DNA of 64,000 nt from Buxus sempervirens (lineage: Eukaryota; Streptophyta; Magnoliopsida; Buxales; Buxaceae), in contig OX387185.1 in assembly GCA_947561395.2 (NCBI GenBank), positions 35,134,213 through 35,198,212 of the forward strand. The letters are read 5' to 3'. The translations under genes were made by a program, and so were the position numbers. A model generated the notes under the pieces. It was not told the origin of the DNA, searched no databases, and worked only from the letters and a program-made list of their open reading frames with translations. Below are positions 1 through 64,000 of the stretch, piece by piece (the first letter of the stretch is position 1; each line of letters begins with the position of its first letter).

Positions 1-159
1 TTTCTGAGTCAATTTCACCCTTCCTAGACTAGCATGATACCTTGTTAGGTCTGGCGGGGCCCTCTGAAGGTGTGGGTCCCTTTTATTTGATTTTATCTTT
101 TTATTTAAGTGAAGTGGGTCGGACCCGGGTCCCGTTGGAAGACCCGTGGGTTACCATGG

Positions 160-430
160 TTGGGCCTTGGGCCCAGTTGGGTTATTGGGTAAGCCATTTG
201 GTTTTATTAAGTTTTATTTATTTACAATTTTAGTTTGGGCTTAGTGGGCTTGGAATGGGCCCATTAGCCAAAGTCCAATGGCCTGGGCCCGTTTTATTGA
301 AAACGGGCCGGGTTTGGGCCGGTCAGAAGTGGGTCCCACAAGTGGGCTAAAGGGATCTTAATGGGCCTATCTAGGCCCAAAGTCCAAAAATGGGCTTAAG
401 GTAGCCCAAATGGTTTAAGGGAATGGTTCA
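160..430 (-). promoter_or_regulatory. Cluster of TGGGCY/RGCCCA motifs in X-a
   Basis: I count about 14 TGGGCC, TGGGCT, GGCCCA or AGCCCA words in some 270 bp. TGGGCY is the 'site II' word bound by plant TCP factors. The same LTR region is equally dense in X-b (6190-6860), X-c (13780-14460), X-e (22320-22760) and X-d (26710-27350). It lies downstream of the TATA box, so a promoter role is not shown; it may instead be a transcribed repeat. Confidence 0.5.
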
Positions 431-1392
431 AGCCGGTTTAGGCCGGATCCGGTCCAACCAAATCAAGGAATTACAATTTTTCATCACTTGTACACTTCGC
501 CCGTGTTTTCTCTACGGTCCAGCCTTGCCCGTGAACAAATTCCGGTCGGGGCTTGCCCGTGAAGCAACCACGGTCCCGACGGGAACGTTCTGAGTTTACG
601 GGCGCCTCCAGTTTTGCATGTTTGCTGACGATTTCAATCCGAATCTGTTCCGTGGCCTTCTTGGGACCTCTAAGGACTTCTGTGGCGATTTTAATGCTTC
701 CTGTCATGGCACATTTGCATCATTCACCATCTTCAAGTCTTCTTTCTTTTGTTCCTTTTTAGCACTTTAGAATAGAGCTAAACTCCATTTTGTGCATCTT
801 GTCAGCTTCTGGTAAGGTAACCAAAGAGGTGATAGTGGGAAGGGGATTACATGGAGGTATTTGAAGAGGACAAATCCCTCTTATACTTATGAATCTAACC
901 AGTTAACAAAGGCTTTTCTCTTTTTTATTAGTTCCATGGTTCCATTCCTTTTTCATTCCATAAGACCATGTTTACTTATATGTGAATTCTTCAACAAACA
1001 GTAAAACCAATGGGTTAGTAGCACAATAATAAGGTGAAAGGAAACTTAAGTGAAATGATTCATTAAAAAGAAAGAAGTTACCACACTAATACTTCTTTGA
1101 TTTGGAGATGGAGTGACTCCCTAGAGATTTCGGCAGCGCTTCCGCATCCTTCAAGGTTTGTTGTGATGAAATGGGAAGGGTCTTGTTAATGTGGATGGGT
1201 TAAGATCAAACTAAAGAGTATTTGGGCATGGTTTTGGGGTTGTCATAGGATATATGGGTAGTTTGGGTATAAAAAGAGTGTGGGTGTTGGAGTGGTGATG
1301 GTTGGGCAGCATATGGTCGTGGAGTACGCCAGGAGGGAGAGGGGGTAGGCCAAAGGGGAGAGGGCTTGTCCAAATGAAGGGGGGTGGCCTCT

Positions 1393-1402
1393 CTATTTAT
1401 AG
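1393..1402 (-). promoter_or_regulatory. TATA box of LTR X-a
   Basis: CTATAAATAG on the minus strand, 15 bp downstream of the palindrome cassette. It matches the position of TATA boxes in the other X and Y LTRs. Confidence 0.65.
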
Positions 1403-1416
1403 GCAAAAATCCCGTG

Positions 1417-1628
1417 CCCGTACTTGAAGTACGGGCGTGCCTTGCCCGTACTTGAAGTACGGGCGTGCCTTGCTCGTAATTCAAATACGGGCGCAAAACG
1501 AATATTTGCAATTATCGCAGATTCGGCCGTAGGGACGCGTGTTCCGCCGTACAGCGACGCGTGTTTCCTTCTAGAAGCGTGCCCGTACTTTAAATACGGG
1601 CATGCCTTGCCCGTAATGCAAATACGGT
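1417..1628 (-). repeat. Palindrome cassette of X-a (CCCGTACTT type)
   Basis: Five 19-bp palindromes at 1417-1435, 1445-1463, 1473-1491, 1582-1600 and 1610-1628. The first two are perfect, with arms CCCGTACTT and AAGTACGGG around one base. Members of each block repeat every 28 bp. Each keeps CCG (or TCG), eleven bases, then CGG (CGG is weaker in the last). They lie directly upstream of the TATA box in the LTR's own orientation, where enhancer sites would be expected. Confidence 0.9.
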
Positions 1629-2189
1629 CCCGCACGTTTTAAAAATGTGTGGACTTCAATCCTTTATTCAATTTAGTTTTCTGCAAGATTTATATTCGAT
1701 TTTATGATTATTTTATTATATAAACGAGATTCCTTTATTAAAATATTACTAAACACTCTTATCTTATTTATTTTATTGGTTTAGTCCACTTTTGCTGCCC
1801 TTTTTGCCACATGGGCAGTTTTTCTGAAACTTCAACTGCTCATAACTTCTTCATCCGGTGTCCGATTTCAACAAACTTAGTGTCGTTGGAATCAGCTCGG
1901 AACCACCTATCCATTGGGATCAAGTTTGGCAGCTGAATTGGGGTCGAGCAAAAGGTCAATTTTTTGCTCCCCAAAAGTTTGACCAACTCATATCTTTTCC
2001 ATCCGGACTCCGATTCCAGCAAATTCAGTTGCGTTAGAATCGTGTCGAAATGCTCTTTTCAATGAGATGAAGTTTGATGGCCAAATTTACTTGAATCAAA
2101 AAGTCAATTTTTGACCCCCTCAGGGTTTGACTTTTAGTTTGACTTTTCATTTTTCTTTATTTTGGGGGTGCAAAAATCAGGTGCTAACA

Positions 2190-3478
2190 CTAGCTCGAGA
2201 AGAAGAAGGTTGATCAGCTAGATCAACCTCCTCTCGCACACGTGAATGGCCTCTAGCCATCTACAGAAGCAGGGAAGTGTTTTAACTAACAAATTTGTGT
2301 TAAATTGTTTATCCAAAATTTTGGTTCTGAAACATTTTATCCTAATCCTAAAAGTTCTCTACATTGTTTAATCTTTCCTAATGTGTTGTGGTTTCAGGAT
2401 ATATTTCGAAAGGCAGAACAAATATGCAAACACAAAAGAGATCAATAGTGCAATGGATCAGTGGTTAAAACAGAAATTTCAGTTTCAGGATATAAAGCCT
2501 ACTTCAAAGACCACCAAGATACCAAACTGGAGAAGTAACCCACAAGGCAAAGGTCTCCCAAGGATGAGTCATGTAAAGGTCTTGGTAGTTGGAACACCAC
2601 ATTGATCAAAAGTGTACTAAAATCAGATAAAGCATATTGTAGAAAAAGAAAAGATCCCAGCATGGTATTTAAGCACCGGAAATTCAGGGATCAGAGGCGT
2701 TTAAACCAAAAATCATGCAATTCAGTGGAAAATGTTGCCGGCAGGCAATCCGAGGTTCTCGGATACTGTCAAGGCAATCAGTCTCAAAGGAATGGCAGAT
2801 CAGGCATTAGCAAGACAGAGTGGAAAGCCAAAGCAAATGACAGAGAAAAAATCCTGACAAGACATCAGCAATTTAGAGACTCAAAACATGAGAAACATAC
2901 AATCCAAAAAGCATGGAATCAGCAATTCTATGAATGCCACCGGCAGGCAATCCAAAGTTCCTGGACGCTGTCAATTCAAGGGTATCACCCAATAAACAAT
3001 CCACTGTTATCAGTTCTAAGGAATCATAGACCAAGAATTGGCAAGTCAAAGCAAATTGCAAAACAAGACAGAAAAAAATGGCATGGCATTAAGTCTGAAA
3101 ATTTTATCATCAACAGTATTGAAAATGCAGGATCGGAGAATCATGTCATGAGTAATTTGTCCAACATTCTTAGTAGGCAGGGATTTAATTGCAAGTGCAA
3201 AAAAATTTGAACATCTCGAGTGAGCTCACTGACCCGGACGAACAGTGTGGAATTGGGCGTCTGATTACAAGTATGAACTCGAAGTAGAGAAGGGCAGGTC
3301 ACTGGAATTCAGAAACGATCACCGGAGGTCGGCACTCCAACGTCGAGCTGTGAAATCACCGGAAATTAGAGGAAACCAAGCTAGGGCTCAGCCACTGCCG
3401 TGAATGGGCGTTCACCAGAGAAACGCTGGAGTTAAGGTCGGTCGCCGGTGTCAATAGGAGTCGTCGGAGCCCAGAGAA
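2190..3478. other. Unidentified interval between X-a and Y-2
   Basis: No family recognised. It begins with a 23-bp hairpin (2207-2229, arms AGGTTGATC and GATCAACCT). The centre is purine-rich and holds a long open frame (2602-3210). The right part (about 3230-3475) is GC-richer with many CCGG words. It may be an internal piece of an element next to Y-2, or old DNA joined by deletion; Y-2 lacks its own 5' end here. Confidence 0.4.
2602..3210 (+). other. Open frame, about 200 codons, unidentified
   Basis: A stop-free frame rich in Lys, Gln, Arg, Ser and Asn. It does not start at an ATG; the first in-frame ATG gives a start at MVFKHRKF. It contains an imperfect internal repeat around two GCCGGCAGGCAATCC / CCGGCAGGCAATCC words, about 200 bp apart. 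I recognise no domain, and composition alone could keep the frame open. It is more likely element debris than a gene. Confidence 0.2.
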
Positions 3479-4953
3479 GTATCCGACCGGAGTTGTCGGA
3501 TACAAATGATTTGTCCCAAATGGGAAAACCCCGAGAGTTTTCACTTATTTACTTCTATACCTCTATTTGAGAGGTGGGAATTCCCCAAATTAGCCTTCAA
3601 AATTGGCCAAATTCTTCAAATCCATGCCTTAGGTTTGAGTTGGAAGGTTCTAGATACACTTTTGTGTCTACCCCTGGGACTTTATTGCCCTTGCTCTTGC
3701 CTATAAATAAAGGGCCTCTCTTCAAGCAAAGGGCTGGAAATTGAAGCTAGAAGAGCTCTTAGAGAATAAGGGAACCCCTGCCTCTCTACTCTTTCAAGCA
3801 ACCAAGGTAAGTCTCTTCTCTCTTCTTTTCTTCTTTTTAATTTTAGGGTAGTTTCATCTTCTCCCTTTCTGTAGAATAGAAACCTGTGTGTGTTTATAGC
3901 CCCAGATCTATCTCTGAATACCTGAAGCACCCTCTCTAGCTGTAAAACGTGAAGAGAGAGCTAGGGGAAACGAGAACATGAATGGATCCCTACATTAGAA
4001 CCATATCTTGTGATGATCTTTTATATGCCTTTTGATATTCTGGTTGTGAATGTATTTTTTTTATTTTGTTTCAGATCTGGAGGATTCATGTAGATCTATG
4101 CTGTCCATAGCATTAGATCTCCTAGTTCCTCCTAAAAATTTGATTTATCACACAACTACACCCACTTCACTAATCTCTTTCTTTTGGTCATTATAAGCTA
4201 AGATTTTGGATCTACCATCATCAATATGATAGATCTGAAATCAAAAGCCTTAAAATAATCTCTAGGGTTTCATGAAATGATTTCAAAATTGCTTCAAATT
4301 TTGAGAGAGGATCATATGGTCTAAACTCTCCTGTTTTGATGTTTTTTTATCAACATGGGTAGATTTGGCTTCTTTTCCCAATAAATGAGAGATCTAAGCC
4401 AGATCTGTACCCTAAATGGTTTTAAGTTTATTCTTCAATGTATTTTTGAGTGATTTCAACTTATATCATGTGGATTTTCAAGACTTCAATGATTTAACCT
4501 AAGGTTGATTTTTCATGTTTAGCTTTAGGTTTACTTTCTTTGAGTTTATTTTGATTTTTTTATTCAATCATGAAACCCTAGAAAGGTGTATTCATATGGA
4601 GGGTCCAGAATTAATTGGGCCATTCATATGGAAGAACCATACATCTTTTTTGTTCTTTTTTTTATACTTTTGATTAAGTTTTACTTGCAAGCCCTTTTTC
4701 AAGCATGAGCAATACTTGGCAACCACCTTGTGCAGATGAATAGGGGTGCCTAACACCTTCCTCTATTCATAACCTAATCTCCTTACCCATCTCTAGATTT
4801 AACCTTGAAGTAGAGTTACTTTTGACTCTATTTTTACTTTTATGATCATTTTGGTGTCCATTCACACCTAAAACGGAATGGTGGTGACTCATTCTTTTTG
4901 TCAATCTCGTGTGATGATTAGGAAGTAACGTAGGTGATTTTCCATGTCTCACA
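3479..4953 (+). mobile_element. LTR Y-2, 5' incomplete
   Basis: Family Y LTR on the plus strand. It shows, in order, one CCG-N11-CGG palindrome (3479-3503), a TATA box (3701-3709), a leader ending in the splice-donor-like AAG^GTAAGT (cut after 3806), an AT-rich intron-like stretch, GGTGTCCATTCACACC (around 4850), a tRNA-Arg-like complement, and the terminus CATGTCTCACA at 4953. The next bases are CAAAC. The usual TGTAGACACC start is absent, so the left part has been lost or replaced. The 3' half aligns well with Y-1, Y-3 and Y-4. Confidence 0.75.
3701..3709 (+). promoter_or_regulatory. TATA box of LTR Y-2
   Basis: CTATAAATA about 200 bp downstream of the single palindrome. A donor-like AAG^GTAAGT follows about 100 bp later. 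The same TATA-to-donor arrangement is seen in Y-1, Y-3 and Y-4. Confidence 0.65.
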
Positions 4954-5146
4954 CAAACTAAAGGACAAAAGATAAAACACAAAAGCAAAATATCTTGAAT
5001 AAAATAATAATATTTCTAAAATGTCTCATTTCATTAATTAATTAAATTAAAAAAATCAAAAATCCGGATTCTCTCATTAGTGAGAGAGTCAAATATCATC
5101 TCAAGCAAATTGGAGAGAGAAAATCCAAATATAAAAATATCTAAAA

Positions 5147-5392
5147 ATAACCGAAATTAAGTTTCGGTTATACATAAAACATGTATAACCGAAATTTAAT
5201 TTCTGTTCTAAGATAAGATAATGGATTTTTGTGTCAGGTTTTTCTGTGAGAATCCCTGACACAAATCATTGTTGATGAGATGTTATTGTGACCCAAATTT
5301 AATTTCGGTCACAAATAATTTGTGTATAACTGAAATAATATTTCGATCATACACAAATAAATAGCATAACTGAATTGTGTTTTCGGTTATGC
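5147..5392 (+). repeat. Upstream palindrome cassette of X-c (ACCGAAATT type)
   Basis: Five palindromes: 5147-5171, about 5183-5208, 5288-5312, 5323-5355 and 5364-5392. Half-sites are ACCGAAATT and its complement. All keep a 17-bp core of CCG (or CCC/CTG), eleven bases, CGG (or CTG/CGA). A separate inverted repeat with 9-bp arms TGTGTCAGG / CCTGACACA lies at 5230-5263. The cassette ends 10 bp before the TATA box. Confidence 0.9.
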
Positions 5393-5401
5393 TATTTTTG
5401 C

Positions 5402-5410
5402 CTATAAAAG
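5402..5410 (+). promoter_or_regulatory. TATA box of LTR X-c
   Basis: CTATAAAAG immediately after the palindrome cassette. A CT-rich leader and a donor-like GAAG^GTAAGC near 5680 follow. Confidence 0.65.
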
Positions 5411-8400
5411 CACTAAATCAGCCCATTTTGAAGGGTTGGATGATTTTTGGACTCCCTAGCCTCTCTCCCTCATACGTGGTCCTCTCCTAACCCCCATGCT
5501 CTGTCACCTAGCTCCCTAACCCCTTCCAAACACCCTCAGATCACCATCAAACCCCCTCATCTTCAACTGGAACCAAGGGGGAAGATAGGGAATCACTTTG
5601 GGCTTGAAGGAGAAGTTCTCCAACTTCTGTTGAAGCTTCAAGGAGCTTCCACACACTCCAAAGAGGGCTACTAACCCGAAGGTAAGCCTCCTAAACATAC
5701 TTTGTACAATATAATGAGACTGAGTTCAATGTGAGCATGTCTTTATCATGTTTTGTCTCCTTCTTTGTGGCTTGTTCTTCCATCTTCTTTTCTTCATCTT
5801 TTTCTTTACTTCATGAAAATAGACTCCCATGGTAAGGGGAGATGTTTAGGCCCAAAAAGGGGAGGAGAAGAGTGTGTGTGCGTCGGAAACGTTGCACGGG
5901 AAAATTCGAAGTCGCCACCGCCTGATGGGGTGCAGGCAGACACCTGGGCGCCTAATATTTTCTATTGGTCTAGTTTACAGCTTGAGATTCTGAGACAGGT
6001 CTCGGTTACGGTCTGGGGAAGTCCGTAGACACCCCAGACCACCCCGTCGGATGACGGGTCCCGTGGGTTCCCTGGTTTGAGTCAACTTACTTTGGTCTCA
6101 CCCGATTCCTAATCCGGCATGCCATTTGGTTAAGTCTGGCGGGACCACTTGAGTGGTGTGGGTCCCTTCAATTGATTTTATCTTGCTTAATTTAGGTGAT
6201 CTGAGTCTGACTTGGTGGGCCCTGTTGGAAAGCCCACGGTTTCCTTGGTGGACTTGGGTAAGCCCACGTATCCCATGTGGGCCTCTATCTAAGCCTAAGA
6301 GGCCCTTTGGGTTTAGGTTTAGTGAATTAATTTTATTTTGAGGTTTGATTCAAGAACTTAAGTGGCTTTCATGCAAAAGTGGGTCGTCCTCTGTTTGCGG
6401 GCCCTTAGGTGGGCCCCCATGATGGTTGCCAAAGTATTTTTAGATTATCTTGTTTAAATTTGCCAAGGTGAGTTGGACATTGGGCCTGGAGCCCATAGTC
6501 CAAATTTGGGCTTGAAAGCCCATGTTCTTGAAGTTTAGGGTTTTGAACCCTCACTTGGTTTGTTGATGGGCTTCAGCGGGCCCGATAGGCCCTTTCCCTT
6601 GGTCTCGGCCAAACCATACAATTCAAACGTCATTCCACAAAACAAGGTTCGGGTGGGTCGCATTGGGTTTGGCCCGCCTGGTTCGATTAGTTAATTTTAC
6701 TTAAGTTGCTTAGTTGGATGCTTTTGGGTTTATTGGGCTTGGTGGGCCTTGTTGGAAGGCCCACGAATGCTCCAAATTGGACTGGCAGTCCAAGTCCCAT
6801 GTTGGGTTTTTGGGTGACCCGGAAACTCTATTGGTTTACTTGGTTCGGTTGAACATGTCATTCCATTGCATCAAGATTCAAAGAGCACAAGATTGGCATT
6901 TTCCCATGTAACCGATTGGATGTATCATCCATATCAACCACAAGTGACTCACTAAAACAGGCTACCAGTGCAAGTAATCACAACCTTTAAGAAGGGCTAA
7001 CCATGTCAAAAAGAGCTAGGAACAGCACATAACCTATGGGTGAGGGCACCCTCCATGCAAGGTTCTAATGGGTGGGTTTTTAGGAGCCTGGGTAAGTGAG
7101 CAAACCAGCTAGGAACAGCAGCTGTCCTAGGGTTTTGGGCCAGCTAGAAGGGACTGGAAATGCATGGAGATCAGGGGGAGGGGGAGCATGCATGTAATCG
7201 GCGGATGGGCTGAGCTTGGTCTCAAACTTAAGGCTGCTGGGATAGCAGCAAATAGTGGAGGTTGGCTGCTGTCTCTAGAAGCAACTTTGGTCATGGTAAA
7301 GGGGACATGGCAATGGTTCACCGCATGCTATTGCCATAAAAAAAAACACAGACCAAAGGGAGGGTTAGCATACACAATCCACGGCAAGCTTGGTTAATAA
7401 ATAGAACACAACCATCATTATGGTGCGGCAACCATGGCAGATCACACAAAAAAATTCAGCAAGCTCCTACATGCATACAAACAAGATAACTTATCCTAGC
7501 ATATTGCCGGTAACCTATAGTGATATCCTACTGATCTCCACTATGTATCTCAACTTAAAGGCATAAGGAAAGGGAGGTGGGGTGGTATTTAAACATGCTG
7601 GTGGGGCAGACATTGATGTGGGTTGTGGTGTAGTCAGAGATGCCAAAACAGTAGGTGGAAGGGGGAGTAGGAAGTGGGTGGTAGTGCTGCTGCTGTTCCC
7701 AGCAGCAGCTCATGCAAGCACCCTTGGGGGGTTACAAGATGAGGTGGAGTGGTGGGAGCATGCTTACATACATATACCAAAACAAAACAGCAAACTAGAA
7801 GGACGTGAGAGGTATTGGCAAGGCTTAAAACAGAAAAGCTAAAAGGGCTAAGTAGGCATGCTAATATACGAAAATTACTGTCATGTAGCTTAGTGGGGTA
7901 GCAACCAAACCACGGGCGGGGGAGCATAACAGTGGCTGGTTAGGCAACTTGCCAACACCACAAAGAATTCAAGTAACAAACAGCAGCAGATTTATCAAAT
8001 AAACACCATGAACTAAGCTTATAGGTGCTTCCTTAGCACTCAAAAGAATACGTGCACATGCATGGGCATGATTCCAAGGGCTGTCTTTTGCAATAAACAA
8101 AAACAGTAGCCAGCATACCCACAAATTTGACCCAACATGATAGGACAGTAAAAACTAGATGCTTGCATAAATCCTAGCATGAATGACATTAGGACAAGGG
8201 GAACCACATGCATACACACACAAGTTATAGATAAAAAAAACATGCTGTAAGTAAGGTGGCAGCAGCAAACTTGGGGGGAAGGGAACATGCATAGTATCAT
8301 GGGACAGAAAACAACATGGGGGGGATAAGCGTGCATCCATGGGCCGATGGGCAAGGCTTGGTCTTGGGCTCTAAACCTGCTGAGACAGTAACAAACAGTG

Positions 8401-9330
8401 AGAGTTTGCTGCTGTCTCCAGCCACCACTCACCTAGGACAAAGCAAAGGGAGTGGGCCTATGACTCAACGCATGCAAGAAAAAATACAGCAAGCAACACT
8501 TGCTCTGTTATCCAAAAAAAAGTAAAGAAAGATTCATGCTCAACTATACAAAACAGCAAATTGAGAGAGAGGGAGGGAGGGGGGCATGCCTATCATGCAA
8601 TCTAACAACATAGTAATCCAAGGGAATGGAAAGCATGCATCCACACATAAGAAAACCACAAGTTACCAGGGATACGGCCAGCAGCTAAATATCAAGGGAA
8701 ATAGTAAAAAAAAGTGAGAAAGGAGGAGAAGGAAGAAGGGAAATGGGGCTTATGTTGGGATACATTAGATGGTAAAGGGAGGAACATGCTCCTCCTAAAA
8801 CAAGGCTTAAGATGAGCCCAGGGACAGCAACTAAAAGATACTAAAAAAGGTGTAAAAATGGACTCCCAAGCTTCCCTAAAGAACCTACGTGGACTTCCTA
8901 CTTGTGGTGGCATTCATGCCATGAAAAAGATGGTAAATGCATGGTTGAACCACCATGGAAGTGCTCATGCCAAGCAAGCAGAAAATAGTAGGAAAGATAG
9001 TAAAAAAAATCTACTTTTAATATATGTTAAGCCAAATGTAACCGAGAACCTCACCTAGTGGTTCTTGAGCTTTGGAGTAGGGTGGAGACACCTTCTTGAA
9101 GTGGGACAGCAGCTGGAGCTTGCCTCTCCCAGCACCAACAACAATAGTTCCTATTCTTGTTGGGGTTCAAGTCAAGAAGAAGAAGAAGAAGAAGGAAGGG
9201 TTAGAAGCAACCTAGGAGGTGTGGGGTGGTGGTGGAGGGAAGGAAGGCTGAGAAGAAGGTGGGTTTAGGTGCACAAGGGAAGGGAAAACAGCTCCAAGGC
9301 CAACAACCCTCGGCCAAGGGGTTGCTGGCC

Positions 9331-9340
9331 CTTTTTATAG
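9331..9340 (-). promoter_or_regulatory. TATA box of LTR X-b
   Basis: CTATAAAAAG on the minus strand, about 10 bp downstream of the nearest palindrome in LTR orientation. Confidence 0.65.
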
Positions 9341-9350
9341 CTTTTTTAAT

Positions 9351-9596
9351 GTATCCGACCATATAGGTCGGATACACTACTTCCTTAGTGTATCCGACCT
9401 ATATGGTCGGCTACACTAAGGGTTACATGTATTCGATATTAAATATCGGATACATAACATAATGATTTCAAATTTTAATGCCGCCGCGAATTTGTCGGGC
9501 AACCGGCGCGAATCTCACTGGTTGATCTCCTTGTATCCGATGAATAGTGTCGGATATACACAAAGGTATGTGTATCCGACATATTTGGTCGGATAC
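9351..9596 (-). repeat. Palindrome cassette of X-b (GTATCCGAC type)
   Basis: Five palindromes: 9351-9375, 9390-9414, 9429-9453, 9533-9559 and 9572-9596. Four are 25 bp; 9533-9559 is 27 bp. Half-sites are GTATCCGAC or GTATTCGAT and their complements around an AT-rich centre. All keep CCG/TCG, eleven bases, CGG. The half-site is nearly that of Y-4 and Y-2, although the surrounding LTRs belong to different families. Confidence 0.92.
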
Positions 9597-10635
9597 AAAT
9601 CAAAAAAATTACGGATTTGCCCCTCGAATTGACTGATTTGACCGATCTGACACTTTTAGATATATGCGGATTGCCCCCTGCGAATTTTGGTTTAGTCCCT
9701 GAGATTTTTAGCAACTTTTTGGATATTTAAAGATTGCCCCCCTGAGATATTTTGTTGCATTTGTAGCCACGTGCGCAGTTTCTGCGCTAGGTGTGCAGTT
9801 TCTGGTTTTTCTGCTCGGAAACTTCGACAGCTCATATCTCCTTCATCCGGACTCCGATTTGAGCAAACTTAGTTGCGTTAGAACCGCATCGGAGCCCTCT
9901 ATCCAATGACATAGGGGTAAGCATCTGGATCGGGGTTTAGCAGAAAGTCAACTTTTGGCTCCCCTTTAAGTTTGACCGGCTGCAGAACCTTCATCCGGAC
10001 TCCGATTCTAGCAAACTCAGTTGCATTGTACTCGTGTCAGGATTTTCTATCCATTGAGATAAATCAAGGGGGCCAATTTTCACTTGATCAAAAAGTCAAT
10101 TTTCGACCCCTCAGGGTTTGACTTTTTAGCTGGGTTTTGCATTTCCGGCTTTTCTGAGAGCGCAAAAATGAGGTGCTTACAAAGAGATCTTGCTAGTATC
10201 ATTTAGTATCATCTAGAGTCTTATTTCAAAGCATCCTATCCTTATGCTTCCTTTTCTTTACTTTGTTTTATTTTAGAAAGGGAAAGAGTGTTCTCCCTAC
10301 GAACTCTCCATGTCCAATGTATCCTTTAAACCCCCCCAAAACCCTTCTATTTACTTACTTTCTTAGGGATTTTTATGCATTATTCTTATCATCCCTTAGC
10401 TTTATGTGAAGTGTTGCATGGACTTGAGATCTTGCATGTACACTAGAAGCCTACCACACACACCAATTCTTCCATTCTCTGTTTTGGTCATTTTTCACAT
10501 GATGTGTGCACAAAGCACCATGCACATGCATGATATACTTAGAATGCATGCTTAGGTTTCTTCCCTTTTATCTTCATTCCATCAACATGTGTACTAAGAT
10601 GAATGGCACACACATTAGCCCACTGATTTACAGCA

Positions 10636-13136
10636 TGTAACGACCCCGGATCTAGGTTTATTTAACCACATAAACCCAAATCTGGTTCGTTAGGGAAAAT
10701 GGCCCAAACAACTATTCCAGACTTAAAACAAATTCATTTATTATATCAGAGTGCGGAAAATAAAAACATCTTTCAAGAAGCACGGAATTAAACCACAAAA
10801 ATAATCCATTAATATTTCATCTATAAAGTCTGGAAAGGGTTCAACTAAATAACATCCACCAAGGGTGTGGAATAAAGATATTAATAATCCTTCAAATGAC
10901 ATCAAAATCCTCAATTAAAATACTAAAGTTAATTCCTAAGAACATAAGTCTAAATATCTCTCCATGTCCTCTTGGACCTACACAGGAATGAAATAGTCTT
11001 CTTCCCGTTAATCAGAGTAATCCCCCGGAGTCTCTACCCCAGCAACGTCCTCTCTAGGAATATCTGAAAACAAAACCGATAAAACAATAATGTGAGAAAT
11101 AACATCTCAATAACCAGTCATGCAAATAGTTGACTATAATAAAATATGCAATGCTTAATCAGAATAATCACAATAAGATTCAAAATAACAATGAAATACA
11201 ATTTGTCTACCTCATGGGACCCATGAAATAGTATACCAGATAAAGAGAGTAGACATGTGCCAGTATGCTACCTAACCGAATTACGATGGACCAGCTGCCC
11301 TGCAGTCTGGCTATTCAACACCAATGGAAGAACCCAACCATGAGTTAGCATGTACGGTCCAACCAATCTAGGAGTGGGTAACGTAGCGACTGACCAATCC
11401 AGGAGCGGTACCATCCTCGAGATGATAGAATGCCTCAGACATAGAATTCAAACCCTTCTAATACACATTTCACTTACTAGCTATTCTATGGATCCATATA
11501 ACTGCTAAGCCCACTCAATAGTGAGAAAAACCAACCAGGTTAATGGACATACTTCTCAATAACACCCACCAAATATAGAACCTTATCTGTATAATCAAAT
11601 CCACCCATGTGGGGAAACAATAAATCAGGCACCAGCCTTATCACACCAGTGACCCAAAACCAAAATAGAATGCACCAAGTCATATGTCCAAAACTCTAGG
11701 TTTCAACCAGTCAATATGTCCCGAATGTGTATCGACTCCATAAATGCACAAAATACCTTCATATCACCCAAATACATGTGTATGAACTCACAAAACCAAC
11801 CTTGGTTAAAAGTAAAATCTTTTGGAACAATGAAATCAAGTAAAAGTGCCTCTTTAGAAACATTTACCCAAAATCTTTATAAAATTGAATTTTAAACATC
11901 CGCCAGCGCAAACAATTCCCAAATACCCCAATCTTGATGTTACATAGGTTAAAAATGGATAAAAACACTTCCGTAGTGAAAAACTAGGTTGAAAAGTAAA
12001 TTTCCAAAAATCTGACAGACTGGTCGCTCGAGCGGCCAAGGGCGCTTGATCGGCCTTCACAAAAGGTTGTTTCAGGGGAGGTCGCTCGAGCGACTGTTCT
12101 AGCAACAGTTCAATATGGGAAAAATCGCTCTTGGGTTTTGAATAAATACATAGGGCACTTGAGTGACTGCTCAGGCGGCCCGATATGTGAAAAATCCGTA
12201 ACTTTGCAAAATTCAGCAAAAATTGCACAACTCAATATTCATTGCATCAAAACCATTCTAAATTATTCTAAAACACTTTATAAAAATGCTAGAACAATTC
12301 CCAACCATTAAAACATCATAAATAATGAAAACAACGCATCAAATCACCGATTAACCATGTATATCGTCTAAACACGAATTTGTATTTTATGCAAGCGTCA
12401 AAGGGACTCCTTACCTATTTCTAGGACTTAAACCTTCTCTAAAAGCTCTCCAAAATCACTCCAACGAATTCCTATTCGATCACGTCAAGCCTCTCTCACT
12501 TCTGGATCAAAATCACGTCTTTAAGAACCAAAACACATCTAAACTTCCAAAACAGAAACCTTCTTATAGTTTGTTCTTACCTGGGGTTTTATGCACAAAA
12601 ATCTCCTTCTTCCTTCTTTAAAAACTGCTCCTACAAGTTGCCTAGGGTTAGGTTTGATCTTCGGGAAAAAGAGAGAGAAGTATAGAGGGAATAGAAGTGG
12701 GCGTGCGGCTGCTTCTATTTTCCTGTTTTGCTTTTAACGTGAATAACCCATGCATGGTCTAGGTTTATTTAATTTATTTAAAGTCTTTTACCAATTTTCC
12801 CCCTTCAGTAAGCCAAACCAATTAAACCATGAAACCTCAACCCAATTAAACCTTTGGGTCAACCCACTCTCTTTGGGTTTGACCAACTCCTTTAATTCCT
12901 TATTGTTTATCTTTTATTTTATTTATAATTAGTTCTTACTAATATAAACCATAGCACAAATAATTATTATATTAAAATAATACTTAGTCCATAATCATGA
13001 ACTCACCTTATATAGGCTCTCCTATCATCTCCGATTCATCTTGAACTCCTCCGGGTTGAACCAAAATCTCATCTCTTGCATATTATTAACCAATTAGTCT
13101 ATTTATTTATTTATTACTAAAATTTGGGATTTTACA
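10636..13136 (-). mobile_element. Solo LTR T1, imperfect TSD CAGCA/CAGAA
   Basis: A complete family T LTR of 2501 bp on the minus strand, starting TGTAAAATCCC (13136) and ending GATCCGGGGTCGTTACA (10636). Flanks are CAGCA (10631-10635) and CAGAA (13137-13141), four of five matching, so the insertion in X-c is old or the repeat has drifted. It contains the GC-rich palindrome cassette (12005-12185), a block around 11366-11432 also found in T3 and T5, a short hairpin, and a splice-acceptor-like TTTTCAG followed by the conserved mini-exon region (about 10978-11063). Closest relative here is T5. Tekay/Del-like is inferred from ends and size. Confidence 0.85.
12005..12185 (-). repeat. GC-rich palindrome cassette of T1 (GTCGCTCGAGCGAC type)
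   Basis: Several diverged copies of TCGCTCGAGCGAC and CGCTTGATCGGCC-like words. They form a local GC-rich island in an otherwise AT-rich LTR. The same type occurs in T3 and T5. Confidence 0.75.
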
Positions 13137-13559
13137 CAGAATGTCCTAAGTCTCAATGAGGTTATCTTTGCTTCTCATTGATTAATTGTTTGAACATGCA
13201 AATGGTGTGTCTAGTTAGACTTGGACATAGGCCAATCAGGCCACCTCCTTTCCTTTTCTCATAGAGGAAGGAGGGATGTCATGAGCACCAAAACAGGGAC
13301 ATAGGCCGAAGGTCCCTGTTTTATCCTCTGAGTTTCAACTCAAAGAGGGGGGAGCAAGGCCCCAAGCCATAAGCCCCCCTCTTTTGTTTGGTTTAAAATG
13401 AAATAGGTATAGGATTAGGGTAAATCCCCAATATCAGACCACTGTGGGCCTGCCTAGGGGTCCACAGAAGTCATGGTTACCCTAGAGAACCAGTAAACTC
13501 ATTCCCCTCTTTAATTTGCATTTTTATGTTTTTTTAAGCTTTCTCGAAAACTCAGTTCG

Positions 13560-13690
13560 GGCAAGCTAATATTTATTCATTGCAGAAATTAAATTTCGGC
13601 TATGCTTATTTTGAGTATGAGCGAAATTTAATTTTGGTCATGAACAAATATGGTTTGACCGAACTGTGTTTTCCGTCAAACCCAGAAAAT
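13560..13690 (+). repeat. Downstream palindrome cassette of X-c (same ACCGAAATT type)
   Basis: Three diverged palindromes with AAATTAAATTT-, AAATTTAATTT- and AACTGTGTTTT-type centres. Each is flanked by CCG-like and CGG-like triplets exactly eleven bases apart. They match the upstream cassette of the same LTR (5147-5392) although they lie near its other end. Confidence 0.75.
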
Positions 13691-15716
13691 ATTAAAAATA
13701 CAGATTTTTGGGTCTTTAATTATTTTTATCCCTTTTTCAATTAAACTAATTGATCCAGTAGGGTTTTGGGTCATCCCATAACCCAAGATGGGCCTTGGGC
13801 CCAAATTGAGGACCAGTGGGCCTTCCAACGGGCCCACCCATTCCAACCAACCCACTTTGATTAATTAAGCAATAATTAACTTAATTAAGGGTCATACCCT
13901 TTGAGGCCCAATTAAGGCCCACTTAAATAAGTGTTGGATAAAATACCTGGTTTGGCTGAGACATTGGGTGTGGGCCTATCGGGCCCCATCTGTTCTTTTA
14001 AAGAGAGCCTCCATTAAAAAAATTGAGAGAGGGAAGGGATCCACATCCCTCACCCACAAAAGCCTTAGGCTTTTAAGCCAAGCCTAGGAAATGGGCCCCA
14101 AGCCTGTTCCTAGCCCGTTTGGAATCAAATTAAAACTAAGATAATTAATCAAAGAGGAACCATTGTGAAGCCCATCTAAGGGGCCCACATATCATCCAGG
14201 CCCACTAAAGGCATAAAACTTAATTCTGACCTCTTTTAACCTTAACCAAAAATTAATCAAACTTAAACGTAAACCCTAAAGGGCCTTTTTTAGGTTTAGA
14301 TAAGGCCCATGAAAGGGACATGTGGGTTACACCTTAGTCCATCTAGGAGTCTGCGGGCCTTCCAATGGGGCCCGCTCAATCAAACCAAGATTACTTAAAT
14401 AAAGAAGATAAAATCAAATGAAAAGGGACCTACATTGCTTAAGTGGTCCCCACTTAGACCTAAAATAAAGAGTGCACATCGGATTAAGATAAGGTGAGGT
14501 AATCAAGTTGACTCTTAACCAGGATGACTCATGGGACCTGTCACTCGACGAGACAGACCAGGGTGTTTACGGACTTCCCTGAACTGTAACTGAGAGCTTA
14601 TTCGGAATCTTAAGCCGCATACCACCTAATAGAAAAACACTAGGCATCCAGGTGTCTGCCTGCACCCCATCAGGCAATGGTGACTCCCCATTTCTCAAAA
14701 GAGGCACGCACCCACGTGCAACTCGCGGATTGATGCGTACACACATATAACTTACTCATAACTACCTGAAGAATATGGTAATATAACTCATGTACATCCT
14801 GTGAGACATGGAAAATCACTCACATGATCTCTTGATCATCACATGGGATTCACCAAATTATGGAGTTGCCACCATTCAATTTGAGGTGTGAATGGACACC
14901 AAAGTGAGAATAAAAAGCAAAAATAGAGCTCAAGTAGCTCTAATTCATTGTTTATTCCAGAGATTGGATAAGGGGATTAGGTTATGAGTAGGGGAACGTG
15001 TTAGGCACCCCTATTCATCCACACAAGGTGGTTGCCATATGCTATTTATGCTTAATAATTGCTTGCACATAAATATCATTCAAAAGTATGTAATAAGAGA
15101 CAAACATACGTGTGATTCTCCCATATGAGTAGTGTTAGCACCTATTTTTGCACCCAAAAAATGAAGAAAATGAAAATTAGAATTGAAAAGTCAAACCCGG
15201 GCGGGTCAAAAAGTTGACTTTTTGGTTCAATGAAAATTGACCATCAAATTTCCTTTCATTGAAAAGAACATTCCGACACGGTTCCAACGCAACTGAGTTT
15301 GCTGGAATCGAAGCCCGGATGAGGAAGTTATGAGCTGGTCAAACTCTTGGGGGAGCAAAAGTTGACTTTTTGCTTGAACCCAATTCAGCTACCCACTTTG
15401 ATCCCAGTGGATAGAGGATTCCGAGCCGATTCTAACGACACTAAGTTTGCTGAAATCGGACATCGGATGGAAAAGTTATGGCTGGTCAAAGTTTCAAGAA
15501 AACTGCCTATGTGGCAAAACAGCAGAAAAAGGCAGAATAAATAAATATCAAAAAATTATAAAATAGGTGTTTATTAAAAATATCTAATTATTTAAATAAT
15601 ATTTTAATAAAAGAATTTAGATTTTTATATTAAAATAATGAAAAAATCGTAACATATCTTCTTTCAAAATCAAATTGGATAATGGATTTCATATCCAACA
15701 TTTTTAAAACGTGCTC

Positions 15717-15866
15717 GTCTGCATTTGAAATGCGGACAAGGCACGACCACACTTCAAATGTGGTTCTAAGCTTCTAGAAGATCGCCACGGGTCGCCAACG
15801 GCGAGAGCTGGCAGATTCGTGCGGATTTTGGCACATGGGCAATTCGTCCGCATTTAAAATGCGGAC
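15717..15866 (+). repeat. Upstream palindrome cassette of X-e (GTCCGCATTT type)
   Basis: Palindromes at 15717-15737, 15747-15763 and 15846-15866. The last is perfect: arms GTCCGCATTT and AAATGCGGAC around one A. All keep CCG (or CTG/CCA), eleven bases, CGG (or TGG). The cassette ends 14 bp before the TATA box. Confidence 0.9.
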
Positions 15867-15880
15867 ACGGAAAAAATGTC

Positions 15881-15889
15881 TATAAAAGG
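15881..15889 (+). promoter_or_regulatory. TATA box of LTR X-e
   Basis: TATAAAAGG, 14 bp downstream of the last palindrome. Confidence 0.65.
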
Positions 15890-17462
15890 TGGCCCCAGCC
15901 CCCATTGTAAAGGGTTGGTCTCCCCATCCTCTTCCCCATTCCTTCCTCACCTTGTCCCACTACCAACAAACCCCTCCATTGCTCCCCTACCACCAAGCTT
16001 TGTCCTATTGACCATTCTACCCTTCAAACCAACTTTCTTTGCCACTTTTCCCATCTTTTGGTCACCCGAAGACAAGGGGGAGGTCTCTTTCGAAGCTAAG
16101 GAAGGAACTGAAGTGCTGTCCACATCTCCCGAAGTACCACCACTCATCAGAACCGAAAGATAATAGCAAGGTAGTGCTCTCGGTAACTTTATATTTGACA
16201 TATGTGAAAAACTGATTGTTCTGGTAACTTTCATTTTAAACTCTCTTTTGACTTTGTCTTTGATATATTTTCTTTTTGCTAACTCGTTTGCTCTTCTTTT
16301 GCACACCATGAGAGACCCCATGGAAGGTGGGGATCTCTACATGAAAAGGGAGGAGAGTGGTTTTGTTAGGATTAAAAGCTGTCTAAGCTAAACACAATCC
16401 TCATCTGGGTTCGGTTGAATTATTTTGTTTGTTTATTAAAGAGGGGTCCGGTCCTCTTCATATTATCCCATGTACACTTAAATCATTTCTTCTACCCCTC
16501 TCCCTTCAAGTTGAGCAGGTTATTTGTTATTCCCATATGTGTTTGCAGGTTTGTAATATGTCTCACTCATATCCTTATTCATGCATGTAGGTGGTAGAGA
16601 TACAAGGAGCACATACACACGTGGTTTAACTTCCTTACATCCACTTTATTTTTAACAAGAACATGACACACTGGTTTATAATACACCTTGAGAATATTCA
16701 AGATTTGTCTCACTTTTTTTTGCTTGTTTATTGTAGATGATGGTATATTTCCTATTACAACACACAAGCATACACTTTTAGATCTTATTATCATCAATGT
16801 TTTCAACTTGTTTTTTTAGTGTATACTTTGTTTTCTGCAAATTTCTTACAATATGTGAGTATTTGATTACCCAATAAGTTAAGAGTTTCATCCTCCCTTT
16901 TACCTACTCGTACATGTTTTATTTTGAGTTATCCTTTAAATGTTTTCAACTCTTTACTTGAATCATGTTTTTGATTTCTTGACTAGTTCTTCTCATTTTC
17001 TAGTAGAAAAGATTTCATGTCATTATTTTCATGCATGGTTGTGTGCTCATTTAGTTCTTATAATGGTTGGTTAAAGCATACTTGAATGGCTTGGGAAAGT
17101 GGGGTGCTTGGAGCTTAAACTAAACATTTAAGCAATTCTGAGAAAGAACTGGAGGCCACAAAAGCTGGCGGACACGCCCGAGGAGCAGGTGAACCAGATC
17201 TGATTGTCGCCGCGACTGTTAGCACCCCATTTTTGCACTATAAAATTGCCCAAGAAGCATATCTTAAATCGGCATATATGTGGGCACGTAAATCGAGGTT
17301 TTTATAGTGGACCCGTCTTTTTGAAATAACAAGGCCATAATAAAGAGAATTTTGAGCCGATTCTGATGCACCAAACCGTGCTCAAATCGGATCTCAAATG
17401 GCTAAGTTATGAATAAAAGAAATAAAGGGTAGTTTGCGGATTTTTACAAAAAATTGGATGCC

Positions 17463-17500
17463 ACATGGCAGCCACATGTACGCCATGGTGGCTGCCATGT
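17463..17500 (+). repeat. 38-bp hairpin of X-f
   Basis: Perfect 13-bp arms ACATGGCAGCCAC and GTGGCTGCCATGT around a 12-base centre. It lies about 390 bp upstream of the TATA box, where other X LTRs carry CCG-N11-CGG palindromes. It does not have that spacing. Confidence 0.85.
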
Positions 17501-17886
17501 AACCAATGATAAATTAAAATTTTGTGGGGTTGTTTTAGTAAATAAGTAAGTTTCCTAATGGGGTTTCTTATGCACATAAATAACAAAGTTAATAAAAGTT
17601 TAAGATTAAAAAAATAATAATAATAAAAATAAACAAAGAGAAATGAGTTGGACGAATTGGTCCAACTCATATCTTCTTGAGATATTGAGACAAAGCTTAA
17701 AAAATATATATATAAACCTAATAAAAATGTGGGACAAAATAGACTTTGACCAAACCTAATTGAATGAGGGTGTTTAAGAGAGGAAGAGGAAGGGTTAGTT
17801 GTTTAAGAGAGGAAGAGTAAGGGTTAAGGGTTTAAGAGAGGAAGAGGAAATGTTAGGGGTTAAGAAGTTGAAGGGGTGGGAATCCT

Positions 17887-17897
17887 CTATAAAAAGG
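17887..17897 (+). promoter_or_regulatory. TATA box of LTR X-f
   Basis: CTATAAAAAGG. A purine-rich leader with two direct repeats of AAGTAAGAGAGTTCTTTG follows, then a donor-like ACAG^GTGAGT. Confidence 0.65.
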
Positions 17898-18347
17898 CTT
17901 GAAGTTGGGAACAAAAAGGGGAGGAGAAAAAGTAAGAGAGTTCTTTGAAAAAAAAAAGAGAGCAAGTAAGAGAGTTCTTTGAAAGAAAAAGTAGCAAGTA
18001 GGAAGAAGTGGAGAAAAGAAGAGGGACGTCTACTAGCAAGGAGGGAGAAAGGAAAACTGCTGTTCACGACACACCAAGGTTCCAAGACTTGATTTGAAGT
18101 GTCAATCTATAACAGGTGAGTCATTTGTTTAATACATTGTATGAGACCTCTCTTTCATTACAATTTTTGAGATAAGATTACATGATTGGTGAGAGACATG
18201 TATATATGTTTGATGGCTTTGGGTAATTTTATCATGTTAAAAAAAAAAAGATAAAGATGTAAAGTTTTGAGTTTTTTTTTTCTGCATTAGGTTTGCACTT
18301 GTTTTCCAGATAAACCAATTTTTTTCACCTAGTTCTAGTTTGATTCA

Positions 18348-21339
18348 TGTAAAACCCCGAATTTTTGCCTAATAACTAAATAAATAATAAATAAAAGAAA
18401 ACATGAGTTAAGTCGTAGTTAAAATAAAAAGTGAAGATTTAGAGGATAATTAATTCGAATAAGTCAAAAGTTGTAAATAAAGAAAGAATCTTAATGAAAT
18501 TAGCCTAAAAGAGTAAAAAGGGTATTTTGGTAATTTTCAGAAAAGGGTAATTAATAAATAGATCATTAAATAATAAATAGAATTATAAGATAGAATAAAA
18601 TAATTTATTTTGACAATTTAGAAATTAAAAGAAATTAATAAAAGCCTAAAAGTGGGAAAAAGGGTAATTAGGAGATTTCACGTCTTAATTTGGAGAAAAT
18701 AAGGTTTTAGGTGATATTAAAGTTTAATTAAATATTATGCACGAAAATATGTTGTAAATAGGAGTTTAGATGATAAGAGATTAAATTATTTGTGTTTAAG
18801 TAGAAAAATAAAAGGTGGAGAAAAAGTAGGAATTAATTAGAATGGGTTAGACTTTAATTAGACCATGGTTGGGTTAGCCCAAATTAAAGTAGTCTATTAG
18901 GGTTGGTTTAGGACTTCTAAAGCTTAATATAAATAGGAGATTAAGGTAAGGCAAGAGAGAATTTTCGTGGGTTTAGTATTGAGAGAAAAGAGGGAGAGAA
19001 AGGAAGGAGGTTGCTACTGGAGGTGTATGACCATCCATCATCAAAACATGATCGAGGAAAATCCGTGCCGTGGATCGCTGTCAAATTTGGGGGTTTTGTT
19101 CATGAATGAGGGAACTACAATGTGTACGGTGGAGATTCGAATTGGGAGACTCTAGCTTGGTGCGTTTGGGAGCAAAAGTAAGGTCCAGAATTAGAAGCTT
19201 CAATGGAAGAAAGATTTTAGCGTATAAGGCAAGTAGTAACCATTGGAAAACTGGAGGAATTGCATGATTTCATTTTCTATGATTTAGTATGGTTTGAACG
19301 GATAAATCGGAATTGGATTTACATGGAATCAAAGGATTTATATTTTAGAGCTTGGTATGCTTGTATGATTTGTTAAAGTAATGAAAAAAACTTGGTTTGA
19401 TCATGCAAATAATCGTAAGATGATGTTTAATTAATAAGAATTAACCTAGAAGGCTTTAGATATGTTTTAGAATGTTAGTAGATTAATTTAGACCAAGGGA
19501 ACATATAGCAAAAGCCTAAAAATCCAAACTTTGCAAATCTGGGAATTTCTGTTAAAAATTGCACGAGCGCCTAGAATCGCCTAGCCCTGGAGAGGTAGGC
19601 GCTCCATGCAGAAAATTCAGGTTTTAGGTATTTTTGGAATCCGAATAAATCTCTAATAATTTTTCTAGTATCTTAACTATTCTAACATCTTTATGAAGGC
19701 CTAATTGAGGTATAGAAGTTATAAAAATTAAATTTGATGAGCATCCAAATTTTTAATGTCTTAATGGTAAGATAGTGTATGAAGAGGCCTAAACAATGGG
19801 AATAATGCTAGAAATAATATACCTGGTATTTATAGCTTATAAACATCTTCTAAACTGTATTTTAGGTCTGTAGGACATGCTGGAGAATAAAAATACAGAA
19901 AACCTAAATAGAAACTATCTTAGGTGTGAAGATAGGAAATTGGATTCTAACAAAGGGATTAATTAAGGGAAACTCTAAGTAAGATTAGATTTACTTTATT
20001 TGGGCTTTCAATATGAATGTTGGTTTCTGGAATTGCATAAACTCTGATTTCTATCGAATTTATGATACATGAGCTTTATTGTGAATATAATTAAGAAATT
20101 GCATATGTAATTCTGAAAAAGGCTTTATTTGGATTATTAAGGATTGAATCATGGTTTACCCTTGGAATGTAATACTTTGGTATGGATTGGTATGTGGTAT
20201 GATGTTGTTCACTTTACTTTTACAATTGGGTGATAGGGCTTATGTGGTTGAGTTAATACTAGCTTTTACGGCAGAGATGGGTAATCCTCTGTGTAGAGAT
20301 GTGTTATCCTTTACGGGTAAAGTGTGTATGCCTCCTACAATAGCGTGTCCTCTCGTATGTGGTTTTATCGTGGTTTGTGTCAGTGGGCTTAGCTTTATAT
20401 GGATCCATAGTTTTGGCTGGTTAGCTAAGTGGTATTTAGTTTGGGTTAAGATACTCCTATATGCGAGCGTGCTTCCCTTGCAAGTTAGTTTGCTCTGGGA
20501 AGGTCCTATGTCTAGAGGGACACCCCGGTGCGCCGCTGGTGATTCCCTGTACATGTGGATAAGCGACCATCTCCATGTATTGATTCTGGTGCTGCATACT
20601 GGTGGTACATGCCAACTCTATTGAGTTCGTGCGTAATAAGTCGGTGACTACGGCTCTTGTCTATAGTTGCGCTGCATGGGGCTTGAGTATCATTAAGTAG
20701 CACGGCCCCTAAGCCGCACGGTGGTATAGTAGTTAATTGAGTGTCATCTCAAATACTTATCATCTTTGTGAGTCCTGCAATGGCATGTGTTTTATCGCTT
20801 TGTTGGTTTTACCCCGTTAACATCCAATTGCTGTATTTATACATTATTATCTGTTTCATCGCTTTATTTGGAATTGCCATGGATAACTTGGATTTATTGT
20901 CTTATCATTGAATAATCGAATACCTCATGACTATTTGCTTACATTGGACTGTTTCTAATTGCATGCACCTATTACTTGCTGAGATGTAAATCTCACTCCG
21001 TTTTCGCCTATTTTTCAGGTTGCTTGGAGAGATCATGAAAATCGGGTTTTAATTTGATGGGTAGAATTGTAATTGGTATTAATGGCACATGGTGATTAGA
21101 TAAACTTTATTGTAAACTGAATTGATATTATTGAATAAAGAATTGTTTTATTGGCCACCATAACTCTGATGTAATTAATTATTAAATTTTAAAATTATTG
21201 TGAATCTTGGTTTGTATCTGACCCCAGCTTCGTGGTAACACCTCGAGTTTGGTTGTTGAACTGGACTTGGGTTGTTACAGTAGCGAACCGAGTTCGGGTT
21301 GGGTGCCGGTTTGCACTGACCCGGGTTCGGGGTGTTACA
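18348..21339 (+). mobile_element. Solo LTR T2, TSD ATTCA
   Basis: A complete family T LTR of 2992 bp on the plus strand, TGTAAAACCCCG (18348) to GTTCGGGGTGTTACA (21339). Perfect ATTCA repeats flank it (18343-18347, 21340-21344). It is inserted in X-f. TATA-like AATATAAATAGG lies near 18925. The GC-rich cassette is short (19560-19615, GAGCGCCTAGAATCGCC). The last 110 bp contain a second internal copy of a terminus-like GGTTGTTACAG, a feature shared with T12 and T9. A block at about 20450-20620 is nearly the same as T12 48440-48640 in reverse. Confidence 0.9.
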
Positions 21340-22254
21340 ATTCAAGTCTGGAGTCCTTCATGAGATTTGTGGTATTTTTATTTTAGTTTAATCTAAAAAT
21401 ATGCTCTAGACCCTACACTATGAGTAGGTATTTTATTTTTAATTTTCTTTGGTTCAGATTTTCAATTGGAAATGTAATAGTAAATTTTGGAGCTTCATAT
21501 CTCTTAAATGAAAATAAATTTTTGAAAACTGCTATAGGTTATTTTAGTGCTTAAAGTCATGATTCTAAGGAATCAAATTTTGCACAATTTGGTTAAGAAT
21601 TGAGTGAGATATGAATCTTTGAATGTGGATAGTGCAGTAATTCAAGTTGTTTCATTTTTTTGTTTCGTTTGTAAATTAGTAATTAGGCCATGGTTAAAAG
21701 TAGTTTAGGTGGTCTCATTTTCTTGCCTTGTAAATTGGTAATTAGTTAATCTTGCATGATAAAAACAATAGAAAACAAAACAAAACAAAAATAATAAATA
21801 ATAAGAAAGGGAAAAAGCAAATGAAACAAGCATTGAAGCGATGATTCTTTCTTGTGGTTGAAAATGTTTCTTCTTTTGTCTCTTGTGATTTTATTTTATT
21901 TTTGCTCTTGTTTTGTTTTCTTACTACATGAGATGTACATAGTGGTCCTCCATCTCCCAATGTAGATATGTTAGTATTAGAATTTGTTAAAAATAAAAAT
22001 AATAAATAAGAGAGCCCATTAAATATCCAACTAATTTAAAGGAACCCATTTCGGTGGGACAAACTAGGGTTTTCAAGGACATCCCTGGGTCGTAATCAGG
22101 TCACTTATCTAGAATCACTGGTTCAGACCAAAAGTCAACAAGGTGTCTACCTGCACCATTTCAGGTAGTGGTGACTCCATAAAACATGTAACACGCTTTT
22201 TCAGCGCACCCGAGATGCGCACAGCGACCATTTTCGAAAACCGAGCCGAACCAC

Positions 22255-22305
22255 ATTTGAAAGGCGATTTAGCCTAGACCGCATTCCAAATGCAGTCAAA
22301 TTTTG
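22255..22305 (+). repeat. Downstream palindrome of X-e (same GTCCGCATTT type)
   Basis: A diverged palindrome with half-sites GACCGCATT and AAATGCAGTC, plus AACCACATTTGAAAGG just before it. The first keeps CCG, eleven bases, CAG. It matches the upstream cassette of the same LTR (15717-15866). Confidence 0.65.
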
Positions 22306-22972
22306 TAATTAAATAAAAAACTGATTTCTGGACCCGGTTGGACCCAATCTAACCCAATTTGCCATATATGCACCAATTGGGCTTCGTGGGTCAACCCAAG
22401 CCTGTTTTGAGACTGTGGGCCCGTTCGGGTCCACCAAGGCTTTATGGGCCTTCCAACGGGGCCCACTACCAGTCCAGCCCAAACTAAGGCCTATTTTCAA
22501 ATGGGCCAAAGGCCACCTGTTTAACCGCCCTTGGGCTAAGTCCAAGCCCATTGGGTCCTAAAAACCTTAACCAATTTAATTATCATGTTTTTAACTAACT
22601 CCTAAACCAAAGCAAACCAAATCCAATAAGGGTTACCCAATAACCCTACTAGGCCATGGGTTCAAGCCCAGCTTGGCATCCGACGGGTCTTCCAATGGGG
22701 CTTGTCCCTGACCAACTTTACCAAAAAGGATAAAAAGATAAAATCAAAATAAAAGGGATCTACACCTTCAAATGGTCCCTACTAGACTTAACCAAAATAC
22801 ATGCTGGAATAGGACAAGGTGAGAAGTTGACTCAAAACCAGGGAGACCTGAGGGACTCGTCGAACCGACGGGGCGGGCTGGGGTGTCTTCGGACTTCCCC
22901 GGACATAACCGAGAACTTATCCAGATCTCTAATAATCCGCATATCAAAAAAGTTAGACCCGGTTAGGCAACC

Positions 22973-25900
22973 TGTAACGCCCCGGTTCCGGGTCCATTTC
23001 CCAAAACCCAAGGTGTGATGGTAAGTAACAAAAGCAACTAAAAATCTGAATCAATTTAAACCTTCAATTAATTTTATCATCAGAGTAAATGCGGAAACTT
23101 GAAATAATATCCAATAACAAATCAACTTTAAACCATTACAATGTTTTTAATCTCAGGAAGCTAATCTACAACTAAAATGACTACCCCTTTATATACTAGC
23201 CCAATGCTATCGTCCTCTCCAAGAATACCTGAAAAATGGGAGAAACCGGAGTGAGAATAAATCTCAACAAGTAGCAAGGTGCATGCATGAAATCAATCCA
23301 TGTTTATATAAAATAAGTCATGAGGTGTACGATTAAACCAATAACAACAACATCAACAAGAAAATGATAGTATAGAGAAATCATGGCAAATAGCATACCA
23401 CGTCTGTGACATCACAGGACTAATGGAATTGTAAACAGAGAAAGAGAATAGACATTTGCCAATATACTACCTAACCTAATTACAATAGACCAGCTACCCT
23501 GCAATCTGGCTATTCAACACTAACGGAAGAACCCAATCATGAGTTAGCATGTACGGCCCAACCTATCCAGGAGTGGGTAACGTAGCGACCGACCAATCCA
23601 GGAGCGGTACCATCCTCGAGATGATGGAATGCCTATGACGCAGAATTCAAACCCCCTCTAGAAAACAATTTCATTTACTAGCTACTCTAATGGATCCATG
23701 TAAGAGCTAAGCCTGCTAGACACAACTCACAATCAAAAACTCTAAATAACTTAATAACATATCAATTAATAATGTAATTGTGAAACCCACACGATTGTGG
23801 AAAACCAAACCAGGGAATGGACATACTTCTCAATAACACCCACCAAATACATTGTATAACAATAACCAAATCCGCCCTGCGGAACCAATAAACCAAGCAC
23901 CTGCCTTGTCACAACTATGACCCAAAATCCAACACAAGATGTACCAAGTCATATGTCCAAACTCCAGGTTTTAACTGCAAAATAATCCAAGTATATACAT
24001 AAATCATTCGGAGCTCAAAGCATGCTCAGATTGTTCAAATACAAGTGCAGGAACTCTCAAAATCAAGTTTTGTTTAAAAGGCAATAAATCACTACATTAA
24101 CAATGTTCCTACCTCTTGATTTAAAACTTCTCTATTTTTACCATCTATTAATGTCTAACTTTCCCTCATTTAGAACCTAAGGTGTCAAAACTTATTAACT
24201 CTGTTATTTATTACTTCCAAAAGGTATCTTAGGTCTATATTGAAGTTTAAGAATAGGTTAGGTTACCCAAAATAAGGTTTAAATAGGTTGTGACCTCTTT
24301 TTACTTAAAATATCTCCAAAAGTTTCATATTTACATTCATCGTCCCAAATTACTATTCTTTAATTCAAATTTAATTCCGTCACTTCCTGCATCTCAAATT
24401 AACCTAGTTATAGGTGTAACAATTTTAGAATTTACAAAAAAATCATTAAAAATTAAATCTGGGCACAAATCCCAAAATCTGGAATTTCTGATATTGGTTG
24501 CTCGAAGATGCGCTCGAGCGACTGTTCTAGTGGCTATAATTTCAGGTTTTGTTTTAGATACACAGGCAGGTCACCCATGGTTGCCCTCGAACGGTGTATC
24601 AAGCGACTTGTTTTCATGTTCTGGTTTAAGGTATACAGATAGGGCACTCAAGCGGCCTTTCAGGTGCTCTGCCCAAAACTCAGTTTTTCGAGGTTTTTTG
24701 TAATTTCCGAAACTTCTGAAATTCCTATGGTTTTAAATTGTTTCTAAACATCTAAATTTCATTCTAAAATACTTCTAAGACAATTCTAATCAAATCTTGG
24801 TGATTAAAATTTATCTAAGATTTCTTTTTAAATTAAACGACCCATGAGCAACACTTTTCTTGATTCTTAAAGAGAGATTTAAATCACCAAATCAAAAATT
24901 TATAATCACCTACTTTTCCAATGAAATCCAACTTAAAAACCAATACGGTCACACATCAAAATCATGAGAAATCATGCAGTTCCTCCAGTTTCAAGGGTTT
25001 GCTACTTGCCTTTTTGATGAACCAAGATCTTTCAGAACTTCTTCTGTGCCCGCTTTTGGAGCTCAACCGTATCCCTCTAAACTTCTCTAATTTAGATCTC
25101 CACCGTTCAGTTTGAAGTCCTCTATGAGTAGAACAAAACTATAAAATGTCAGCCCATTCCAACGGTTGGAGCTTCCAATCTTGTCGTTCGAAGTTGGCTA
25201 GTTGGCCATCTCTGCAGCTCATTTTTCTTTCTAAATCTGATTTTCCGCCAACTTCTGGGTTATTTCGCACCACCTTAGACTCCTCAAATCCGATCTCCAC
25301 CGTCCAGATTATAGTATCGCATGTATAGATTATAACCGCCAAATGTCATGACGATCCAACGATTGGATCTCCAGGGATCGTCGTTCAAAGTCTGCTGGTC
25401 GGACCTCTGCAGCACCTCCCTTTTCTTTTCTTCCCTCTCTTTTTTCTCATTCTCTTCTCCCATTTATTTTTCTCCCAAGCCCAAGCACGAGTTCCCCTCT
25501 CTTTTCCTTATTTTTGATTTGCTAAAAACCTTAAACCTTCCCTAGACCTCCCCTTTTATAAGCTCTTTTAATTAGAAGTCCTAATAGGTTTAGGAGACCT
25601 TCTAAATAGGATTCCCACTCTTAATTGTAAACCTTCCTATCTTAACCCTCATTCTAATTTCTCTTTTAAGTATCTCATACAAAAGAAGGATTTATTTTAA
25701 TTAATTTTCGTGCTAATTTAATTTCTTATTTTAAAATATTACTAAAACACCCCAAAGCTCCTCTTATCCTCAAATTTAAGGTTCCTTATCAACTATAATC
25801 ACCAATATACCCTTTTTCCTACTTTTAAGCTATAATTTGCTATTTAAATTCAAACCTAACCCAAATTAAGGCTAGTTAAATATTTTAAGTCTAATAATTA

Positions 25901-26300
25901 TTTAATTACTCAATATATTAATTTGGCTAATTGGAAAATGACTAAAATACCCTTTCCTTGAAACTCCATATTTAACCTTTAGATCTTTTTTTTTCAAAAA
26001 TTCTCCTCTTTATTCCTCACATCAATCTTAACCATCTAATACACTTGGATTAACACCTATCTTCTCCAACATTCATATTTAAGTCACTCTCCCAATTTAT
26101 CTAAATCAACCATGCTCTTTCCTATTTAAATGAAGCCACTATTTAAATTCCTAATTACTCAAAATTATTGTTTATTTATTTAGTTACTAATATCCCTTTG
26201 GATTATAATATTATTCCTCCAATATCTAAATTAAATCTTAACTTCTCAATATTTAGGCTTATTTAATTTATTTTATTTTAGGAAAATCCAGTGTTTTACA
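22973..26300 (-). mobile_element. Solo LTR T3, imperfect TSD CAACC/CAATC
   Basis: A complete family T LTR of 3328 bp on the minus strand, inserted in X-e. The minus-strand start TGTAAAACACTGG is at 26300 and the end CCGGGGCGTTACA at 22973. Flanks CAACC (22968-22972) and CAATC (26301-26305) match at four of five bases. It has a TATA-like TATAAAAGGGG on the minus strand near 25550, the GC-rich cassette at 24490-24670, the conserved block at about 23570-23635, and TTTTTCAG at the acceptor site near 23229-23236. Confidence 0.85.
24490..24670 (-). repeat. GC-rich palindrome cassette of T3
   Basis: Diverged copies of GCTCGAGCGACTGTTCTAG and related CTCGAACGG / CTCAAGCGGCC words. Same type as T1 and T5. 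Confidence 0.65.
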
Positions 26301-27555
26301 CAATCCTTTGTGTCTGCCTGCACCTCTCAGGTAGTGGCGACTTTGAATGTCCCGAGGTACGCGCCTCGTCGTGCGATCGATTTTTAGATGCGCACAAGTA
26401 GTCCAATAGATTCTGAACTATTTATATGGACATGTCACTGTGCGCGCGTGGGAAACGCGGCACGGGGTGATTCGGAGTCGCCACCGCCTGATGGGGTGCA
26501 GGCGGACACCTGGGTGCCTAATTTTGCCTATTAGGGCTTTTTGGTCTGCGGCTTGAGATTCTAAGTCTGTTCTCGGTTGTGGTTCGGGGAAGTCCGTAGA
26601 CACCCTGGTCCACCCCGTCGGATGACGGGTCCCGTGGGTTCCCTGGTTTGAGTCAGCTTCCATTGGTCTCACCTGATTCCTAATCCGATATGCAATTTGG
26701 TTAAGTCTGGCGGGACCGCCAAAGTGGTGTGGGTCCCTTTACTTGATTTTATCTTTTTAATTAAGATGATCTGGGCCTGGTGGGGTGGGCCCCGTTGTAA
26801 GGCCCACGGTATCCCTTGGTGGGCCAAGTGTGGCCCGCATGTTCCTTGGTGGGCCAAGTGTGGCCCTTTGGATTTTGGCTCACTTTGAATTGATTTTATT
26901 TTAGAGTTCAAGTTGGATTAGTTAAGTGGATTTCATGCCAAAAGTGGGCCAGGATTGCTTTGTGGGCCCTTGAGTGGGCCCCACAATTGGTTGCCAAGTG
27001 ATTTTGATTTTTATCTTTCTTATCTGTGTCAAAAGGGGCCAAGCATTGGGCTTGGGGCCCTTTACCTGGGCTTGGGCTTGAAAGCCCAAGGCTTCTTGAA
27101 TTAGGGTTTGGAAACCCTAAGTTGGTCGGGTTCATGGGCTTAGTGGGCCCGATAGGGCCTACCCGTGGTCTCGGCCAAACCATATCTTACTTTAATCATG
27201 CATGGCCCAATTAGGGCTTGGGTGGGCCTCAAGTGGTCTGGCCCACTCAAATCTTTTATTATCTTATTTAAGCATGAATGGGTTGGTCGGGCTTGGTGGG
27301 CCCCGTTGGAAGGCCCACCGGAAATCAATTTGGACCGGGTTGGTCCATGGGCCATGTTGGGTTTCCGGGAACCCTATTGGTTCATCCGGTTCAGTTTGGA
27401 AATAAAAACCCACATTCAACAATAATCACATAAGAAAATACACAAAATTGACACTCTATCGAGGAAAAAAATTGGCTCAATGTGCTGGGTCCAAGGGGAG
27501 GTACCCGGGGGCCCTGTGGGCGAAGCGCAGCGGAGCGAACCAAGGGGTGGGGGGT

Positions 27556-27940
27556 GCGGGGGGCGAAGCCCCCCGCGGTATGGTAAGGGGTATTTTTGGA
27601 ATTTTCAAAAAAAATAACAATTCGGCCTGTTTTGGACCTGGCGCTCACCTCCTGAGGTGAGCGCCAGATGGGTGCCAGAACCGGGCGAAAATTTGAGGTG
27701 AGCGCCAGATGGGCGCCAGAACCGGGCGAAAATTTGACCTGGCGCTCACCCGATACCAGGTGAGCGCGAGATGGGCGGGAGGTGAGCGCGAGATGGGCGC
27801 GAGAATTTCACTTGTTTTTAGGTGGGCGCGAGCTGAGCGCCAGGTGGGCGCCAGCTCGGCGGGAAGTGGGCTGAAAGGGGCGCCCACCTCCTAGGTGAGC
27901 GCCAGGTGGGCGCCAGGTGGGCGCCAGGTCACTGCTCTCT
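27556..27940 (-). repeat. Downstream GC-rich palindrome cassette of X-d
   Basis: It begins with a 9-bp-arm hairpin GCGGGGGGC / GCCCCCCGC (27556-27576). A perfect 13-bp-arm palindrome CTGGCGCTCACCT / AGGTGAGCGCCAG follows (27638-27667), then many copies of GGTGAGCGCCAG, GGTGGGCGCCAG and GCGCGAGATGGGCGC. The same words fill T6 at 41161-41435. Confidence 0.85.
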
Positions 27941-29004
27941 GTTTTTTTGAGATCTCCAACTCTGGCCGATTTTTTTTGGTCTGTAACTGCTCCACTAGCC
28001 TCCCAACATGCCCAGAACACCTCCCAACTAATTTTGGATTTAATCTAAACACATTTTATTTCAAGTTTTGAAAACCCAGAAAACTCACAATACAAACATG
28101 CATTCAAAACACTTCTCAAATAACATGCCTAGGACACTTCCCCGGGCTTCGACCACTCCCCGGAAGGCACTTAAACTTGTATTAAAACTAGTCTAAGCAT
28201 GATTCATGCTTCATCCCACAACCCAAAATCTCTCAAAAGGAAAAAACAGACCCGAAAAAAAAAGCAAACAGGTACAGACTCATGAACAGCTTAAAAAAGG
28301 GGGGGGGGTGATGGGAGCATGCTCAAGGGTGCATAAGCAGCATGTTAGCAAATCCAGCAATGTAAAAAAAACAAAAAAAACAGTATGCAGACATCACATG
28401 CACTTTCCTCCAACCGACTGGACCTCAAGCATGCACACTAATATCCGAAGAAGGGAAGGAGGAGGGGGGTTTACAGGGGTACATTAGATGGCGGGCACTT
28501 GGGGAACATGCTCCCTTCTCGACATGAACAGCACATGCATCTTCCTCTTCCTTGCTGGGTAGTATTTATCGGATGGAAGTGAAGAGAAAAAAAACATAGC
28601 AAGCCTTCATGGTAGAGGTTTCATACCACTGACTAAGACCGGCTTACCAAAAAAAACATTGCATATGCATATATGTGCAACCCAATATAACAGGGATGTT
28701 TACCTGGGGTTCTTTGAGTTCTGGAGCTGAGTGGGGAGCCTCCTCGAGGTGGTACGAGCGCTGGAACTCTCCACTTCACCGCACCGGCAACAGCAAGCTT
28801 CCTTCGTTTGGTTGTGCGGGGACGAAGAAGAAGCAAGGATAAGGGGGGGTTGGATCAAGGTGGAGAGCTTGGGGAGGCCGAAGCCACTGAGATGGGTAAG
28901 GTGCGGGTGGGGAAGGAGCTTAGGCACTGCACCAAAAAATCCTCCCAACCGAACTTCTTTTTTTTTCCAAAAAACTTCCAACCCCCTGCGCGGAATCGCG
29001 CGCG

Positions 29005-29014
29005 GGTTATATAG
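29005..29014 (-). promoter_or_regulatory. TATA box of LTR X-d
   Basis: CTATATAACC on the minus strand, directly downstream of the GC-rich palindromes. Confidence 0.55.
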
Positions 29015-29028
29015 ACCAAGAAAAAAAG

Positions 29029-29114
29029 GTGCCGCCCACCTTGGCGCCCAGCTCAAGGTGGGCGCAAGCCCGCTCGCCACGTCCGCGCGAGCGGCAAAAT
29101 GATGAAAATCATTT
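29029..29114 (-). repeat. Upstream GC-rich palindromes of X-d
   Basis: GCGCCCAGCTCAAGGTGGGC-type inverted repeat (about 29044-29065), then GCCCGCTCGC / GCGAGCGGC arms (29068-29096) and a small AAATGAT / ATCATTT hairpin. They lie just upstream of the TATA box. The GCGCCCACC-like words match the downstream cassette of the same LTR. Confidence 0.7.
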
Positions 29115-29353
29115 AATGCCGCCGCTCGCCGGACGTAAAAATCTTTAAAATTAAGATTTAGTCCCTGACAATTTTTGGTAAAATCCGATATTCTTGGATT
29201 TTTACAGATTTAGTCCCTGGGATATTTCGAATGTTCGGATATTTACGGATTTGACCCCCGAGATATTTTCCTGCGCAACTCGCCACGTGTGCAGCTTTTT
29301 GCCACGTGCGCAGATTGCCGGTTTTGCTGCCCGGGAATTTCGTCAGCTCATAT

Positions 29354-30165
29354 TTCCTTCATCCGGACTCCGATCTGGGCAAACTTAGTTTCATTAGAAT
29401 CGTATCGGAGCCCTCCATTCCATGACCTAGGGGTAGGACTCCGGATCGGATTTTGGCAGAAAGTCAACTTTTGGCTCTGCTCAAGTTTGACCGCCCGCAG
29501 AACCTTCATCCGGACCCCGATTCCTGCAAACTCAGTTGCGTTGGAACCGTGTCGAGATTCTCTATCCAATGACCTAGGGGTAGGCCTCTGGATCGGATTT
29601 TAGCAGAAAGTCAACTTTTGGCTCTGCTCAAGTTTGACCGCCCGCAGAACCTTCATCCGGACCCCGATTCCTGCAAACTCAGTTGCGTTGGAATCGTGTC
29701 GAGATTCTCTATCCAATGACCTAGGGGTAGGCCTCTGGATCGGATTTTAGCAGAAAGTCAACTTTTGGCTCTGCTCAAGTTTGACCGCCCGCAGAACCTT
29801 CATCCGGACCCCGATTCCTGCAAACTCAGTTGCGTTGGAACCGTGTCGAGATTCTCTATCCAATGACCTAGGGGTAGGCCTCTGGATCGGATTTTAGCAG
29901 AAAGTCAACTTTTGGCTCTGCTCAAGTTTGACCGCCCGCAGAACCTTCATCCGGACCCCGATTCCTGCAAACTCAGTTGCGTTGGAATCGTGTCGAGATT
30001 CTCTATCCATTGATATAAAGCAAGGTACTTGGCACGGAATTCGAGGAAAAGTCAACTCTTTGGCTTTTCCTTAATTTTGTCCGCCCGCAGATCCTTCATC
30101 CGGACCCCGATTCCTGCAAACCCAGTTGCGTTGGAATCGTGTCAAGATTCTCTATCCAATGGCAT
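29354..30165 (-). repeat. Tandem array of a 147-bp unit in X-d
   Basis: The word AACCTTCATCCGGACCCC begins at 29501, 29648, 29795 and 29942, giving a period of exactly 147 bp. The three units between these points look almost identical. A diverged unit flanks them on each side (29354 and 30091). Other X LTRs (X-a, X-b, X-e) carry only two diverged copies, so the array expanded in this copy or its recent ancestor. Both units contain AAAGTCAACTTTTGGCTC and CAGTTGCGTTGGAA. Confidence 0.93.
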
Positions 30166-31906
30166 AAAGCGAGGTGGCCAAATTTCACTTGATCAAAAAG
30201 TCAACTTTTCACCCCTTAGGGTTTGACTTTCTGTCCAGGGTTTGCATTTTTGGTTTTTCGGGGAGCGCAAAAATGAGGTGCTTACAGTCACCTCTAGGAT
30301 TTCATGATCAAGTAAAAATTAAAGTAAAACTTGAAGAAAAATAAACTAAAACAAATCTGGAAAAATCAACTCAAGATTAAGCCGTTTGAACTTGGAAAAC
30401 TCAATCAATCATACGTCATTCAATTCAAACTCAAATTAAGTGAAACCAAAGCCATTTGAAAGCTTACATGAAGTAGAAGATTTAGTGAAAATTTCAATTA
30501 AATCCAATTGAAATCAAGGACAATACACTTGTTCAAAATTGCTGTTGTAAAACAGTAAAAGCAGCGAGTAGTCAACTTTGAAAGCCTATTAGTAGAGATT
30601 GGCTCCATATAAATCCTTGAAAATTGGTATGAATGAAGTATGAGGTGCCATATTTTGAATGAAATAGGCCTCACTCATAACTTTATCCATTTGTAGCTTG
30701 TGTGTTCTCTCAAACATGCTTAGAGGATCACAGATTGACTTTGTAATCTGCTACTGAGCAGTACATGGTCAATCAAGCACACAGAACTCAAATTAAAGTG
30801 AAAACTCTTGAAACTAATTGGATTTGAAGTTAGACTCATAAAGAAGACTCAAAAAGTGAAATCACTCAAATCGGAGTTAAAATGAGCCTTTGGTGCTCAA
30901 TCAAAGTGACAAGTTCAGCAATTTGATCTGATTTGACTTATCAATTTTAATCAAATGGTTTGAAAAATCGGCTTCATATAAATTGTTAAAATTTTACAGG
31001 AATAAACTAGACTTCTTCACCTTTCACATGTCTCTAGGATCATTCAAAAATTCATCAATATGACGAAGCTATGAATGATCCAAGACATGGTACAGGTTCT
31101 ATCTAGATCTGTAAACTTTAAGTAATACCAAACCAAAACAGTGTGTGTGTGTGTTTGATCCACATGATCTGATTTGAAATCCCTTGAAATGAGTGGAAGA
31201 TCACTCAAAAATATTTATGGCATGGATTTAACTCAAATCTCTCATTATTTGGAGAGGAAAAGCCGAATCCGCCCAAATTGGTGCAAATTTGCTCAAATCA
31301 AAGAGATTAGACCAAGAAGTCTTATCTAGAAGATAGAAATCAATTAAAATCAACTCAAAAGTCCTAGGAATTTATTCTAAGGCCTCTGATCTCAGATCTA
31401 CTATATTGAGCATAGTAGATCTAAGATCTATACTTATTTTGACAAAAATCAAGTGATGTGTGCATGGAATTGTGTAGGAAATCAGATTTGAAAGAGAGAA
31501 TTAAGATCTAATGCTATAGAGAGCATGATCTATGTAATTCCTCCAGATTTGAAGACAAAACAAACACAAATAGCAATCACACATGAATTTAAACAAATCA
31601 TGCAAGTGTTTCATGAGAAATGGTTCTAAGCCTAAGGATCCATTCCAACACTTGTTTCCCCTAGCTCTCTCTTCACGTTTTACGACTAGAGAGGGTGCTT
31701 GAGGTACTTTAAGCATGGTTTGGGGTTTCAAACACATACAAGGCCTTATTTACAGAAAGGTAGAAGAAGAGAGAGTTCTTGAATTGAAATAAAATGAAGA
31801 GAGAAAGCTTAGAAGCTTACCTTGGTTGCTTGAGTGTAGAATTGAGCAAATGTTCCATGCTTCTTCAAACTTCAAAATTCCAGCCCTTTGCTAGAGGAGA
31901 GGCCCT

Positions 31907-31916
31907 CTATTTATAG
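31907..31916 (-). promoter_or_regulatory. TATA box of LTR Y-1
   Basis: CTATAAATAG on the minus strand. About 90 bp downstream comes the donor-like CAACCAAG^GTAAGC, the same sequence as in Y-2. Confidence 0.65.
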
Positions 31917-32102
31917 ACAAGACCAAGGGCAATGAAGTCCCAAGGGTAGATACAAAAGTGTGTCTAGAACCTTCCAACTTAAGCCTAAGGCATGAATTGG
32001 GGGAATTTGGCCAATTTTGGAGGCCAATTTGGGGAATTCAGACTTACCAGATAGAGGTATGGATGTAAATAAGTGAAAACTCACAATTTGAAATAAAATA
32101 CT

Positions 32103-32250
32103 TGTATTTGACAACTCAGGTAGGATACAAATAAATTCTTTATAGTCAAAATATAATTTCCACCACAAAGAATATACCTATATCCGAAATAAAATTTCGG
32201 TTACACATAAAATTGAGTTTGACCAAACTAAGTTTTCGGTTCAAGGCAAA
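32103..32250 (-). repeat. Palindrome cassette of Y-1
   Basis: Three diverged palindromes: about 32103-32127 (a decayed GTATCCGAC type), about 32180-32206 (CCG AAATAAAATTT CGG, the ACCGAAATT type of X-c) and about 32216-32248. All keep the eleven-base gap. They lie upstream of the Y-1 TATA box in LTR orientation. Confidence 0.8.
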
Positions 32251-32726
32251 AATGACTCTCCGCACAGTTTCTGCATAGCCTTGACCCTTACCTACATTGG
32301 CAATACTTATTTACATGTAATATCATTTAAGCAAATGTCCTCGTATTTTTTGTAACGCCCCAGATCTGGGTTTGCCCTATCACGGCACCAACTCGTACCC
32401 GAGACCTACTTATGGGCCCAAAAGAACCTGATAAGCATAATTGATGTGGGCAATTGCAATGTAATCATCAGAGTGCATAAGATAAAGAATCATGGAATTT
32501 AAAAATTTTCATATAATAAAAGGGCATCTGTATAATAACTCCAAAATACAACATTTAGGTACACAAAAAGGCAACTAAGATCTCTCCATCGCTGTCTCTC
32601 ACATGAGCATTCATACACAAAAATAATAATCTAAAGATAACTCCCAAGTTTACAAATCCCAAAAAGAATAACTACATTCCCCTTGATAGTTTCTAGGAAC
32701 TAAATACAATAACATAAAGAGAACCC

Positions 32727-32809
32727 CTAATACGGATAGTAAAAGTCCTCGGGCTTGCGCTCAGACTCACCCTCAATAGCTGCCCCAGTACGTGGCTCAC
32801 CAGACGGAT
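32727..32809 (-). other. Conserved LTR mini-exon in T4
   Basis: After GTTTTCAG the frame reads DPSGEP... and closes with PEDFYYPY before a stop. It is 28 codons if the first is completed by a G from the upstream exon. Compare T5, T6 and T12. A coding role is inference. Confidence 0.45.
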
Positions 32810-33178
32810 CTGAAAACAAATCCGGTAAAACAAAACGCGTGAGACTTAAAGTCCCAGCAAGTAGCAAACATGCATGAATGGAGGCAGTTAATACAATTCA
32901 CATAATATCACGATTGGAACAGTTTAGGCAATTTATATAACATCATGAGTAGAGGCAGTTTATGCGATTCGTATTCTCAAGTCAAGCATCTAAATAATAT
33001 AACCCATAAAAATTAGCTAACAAACCTGGTAGGACTGATAATGTAAAACAAACCTGTGGAACTCACGAGGTAGGACAAACCTTGCTCAGTAGTTATTAGA
33101 ACCAATGTCACATTCCACCACCCAAGATATAATATGCAATGAGCAACCAAGTGTCAAGTGTCAAGTGTCATGTGTCAT

Positions 33179-33302
33179 GTGGGACTACTCGTCCACGGAT
33201 GAAGGCTAAGTGGGACTACTCGTCCACGGATGAATGCTAAGTGGGACTACTCGTCCAATGGTGAATGCTAAGTGGGACTACTCGTCCACTATTGAATACC
33301 AA
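33179..33302 (-). repeat. Four 31-bp tandem repeats in T4
   Basis: GTGGGACTACTCGTCC begins at 33179, 33210, 33241 and 33272. It occupies the slot where T1, T3 and T5 have the GGATGGTACCGCTCCTGG block and T6 has its own repeats. Confidence 0.9.
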
Positions 33303-33934
33303 TTGTCAATTAATATTCACAATGCGTAAGAAATAACTAATAAGCACTTCACATCCAAAACCAAATCACAGTAGAGTACATACACCATAAAATCCACAAA
33401 TTACGTATTTGAGAAGTAGGATAGTCTTAGGATCCCTAATAAGAACACCATGCCAAAAATCAACGGATTTTAAGATAAAAAGTTTCAGACCTAAAAATAT
33501 TCTAAGTCTGGGTAAAACGTTGACTTTTCGATGTATAATTTTTCTAGACAAATTTACAAGGAGTTTCGGGCTCAAATTCTGGTGGTAGTCTATTGGAGGG
33601 TATCCAAATCATCTAGAATTTTCTGGGCTTCTGAATCACTCGTTTGGGTATCAAACTCAAAAGGTGGCCATTTTTGAAAATCGGGAAAACTGGAAATTTA
33701 GGCACAAACTGAAAATTTGACTTTTTATTGGTTGGGAATTGGGCCTTGGGAGTATTTTTATTGGTTCCAAATGGGGGGTAAAACCTTATTTACATGTAAA
33801 GACTTAAGTAAATGGAGCAATAAATACACAGGACATTTACTTAAATGTCTTTCATGTAATAAGGGTGCTATGCGAGAGCCTTGGCTTGGTTGGGAAAGGG
33901 TTTGAGAGAAAAAGGCTAAAAATCATGAAACAGG

Positions 33935-34195
33935 GTCCACGATTAGGTCGTGGATTAATCGCCCAGAGGCGATTAGCTCAATGTTCGGGTGTTCAGGTTA
34001 AAGGTTCGCGCGCCCAGGTTTACAACAGGTTCAGTGCGCGCGCGGTAAGGTTTAACGTTCGCGCGCTAAGGTCGCGATTAGCCCTGGGCGATTAATCCTG
34101 TTTCGCGATTTATTTTAACAGAACCTGATTTTTGGGGGTCTTGGCTCAGGATTAATCGCCAATCTGCAGGATTAATCGCCGGCTCGGGTTCTTAC
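33935..34195 (-). repeat. GC-rich cassette of T4 (GATTAATCGCC / GTTCGCGCGC type)
   Basis: Repeats of GGATTAATCGCC, GGCGATTA and GGTTCGCGCGCC in both orientations, GC-richer than the flanks. Position matches the cassettes of other T LTRs. Confidence 0.75.
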
Positions 34196-34805
34196 AAAAT
34201 TTTTGGTATTTTCAACACACAACTCATAGAACTCATTCTCAACCTTTCCAACATCAAAGTAGGTGATCACAAAACATCCCAACACACTTAAAAACATCTC
34301 CTGAAACAAAGATTCATCTCACATCTACATGAACACAAATCAAACGCATGAAACTTCATTCAAGACACAAATCTCAAACCCTAATATAAATTAAGATCAA
34401 TAGAGTTGAAAGTCCATGGCAAATCAATAGAAAAATAACCAAGATCATCATACAATCAAAACCTACGAATTTTAGAAGTGAATAGCAACATGCAAGATCA
34501 TTCCTTCAAATAAATCAAACCCTAGAGAGAGAATACGAATTTTGTAATTCATTTTGTTTCGAAAGGGTTTGCTACTTACTTGTTAATGGAGAAGCAACCT
34601 TCCCTTCAAGCTTTTCTCTCCTTCTTCTTCTTCCTCTTGAAGCTTCAAGCAAGCTCCCACACTTTCTCTCTTGTTTTATACGTCCAAGACAAGAGAAATG
34701 GGTTTTCAAACCCTTCATTAGAAATTAGGGCATCCTTTTATATGCCCAAGTTTTGGGTCTTTCAAATCTGCCCCTAAACAAGGCTTTTATTCAACTAAAC
34801 CCTAG

Positions 34806-36240
34806 GGTGTACCTAAGACATACCAGGGGTACCTTAGTGTTATTTGAGTGGGGTACCTTGGTATTAAGTGGGGTACCTTAGTGTTAAATGGGGTGTTTGC
34901 CTTAGCCAGTTCAAAAGGCATGCTTTAGGAATGCTTGGGAGGTGTACCTCAGTTATCACAGAAGGGTACCTTAGTTATAAGAGGGGTACTTTAGTTATTT
35001 GAGGAGGTACCTCGATGTTTCAAGGGATTTACCTTAGTCATTCTAAGGGGTAAACTTTGAATAAGCTTAGGGGGTGTACCTCAGTTATATTGAGGAGGGT
35101 ACTTAGCTATAGAAGGAGTGTACCTTAGTTATATGAGGGAGGTACCTTAGCTATATAATGGGTTATACCTTAGGCAAAACAATGGGGGTTACCTTACTTA
35201 TATAGGGGTTACTTTAGTTACACAAAGGGGGTACTTTGGCTATATAAGGGGTGTATCCTAGGTAAAACAGTGGGGTACTTTACTTATATGAGAGGAGTAC
35301 CTCTAGGAAATACAAGGGGTGTACCCTAGGTAATATAGGGGATGTACCTTAGGTATATTGGAGGTACTCTAGTTATATAAAGGGGGTACCTCTAGCTGTA
35401 CAAGGGAATGTACCTTAGCTAAACAAGGGGTACTTCAAGTAAGATAGTAGGGTACCTTAGTTAAAACAAAGAGATACCTTAGGCAATACAAATGAGGTAT
35501 CTTAGGTATAGTTAGGGGATACTTTAGGTATTCGAATGGGGTACCTTGGGCAAAACAGTGGAGTACCTTAACCAATATGAGTGAAGTGCCTTGGGTAATA
35601 CAAGGGGATACCTTAGGCAAACACAGGGGTACTTTAAGTAACTCTTGGATGGTACCTTGGGAAATACTTGGCTGTACCTTGGGTATAGAAGTAGGGTACC
35701 TGGGGTATACTTGAGAGGTTAATTGGGTGTTCTTGGGAGATACTTAAGGTACACTTGAGAGGTACTTAGGGCAATATAAGAGGGTACCTTAGGGATATAA
35801 ATGGGGTACCTTAGGCAATGTGAGTGAGGTACCTTGAGCAATTTATGAGGGTACCTTAGGGATAATTAGGGGATACTTTAGGTATACTTGAGTGGTACCT
35901 TGGGTAACACTTGGATATACTTTGAGTAATACCTTCGGGTACTTCGGGTAATACATGGGTGTACCCTAGGCATATTTGAGTGGTACTTTGGGTAATACTT
36001 TGGTGTACTCTAGGTATTCTTAGATGGTACCTTGAGTAGTACATGGATGTACTTTGGGTATACAATGGGAGTACCTTGGGTAATACACGAGGTACTTTAG
36101 TGGTATTTGGGAGGGTACCTTGGGTACCCTTAGGAGGTTCTTTAGGTACTCTTAGGAGTTACTTGAGGTACATGTGAGAGGTACCTTGGGTACACTCAGA
36201 AGGTACTTTAAGTATATTCGGGAGATGATTTGTGGTACAC
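34806..36240 (-). repeat. Degenerate minisatellite of GGTACCTTAGGTA units in T4
   Basis: About 1.4 kb of diverged repeats of roughly 22-30 bp built on GGGGTACCTTAGGTATA, with GGTACC and TACCTAAGGTA palindromic cores. I estimate 50-60 units. No other T copy here has it. It begins about 60 bp upstream of the TATA box on the LTR's strand. Confidence 0.9.
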
Positions 36241-37499
36241 TTAACTCCAGTTTTTCCGAATTTGATTTCCAATTCACTAGATCTAATTGAAAGATATCTT
36301 AGCCAATTGTAACTAAGACATAACACTAACTAAGCTTTTCTTTAACAACTTCAATTCGATTCCCCTAACTCTTTAGGTATAATCCATACTTACCCCATCT
36401 TCATAACACAATGTCTTAATTAGTCTAATAATCACACTTTAGATAATTAAGCTTAATAATTAAGGTATAATCCGGGACGGGGTTTTACATTTTTAATCTC
36501 CATTTACTTAAGATATTACATGTAAATAAGCAAACACCCCCCATTTGAATCCATTAAAAATCGTTCCAGACCAAAATTGTAAAATCCCAGATTTTAGTAA
36601 CTAGATTAATTGGTTGATAATATGCAGGAGATGAGATTTTGGTTCAACTCGGAGGAGTTCAAGATGAATCGGAAATGACAGGAGAGCTTATGTAAGGTGA
36701 GATCATGATTATTGGCTGAGTATTAATTTAATTTAATAATTATTGTTGCTATGGTTTATGTAGTAAGAATAAAGTGAAAAATAAGCATGGAGAATAAAAG
36801 GAGTTGGTCGAACCCAAGGAGAGTGGGTTGACCCAAGGGTTTAGTTGGTTTAAAGATTAAAGGGTTGTTTGTAATTGGTTTAATGAAGAGGGGGAGATTA
36901 AGTAAAAGCCACAAATTAATAAACAAAACCTAATTATGCATGGACAACGTTTAAACTCAAACTAGAAACCAGCCGTGAGTTTCTCTTGAATCCTATATTT
37001 TCTTCTCCTAGTTGCATTGTGACTAAACCAAACCCTAAACAACTGTTGGAGCTGTCTTAGAGAAGGAAAATAGAGGATTTTCATGCACAAAGAACTCAGG
37101 TAAGAGCCATATAGATATAAGTTCTGTTCTAGAGATTTTCGTATGTTAAAGACTCTTAAAAGTGTGATTTTTAACCCAGATGTGATCGAGGTTTGTTGGG
37201 ATCGTTTGGCAAACTTTGGGGTGATATTTCGTGGCTCTTAAAGAAGATTTAAGTTCCTAAAACCAGGTAAGTAGTCCCTTGACGCTTGCATAAAATCTAA
37301 ATTCGTATTTAGACGATATTCATGGTTATTTGATGTTTTGATGCATTGTTTTTGTTATTTATGATGTTTTATTTGTTAGGAATTGTTCTAGCATGTGTAT
37401 AAAATATTTTAGAATGATTTAGAATGGTTTTGATACATTGAATATTGAGTTGTGGAGTTTTTATTGAATTTCGCAAAGTTACGGATTTTTCACGTATTG

Positions 37500-37672
37500 G
37501 GCTGCCTGAGCAGTCACTCGAGCGCCCTATGTATATATTCAAAACCCGAGAGCAATTTTACCCAGATTGAACGACCTCTAGAACAGTCGCTCGAGCGACC
37601 TACCCTGAATTAACCTGTTCTGTAAGGCCGATCGAGCGCCCTTTGCCGCTCGAGCGACCAGTTTGCCAGATT
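37500..37672 (+). repeat. GC-rich palindrome cassette of T5 (GTCGCTCGAGCGAC type)
   Basis: Copies of CACTCGAGCGCCC, AGTCGCTCGAGCGACC, GATCGAGCGCCC and GCTCGAGCGACC. It is the best-preserved member of this cassette type in the window. Confidence 0.85.
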
Positions 37673-38614
37673 TTGGATTACTTGACTTTTCAACCTAGTT
37701 TTCACTAAGGAATTGGTTCTATCAATTTTAACCTCTGTACCATCAAGATTGGGGTATTTGGGAAGTGTTTGCATTGGCGGATGTTTAAAATTCAATTTTA
37801 TAAAGATTTTGGGTAGATGTTTCTAAAGAGGTACTTTTACTTGATGCTATTGTTCCAAAAGATTTTACTTTTAACCAAGGTTGGTTTTGTGAGTTCATAC
37901 ACTTGTATTTGGGTGATATGAAGGTATTGTGTGCATCGATGGGGTCGATACACATTTGGGACATATTGGCCCGTTGAAACCTGGAGTCTTGGACATATGA
38001 CTTGGTACATTCTGTTTTGGTTTTGGGTCACTCGTGTGACAAGGCGGATGTCTGATTTATTGTATCCCGCATGGGCGGATTTGGTTACAGATATGGTTCT
38101 GTATTTTAGTGGGTGTTATTGAGAAGTATGTCCATTACCCTGGTTGGTTTGCTCACTGTTGAGTGGGCTTAGCAATTATATGGATCCATAGAATAGCTAG
38201 TAAGTGAAGTGTGTATTAGAGGGGTTTGAATTCTGTGTCTGAGGCATTCCATCATCTCGAGGATGGTACCGCTCCTGGATTGGTCGGTCGCTACGTTACC
38301 CACTCCTGGATTGGTTGGGCCGTACATGCTAACTCATGGTTGGGCTCTTCTGTTGGTGTTAAATAACCAAACTGCAGAGCGGCTAGTCCATCGTAATTCG
38401 GTTAGGTAGCATACTGGCACATGTCTACTCTCTTTATCTGGTATACTATTTCATGAGTTCCATGAGGTGGACAAATTGTATTTCTTTATTGTCTTGAACT
38501 CTTATTGTGATTATTCGGATTAAGCGTTGCATATTTTATTGTGGTCAACTATTTGCATGACTGCTTACTGAGATGTTGTTTCTCACATTATTGTTTTATC
38601 GATTTTATTTTCAG

Positions 38615-38700
38615 ATATTCCTGGAGAGGACGTTGTCGAGGTAGAGACACCGGGTGATTGCTGTGATTACCAGGAAGAAGATTATTTCATTCCTATGTAG
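38615..38700 (+). other. Conserved LTR mini-exon in T5
   Basis: Follows TTTATTTTCAG. The frame reads DIPGED..., then ends EEDYFIPM and a stop; 29 codons. T1 has the same block at 10978-11063. Confidence 0.45.
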
Positions 38701-39455
38701 GTCCAGAGGGACATGGAGAAACATTTAGATTTATTTTTATTAGGGATTATTTTTAGTATTTTGATTGAGGAGTTTGATGTTATTCAAAGGATGATTGGTA
38801 TTTTTATTCCATACTTTTGGTGGATGTTATTTATGTTATTTAGTTGAACCCTTTCCAGAATTTTTAGATGAAATATAAAAGGATTATTTTGGTAGTTTAA
38901 TTCCGCGCTTTCTGAAAGATGTTTTATTTCCGAACTCTGATATATTAAATGAAGTTGTTTAAGTCTGGAATAGTGTTTTGGACCATTTTTCCTAACGAAC
39001 CTGATTTGGGTTTATGTGGATAAGTAAACCTGGATCCGGGGCGTTATACAAATTCCAAGTGAATAAAAAGTCAACTTTCTAGTTCAAGACTAAATTTCAG
39101 TTTTTCAGGTCTGGTAAAAAAATTCAACATGTTAATACTAAGGTATTTGTCAAGATTTAAAGGCTCAAAAAATTCATTTATGCAATAACATTGCTAAAAC
39201 CTGATTACTGAGAAAAATTATCTTGAAATCTTGCCTTAAAAAATATTTAATGTTTTGGGTCAAAAGTCAACAAAATTCAACCAGAAAAGTTTGAATTTGC
39301 GTAAAAGATTGAATTTGGGCCTTTTCCTTTGTGGTTTTGGATTCAAATGGGTTAAGGATCTCAAAGCCAATTCTAAGAATTGAAAATTTCAATAAGATAT
39401 TTCTCTTATTCAAGATTTATCAAAAATCGTGCAATTTTGGGGTGTTTACACATCC

Positions 39456-40040
39456 ACGTATAGCATGCATGAATGTACTACTCAATAATATTTACATCAA
39501 AGATAACATTTAATATGAATCTAAAATATTAATCTTAGCCATAAATTTCAACTAGGCTAATTTTATCAATAAAATTAAAAGTCCTAAAAATTCCGAATAA
39601 AGATTTATTTAGAATACTAATTTTAAATATAGAATAATGCTTATATTGTTGATAGCTTAAATATAAACTGTGTTGGTTTATTAAGACATCATCTACCTTA
39701 TTAATTTTTTATCTTCATTTATCATGATAGCTTTTTGTAGTTGTAAACATATATAGCTTGTAGATGTAATTATCCAATGAATTTAAGTATTCATAATTAT
39801 TATTTTCCTGCTAATATTATGATGTTATCATTAGAAGCATTGTGTTATATAGTCACATAATATATATAGACAGCTTCTTCATGCATTAAATTCACTTAAT
39901 TATATGATGATTTTAATATTTTCTTTGCTTGATTATTGAACTAAAAATATTTTGATATAAACAAATAATAATCAAATATAATTTAATAGTTATATAATAT
40001 CAAAGATTGGTTTTAATACTATAAATTACGATTTATTGTT
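39456..40040. other. AT-rich interval without recognised content
   Basis: About 590 bp, strongly AT-rich, with no long frame, inverted termini or tandem repeat I can see. Together with 14742-14804 it is the DNA into which Y-1 inserted, and its right end is the Y-3 target. It may be old host intergenic DNA. Confidence 0.5.
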
Positions 40041-41160
40041 CTTTTTGTAGACACCCCAAATTACACCACATATTTAAGAAGTAGATGGATGAATATATAT
40101 TGAGGAGCAAATAAAGTGTTAATTAAAATATAGGTTTATCGTGAATCCATATCAGCTATTTTAGTAACTCTTGTTTACCGATATTAAATATTGGTCAAAC
40201 TGATATTTTTTTATAACCGCTATTAAATATTGGTCAAATTGATATTTCTTCATGATTAGGATTGAATATTGGTGTAAGACCCTGAATTTTGTGAGTTATT
40301 TATTTATTTATTTAGTTATTTATTCTGATGTATAAACTGTGTTTATCAGGTTATTTTGTGGTTTGAGGGCTTAGCCCATACTCGTATGTACAGGCGTTAT
40401 ATAGCCATTTTTCCGAAAAATTGTAGTATTATCATTGTTACTATTAAAGTATAGTTATGTGATTATTAACGCGAATGGATGCGGAACATGTAGTATCTCC
40501 GGTGGGCGAGCATGCATAGGATCAAGGAAATGGGAGAGTATTCGAGCGGCGTATGTATTAAGTAAGTGTACTAAAAATGGAAAGTAGGGTTGGGGTTATG
40601 AGAATACGCTTACCATAATTTTGGAAACATTTTCGTTAAGTCTGGAGATAAGGAGAACTCGCGATTTCGGCTGGAGTGGCGACTAGGGTTTCCGTTCGTG
40701 AAGAACCAGAAATCGCAAGTGATGAAAGAAGGAGTTCAGAGTTGAAGTTCAGTGGGTTAACTCTCGCTGCTTGAGAAGTTTGGTTTGGAGAGATTTTCCT
40801 TCGCGTGCGTGGCCGGAGTAGAGATCGGCCGAGGTTTTACCATTCGGGAATAAGCGCGCTCATGTGAGTAGCACGGTTTTACAACTGGGGTTTTGGTGTT
40901 TTATGTTTCTCTCGAGATTATTCTGATGCATGGTTTATATGTTAAGTGGTAGTAGGAGTTTTCTGTTTTTCTGGTTTGTGGGAAATTACATGAACAGAGT
41001 CTCCGGATTTAATTTTATATTTGAAAATGAAAGTGTTTAGATTAATTCCAAATATGATTGGGAACTCTTCTGGGAGTATTAGGAGTGTAGTAGAACAATC
41101 ACAGAGGTTCAAAAACCGGCCAGTCATGTAGATCTCGAAATAACAGAGAAATGAAAATCA

Positions 41161-41435
41161 CAGGGGGTATCCGCTCACCTCGCGCTCACCGGCGCTCACC
41201 TCAGAGATAGGCGCCCCGTTAAAAACGACCCACCGCCGAGCTCGCGCCCGGCTGCCGCTCAGCGGAAAACTATGCGCCCATCTCGCGCGAATCTCGCGCC
41301 CACCTCACGCCCATCTCGCGCTCAGCTCACGCTCACCTAGCGTCGGGTGAGCGGCAGGTCGATTTTACCCTTTTTCTTCACCGCCGACCGGCGCTCACCT
41401 CGCGCCCACCTCAGTAAGTGAGCGGCAGACCTATT
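41161..41435 (+). repeat. GC-rich palindrome cassette of T6 (GGCGCTCACCT type)
   Basis: Repeated CGCGCTCACC, CTCGCGCCCATCTCGCGC, GGCGCTCACCTCGCGCCC and GGGTGAGCGGCAGG words. Nearly the same vocabulary fills X-d at 27638-27940 although X-d belongs to another LTR family. Confidence 0.88.
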
Positions 41436-42040
41436 TTGCTTATTGAATTGGAGTTTTGAACTAACTAAGGGTATTTGGGTTACCTGAGGATTAAACCACC
41501 TCACTATTCACTTGTTTAGGAACCCTGGGAATCTATTTTGCCTAGGAAACTATTAGAAGAAAATTGAGTGAATTTCTTAAAAGCTTTCAAGTTGAGTTAG
41601 GTTATTCATGAATATTATGCCGGATACCAAACCACTAAGAGTCACTAATTATACTTCCTCTGTTTTATACACTGTTTTGATTGAGGAGTTATTCTATTCT
41701 GGTTTCACTGGTTCGGAAACTTTAAATCTATTGTAAAGATTTCCTTGGTATGAATGAATTGAGTTTTACTTTCATATGACTTGTGTTACGGAAATGAGAA
41801 AATACTGAATGTACTGGAGGTACTGCTTGGTCCAGAGGGACAGGTGATGAATTGTGATGAGTTTTACATGATATGAAATGAATGGTTTTCCTTGATATTG
41901 GTATTGAGATTATACGATGTTTTACTGTTTTGGTCTAGCTTGTCCTGGATCCAGATGTTTAAGCTTAGTAATGTGATGTTATTGTTGGTTGTTGGAATTG
42001 CATGGCCTTGTGTGTTGCCACGACCGGTGTAGAGCAGCCA

Positions 42041-42154
42041 GAAACCCTGAGTAGGCCTGGTTGTCAATGCAGAAACCCAGGGAGTAGGCCTGCATTGGAT
42101 GACGAAACCCTGAGTAGGCCGTCATTTCAGAGTATCCGAAACCCTGAGTAGGCC
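42041..42154 (+). repeat. Four short tandem repeats in T6
   Basis: GAAACCCTGAGTAGGCC occurs at about 42041, 42072, 42103 and 42138, with spacing of 31-35 bp. Related words occur in T7 (51680-51760) and T10 (59620-59850). Confidence 0.85.
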
Positions 42155-42423
42155 GGAACTGTGTACATGGAGGTGTGGAGTGTCTACTTGGCATGTTTAA
42201 TTTATCAACTAAACGATAGTCATGACATTGACCAAATCGATGTGTTATTGTACTTAACTGAGATGTGATTTGTTTGATTTGAACTTGGGAAATTGATGTT
42301 GGTTGTTTAAACGCATTGTAGTGTTGTCGATGCATAGTTTTAAAATGTGATCAACTATTTCTGCATGCATGTGCTACTCGCTGAGATATTCGTATCTCAC
42401 TCTGTTGTTGTTCTGTTTTTCAG

Positions 42424-42500
42424 ATACTCGTGGTGAGGCGAATACTGGGGTAGATCCTGCTGAGGGCTATAGGGAGGAAGACTACTATTACCTTCCTTAG
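42424..42500 (+). other. Conserved LTR mini-exon in T6
   Basis: Follows TGTTTTTCAG. The frame reads DTRGEANTG... and ends EEDYYYLP and a stop; 26 codons. Different codons encode the same end motif in T4, T5 and T12. Confidence 0.5.
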
Positions 42501-43031
42501 ACTTGTAGGTTATCTGTTCTGAATTTGAGAACTTGAATTAATTGAGATGTATTAAAGTTAATTGGGGATGAACCATATGATTCCAGTTCAGTTTAAATGT
42601 TAAAATTTTGCATAAATAGAAATGTGCACTCTGTCAGGTTATAGATGTATGATTATCCAGCGATCATAAATTGATTAACGATCCTTGCCTAACCTCCGTG
42701 AGACGTGTTATATCTTTAATGAACAACACGGATCCGGGGCGTTACAATTGGTCACATTGATATTTCTTCATGACCAATATTAAATATCGGTCACATTGAT
42801 AATTCTTCATGACTGATTTGAGTTGTCGGGTATTCTCATAAAAGCTCAACTTGAAAATTCCCGCGAGCTTTCCTATATTTACATTGAAACCTCTTTCTAG
42901 AAGGCTTAAATGGCCTAAATTAGCTTCAGAAATTTGCTCAATTCCCTCCAATGCAAGCCATGGTCTTCAATTGAAAGGATTTAGACACACTTTTGTGTCT
43001 ACCCTTGGAACTCTTTTACCCTCAATTGTGC

Positions 43032-43040
43032 CTATAAATA
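43032..43040 (+). promoter_or_regulatory. TATA box of LTR Y-3
   Basis: CTATAAATA about 235 bp after the palindromes. The words CACTTTTGTGTCTACCC upstream and TCTCTCCTCA downstream align with Y-2. Confidence 0.65.
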
Positions 43041-45144
43041 TGAGGTCTCTCCTCATGCAAATAGTTACAATTTCGGAGGTTAAGAGCTTTGCTTAGAGAG
43101 GGGAAGCTTTGCTGGATTGCCCACTTGAAGAATGCTTTGCTTGAATTGAAGAAGGAGCTCAAGGACAAGGTATAATCTCTTTTACATTAAAATATTTCTT
43201 TAAATTCTGGCACTCTCTCATTCTACCTTTTTGTAGAATTAGGCTTTGTTGTGTTTGTAGCTCCAAACCATGGATTAAAGTACTTTAAGCTTATCTCTAG
43301 CCGTAAAACGTAAAAAGAAGACAAGGAGAAACGATCTATGGGATGGATCCTTTAGGATTAGAACCCTTTTGGTTTGATTTTGGTTCTTTCCTTTTAATTG
43401 TGCTTTGATTGTTGTCTTGTATGGTTTTTCTCTTTAATTTGAGAGGAATTTCATGGATTTAGGTTCCCTCATAGCCTTAGATCTGAAATTCCTTTATACT
43501 GGTTGAGCTTTTTACACACTTTGCAAGTGTACATACTCACTTGAGTTGTTTCCTTAATCATAGGCATTAATCCTTAGATCTACTATGCTTAATATAGTAT
43601 ATCTAAAGTTTTAGCCTTAAAATAACATCTCGTAACTTTTGATTTCATTTTTAAGTCATTTTTAATATTCAAAAGAAGGCCTCATGACCTGATCTCTTCA
43701 GATCTATGGAATTTTAAGAAAATATGGATTGATATGGCTCTAACTCTCCAAATCATTAGAGATTTGAGCCAAACCTTTGCCCTAAATACATTTCTAGTTT
43801 TCTCATTTCTTTTTAAGAGTTTTGAAATAGATTTAAAGAGCTGTGTACGCAGATCAAAGGTTTTCATTGTGATTTTCATTCTATGTTCTTAAATCTAGAC
43901 AGAACCGGTATAGTATGATTGTTTCATTCATTACTTCATTCTTCGGATGAATGTTTGAATGATTATAGTTGCTTCTGAAAGGTGAGGAAGTCTATTTTAG
44001 TCCCGTGAATTTTCATGAATTTTTGCCTAGCTGTTTAGTCTCTGTGTTTCATTGAAGTTAGAAAGTTTGTTTTGCACAGATTGCATTCCTTGCCACTTCA
44101 ATTGAGCACCAAAGGCTCATTTCAACTCCGATTTGTTTGATTTTTTTATCAGTCTTCCCTAATGAGTCTACTTTCAAATCCAAGTGGTTTCATAATTTTT
44201 CAATCAATTTTGCGGTTTGTGTACTTGATTGACCTTATATTGCTTAATAGCAAATTAAAAGGTCAATCTGTGACTGAGTTGGCATGTTTGTGAAAGCACA
44301 CATACCACATATGGATGAATTTTTGAGTGAGTCCTATGCCATTTGAAAGATAGTGGTTTATACTTCATCCACACCAATTTTCAAGGATTTATATTCTGGA
44401 GATTTCCACGAATAGACTTGTGAAGTAGGGCTAGTCATCACTGTTACTGTGATGAAACAAAAATTTTGTACAAGCAGAACTCTATTATTTTTAAATCAAT
44501 TTAATTGAATTTTTTTACATCTAATAAGCTTTCAAATGGCTTTAGTTTCATTCAATTTGAGTTTGAAATGAGTGAGTTATGGTCATTTGAAAGTGTACAG
44601 CTCTAATAGTTCTATGTTGCACTAATTTTTAAGATTTTTTTTAATCCTTTTTTTCCTTGAATTTTACCTTGATTTTTGGATTGAATAAGATGTCCTGAGA
44701 GTGATAAATCTACAAAGAGAATCCAAATTGATTGGACAACTCATGTGGAGAATCACACATTTATTTGCTTCTTTTTGCTTATTTTAGAATGATCTTTGTA
44801 TGCAAGCAATATTATAGCATGATAAGCATGTGTCAACCATCTTGTATGGATGAGTGGAGGTGCCTAACACCTTCCTCTATTCATAACATAACCCCTTTAC
44901 CCTATCTCTGGAATAGACCATGAATATGAGCTACTTTGGCTCTATTTTGTTCTTTTTATGCATACATTGGTGTCCATCGACACCAAGACTCATGGATGGT
45001 TGCAACTCTTGATTTTGTTTAATCCCTCGTGGAATGTGTGAAGTCCTAGCGATTTGCATGGTCCTACACTTTTTACTATATATTATGATTATATTCTTTT
45101 TGTTTTCGACTTTCCACCCTCTCTTCAACACATTATGTTTAACA

Positions 45145-45195
45145 TATTATTATTATTATTATTAGTATATATATATATATATATTTTTTTTTTTT
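45145..45195. repeat. ATT and TA microsatellites next to a T tract
   Basis: About six ATT units (45147-45164), a TA run (45166-45183) and twelve T's (45184-45195). The T tract is the poly-A tail of the minus-strand LINE; the microsatellites probably grew from the tail or target. Confidence 0.85.
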
Positions 45196-45671
45196 GTGTG
45201 GAAAGTAAGTAAGAGTTTCATTTATATGCAAAAACAAAGTATAGATTTAAGCCCACACCTATAGCAAAATGGCATGATATAAGATAACTTGACACAAAAA
45301 TACTTGTACTACATAGATTCAGCCATGATACAGGCCTAGTTATGAACTGTTTATATAGCTAGGTAAAATCCTCCATCAAAGACATAATTCCTTGGTTGTT
45401 GGACATTTTCTTTAGGTTCTCTACAATTGAAAGGATTTTAGATCTGGTTTCCTCAAAATAAGATGGACCAATTCTTCAGGAGGTTTAAAACTATTTCTAA
45501 AAATTATGTGATTTCTTTCCTGCCAGCATGATAGATGGTTGCGGTAAAGGATACTTTTTTTAGCGTTATGCGGAAATCTTCACATTTGAAGTGATCACAC
45601 ACCCATTTCAACATTGTATCCCATTATACATAGCATGTTCAAAATGGTATCCCAAATTTTGTAGGAGTATT
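45184..45671 (-). pseudogene. LINE (L1-like) 3' end: zinc-finger region, 3' UTR and poly-A tail
   Basis: Minus-strand remnant of a plant L1-type retrotransposon. Frames near 45480-45670 give KIWDTILN, then CDHFKCEDFRITLKK, then WQERNHIIFRNSFKPPEELV, typical of the C-terminal region after the reverse transcriptase (zf-RVT and the tail with W..RN). The pieces fall in different frames, so at least two frameshifts are present, plus an in-frame TGA. A 3' UTR and a 12-base A tail (T's at 45184-45195) follow. The upstream part continues at 54336 after the T7 insertion. Total LINE length is only about 600 bp, so it is a 5'-truncated copy, as usual for LINEs. Confidence 0.75.
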
Positions 45672-46778
45672 TGTAACGCCCTGGATCCGAGTTACGCAGA
45701 AAAACCATAACTCATCTCTGGAGGTTAATATATAACACAGGATCGTAATATCAGAGTGAAGGAAAAACATGAATACAACAAAACTATATAATCAGAGTGC
45801 GCTACAATACCAAACTAAAATAATAAATACAGAATACAACTCTAAACTCACATAATCGAGCAACTACCCGCAGGTATCGTCCTCTCCAAGAGCAGCTGAA
45901 AACAAAACAAAACAATACGGAATGAGATACGAATATCCCAGTAAGCAGCATATGCATGCACAAATACATTTTTTATAGTTATAAAACATGGATCGAATAA
46001 TACACAAGTATCGATAATGATAACACGATTAATCCGACTAATCCCACAATAATATAACAGATAAAGATGATATAGCTAGTGAAATTCAACATGTAAGTCA
46101 AGATATTAACGTCAGTATCAAATCACAATTATAACCTTAAAATTACTTATAACCTGATAACAATACTTCGTTGAAATCATAATCTACGGAAAGATGAGTG
46201 TTTATCATTGTAGACACCCCAAAATTGCACGATTCTTGATAAATCTTGAAAGAGAGAAATATTTTATTGGAATTTTCAATTCTTTGCATTGGGTTTGAGA
46301 TCCTTAACCCATTTGAATCCAAAACCGTAAGGGAAAAGGCCCGAATTCAATCTTTTGTGCAAAGTCAAACTTTTTCCGGTTGAATTTTGTTGACTTTTGA
46401 CCCCAGAAAATGAAATATTTTTTAAAGCCAGATTTCAAGATAATTTTTCCCGGTAATTAGGTTTTTAGCCATGTTATTGCATAAAAGAATTTTTTGAGAT
46501 TTTAAATCTTGACGAATACCTTGGTTTAACATGTTGAATCTTTTTACCGGACCTGAAAAATTGGAATTTTGTCTAGAACTGGAAAGTTGACTTTTTATTC
46601 ACTTGGAATTTGGGTCTAGAACTATTTTTAATGGATTCAAATTGGGGGGTGTTTGTTTATTTACATGTAATATCTTAAGTAAATGGAGATTAAAAAATAC
46701 GAGGACATTTACTTAAACAATATTACATGTAAATAAGTATTGCCTGTGTTAAAATTCGGATAAAAGCTTCTTTTTTTT

Positions 46779-46920
46779 GTATCCGACAGATAATGTCGGA
46801 TACAAAACATCTTTATTGTATCCGATAGATAATGTCGGATACAAAGGATCTTTATTGTATCCGACAGATAATGTCGGATACAAAGAGAATTGCTTGTATC
46901 CGACCTGACATGTCGGATAC
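46779..46920 (+). repeat. Palindrome cassette of Y-4 (GTATCCGACA type)
   Basis: Four 25-bp palindromes at 46779-46803, 46818-46842, 46857-46881 and 46896-46920, with a strict 39-bp period. Arms are GTATCCGAC and GTCGGATAC. All keep CCG, eleven bases, CGG. Three of the four also contain outward-facing TGTCGG words, the core of the auxin-response-factor site. Confidence 0.95.
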
Positions 46921-47087
46921 AAGCTTTTTGCTCAAAATTAGGGTTTTCCGAGAGTTTTCACTTTTTACCATCATATCCTTCATTAAAGGAGTGGAAATCT
47001 CAGAAATAGCCTTAGGGTTAAGGTTGGTGGACTCTAGACATCATTTTGTGTCTACCATCATGCAAACCCTAACCCTAGCCTTTGCCT

Positions 47088-47098
47088 ATAAATAGGAG
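47088..47098 (+). promoter_or_regulatory. TATA box of LTR Y-4
   Basis: CTATAAATAGG, 168 bp after the last palindrome. A donor-like CAG^GTAAGC follows 118 bp later. Confidence 0.7.
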
Positions 47099-47869
47099 GC
47101 TCCTCCTCAAGCAAATGGCCATTAACTCTTGCCAATAACTTTTGCCAAGAAGTTGGAGATCAAAGAGCTCCGAGTGAAGAGGGGAACCGCTGCAGTCTTG
47201 CTTCCAGAAGCCCAGGTAAGCCTCAAACCTCTTTTTATTTTTACATTCTAGATCTAGATCTCTTCTTCTACCTTTCTCTAGAATAAGGCCTCTTCTATGT
47301 GTATGAAAACCCTTTCCCTACTCAAAGTACCTCGAGACTCCCCTTAGCCGTAAAACGTGAAGGCGGGATCTAGGGGAAACGAGACTGGGGATTGATCCTA
47401 GTGTTAGAACCTTATTGCAATAAGCCTTTCGATTCTATGAAAACCGTTTCATATTCAAAGTACCCCAACATTATCTTGAAGAACCTAACGGGGAGAGAGA
47501 ACTGTAACGCCCCGAACCCGGGTCAGTGCAAACCAGCACCCGACCCGAACCCGGATCGCTACTGTAACAACCCCAATTTAGTTCAACAACCAAATCCGAG
47601 GTGTTACTGGCCCATATCATATACAACATCAAAACATACCAGACCAAAGAATTCAAAATCCATTATCTTATTATACTATCAGAGTTGCGGAAACAAGTAT
47701 GTGCGGAAGTGTAGTTCAAAATCCTCAACTGAACATAAAGTTTGACCATCAATTAGTAATATCAAAGTCTGGTAAAATAACTGGGTACTATCTCTCTCAT
47801 CTCTCAATACATCAACCCAAAATAATAATAATCCAATCAAATGTCCTAAGTCTATAGCAACAATCCACC

Positions 47870-47958
47870 TCAGACAAGGTCTGGATAATAGTAATCCTCC
47901 AGAGAATACTCAGCTATCACTCCCTGGAAGTCTAAGAGATCCCCCTCTCGCGTATCAG
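47870..47958 (-). other. Conserved LTR mini-exon in T12
   Basis: Follows TTTTTTCAG. The frame reads ADTREGDLL... and ends LEDYYYPDLV and a stop. The EDYYYP block uses codons different from T6 and T4. Confidence 0.45.
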
Positions 47959-49082
47959 CTGAAAAAATGGAATAACAGTAGGGTGAGATACAAATATCCC
48001 AGTAGGTAACACATTCATGATTAAACAGTTAATATAAGGAAAGTAACAGTTCATGCACGATTAAGCAACATCGACTAATCAGGCTCGTATAACCATTCGT
48101 ATCATTCATGAATACAAAACAATATGCTAAATAGTTCTAGAGATGAATTTCAGCAAGTTTTATTATGAGAATACAATAGTCAAATCAGTAACATAGTTCA
48201 CACATTGTCAGGATGTACTAAGCAGTCACATCCGACCAATATCTCAATCACATGCCTCCCGTATGTATACAATAATAATACCAAGTGTTGTGATTTCAGT
48301 GTCATTGTAGGACTCACAAAGATAGATAAACCTTTTCAGATGATTCTCAACCAATTGCTATACCACCGTGCGACTTAGGAGCGATGCTACTAATGATACT
48401 CAAGCCCCATGTAGCGCAGCTTAGACAAGAGCCGTAGTCACCGACTTCTTGCACACGTACCCATCAGAGTTGGCATGTACCACCAGCATGCAGCACCAGA
48501 ATCAATACATGGAGATGGTCGCTTATCCACATGTACAGGGAATCACTAGCGGCTCACCGGGGTGTCCCTCCAGACATAGGACCTTCCCAGACAAACTAAC
48601 TTGCAAAGGAAGCGCATCGCATATAGGAGTAACTCAACCCAAATGACATATCCCTCAGCTATCTAGCTACGACTATGGATCCATAACCAGCTATGCCCAC
48701 TAGACTCCAAAATTCCCTAAAGTATCATATTTCTATAAGGGTTGGTGCCTAGCGGCATATAATGGTTATGTCTGTACATTTACTTCAATATTTGTTCATC
48801 TGAATTCTGAATTCTCTTTAGAATGTATTCTGATTTATAATGTCATTTAGAGGTGTTTTGATAATCAAAGTGTAGTTAAGCTTTTCCAAAATCACATTTC
48901 CCAATTTCCTTTGAAACTTGGCAACTAATGTCCTAAACATCTCCCTAATTTATTTTTCTGTAAAACAGGGATTTAGGTAGTTTATTTTGGTCTTAAAGTA
49001 CCTTAATTAATCATTAAAATTGTCTAAAAATAGTTTAGAATTGAATTAGGTTCGAAATTATGAAAATCTGGATTTTCTGCTT

Positions 49083-49250
49083 AGAGCGCCTAGGATCGCT
49101 CAGGATCGCCCTAGCGGTCTTAGGTCGGCGGTAGTGCAAATTCGAGCGCCTGCGGTCTGTCTTCTCGCGGTCTGCGGCGTCCTAATTTTTTTAACCAGCG
49201 CCGAGGATCGCCGATGACCGCCGAGAACAGTCGAGGTCGGCGGTCATACA
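49083..49250 (-). repeat. GC-rich cassette of T12 (GAGCGCCTAGGATCGC type)
   Basis: Repeated GGATCGC, GGTCGGCGGT, CGAGCGCCT and GCGGTCTGCGG words. GAGCGCCTAG.ATCGC is shared with T2 (19565-19590), on the opposite strand relative to the LTR. Confidence 0.75.
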
Positions 49251-52200
49251 AAATCGAGCAGAAACAGTTCTAAATCATGATTTTTCTCGTCTAAACTCAT
49301 TCTAATGTATTTATAACATGCTTATCTAGCTAAATACACCAATACATATAATAGAAACATGCGTTTGCGAGTAAACGAAGGAAAATCCGATTTCTGAAAG
49401 CAAAACGGTGTCACCTACCTCGTATACGTGCGTTCCTCTTCTTCTCTTCTGAACAACAACCCTCAAATATCTCTTGAGCTGCAAAGCAATGCTCCGAGCA
49501 AGTTTACTTGGTCTTCCTCTCTCCTTCTCCTTCTTCTCTTCTCGGTTGTTCAACTCTCGTCGTTGCGGCTGAGTAATACGTACGACAATACGATTAGGTT
49601 ATTTTAATACATATATATACCCCCTGATCCCATGCATCTCCCATGAAAACTCTCCCATACACCTCGCCCAATTAGAATACATACCTCGATATCTCAAGAT
49701 CGGACGGTCAGATCTGCATCTAATTCTGGATCTCCACTAAACTGATCACCCCTACAATAATAAAATATTCCCATCAATCATAACCCTCAGTAATATTATT
49801 TACTAATTTAATTTATTATTTAAGGAAAATTCGGGGTTTTACAAGAACTAAGGGAAACGATAATGGAACGGAACCCTAGGTTGTTTTAGAACCCCATTTG
49901 ATTGATCTAAATGCATGCTATATGTTATTATATTATTAAAGAATGGATTTTTACACATACACACATAGCACTTGTTTTGTTGGATTTGGCTTGTATTTCG
50001 GATCTATCGCCGTCATTGTGGTAGATCTGGAATAAATAGCCCCAAACAATTCTGGGATGTTTCTTATTGATTTTCAACATGATTTCAAGCAAATATTGAA
50101 GACCTCTAGGTCTAACCTCTCGGTTTTGGGCATTTTTGCTCATTTTTGGGGTTCTTGGCATATCTTCTCCAATCGGAGAGGATGGTGAGCCAAACTTGTG
50201 CTCCATTTCTTCCTAGAGGTTCCTCAATATCTTTTCAAAATGGTTTTGATTTGTCTTGCACGGATTCCACACACTTTATCACTGTTTGGAGTTGATTTTC
50301 TTTAAAAAAGGTTTAACTTGACAGCAACTATACCCTAACTTCGGACACTCGTAACTTCATCGTCCGGATGAATTTTGGAGTGATTCTAGAGCCATGGGAA
50401 AGGTGAGGCTGTCTAGTTTATGCCTGTAAATTTCATTAATTTCTATCGAGTGGATTTTTGAAACCTCTCTGTCGAAGTTGATAGGTCAATTCAGACCTGA
50501 ATACGGAACCTGTCACTTCGACTGAGCGCCATGTGTTCGTTTTAAGTCCGATTCGAGTGATTCTTGTTTCTGTGTTTTCCTTTGGAAGTCTAGTTTCAAA
50601 TCCAATTGGTTTCATAAGTTTTTTGACTCCATTTTTGTCGTGGGTAGCAGATTTACTCAGAACTGCTCAATAGCACTTTTCTGGGCAAAGCTGTGATCCT
50701 CGTGGCCTGTTCGGGATATCACCTAAGGCACATCCGAATGAATTTTTGTATGGGGATAGTTTCATTTGAAAGATGGTCATACAGACTTTATTCACAACAA
50801 ATTTCATGGAATTATATGGAGCCGATGTTTCTAAATAATTTTCCAAACTTACCCACTTGCCAATTTTTACTATCTCCAACAGCACTTTTAAAAGAAGCAT
50901 AACTCCTAGGATTTCAACCGGATTTAATTGGAATTTTGCATGAGTCTCTTATTTACCATAATCTTTCAAATGGATTTGGTTTGGTTCAATGTAAATTGGA
51001 TTTAAATGATTTCAAGACAAATGGCATTATCTTTTACCGAATTTTCTGGATTTGACTCAACTTGGTTTTGTGCAACTTTTGCTTTGATTTCCTTCTATTG
51101 GTGATATTCCAGAAGTGATATTGACATAAAAGAGGATCTGGAATTCATTTGGATTTTCATGTGAAGATATCATATATTTGTTTAATCCTTTTTCAAAGTT
51201 TGTTTTTAATGATTTTTAGCAAGATTTCTTATTTTTTAGCATGAACAACACTTGGCAACCACCTTGTGTGGGTGAATGGGGGTGCCTAACACCTTCCCCC
51301 GTTCATAATCTAATCCCCTTAGCCATCTCTGGATTTGATTTTCAAGTAGAGTTATTTTTACTCTAGAATTTGCCTTTTAGCTCTTTTTTCCTATTTTTGA
51401 ATCTTTTGGTGTCCATTCACACCTCAAAAATCTGAATGGTGGCGACTCTCCCATATTTACGTTGAGTCCGTGTGTTGACGGAAGGGAAATCATCCCAGTG
51501 ATTTTTCCATGTCTCACAATCATGGGCCATTCAGGGCCAATTGGAACTATAATTACCAATAAAACCAAAACATCGAGGCCAATGTCATGTAGTTTACTTA
51601 TATTGGGTAATTCAGCATGCCAGAGCGACATCCAAGCCTCCTGGAACACAGTCCGGTCAACATAGACTCGGTACTCTTAAATGCCTGCCTACCCAGGGAC
51701 TTTGTCATCCAATGCCAGCCTACTCCGGGTTTCGGCATTGACAACCCGGCCTACCAAGGATCACGGGCTGCTCTACCCTAGTCATGGCAACACTCATGGC
51801 CATGAAATTATGGCAATAAAGTCAATACATCACATTACTAAGCTTAGACTCTAGATCCAGGACAAGCTAGACCTTAAACCAAATAAACTCAACAAATATA
51901 CCAACTTCTGGTCGCAAATATACCAACCTCTGGTAGCAAAAGATACTAAAACAAATCATCTTTATCATGGGTCACTCAGGACCAGAACAATACTCCATGG
52001 AACTCCAAAAGTATTTTCAAAGCCAAAGAACAATATTCAAACCAATCTTTGTAAGCAAATAACTCAAGAGAAACCTCTGTATAAAATCTGACCAGCATAT
52101 TAAAATTCGATAAAATTCAGTTTACACAGTGTCCCAAATCTGAAATTCCAGTAATAAAACCTTTACTCAAAACAATTAAAAACAGCAGAAATCTTAACAC

Positions 52201-53227
52201 AACTTCAATAGTAAAACATGGTGATAAAATAAAATAACAACATCAAGGGTTCTAGTCAATCACTTATAACAATACATGTATAGATTTCCTTTTTCATTTC
52301 TTAATATCCATTTCTTTTACTTACAATCCATTTCATTTACTTTCATTCTCACATATCTGTAGCCGTAGATTTCCTATGATTAACAATCCATTTCAGATCA
52401 TGATTAAAGCTTAATTAAATTTTGTGAAGTACAAATCAGGTGATAGAAACCATAATTCAGATTGCTAAGTGATCAGCCTCAACCCTATCATAACTCTCCA
52501 AATTTCATGCACTTAATTTAATTAATTGGTGGAAAAGTTATTATTAATTTAGCAAGGTCATATCCCATTTACTTATAATGATACATGCTGATTTTCCTCT
52601 TTGTATTTATTATTCTCACGCATTTGCAGCTATAGAAGTTTTATGATCATAATCCAATTTATATCTTGCATGAGGTTTGGTTAAGCTCTAAGAAGTCATA
52701 ACTAAATGATAAACCAGAATTTATCTTTATAAATAAACAGCAACACCTAGACAAAACTATAAAGCTGGTTATCTATGACCATTATTACAATTCTCAGCTC
52801 CATTAATCTAACTACCTAGGTTTTACACTATTTATCTAATAATATCCACCCTAGGTTATTCACTACACTTAATTAAACACTATAATATAACATTTTTAAA
52901 TTAAAAATCTGAAGCATGAACTCTACTAAAATCTGAACCAAACAATTTCTAATTTCTATTTAAATTTTAATAGAAAAAGTTTTTATATTTAAACACTAAA
53001 ATGTAACTGCAATGAATCAGCCGCATACCTCTTGAAGAGGCTGATTTCAAAAATAATTTCTCCAATTACCATTCGATTTTTCTAAAATTTAATTGTAGAG
53101 ATTTCTTATCTTCCAATAACCCTAAGTTACTGCTAACAATTATTAATGACTCTTAGAATTAAATTTAGGCTTTAACAACAAGAGAATAGGGTTGGTTTGA
53201 ATTAGCCGCACATGGTATGCTTTTATA

Positions 53228-53345
53228 TAGGGTGTGCTGACCTACTGTCAGTAGGTAGCGCTGAGTGCCCCTCAGCACACCCAAAATTTTAGTATCAGCT
53301 GAGTACCGCTTACCTCTTGTCAGTAGGCCGTACTCAGCCCACCCA
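53228..53345 (-). repeat. Hairpin cassette of T7
   Basis: Nested inverted repeats: arms GTGTGCTGA (53232-53240) and TCAGCACAC (53272-53280) enclose CCTACTG / CAGTAGG (53241-53255). Related GTCAGTAGG and CTGAGTACCGC words follow. It takes the place of the GC-rich cassette of other T LTRs. Confidence 0.85.
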
Positions 53346-54335
53346 AAACCAATTCTTACGGAACATAGATTTTTCATTGAAATTCTAACCTCAATAATAC
53401 TTAAATCTTTCTTCTTCCTTTGTTAAAAACCTGATCCAAGAGATTTGGATTTAATACAAACGAATATCAAGCTTCGATTTAGAAATTAACTAATAACTAT
53501 TCACAATCGATAAAATTTGCATGTAGCAGATTGAAACGTGTTCTAATTAGAAATTCCGGTTGCAAATCCGAGAAAAGTGTGCTACTTACCTGTGCTGATG
53601 AACAACCCCTCAGATCTCACAACTCTCTGATCACAGCACCTCTAGATTAACACTTTCAGTGGCTGATTGGTCACTGTTGCATTAGCAACACCAGATCTGA
53701 TCAGATCTGGTTTGAAATCTAATTTCTCACTTGATTTGATTATTAACTACAAATCAGAATGTTCTTGTCTGATTTCTCTAAGATCTACACCTGAAATGAT
53801 CGAAACTCCACCAATTCCTAGATGCTGATTTCCCCAACCGCAAAGCATCTTCCTCTGAGTAACTCCAATTTTCTTCAACTGAAACAATCCTTTGAAATTC
53901 AGCTTATCCTCACTGCTCAGCTCTTAGAAGTTTTCTCCGATCAACAAACAAACCAGAAACCAGAAATAAGCAGCCTATTTATAGGCTTCGTTGGTGATCA
54001 AAACTACTTCATGATCCACCGCTTTGCCAGACCACCAAGCTTCCTACCTACTCAGCCTCTTAGCCTTTTGATTTACACTGTATCACTCCACCAACTCCTA
54101 CAGTAGCACTCTACTAAAATTATAATAAAATTTTAAACATAATAAAAGAAAAATTCAATTTATTATCCTAATCACCACTGACTGAAATTTCCGTTCTTCC
54201 GCACTTAATTGAGTAAAACCCCCAAAATACCCTTAATCTCCTTGTCATTACAAATTTCTATAAATAATTAACACTTAATTAATAGCGATTATTAAATTCA
54301 GAATTTTTAATTAAATTAAAATTCGGGATTTTACA

Positions 54336-54445
54336 GTATTGGCCTTAGAAAAATAGATGGCTTATATTCTTCTGATCTGCATGACAAAATGTGCATTTGG
54401 GGAACACTGGTGTATTTGCTCATTCCTAAACAATCTAAGATAAAA
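54336..54445 (-). pseudogene. LINE remnant, part upstream of the T7 insertion
   Basis: Minus-strand frame giving KCTFCHADQKNISHLFF, a CxxC...H zinc-finger signature of plant LINEs, then a stop and GQY. Beyond T7 it resumes with SYKIWDTILN at 45671. The frame is continuous across the GTATT duplication, which confirms that T7 inserted into the LINE. The 5' edge near 54445 abuts hAT sequence. Confidence 0.75.
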
Positions 54446-54463
54446 AAAATAATGTTTGCAATA

Positions 54464-54750
54464 GAATGGTGGAATTTGCATGAATTGGATATTCCTGAGT
54501 TGTATGGTTTGGCAATCAAAGTTTTGTCTCAAAGTGTTAATACTTGTGATGAGAAACAATAGGGTACTTATAGGTATATCCATAAAGGAATCACTTAAGC
54601 TTAGTTCATGCAGATTCTATAGTATATGTTCATTATAATTATCTACTTTTGACACGATATAAAGAAGACTATGAGACTGCATATAAGAATTGGGATAGTT
54701 TTGAAGATGAGGATGCTATAGATGTTGAAATGAGAGTAATTGAAAATTAG
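54464..54750 (+). pseudogene. hAT transposase remnant, C-terminal dimerisation domain
   Basis: The plus strand gives EWWNLHELDIPELYGLAIKV and LSQ, then a stop where hAT proteins have the Trp of ...ERNWS..., then TYRYIHK, and in another frame VYVHYNYLLLTRYKEDY followed by an acidic tail ending EMRVIEN. This order (WW, PEL, LAI.VLSQ, N.STY.YIH, LVYVH.NL.LL.R) is that of the plant hAT dimerisation domain. At least one in-frame stop and one frameshift break it. The N-terminal part is not visible; the LINE at 54445 seems to have inserted beside or within it. It is a plain DNA-transposon fossil. Confidence 0.75.
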
Positions 54751-56092
54751 GAGCATGGGTTTCTTTTTGGTGATGAGAATAATCTTTGACAATCTTTGTC
54801 TTGTAGCGTGGCTCCTAAATTTACAACTCAAGAATCAACTAGTTTTTCACAAGCGAAAAGGCGCAATGAGATTACATTAGGTAAAATGCCACGAGTTGCG
54901 TTATTTGTCTTTGTTTTTTTTTTAAACAATTTGAATAATATAGATCAGAATTAGTGAATATTTGTTTCTACTATCAAATTATCAATGTTATTAGGTTTAT
55001 TTACATCGTATATATATCTAACCGAAAGCACATGCCATGCACTTGTTGAAGAGTGAAAACTAGACTTTTAATTTTTTTTAATTATCTAGAAAACAATTTT
55101 ATTCTATTTAACAAATAATTTTGAAACTATGCATACTAAATTTAAACAGTGTTTCCAAAAATTAATGTTATTACGTAAAGATTGGCACGAACAAGAAAGT
55201 GATTGTCAATTTTTAAAAAATTAAGAATAATTATGTGCTTTTTAAGATGGATAATTTTTAGATAATAACTATTCACATAATTCCAATATATAGGTGTAGG
55301 TGCCTTCTGAATCCATGCCCACATGTCTAATATTGTCTCCACGGTATCAAAATGCCGATGACGTTTCTTTAAATCTTGATTCTGAGTATAAGAGGTACGT
55401 CTGATGTTGGCCTAAACCACAAACTTAGCAGCCATTTACACACCATTACTGAATAGAAGAGAGGTTGGGGTAGAGAATGCGTGATAGGTAAGTAGTGGGT
55501 AGAATGAGAGACAAGAGATACTTAAGTTATCTTTACATGTACCAAGCTAGAGAGCTCCTTGAATGATTGCGAAATGTGTAGATGACAAAGAAATGCCAAA
55601 AATTAGGGAGAGAACTCAGAGAAAGAGGAGAAGTATTGCTCCAAGCAGCCAAATTAAAGGAGGATCTAGTCTTGTTCCAATCAAGCAAAATTAAGGGTCC
55701 CTCAAATGGAAGATGGTATTATATTTATAGAAGATGTGAGGTCTCTAGAATTGTGACACTTGTCATAATTTAAGGGTTCATGACATTCTCATGTTTATCT
55801 TGAATCTGGTCTCATAGATGTTTAGGTTCATTATAAGAATCAAATAAAAGATAAGGTTTTCAAATATTAATGTGATAAGGGATAGAGCCCTTTGATTGGC
55901 ACACATTGGGTCCCACATGTCAACATGTGGTACTGCAGATTACTTGACATTTGCATCATTCTAGGTCGACATGCTAAGTCTTGTCGTTGGCTGTCAACGA
56001 TTCCCATGCTTGTGTTTGCCAAGCCTTAAGGACTGCCAGAAACCCCCGCTCCCTCAAGTGAGCTTTCACCCAAGACAGAGATTGTAAAATCC
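54751..56092. other. Unidentified AT-rich interval, possible minus-strand LTR-like promoter
   Basis: About 1.34 kb. The first part (to about 55350) is very AT-rich. The second part has a minus-strand CTATAAATATA (about 55719-55730), a CT-rich leader-like stretch downstream of it, and a palindrome with arms CCACATGT / ACATGTGG (about 55912-55930) upstream of it, like the LTR promoters elsewhere. I see no TG...CA ends with TSD. The right flank at T8 is GAGAT. Confidence 0.35.
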
Positions 56093-56999
56093 TGAATTTT
56101 CATATTATTAAAAATTTGATTTTATTATGTAATTTTATAATCAAGGTTTATTATTATAGTGGAAATGAAAAGTTAAGGTGGACATCTTTGATTTAATTAA
56201 ATAGTGATGATGTGTTAATTAAAGTAAAAATTAATTATAGGTTGAGTTGGTAAATTATGTGGTGTGACAACACATTTGATCATGAAACTTGAATTTAATG
56301 GTTGTGTAGGAAGATTAGGTGGGATGGCATAACACAAAAGTTTAGTTATATTGTATTGATTATGTAGATGTGTTGTGTGGAGGAACATATAGGGGATCAT
56401 GAGGAAGTTAAAAAGTGGTCTTGGCGGCAGCTATGAATAGCAGCCGAAATTTTGTGAGGAGGTTGTTGCTGGAGAATTCTAGAACCTGGAGTTTCTGGAG
56501 CTTGGAGATCTATGGGTTGGAAGAAAGGAGAAAGGCTCTTGGTTGGGTGATCAAGTTAGAACTAAGCTCAAGTTGTTCAACAAAAGAGATCGGCTGGAAA
56601 TGTTTGAGAATTGAGAAAAGTTCAATTCAGATCTAGAACAGATTGATCGTGGATTTGGGAAGAAGCCGTGAGAAAATTTATTTGAATCTGCAGATTAGGA
56701 GCTAGATCAGAGCACAGATCATGTAAGTAGCACTCCTCGATTTTTGTTTTTATAGCTTTTATGCGTGTTGATTTTAGCATACATTGATGAACAAACGAGA
56801 ATAGAAGGAATTATTGCCGATTGTGCGAATTCTGTGTTCGTACTTGCAAATTTGTTTAAATTAATTATGAAAACCTTGAATTATGTTCTAAAGGTGATCT
56901 AGTATGTTTATAGATAGTTGGAATCAATTAAATTTGGATTAGAGGTGTTTAAACGCAAATTGTAGAGACCAAATTAGCCGCTGTCGGAAATTACCAAGG

Positions 57000-57260
57000 A
57001 TCGCTAAACTAGATCGCCTGGGCGACCTAGTCAGGCACCCTTGTATTCAAGTTAATTCTAGAAATTCAAAGAGATCGCTTGAGCTACCTCCCAAGCGATT
57101 GTAAGTCGTCGTTTAGATCTGAAGTTTAACTAGGTCGCTCAACTAGACCGCTTGGGTGATCTGTTGAGCGCCCAGCTATGACTCTAAGCTTGGGAATATT
57201 CTGAGGATTTATTGGGTTGCTCAACCAGACCGCTTGGGCGATTTGCTGAGCGCCCAGCTT
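57000..57260 (+). repeat. GC-rich cassette of T8
   Basis: ATCGCCTGGGCGACC, ATCGCTTGAGC and two larger repeats about 87 bp apart, each holding GCTCAAC.AGACCGCTTGGG and TGAGCGCCCAGC. It is a relative of the GTCGCTCGAGCGAC type. Confidence 0.75.
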
Positions 57261-57859
57261 TGATTTCAGTCGATAGGAGGAATTATTTTGGGTTACCACT
57301 TGGATCAAATTCTGGGCAAATATTAATTAGTGTTTAATCAAATTCTTGGTCGTTTGAATTCATTTTAGCTAATTCGGAATTTTTTATCGTGTCCTTCTAG
57401 ATAAGGTTAAGAGTTGCAAATCTAAAGGGTTTCATCCTAGTTTCTATTTTAAATTGAATCAGAAGTTCTGTACACTTGTAGTAATTGCTTATAAATATGT
57501 TCTATCTTCCGGAGCTATATAATTGAGGTTTTTCATTGGTTTGAGTGTATTTAATCTAACTTGAGATTTTCGGCAGATTTGAAGTACTTGTTCTTTCATA
57601 CCCTTGAGTTGATTTAAGAATGGTTTGATTGCTGAAATTTACTTTAAAATTTTGAAACTTAAGCTTGCCAAGATGGTGATGTTTTAGTCATGCTCGACTT
57701 ATGATTATATGTTGCATCTTTTGGTTTATATGCTGTGACTATTTTAAGCTATTTTGGGCTTAGCTTGTTGTGGATCCATAATATAGCTAGAAAGTGAAGT
57801 CTGTCTAACTTTGTTGGATTAAGTCTAGTCTCCTTAATGTGTTTCCTCCATAATGTAGA

Positions 57860-58080
57860 GGCCTTCCATAAGGCAAGTGTTGCAGCAACTCCGTTTCCAC
57901 CATGAGGGTGAGATCTTATGTATTTTCACCATGAGGGTGATGACATTGGTATCAGATATGGCAGTGGTTCTCAGACTGGATTATATCCGTTTCCACCATG
58001 ATGGTGAGGTCTTGTGTATACCACCAAGAGGGTGATGATATTGGAATTAGATGTGACAGTGGTATCAGATTTGGCAGATG
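57860..58080 (+). repeat. CACCATGAGGGTG repeats in T8
   Basis: About five diverged copies of TTCCACCATGAGGGTGAG and its variants. They fill the slot that holds other tandem repeats in T4 and T6. Confidence 0.75.
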
Positions 58081-58496
58081 TTCTTAGATTGGATTGTTTG
58101 GAGCTAGATCTTAACCTTCAAAGTGGTCAAATCTCACGAGTCCCACCATAATATATTGTTTGAGATTGATATTGTTGTTTGGATTTATATTTGTTGGATT
58201 TTGTTGAATTATTCGGATTATCCGTGTTATCGCCATTGATATATGTTTTATAACTGATTCATGTTTTAGAAATGAGTAAAATGTATTTGAGCATGCATGT
58301 GCTACTTGTTAGGATATTCGTATCTCATTCGGTTTTGTTTTGTTTTCAAATCTTGGAAAGGACGATACCTGAGGATAGATGCTTGGATCATGTGAGTTAG
58401 ATTTGAGATATGGTAATTTATAATTGAGTTTGGGAATTATAGTTGACTCTGATTATTTATTTAATTGTTTATTTATGTTTTCCTTCACTCTGATAT

Positions 58497-59015
58497 TGTA
58501 ACGCCCCGAACCCGGGTCTATGCAAAACAAGCACCAAACCCGAACTCGAAGTGCTACTGGGCCCAAAGCAACTAATCACCAGAAATTTAAATTCGAATAA
58601 TTTAATTTAATATTAGAGTGTGGAAAATGAAACATCGAATTCACCAACAAGCGTGGCTAAGTGTAAACATCAAACTATCTCATCAATAAATTATTAAGTC
58701 TGGTAAATGGGTTTTTCTAACACTTTTTCTCATAATCAATTAAATCATATAGTATTCATGAAAACAACATCTACATCAACCTCTAAATGGAAATCTAATA
58801 AAAATAAAGCTTAGCACGGTAATCAACAACTCCCCCTGTGCCAACCCCAATAACGATCTCACAAGGATCAGCTGAAAACAAAACAAAACAAAACACGAAT
58901 GAGATACGAATATCCCAGTAGGTAACATTATGCATGAATAAACAGTTTATATGTATAAGGAAAATAATCATGCTTTCATGCTCGATAAGATAAATTAGTA
59001 ATCACGGTACAAACC
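58497..59015 (-). mobile_element. LTR T9, 3' part only
   Basis: Minus-strand family T LTR whose 3' end, ...GTTCGGGGCGTTACA, is at 58497. It is preceded by GATAT and interrupted after 519 bp by T10. It has an acceptor and an open mini-exon region (58795-58871, ending LYFY and a stop). The other half should lie right of the window if the nest is intact. Confidence 0.75.
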
Positions 59016-60097
59016 TGTAACGCCCCAGATCCGAGTTATGCAATAAAACCGTAACTTGTTTCCAAAGGGTTAATTTTTCACACAGGATTGCTATATCAGA
59101 GTGACGGAAAACATGAAATAAACATATACCATAAAATCAAAGTCAACTAAAACCCAACTAAATATAGAATAACATATCTCTAATTTGAAACTCACATGAT
59201 TTAAGTAACTACCCTTCTGTATCGTCCTCTCCAAAAGCAGCTGAAAACAAAACAAAAGAAAACGTAATGAGATACGAATATCCCAGCAAGTAGCACATGC
59301 ATGCTCAAATACATTTTTCATAGTTTTAAAACATGGTTCAAATATAAACATGTAACAATGACGATAACACGATTAATCCGAATAATCCCACAATAATCCA
59401 GCAGTCAAATATGATATAACTTGTGAAACCCAACTTGTAAGTCAAATTAGTAGCATTGATGTCAAATCCTGCGAATAGCCATGAAACCCAATATAACAAC
59501 GTAACCACGTGTCGATGAAACCAATTTTCCAAAACAACCCAATATATATTACTCAAATCAAAACAAGTGTCAACACCAATAAAGCCACATCATGATCAAG
59601 TCCACACCTTTTTGTGTGTATCCGGCCTACTCGGGGTTTCAGATATTGAAATGACGGCCTACTCTAGGTTTCAGCATTGAGAACATCAGACTACTTATAG
59701 TGTCAATGCTGCTCTATACCGGTGGTGGAGATACAAATACCAATAAAACACGTAGGGCAAGGTCATGTAGTTCACTTAAATTGGGTAATTTAGCATGCCG
59801 GAGCGACTTCCACACTCCATGTACATAGTTCCGGCCTACTCAGGGTTTCGTCATCCAATGCCGAAACCCCAACAATAAATTAGTGCTTGAAATAAAGGCA
59901 GTTCATTATATAAATACAAAGAAACATGATGACAATACGATATAAATCAAATCCACAATTTCTCCAATTCAATACAATTAGTCTCTCTCTTTCTTTTCTT
60001 TTCTTTTTCCAAAACAATTCTACATGTTATTCATATCATTTTAATATTCCTTTTTAAAATCATTCTAATCAAACATGACTAAACCGATCAATCCAAC
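59016..60097 (-). mobile_element. LTR T10, 3' part only
   Basis: Minus-strand family T LTR, 3' end ...GATCTGGGGCGTTACA at 59016. It is interrupted after about 1082 bp by T11. Close to T7: same AALGEDDT-like short frame (59209-59240) and the same GGGTTTC.G tandem words (59620-59850). Confidence 0.75.
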
Positions 60098-60305
60098 TAT
60101 AACGCCCCGGATCCGAGTTACGTATCGGAACCGTAACTCGTACCCGAGGTGTTAAATAAATAAAACCGCAGGATCTATATCAGAGTGTAAAAGACATGAA
60201 ATTGCATTTTATTATCATCAACAACAATATCAGAGTTCACCACTAATACCCAATCACCAATCCACAATTAAAGAAAGAATTACAATTCAAATTTTACTCA
60301 CTATA
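60098..60305 (-). mobile_element. LTR T11, 3' end only
   Basis: About 208 bp matching the 3' end of T LTRs on the minus strand (GATCCGGGGCGTTATA at the left edge). It is interrupted at 60305/60306 by a Helitron-like 5' end. Confidence 0.7.
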
Positions 60306-61632
60306 TCTATACTATATATAAAAGGAATTGGCCCCTTGGAAAATGTGCCAAAAAAATATGCCACTTACCATAAAAGCCCTCAGCACCCTTTGGTTCTCCA
60401 TTATTAAGATGTCTCAATTAAAGGACACAAACGTCAATACCGCCTCCACTCGCTAAAACCTAAAATTCAGTTTACCAACCATTCCCTCCCACGACGTCTC
60501 CTCCCCCTCCTTTGTCTACCTCGACATGGATCCCTCCCGGCGAATACAGACCCTGCAAAAAGAGAGCTTCTCCTATGAAACGCCAGTCTCGAGCGGCATA
60601 GCTACTCCTCAGCATTCCCTCCCTTCACAAAAACCTTACATCTGCTTCGGTTTTCTCGACGACTGCACCTCATCGCTCAAATTGGAACTGCTTACATCCT
60701 TCACTCTCCAATTGCAAGGTACCAGTAATTGTTCCCATTTCTACTCACCAAAAAAATTCCCTCATATTTTGCCGCTGTTTTATTTTTCCACAACGATTAG
60801 AATGATTATCGGTGGAAAGATTTTCGATGCTTCGAGCCGTTTCATTGATTTATTTTGCGTTTAGGCGGTGATTAGTCGTCATAGAAATTTCAAATAACCA
60901 TCTATACCAGTTCGATGATGAGGATATTTTGTTAATGCATTTTTTTAATCATGAAAACGTAAATTTTTTTCTTGCTCTTATATATTGAATATCACTATTG
61001 TTATTTGGTTCGTTGGCCAGGAAATCAATTTCATTTTGTTAATTAAGATGAGAAATAAACAAAGCATTAAATTCTTCTTGGAGACTACCTCGCGATGCAG
61101 CACTTCTCAGAGAATACTCAAGTGGCACAAAATCCTCTCCTACGAATCTCCATCTCCATTTGATCCCGGTACAAAATCCTGCTTCCGATTTTCCCACATA
61201 TCCACCCCATTTTTTCGAATCAAAATTGCTCACAATGTTTACTCTCCAAGATCAAGGTAACTGTCATGGTTCCCATTACTATTCACGTATGACTGTTAAT
61301 TTAGTTTCAATTTTTTGTTCCTGGCATGCACACTAATCTACATTTTCCCTTATGCTGCTTTTGCTGTCTCGTGCAGAAGCCATTTCAGGAGTCGCCGATC
61401 CCTACACAACAACCTTCCAATTTGTTGTCTCGCTTCTAAGGAGTTGGGCTTGATTTCCCCTCCGCAGCGGTTATCTGCTCTCAGCCTCAAAGTCCCAAAT
61501 GAACACAACCACTGTAACTGACTACCGTTGCCCAATCCCTTCCACTGCCGACCGTTTACGAAAGGTATTGCCTCAGCAAGACCTTGCTTCGGCAAAGTTT
61601 TTGTTCCCAGTTCTTTTCCTACAACATTTCTA
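60306..61632 (+). mobile_element. Putative Helitron 5' portion
   Basis: The junction with T11 is ...TATA followed by TCTATACTATATATAAAAGG, which fits the TC start and TCTMTAYTA consensus of plant Helitron 5' ends, inserted after an A. It carries gene-like, GC-richer sequence: a frame at 60526-60864 and an imperfect direct repeat of about 150-180 bp (60569-60748 and 61136-61287), each ending in a (T)GTTCCCAT.(A/T)CTA.TCAC block. No Helitron helicase is seen and no CTRR end with hairpin was found, so the right edge is arbitrary (set where the chromovirus LTR seems to begin). Confidence 0.35.
60526..60864 (+). other. Open frame of 112 codons in the Helitron-like segment
   Basis: Starts MDPSRRIQTLQKESFSYETP. 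No known domain is recognised. A GT near 60719 after CTCCAATTGCAAG could be a donor, and the similar copy at 61136-61260 also ends at ATCAAG^GTAACT, so this could be a duplicated exon of a captured or resident gene. Weak evidence. Confidence 0.25.
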
Positions 61633-61926
61633 TGTACACTTGATTCTCTGATGTCACTCTCAGATTTAGCCTCTCATCAAAGCCTGTGAGTGAAAATCGA
61701 AAATCTCTTTCGATGACTTCAGAATCTCTCTAAAGAATGTGAACTAAAAGAAAACATACTCTGTTTCTATTCATCTCCAATTGGCTTTATATAATAGCCA
61801 GTCAACTACAAAATCGGGACTAAAGATAAAGATCCAAATAAAAGATAACTAAAACAAATCCTAAAAATTTGCAAATCAAAATATAAAACAAATTAGAAAC
61901 TAACTAACAAATAAAATGGATTGACA
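61633..61926 (-). repeat. Probable 3' LTR of the chromovirus
   Basis: Starts TGTCAATCC directly after GATTGAAGTTGA, which fits a polypurine tract and LTR boundary. A TATA-like CTATTATATAAAGCC lies near 61788-61802. The far end is not certain, as no second LTR is present for comparison. Confidence 0.5.
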
Positions 61927-61954
61927 TCAACTTCAATCGGGCTTTATCCTGTGG

Positions 61955-63139
61955 TTATCCACTTCGAGCTGGCTTTATCCTGTTGTTATCCCTTTGATTT
62001 GCATCAACTTCCTCTCCCCTAGAAGAACTTGACTCCGGCAAGTTGCGGTGAATGTATTCACGAAATGTTTCGGGACTTAACCTGTTGATTTCAGCAGCTT
62101 GCAACCATATGGCATCAGAAGGAGGACGATTTTTCCAACTTACTAAATACTTGTAGTATCCTCCCCGTCGTGTGGTAACAAACTGATGGTCAATAATAGA
62201 GTCAATAACGTCACGAGGATGTACAACATTGGGTACACGGATTGGGGTCTCACAAATTGGAGCTGTATTCTCCTCCTCACCTTTGTAGTCAATCAAATCC
62301 TCCACATTAAAAATGGGACTAATATTATAATCAGAAGGGAGTTCAACAACATACGCATTGGGGCCAAGTCTTTTCTGAATCTTGAACGGTCCAGCCTTCC
62401 TAGCATGCAATTTATGAAAACTCCCCGGTGGAAAACGTTCAGGCTTTAAGCGTATAAATACAACATCCCCAACTTCAAAAATTTTTTCTCTTCTTGATTG
62501 GTTAACATGTCGAGCATAATCTGCAGAATTAACAGCAATTCTTCGACAAACCTCTTCATGCATTTGAGTCATGTACTGAGAAAAATCAATAGCTGCTTCA
62601 CTAACACGTGTTGGAGTTGGCAAAGAGTTCAGATCAAGGTGAGTCCGAGGTTGGTATCCATAGACAACATCGAATGGAGCAAACCCAGTGGTCCTGTTGA
62701 CAGAATTATTGAAAGCAAATTCTGCTTGGGGCACCACCAAATCCCAACTAGCAGTGTGATCATGAATTAGACATCTCAAGAGATTGCCTAAACTCCGATT
62801 AGTCACCTCTGTCTGTCCGTCAGTTTGTGGGTGAAAAGCACTTGAAAATAACAGTTTAGTCCCCATTTTTGCCCACAAAGTCTTCCAGAAATAGCTCATA
62901 AACTTCACATCGCGATCAGATACAATAGAAGTCGGTAGATCGTGAAGGCGAACTACCTCTGTCATGAACAAAACAGCCACACGAGAAGCATCAAATTTCT
63001 TACGACATGGAAGAAAATGAGCCATTTTCGAAAATCTATCGACAACCACCATAACAGAATCGTTTCCTCTAAGGGTCTTTGGCAATCCAAGGATAAAATC
63101 AATACTTATATCCTTCCATGGGCGATCAGGAATCGGCAA
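61955..63139 (-). CDS. Chromovirus integrase with C-terminal chromodomain (retroelement-derived)
   Basis: An open frame of 394 codons. In the living family this protein inserts element cDNA into the host genome, and the chromodomain steers it to certain chromatin. Visible: catalytic core with D34 (VVVDRF), D75 (VSDRD) and E111 (QTEVTN), giving the D,35,E spacing; the HPQTDGQTE block; a GPY/F-type module (RKAGPFKIQKRL..NAYVVELP, about 247-268); FNVEDLIDYKG; and a chromodomain at about 310-365 with YYKYLVSW and AIWLQAAEI. The ATG is simply the first in this frame; the family's protein continues upstream as part of Pol, so this is not an independent gene. It is the best-preserved coding sequence in the window. 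Confidence 0.85.
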   Translation of the reverse strand: MPIPDRPWKDISIDFILGLPKTLRGNDSVMVVVDRFSKMAHFLPCRKKFDASRVAVLFMTEVVRLHDLPTSIVSDRDVKFMSYFWKTLWAKMGTKLLFSSAFHPQTDGQTEVTNRSLGNLLRCLIHDHTASWDLVVPQAEFAFNNSVNRTTGFAPFDVVYGYQPRTHLDLNSLPTPTRVSEAAIDFSQYMTQMHEEVCRRIAVNSADYARHVNQSRREKIFEVGDVVFIRLKPERFPPGSFHKLHARKAGPFKIQKRLGPNAYVVELPSDYNISPIFNVEDLIDYKGEEENTAPICETPIRVPNVVHPRDVIDSIIDHQFVTTRRGGYYKYLVSWKNRPPSDAIWLQAAEINRLSPETFREYIHRNLPESSSSRGEEVDANQRDNNRIKPARSG

Positions 63140-63405
63140 TGGTGTATAAAGCCCTGTATTTTGCTTACACCCTTGTTAACTTGACAAACTCTGCATCGTT
63201 CTACTAACGTATGCACGTCCCTTCTTAACCTAGGCCAGTAGAAGCGGTCTTTTACCAAAGCCGTGGTTTTATCAAACCCAAAGTGACCAGCTAACCCACC
63301 ACCATGCAGTTCCGCAATTATGAGTTCACGAAGAGATCCAATTGGAACACAAAGGTGATTATGCTCAGCTTAGTTCTTGCTTATAAAACTGCCTCACCTA
63401 CTTGG

Positions 63406-64000
63406 TGAAACCTGATTTCTTTACCTTTAGTGTTATTGTCTTTGTTGATGAAGGCCATTCGCATCTGATTCCATGCTAATTTGTGTGGGACTTGGCATGG
63501 TGAACCAAACTTCCAATAATGTTTGATAAGGATTTCGATATTGCAATACGGAATTGTATGTTACATGAGTAGGCTAAGATTGATCAATTACTCATAACAC
63601 ATGAACGTTAGAAACCAAGAAAAAAAAGGGTACTGATAGGTCAAAAGTGTTCTACTAATATTATTATCACCATTCTTATGATATATCTTGATTTGTAACA
63701 TTCATAATATGGATTCAACTTCACCTTTATCTTATCATTTTCCTATTTGCATAATATTGTATACAACATTGCATTTGGTTTGTCATCTAATTTTTTTGTT
63801 GCTAAATTTTTTTGGCAGTGTTGAAAATTGCATAGTCATTGATTATGATTAATTTTACCTGTGAAATTTTGTGCTGTTATGCCAGTAGTATTGTGTATAC
63901 AGGTATTTAGAATATTTTTTGGCTCCTTATTAATTTATTCTAAAGTTTGATAGCGACACCTACACATAAGCACTTTATGTTGCTCATATAGGATTGATAG
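63406..64000. other. Unassigned right edge
   Basis: AT-rich, no long frame. TTTTTTTGGCAG near 63807 looks like an intron acceptor but nothing coding follows that I recognise. It could be more of the Helitron-like cargo or old intergenic DNA. Confidence 0.3.

Follow-up and report, generated by a model that had tools for sequence, protein, structure and literature searches.

LTR elements of Buxus sempervirens carry arrays of a 17-bp palindromic site, CCG-N11-CGG, upstream of their TATA boxes and in a second cassette. The geometry of the site, the spacing of sites within arrays, the homogeneity of most arrays, the switching of the letter beside the triplet and the agreement between the two cassettes of one element can all be read directly from the DNA. 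We consider it probable that the arrays are operators for a putative family of homodimeric DNA-binding proteins, whose specificity would lie at positions -1, +4 and +5 of the half-site, +4 being the base after CCG.

Geometry and placement of the sites

Between positions 46779 and 46920 of the window (the whole 64-kb stretch of DNA that was analysed), four 17-bp CCG-N11-CGG sites start at 46783, 46822, 46861 and 46900, a spacing of exactly 39 bp, and each is embedded in TATCCGA...TCGGATA. This array (46783–46916; given without strand, as are the arrays and sites below) lies in the 5′ part of a Y-type LTR on the plus strand (46209–47502), which begins at 46209 with TGTAGACACCCC and whose TATA box is located at 47086. 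The site starts are found 303 to 186 bp upstream of this TATA box, and the array ends 170 bp upstream of it. From ~47503 the LTR is interrupted by later insertions; its 3′ part picks up at ~49844 and ends at ~51519. In copy L016 the Y-type LTR has a length of ~2.9 kb.

Two main classes of arrays can be told apart by their dyad spacing, P28 (28 bp) and P39 (39 bp), the array described above belonging to the latter. An X-type element on the minus strand with its TATA box at 1402 carries the P28 array X-a (1418–1627), with T at +4 in 10/10 half-sites, and the second cassette of an X-type element, also P28, is seen at 501–573 with mostly T at +4 (T5 G1). A P39 array with A at +4 lies in an X-type LTR on the minus strand (9355–9592), its closest site being 14 bp from the TATA box. 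Another X-type LTR has a partly degenerate P28 array of the C type (CCGCA) at 15719–15864, upstream of the TATA box at 15881. Four sites with the half-site ATAACCGAAATT, some of them degenerate, form a 38-bp array (5151–5346) upstream of the TATA box at 5403. Single sites were detected at 3483–3499 (TATCCGA type, in a Y-type LTR, upstream of the TATA box at 3701), at 32184–32200 (ACCGAAAT type, upstream of the TATA box at 31916 on the minus strand) and at 42774–42790 (the one-base variant CCAATATTAAATATCGG, upstream of the TATA box at 43032). A relaxed scan of the window yielded 27 outward sites, including one at 29318 outside any array, with the variant at 42774 additional; this is close to the "about thirty" palindromes counted in the sequence-only reading that preceded our analysis. 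One X-type U3 also contains tandem 147-bp repeats (29315–30214), of which single copies are seen at 1807–2117 and 9799–9961.

That reading had assigned one CCG-N11-CGG geometry to the palindromes near LTR TATA boxes, and the counts bear this out. The window contains 20 exact matches, compared with 1.90 ± 1.34 expected from 100 shuffles. Genome-wide (676.5 Mb), where counting of CCG-N(k)-CGG covered k = 10, 11 and 12, we found 43,280, 163,369 and 40,613 matches, respectively, which is the excess at k = 11 that had been predicted. In a 204-kb sample composed of the window and 14 random 10-kb stretches, all from contigs C1, C3 and C4, k = 11 gave 40 matches against 7.6 ± 2.7 in local dinucleotide shuffles (z 11.9). 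The expectation that k = 11 alone would be raised held only in part: the excess is sharpest at this spacing, but in the same sample k = 13 is likewise raised (26 matches, z 8.5, only 1/26 symmetric; set aside), as are k = 33 (z 5.7) and k = 39 (z 7.8), the latter being a spacing that the 28-bp lattice would produce (14+28 bp). When the targeted stretch L023 was added (214 kb), both next inner pairs were complementary in 22/43 of the k = 11 matches, as against 0 to 4 for the other values of k from 4 to 30.

Distances between neighbouring sites up to 130 bp apart (n = 105, from loci that were partly targeted, many stretches having been selected because they contained a k = 11 or lattice match) are 28 bp in 46/105 cases, 27 bp in 5 and 39 bp in 29/105. 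Within P28 arrays the triplets follow one another at 14-bp steps, CCG and CGG in turn. On the plus strand of the whole genome the lattice CCG-N11-CGG-N11-CCG is present 28,546 times and the reversed pattern 2,450 times. The sequence CGGATA-N16-TATCCG has 26,061 matches genome-wide, compared with 495 for N15, these being the two spacings counted. The linkers of P39 arrays are dissimilar, with an identity of 0.37 over 12 central bases (21 linkers). In the stretch C1:3379000–3462300 (G000), P39 and P28 arrays are packed every few kilobases and form a cluster of such elements.

That the arrays lie upstream of the TATA box was established for L014, L024 and the LTRs of the window. X-type arrays end 14–16 bp from the TATA box in 4/4 LTRs measured (L014, 9.3k, 15.8k and X-a). 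The second cassette lies ~0.8–1.6 kb downstream of the TATA box in X elements and 1.2–2.0 kb past the LTR end in the Y elements L025 and L023. Both array classes occur with the X backbone (P28 in 1.4k; P39 in 9.3k, L014 and L048) and with the Y backbone (P28 in L024; P39 in 46.7k, the first array described above). In L037, a P28 T-type array (86–185) stands beside a P39 G-type array (343–476) in the same LTR, possibly as an intermediate between the classes. Some X-type LTRs, L046 and L047, have no arrays. Another palindromic unit, GGCATGCATGG-N7-CCATGCATGCC, is seen in the X-type LTR of L046 in two copies ~113 bp apart (4227–4400), and perhaps represents a further operator class.

The base after CCG and its switching

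The putative specificity classes are TATCCGA, TATCCGG, CCGTA, CCGCA and ATAACCGAAATT, and in most arrays the +4 letter is uniform or nearly so. Among P39 arrays it is A in 9.3k (10/10 half-sites) and 46.7k (8/8), and G in L014 (14/14), L028 (8/8) and L037 (8/8). In P28 arrays it is mostly T, with C in L042 (8/8) and L038 (4/4). Mixed arrays were also detected, namely L031, L035, L036, the second cassette of L032 and partly L043. Genome-wide, TATCCGR-N9-YCGGATA has 41,238 sites, of which 2,184 + 2,203 = 4,387 (10.6%) have mixed halves. Independence of the two halves would give ~49%, a figure estimated from a partly targeted sample of 76 half-sites (43 A, 32 G, 1 C), and the comparison carries no probability because the copies are related.

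Five pairs of aligned relatives, selected for differing +4 letters, were compared at each half-site. Between 46.7k and L028, +4 changes from A to G in 8/8 half-sites, positions -4 to +3 are the same, and the background of A to G changes is 24/236. The same change is seen in 10/10 half-sites between 9.3k and L014 (background 46/406), and the A/G switch is common to X and Y backbones. A change from T to C was found in 7/8 aligned half-sites between X-a and 15.8k, where two further half-sites lie in gaps, in 7/8 between L027 and L042, and in 6/8 between L024 and L043, with one change in the opposite direction. Better retention of the triplet CpGs than of other CpGs was not significant across the five pairs (32/40 vs. 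44/69, Fisher P 0.087), and in the 1.4k/15.8k pair only 3/8 triplet CpGs were kept.

We also compared 84 unselected array pairs, which were drawn from 32 arrays in five backbone groups and are not independent, as pairs share arrays and copies are related; here the over-dispersion relative to the binomial was 3.64-fold at +4, 2.23-fold at -1 and 2.20-fold at +5, and positions -2, +6, +7 and +8 were near binomial (~1.2–1.3). In 32/84 pairs an intermediate share of half-sites differed at +4. The letter that differs coherently between families is +4, and less so -1 and +5. The earlier suggestion of a two-fold site with fixed triplets and changeable inner half-sites thus survives in modified form: the triplets are fixed and their neighbours change coherently, but specificity would reside at +4 and partly at -1 and +5, not in the deep inner bases.

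The linkers between sites differ in how they accompany a switch. In the 46.7k/L028 pair they (0.42) are more diverged than the flanks (0.86), which makes cassette exchange the likely source of the difference. Upstream of its cassette, the LTR of L015 has a Y backbone that shares ~89–90% identity with L028 and L030, yet the cassette itself is P28 of the C type, which shows that cassettes are exchanged. In the 9.3k/L014 and L024/L043 pairs, linker conservation is about equal to that of the flanks, indicating that the letter was changed in place. Descent of all sites from one ancestral sequence with neutral decay, which had been named as one observation that would count against the proposal, is rejected because it does not predict a concerted +4 change with the spacing kept and the linkers scrambled.

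The majority +4 letter is the same in both cassettes in 10/10 elements with both readable, the pairing of two cassettes into one element being inferred from distance and order. The common letter is T in the window element X-a, L024+L025, L026, L027, L032 (second cassette T4 C2) and L039, G in L014 and L048, A in L023+L050 (second cassette A4 G2) and C in L042+L051. For L042/L051 the agreement was predicted first; a C-type LTR cassette was sought at the computed place and found there. L028 stands outside these ten, its second cassette being absent at the one place searched (L052), which was predicted from L023.

Coding content and related systems

A gag domain (PF03732) was found in L023 and L014, to which the gag of L020, of the Ty3 type, is related, and a frame of L025 is 76% identical to the gag frame of L023. 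There were no copia domains in the frames scanned. In L024/L025 the only frame of at least 150 aa is gag-like, as read from the PBS-like site to within ~0.6 kb of the next LTR, other copies having been read partly. In TR-GAG elements the LTRs enclose a gag frame and pol is absent, and L024/L025 is a candidate for this type. A separate Ty3 element in the window contains an integrase/chromodomain frame (61958–63175, minus strand).

The X elements have another, conserved frame, ORF2 (L014 7540–8337, minus strand), with a coiled-coil-looking N-terminus followed by a copy of the C-terminal C-H-H-C (zinc-like) region of gag; across 101 residues it shares 50% identity with the gag end. This frame is widespread, with 144 scored matches of 75–100% identity, many of them open (of 8,359 first-look candidates). 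ORF2 was considered as the site binder. Three further carriers were read far enough into the LTR, a fourth (L049) ending short of the array region and being left out of the comparison. L048 has arrays, all CCGG, and the other two, L046 and L047, are without CCG arrays. ORF2 therefore does not track the sites and was rejected as their binder. PF04195, the TRP28 domain of Retand elements, gave 0 matches in this genome, with control genomes equally silent, and the literature searched held nothing usable on LBD-type host sites.

No description of CCG-N11-CGG arrays was found in the literature searched. To call the system undescribed, as the sequence-only reading did, is nevertheless too strong, as palindromic repeats built on a CGG-CCG core precede the TATA box in the LTRs of Sireviruses (Ty1/copia; Bousios et al., 2010; PMC2829016), though these elements belong to a different superfamily and their repeats face inward and vary in spacing. 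These motifs are the nearest to the arrays in layout. They share with them the many copies per element, the dyad symmetry and the clustering in the LTR upstream of the TATA box; the CGG/CCG triplets are kept and the remaining sequence differs between elements, and the extra motif copies that env-bearing elements are reported to carry in a further region can be likened to the second cassette (PMC2829016). The arrays are not Sirevirus motifs because orientation, spacing and element type differ: the Sirevirus motifs are inward CGG-N-CCG with varied spacing in Ty1/copia elements (PMC2829016), whereas the dyads found here are everted (CCG-N11-CGG), keep one spacing and a 28/39-bp phase, occur in elements whose gag is of the Ty3 type (PF03732) and show concerted switching of the neighbouring base. 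Inward CGG-N11-CCG is present here only between P28 dyads.

In behaviour the arrays come nearest to the motifs of VANDAL transposons, which are bound by the element-encoded VANC anti-silencing proteins (PMC5735166). Short repeated noncoding motifs with single-letter differences between related families (C-type, T-type) are common to both. The motif letters of VANDALs change together with a changing protein; here letters switch together between families. VANDALs are DNA transposons with motifs in one orientation and a protein shown to bind them, and a VANC-like system would entail loss of DNA methylation on binding; the arrays are everted pairs at fixed spacing in LTR elements with a putative binder, and we do not count them as a VANDAL/VANC system. 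Retand elements resemble the present ones as plant Ty3 elements that have internal tandem repeats and an accessory protein suspected of binding DNA; they have an antisense TRP28 (PF04195) frame ahead of the 3′ LTR, and the parts of the source seen do not report palindromic arrays (PMC11963269).

The combination of a fixed site geometry with concerted letter switching did not turn up in the literature searched. The Gal4-type zinc-cluster sites of fungi, CGG-N11-CCG, also have fixed triplets at a fixed spacing and are read by homodimers, and their inward arrangement recurs between the dyads of the 28-bp lattice. In those sites spacing is a main source of specificity, whereas here the spacing is constant and the neighbouring bases change.

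Proposed explanation and alternatives

Symmetry was assessed in 70 P28 and 37 P39 sites selected by geometry alone. In neither class is the complementarity of +6, +7 and +8 above the composition expectation; the site is therefore one half-site used twice, and the dyad symmetry is mainly of this kind. The bases +6 to +8 vary inside one array. The strongest half-site bases, among sites picked partly by pairing, are ~-5 to +5 in P39 and -2 to +5 in P28. Part of the P39 symmetry extends past the half-site, the outer pairs -4 to -7 being complementary above composition (e.g., 20/37 at -7, expected 0.31). In P28, no variable position exceeds composition-expected pairing by much.

We propose that each dyad would represent two everted copies of one half-site, with 17 bp between the outer ends of the CCG triplets. 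A homodimer would contact CCG, and the flanking +4, -1 and +5 would tell element classes apart. Dimers would be placed at a fixed DNA phase, with a repeat of 28 bp (triplets alternating at 14-bp steps) or of 38–39 bp, which is about one helical turn more, and would bind beside the LTR promoter and at the second cassette. Such binding would most likely activate LTR transcription or prevent its silencing. Lineages may change class either by exchange of a whole cassette or by in-place alteration of +4 at most or all of its sites. Pol-dependent elements would gain from co-expression with a partner, which would explain both cassette exchange and code switching. The binder could come from a host paralogue family or be a protein of autonomous partner elements. 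We infer the protein dimer, its variants and its effect on transcription from the patterns described above.

A more specific version, which we regard as unlikely, is a VANC-like LTR system: an element-encoded family of homodimers would act on its own promoters through a phased lattice with a CCG frame and changeable letters (-1, +4, +5), and gag-only elements would switch their code so as to keep up with the autonomous partner providing pol, either through cassette exchange or through in-place change at most or all of their sites.

It seems very unlikely that selection acts instead on RNA or cruciform hairpins, so that the palindromes themselves matter. The RNA of 46770–46930 does have a folding energy of -84.2 kcal/mol (z -14.1), the outer pairs of P39 are in excess as noted above, and there is a precedent in maize Sirevirus LTRs, whose palindromes are small-RNA hotspots (PMC5311732). 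However, pairing at +6 to +8 equals composition in both classes, the variable positions of P28 are little above it, and hairpins predict neither a letter shared across an array nor the exact 28/39-bp phase and N11.

About as improbable is that the classes reflect the separate recruitment of ordinary host factors unrelated to one another, e.g., with DREB-, ARF- or SBP-like cores. The resemblance of CCGAC, TGTCGG and CCGTAC to the DREB core, the ARF site and an SBP core, respectively, speaks for it, but one common 17-bp geometry is not expected from unrelated factors, and members of one class differ at bases required by such cores (e.g., +6). It is highly improbable that the sites are alike through tandem homogenisation or common descent, without any binding specificity: the arrays are repeats with common half-sites, and the diverged linkers of 46.7k/L028 fit wholesale cassette replacement, but within an array homogenisation is seen at +4 and not in the linkers or inner bases, the linkers of 9.3k/L014 and L024/L043 point to a letter changed in place, and X and Y backbones show the same A/G switch.

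Read as operator arrays for a family of homodimers, these sites would provide an unusually clean readout of regulator-specificity change in transposon families, with a single frame common to tens of thousands of sites and aligned relatives in which one base is exchanged in most or all sites. They make testable the idea that retrotransposons use diversifying operator codes to evade or recruit their host, and the cassettes could serve directly as baits for finding the protein.
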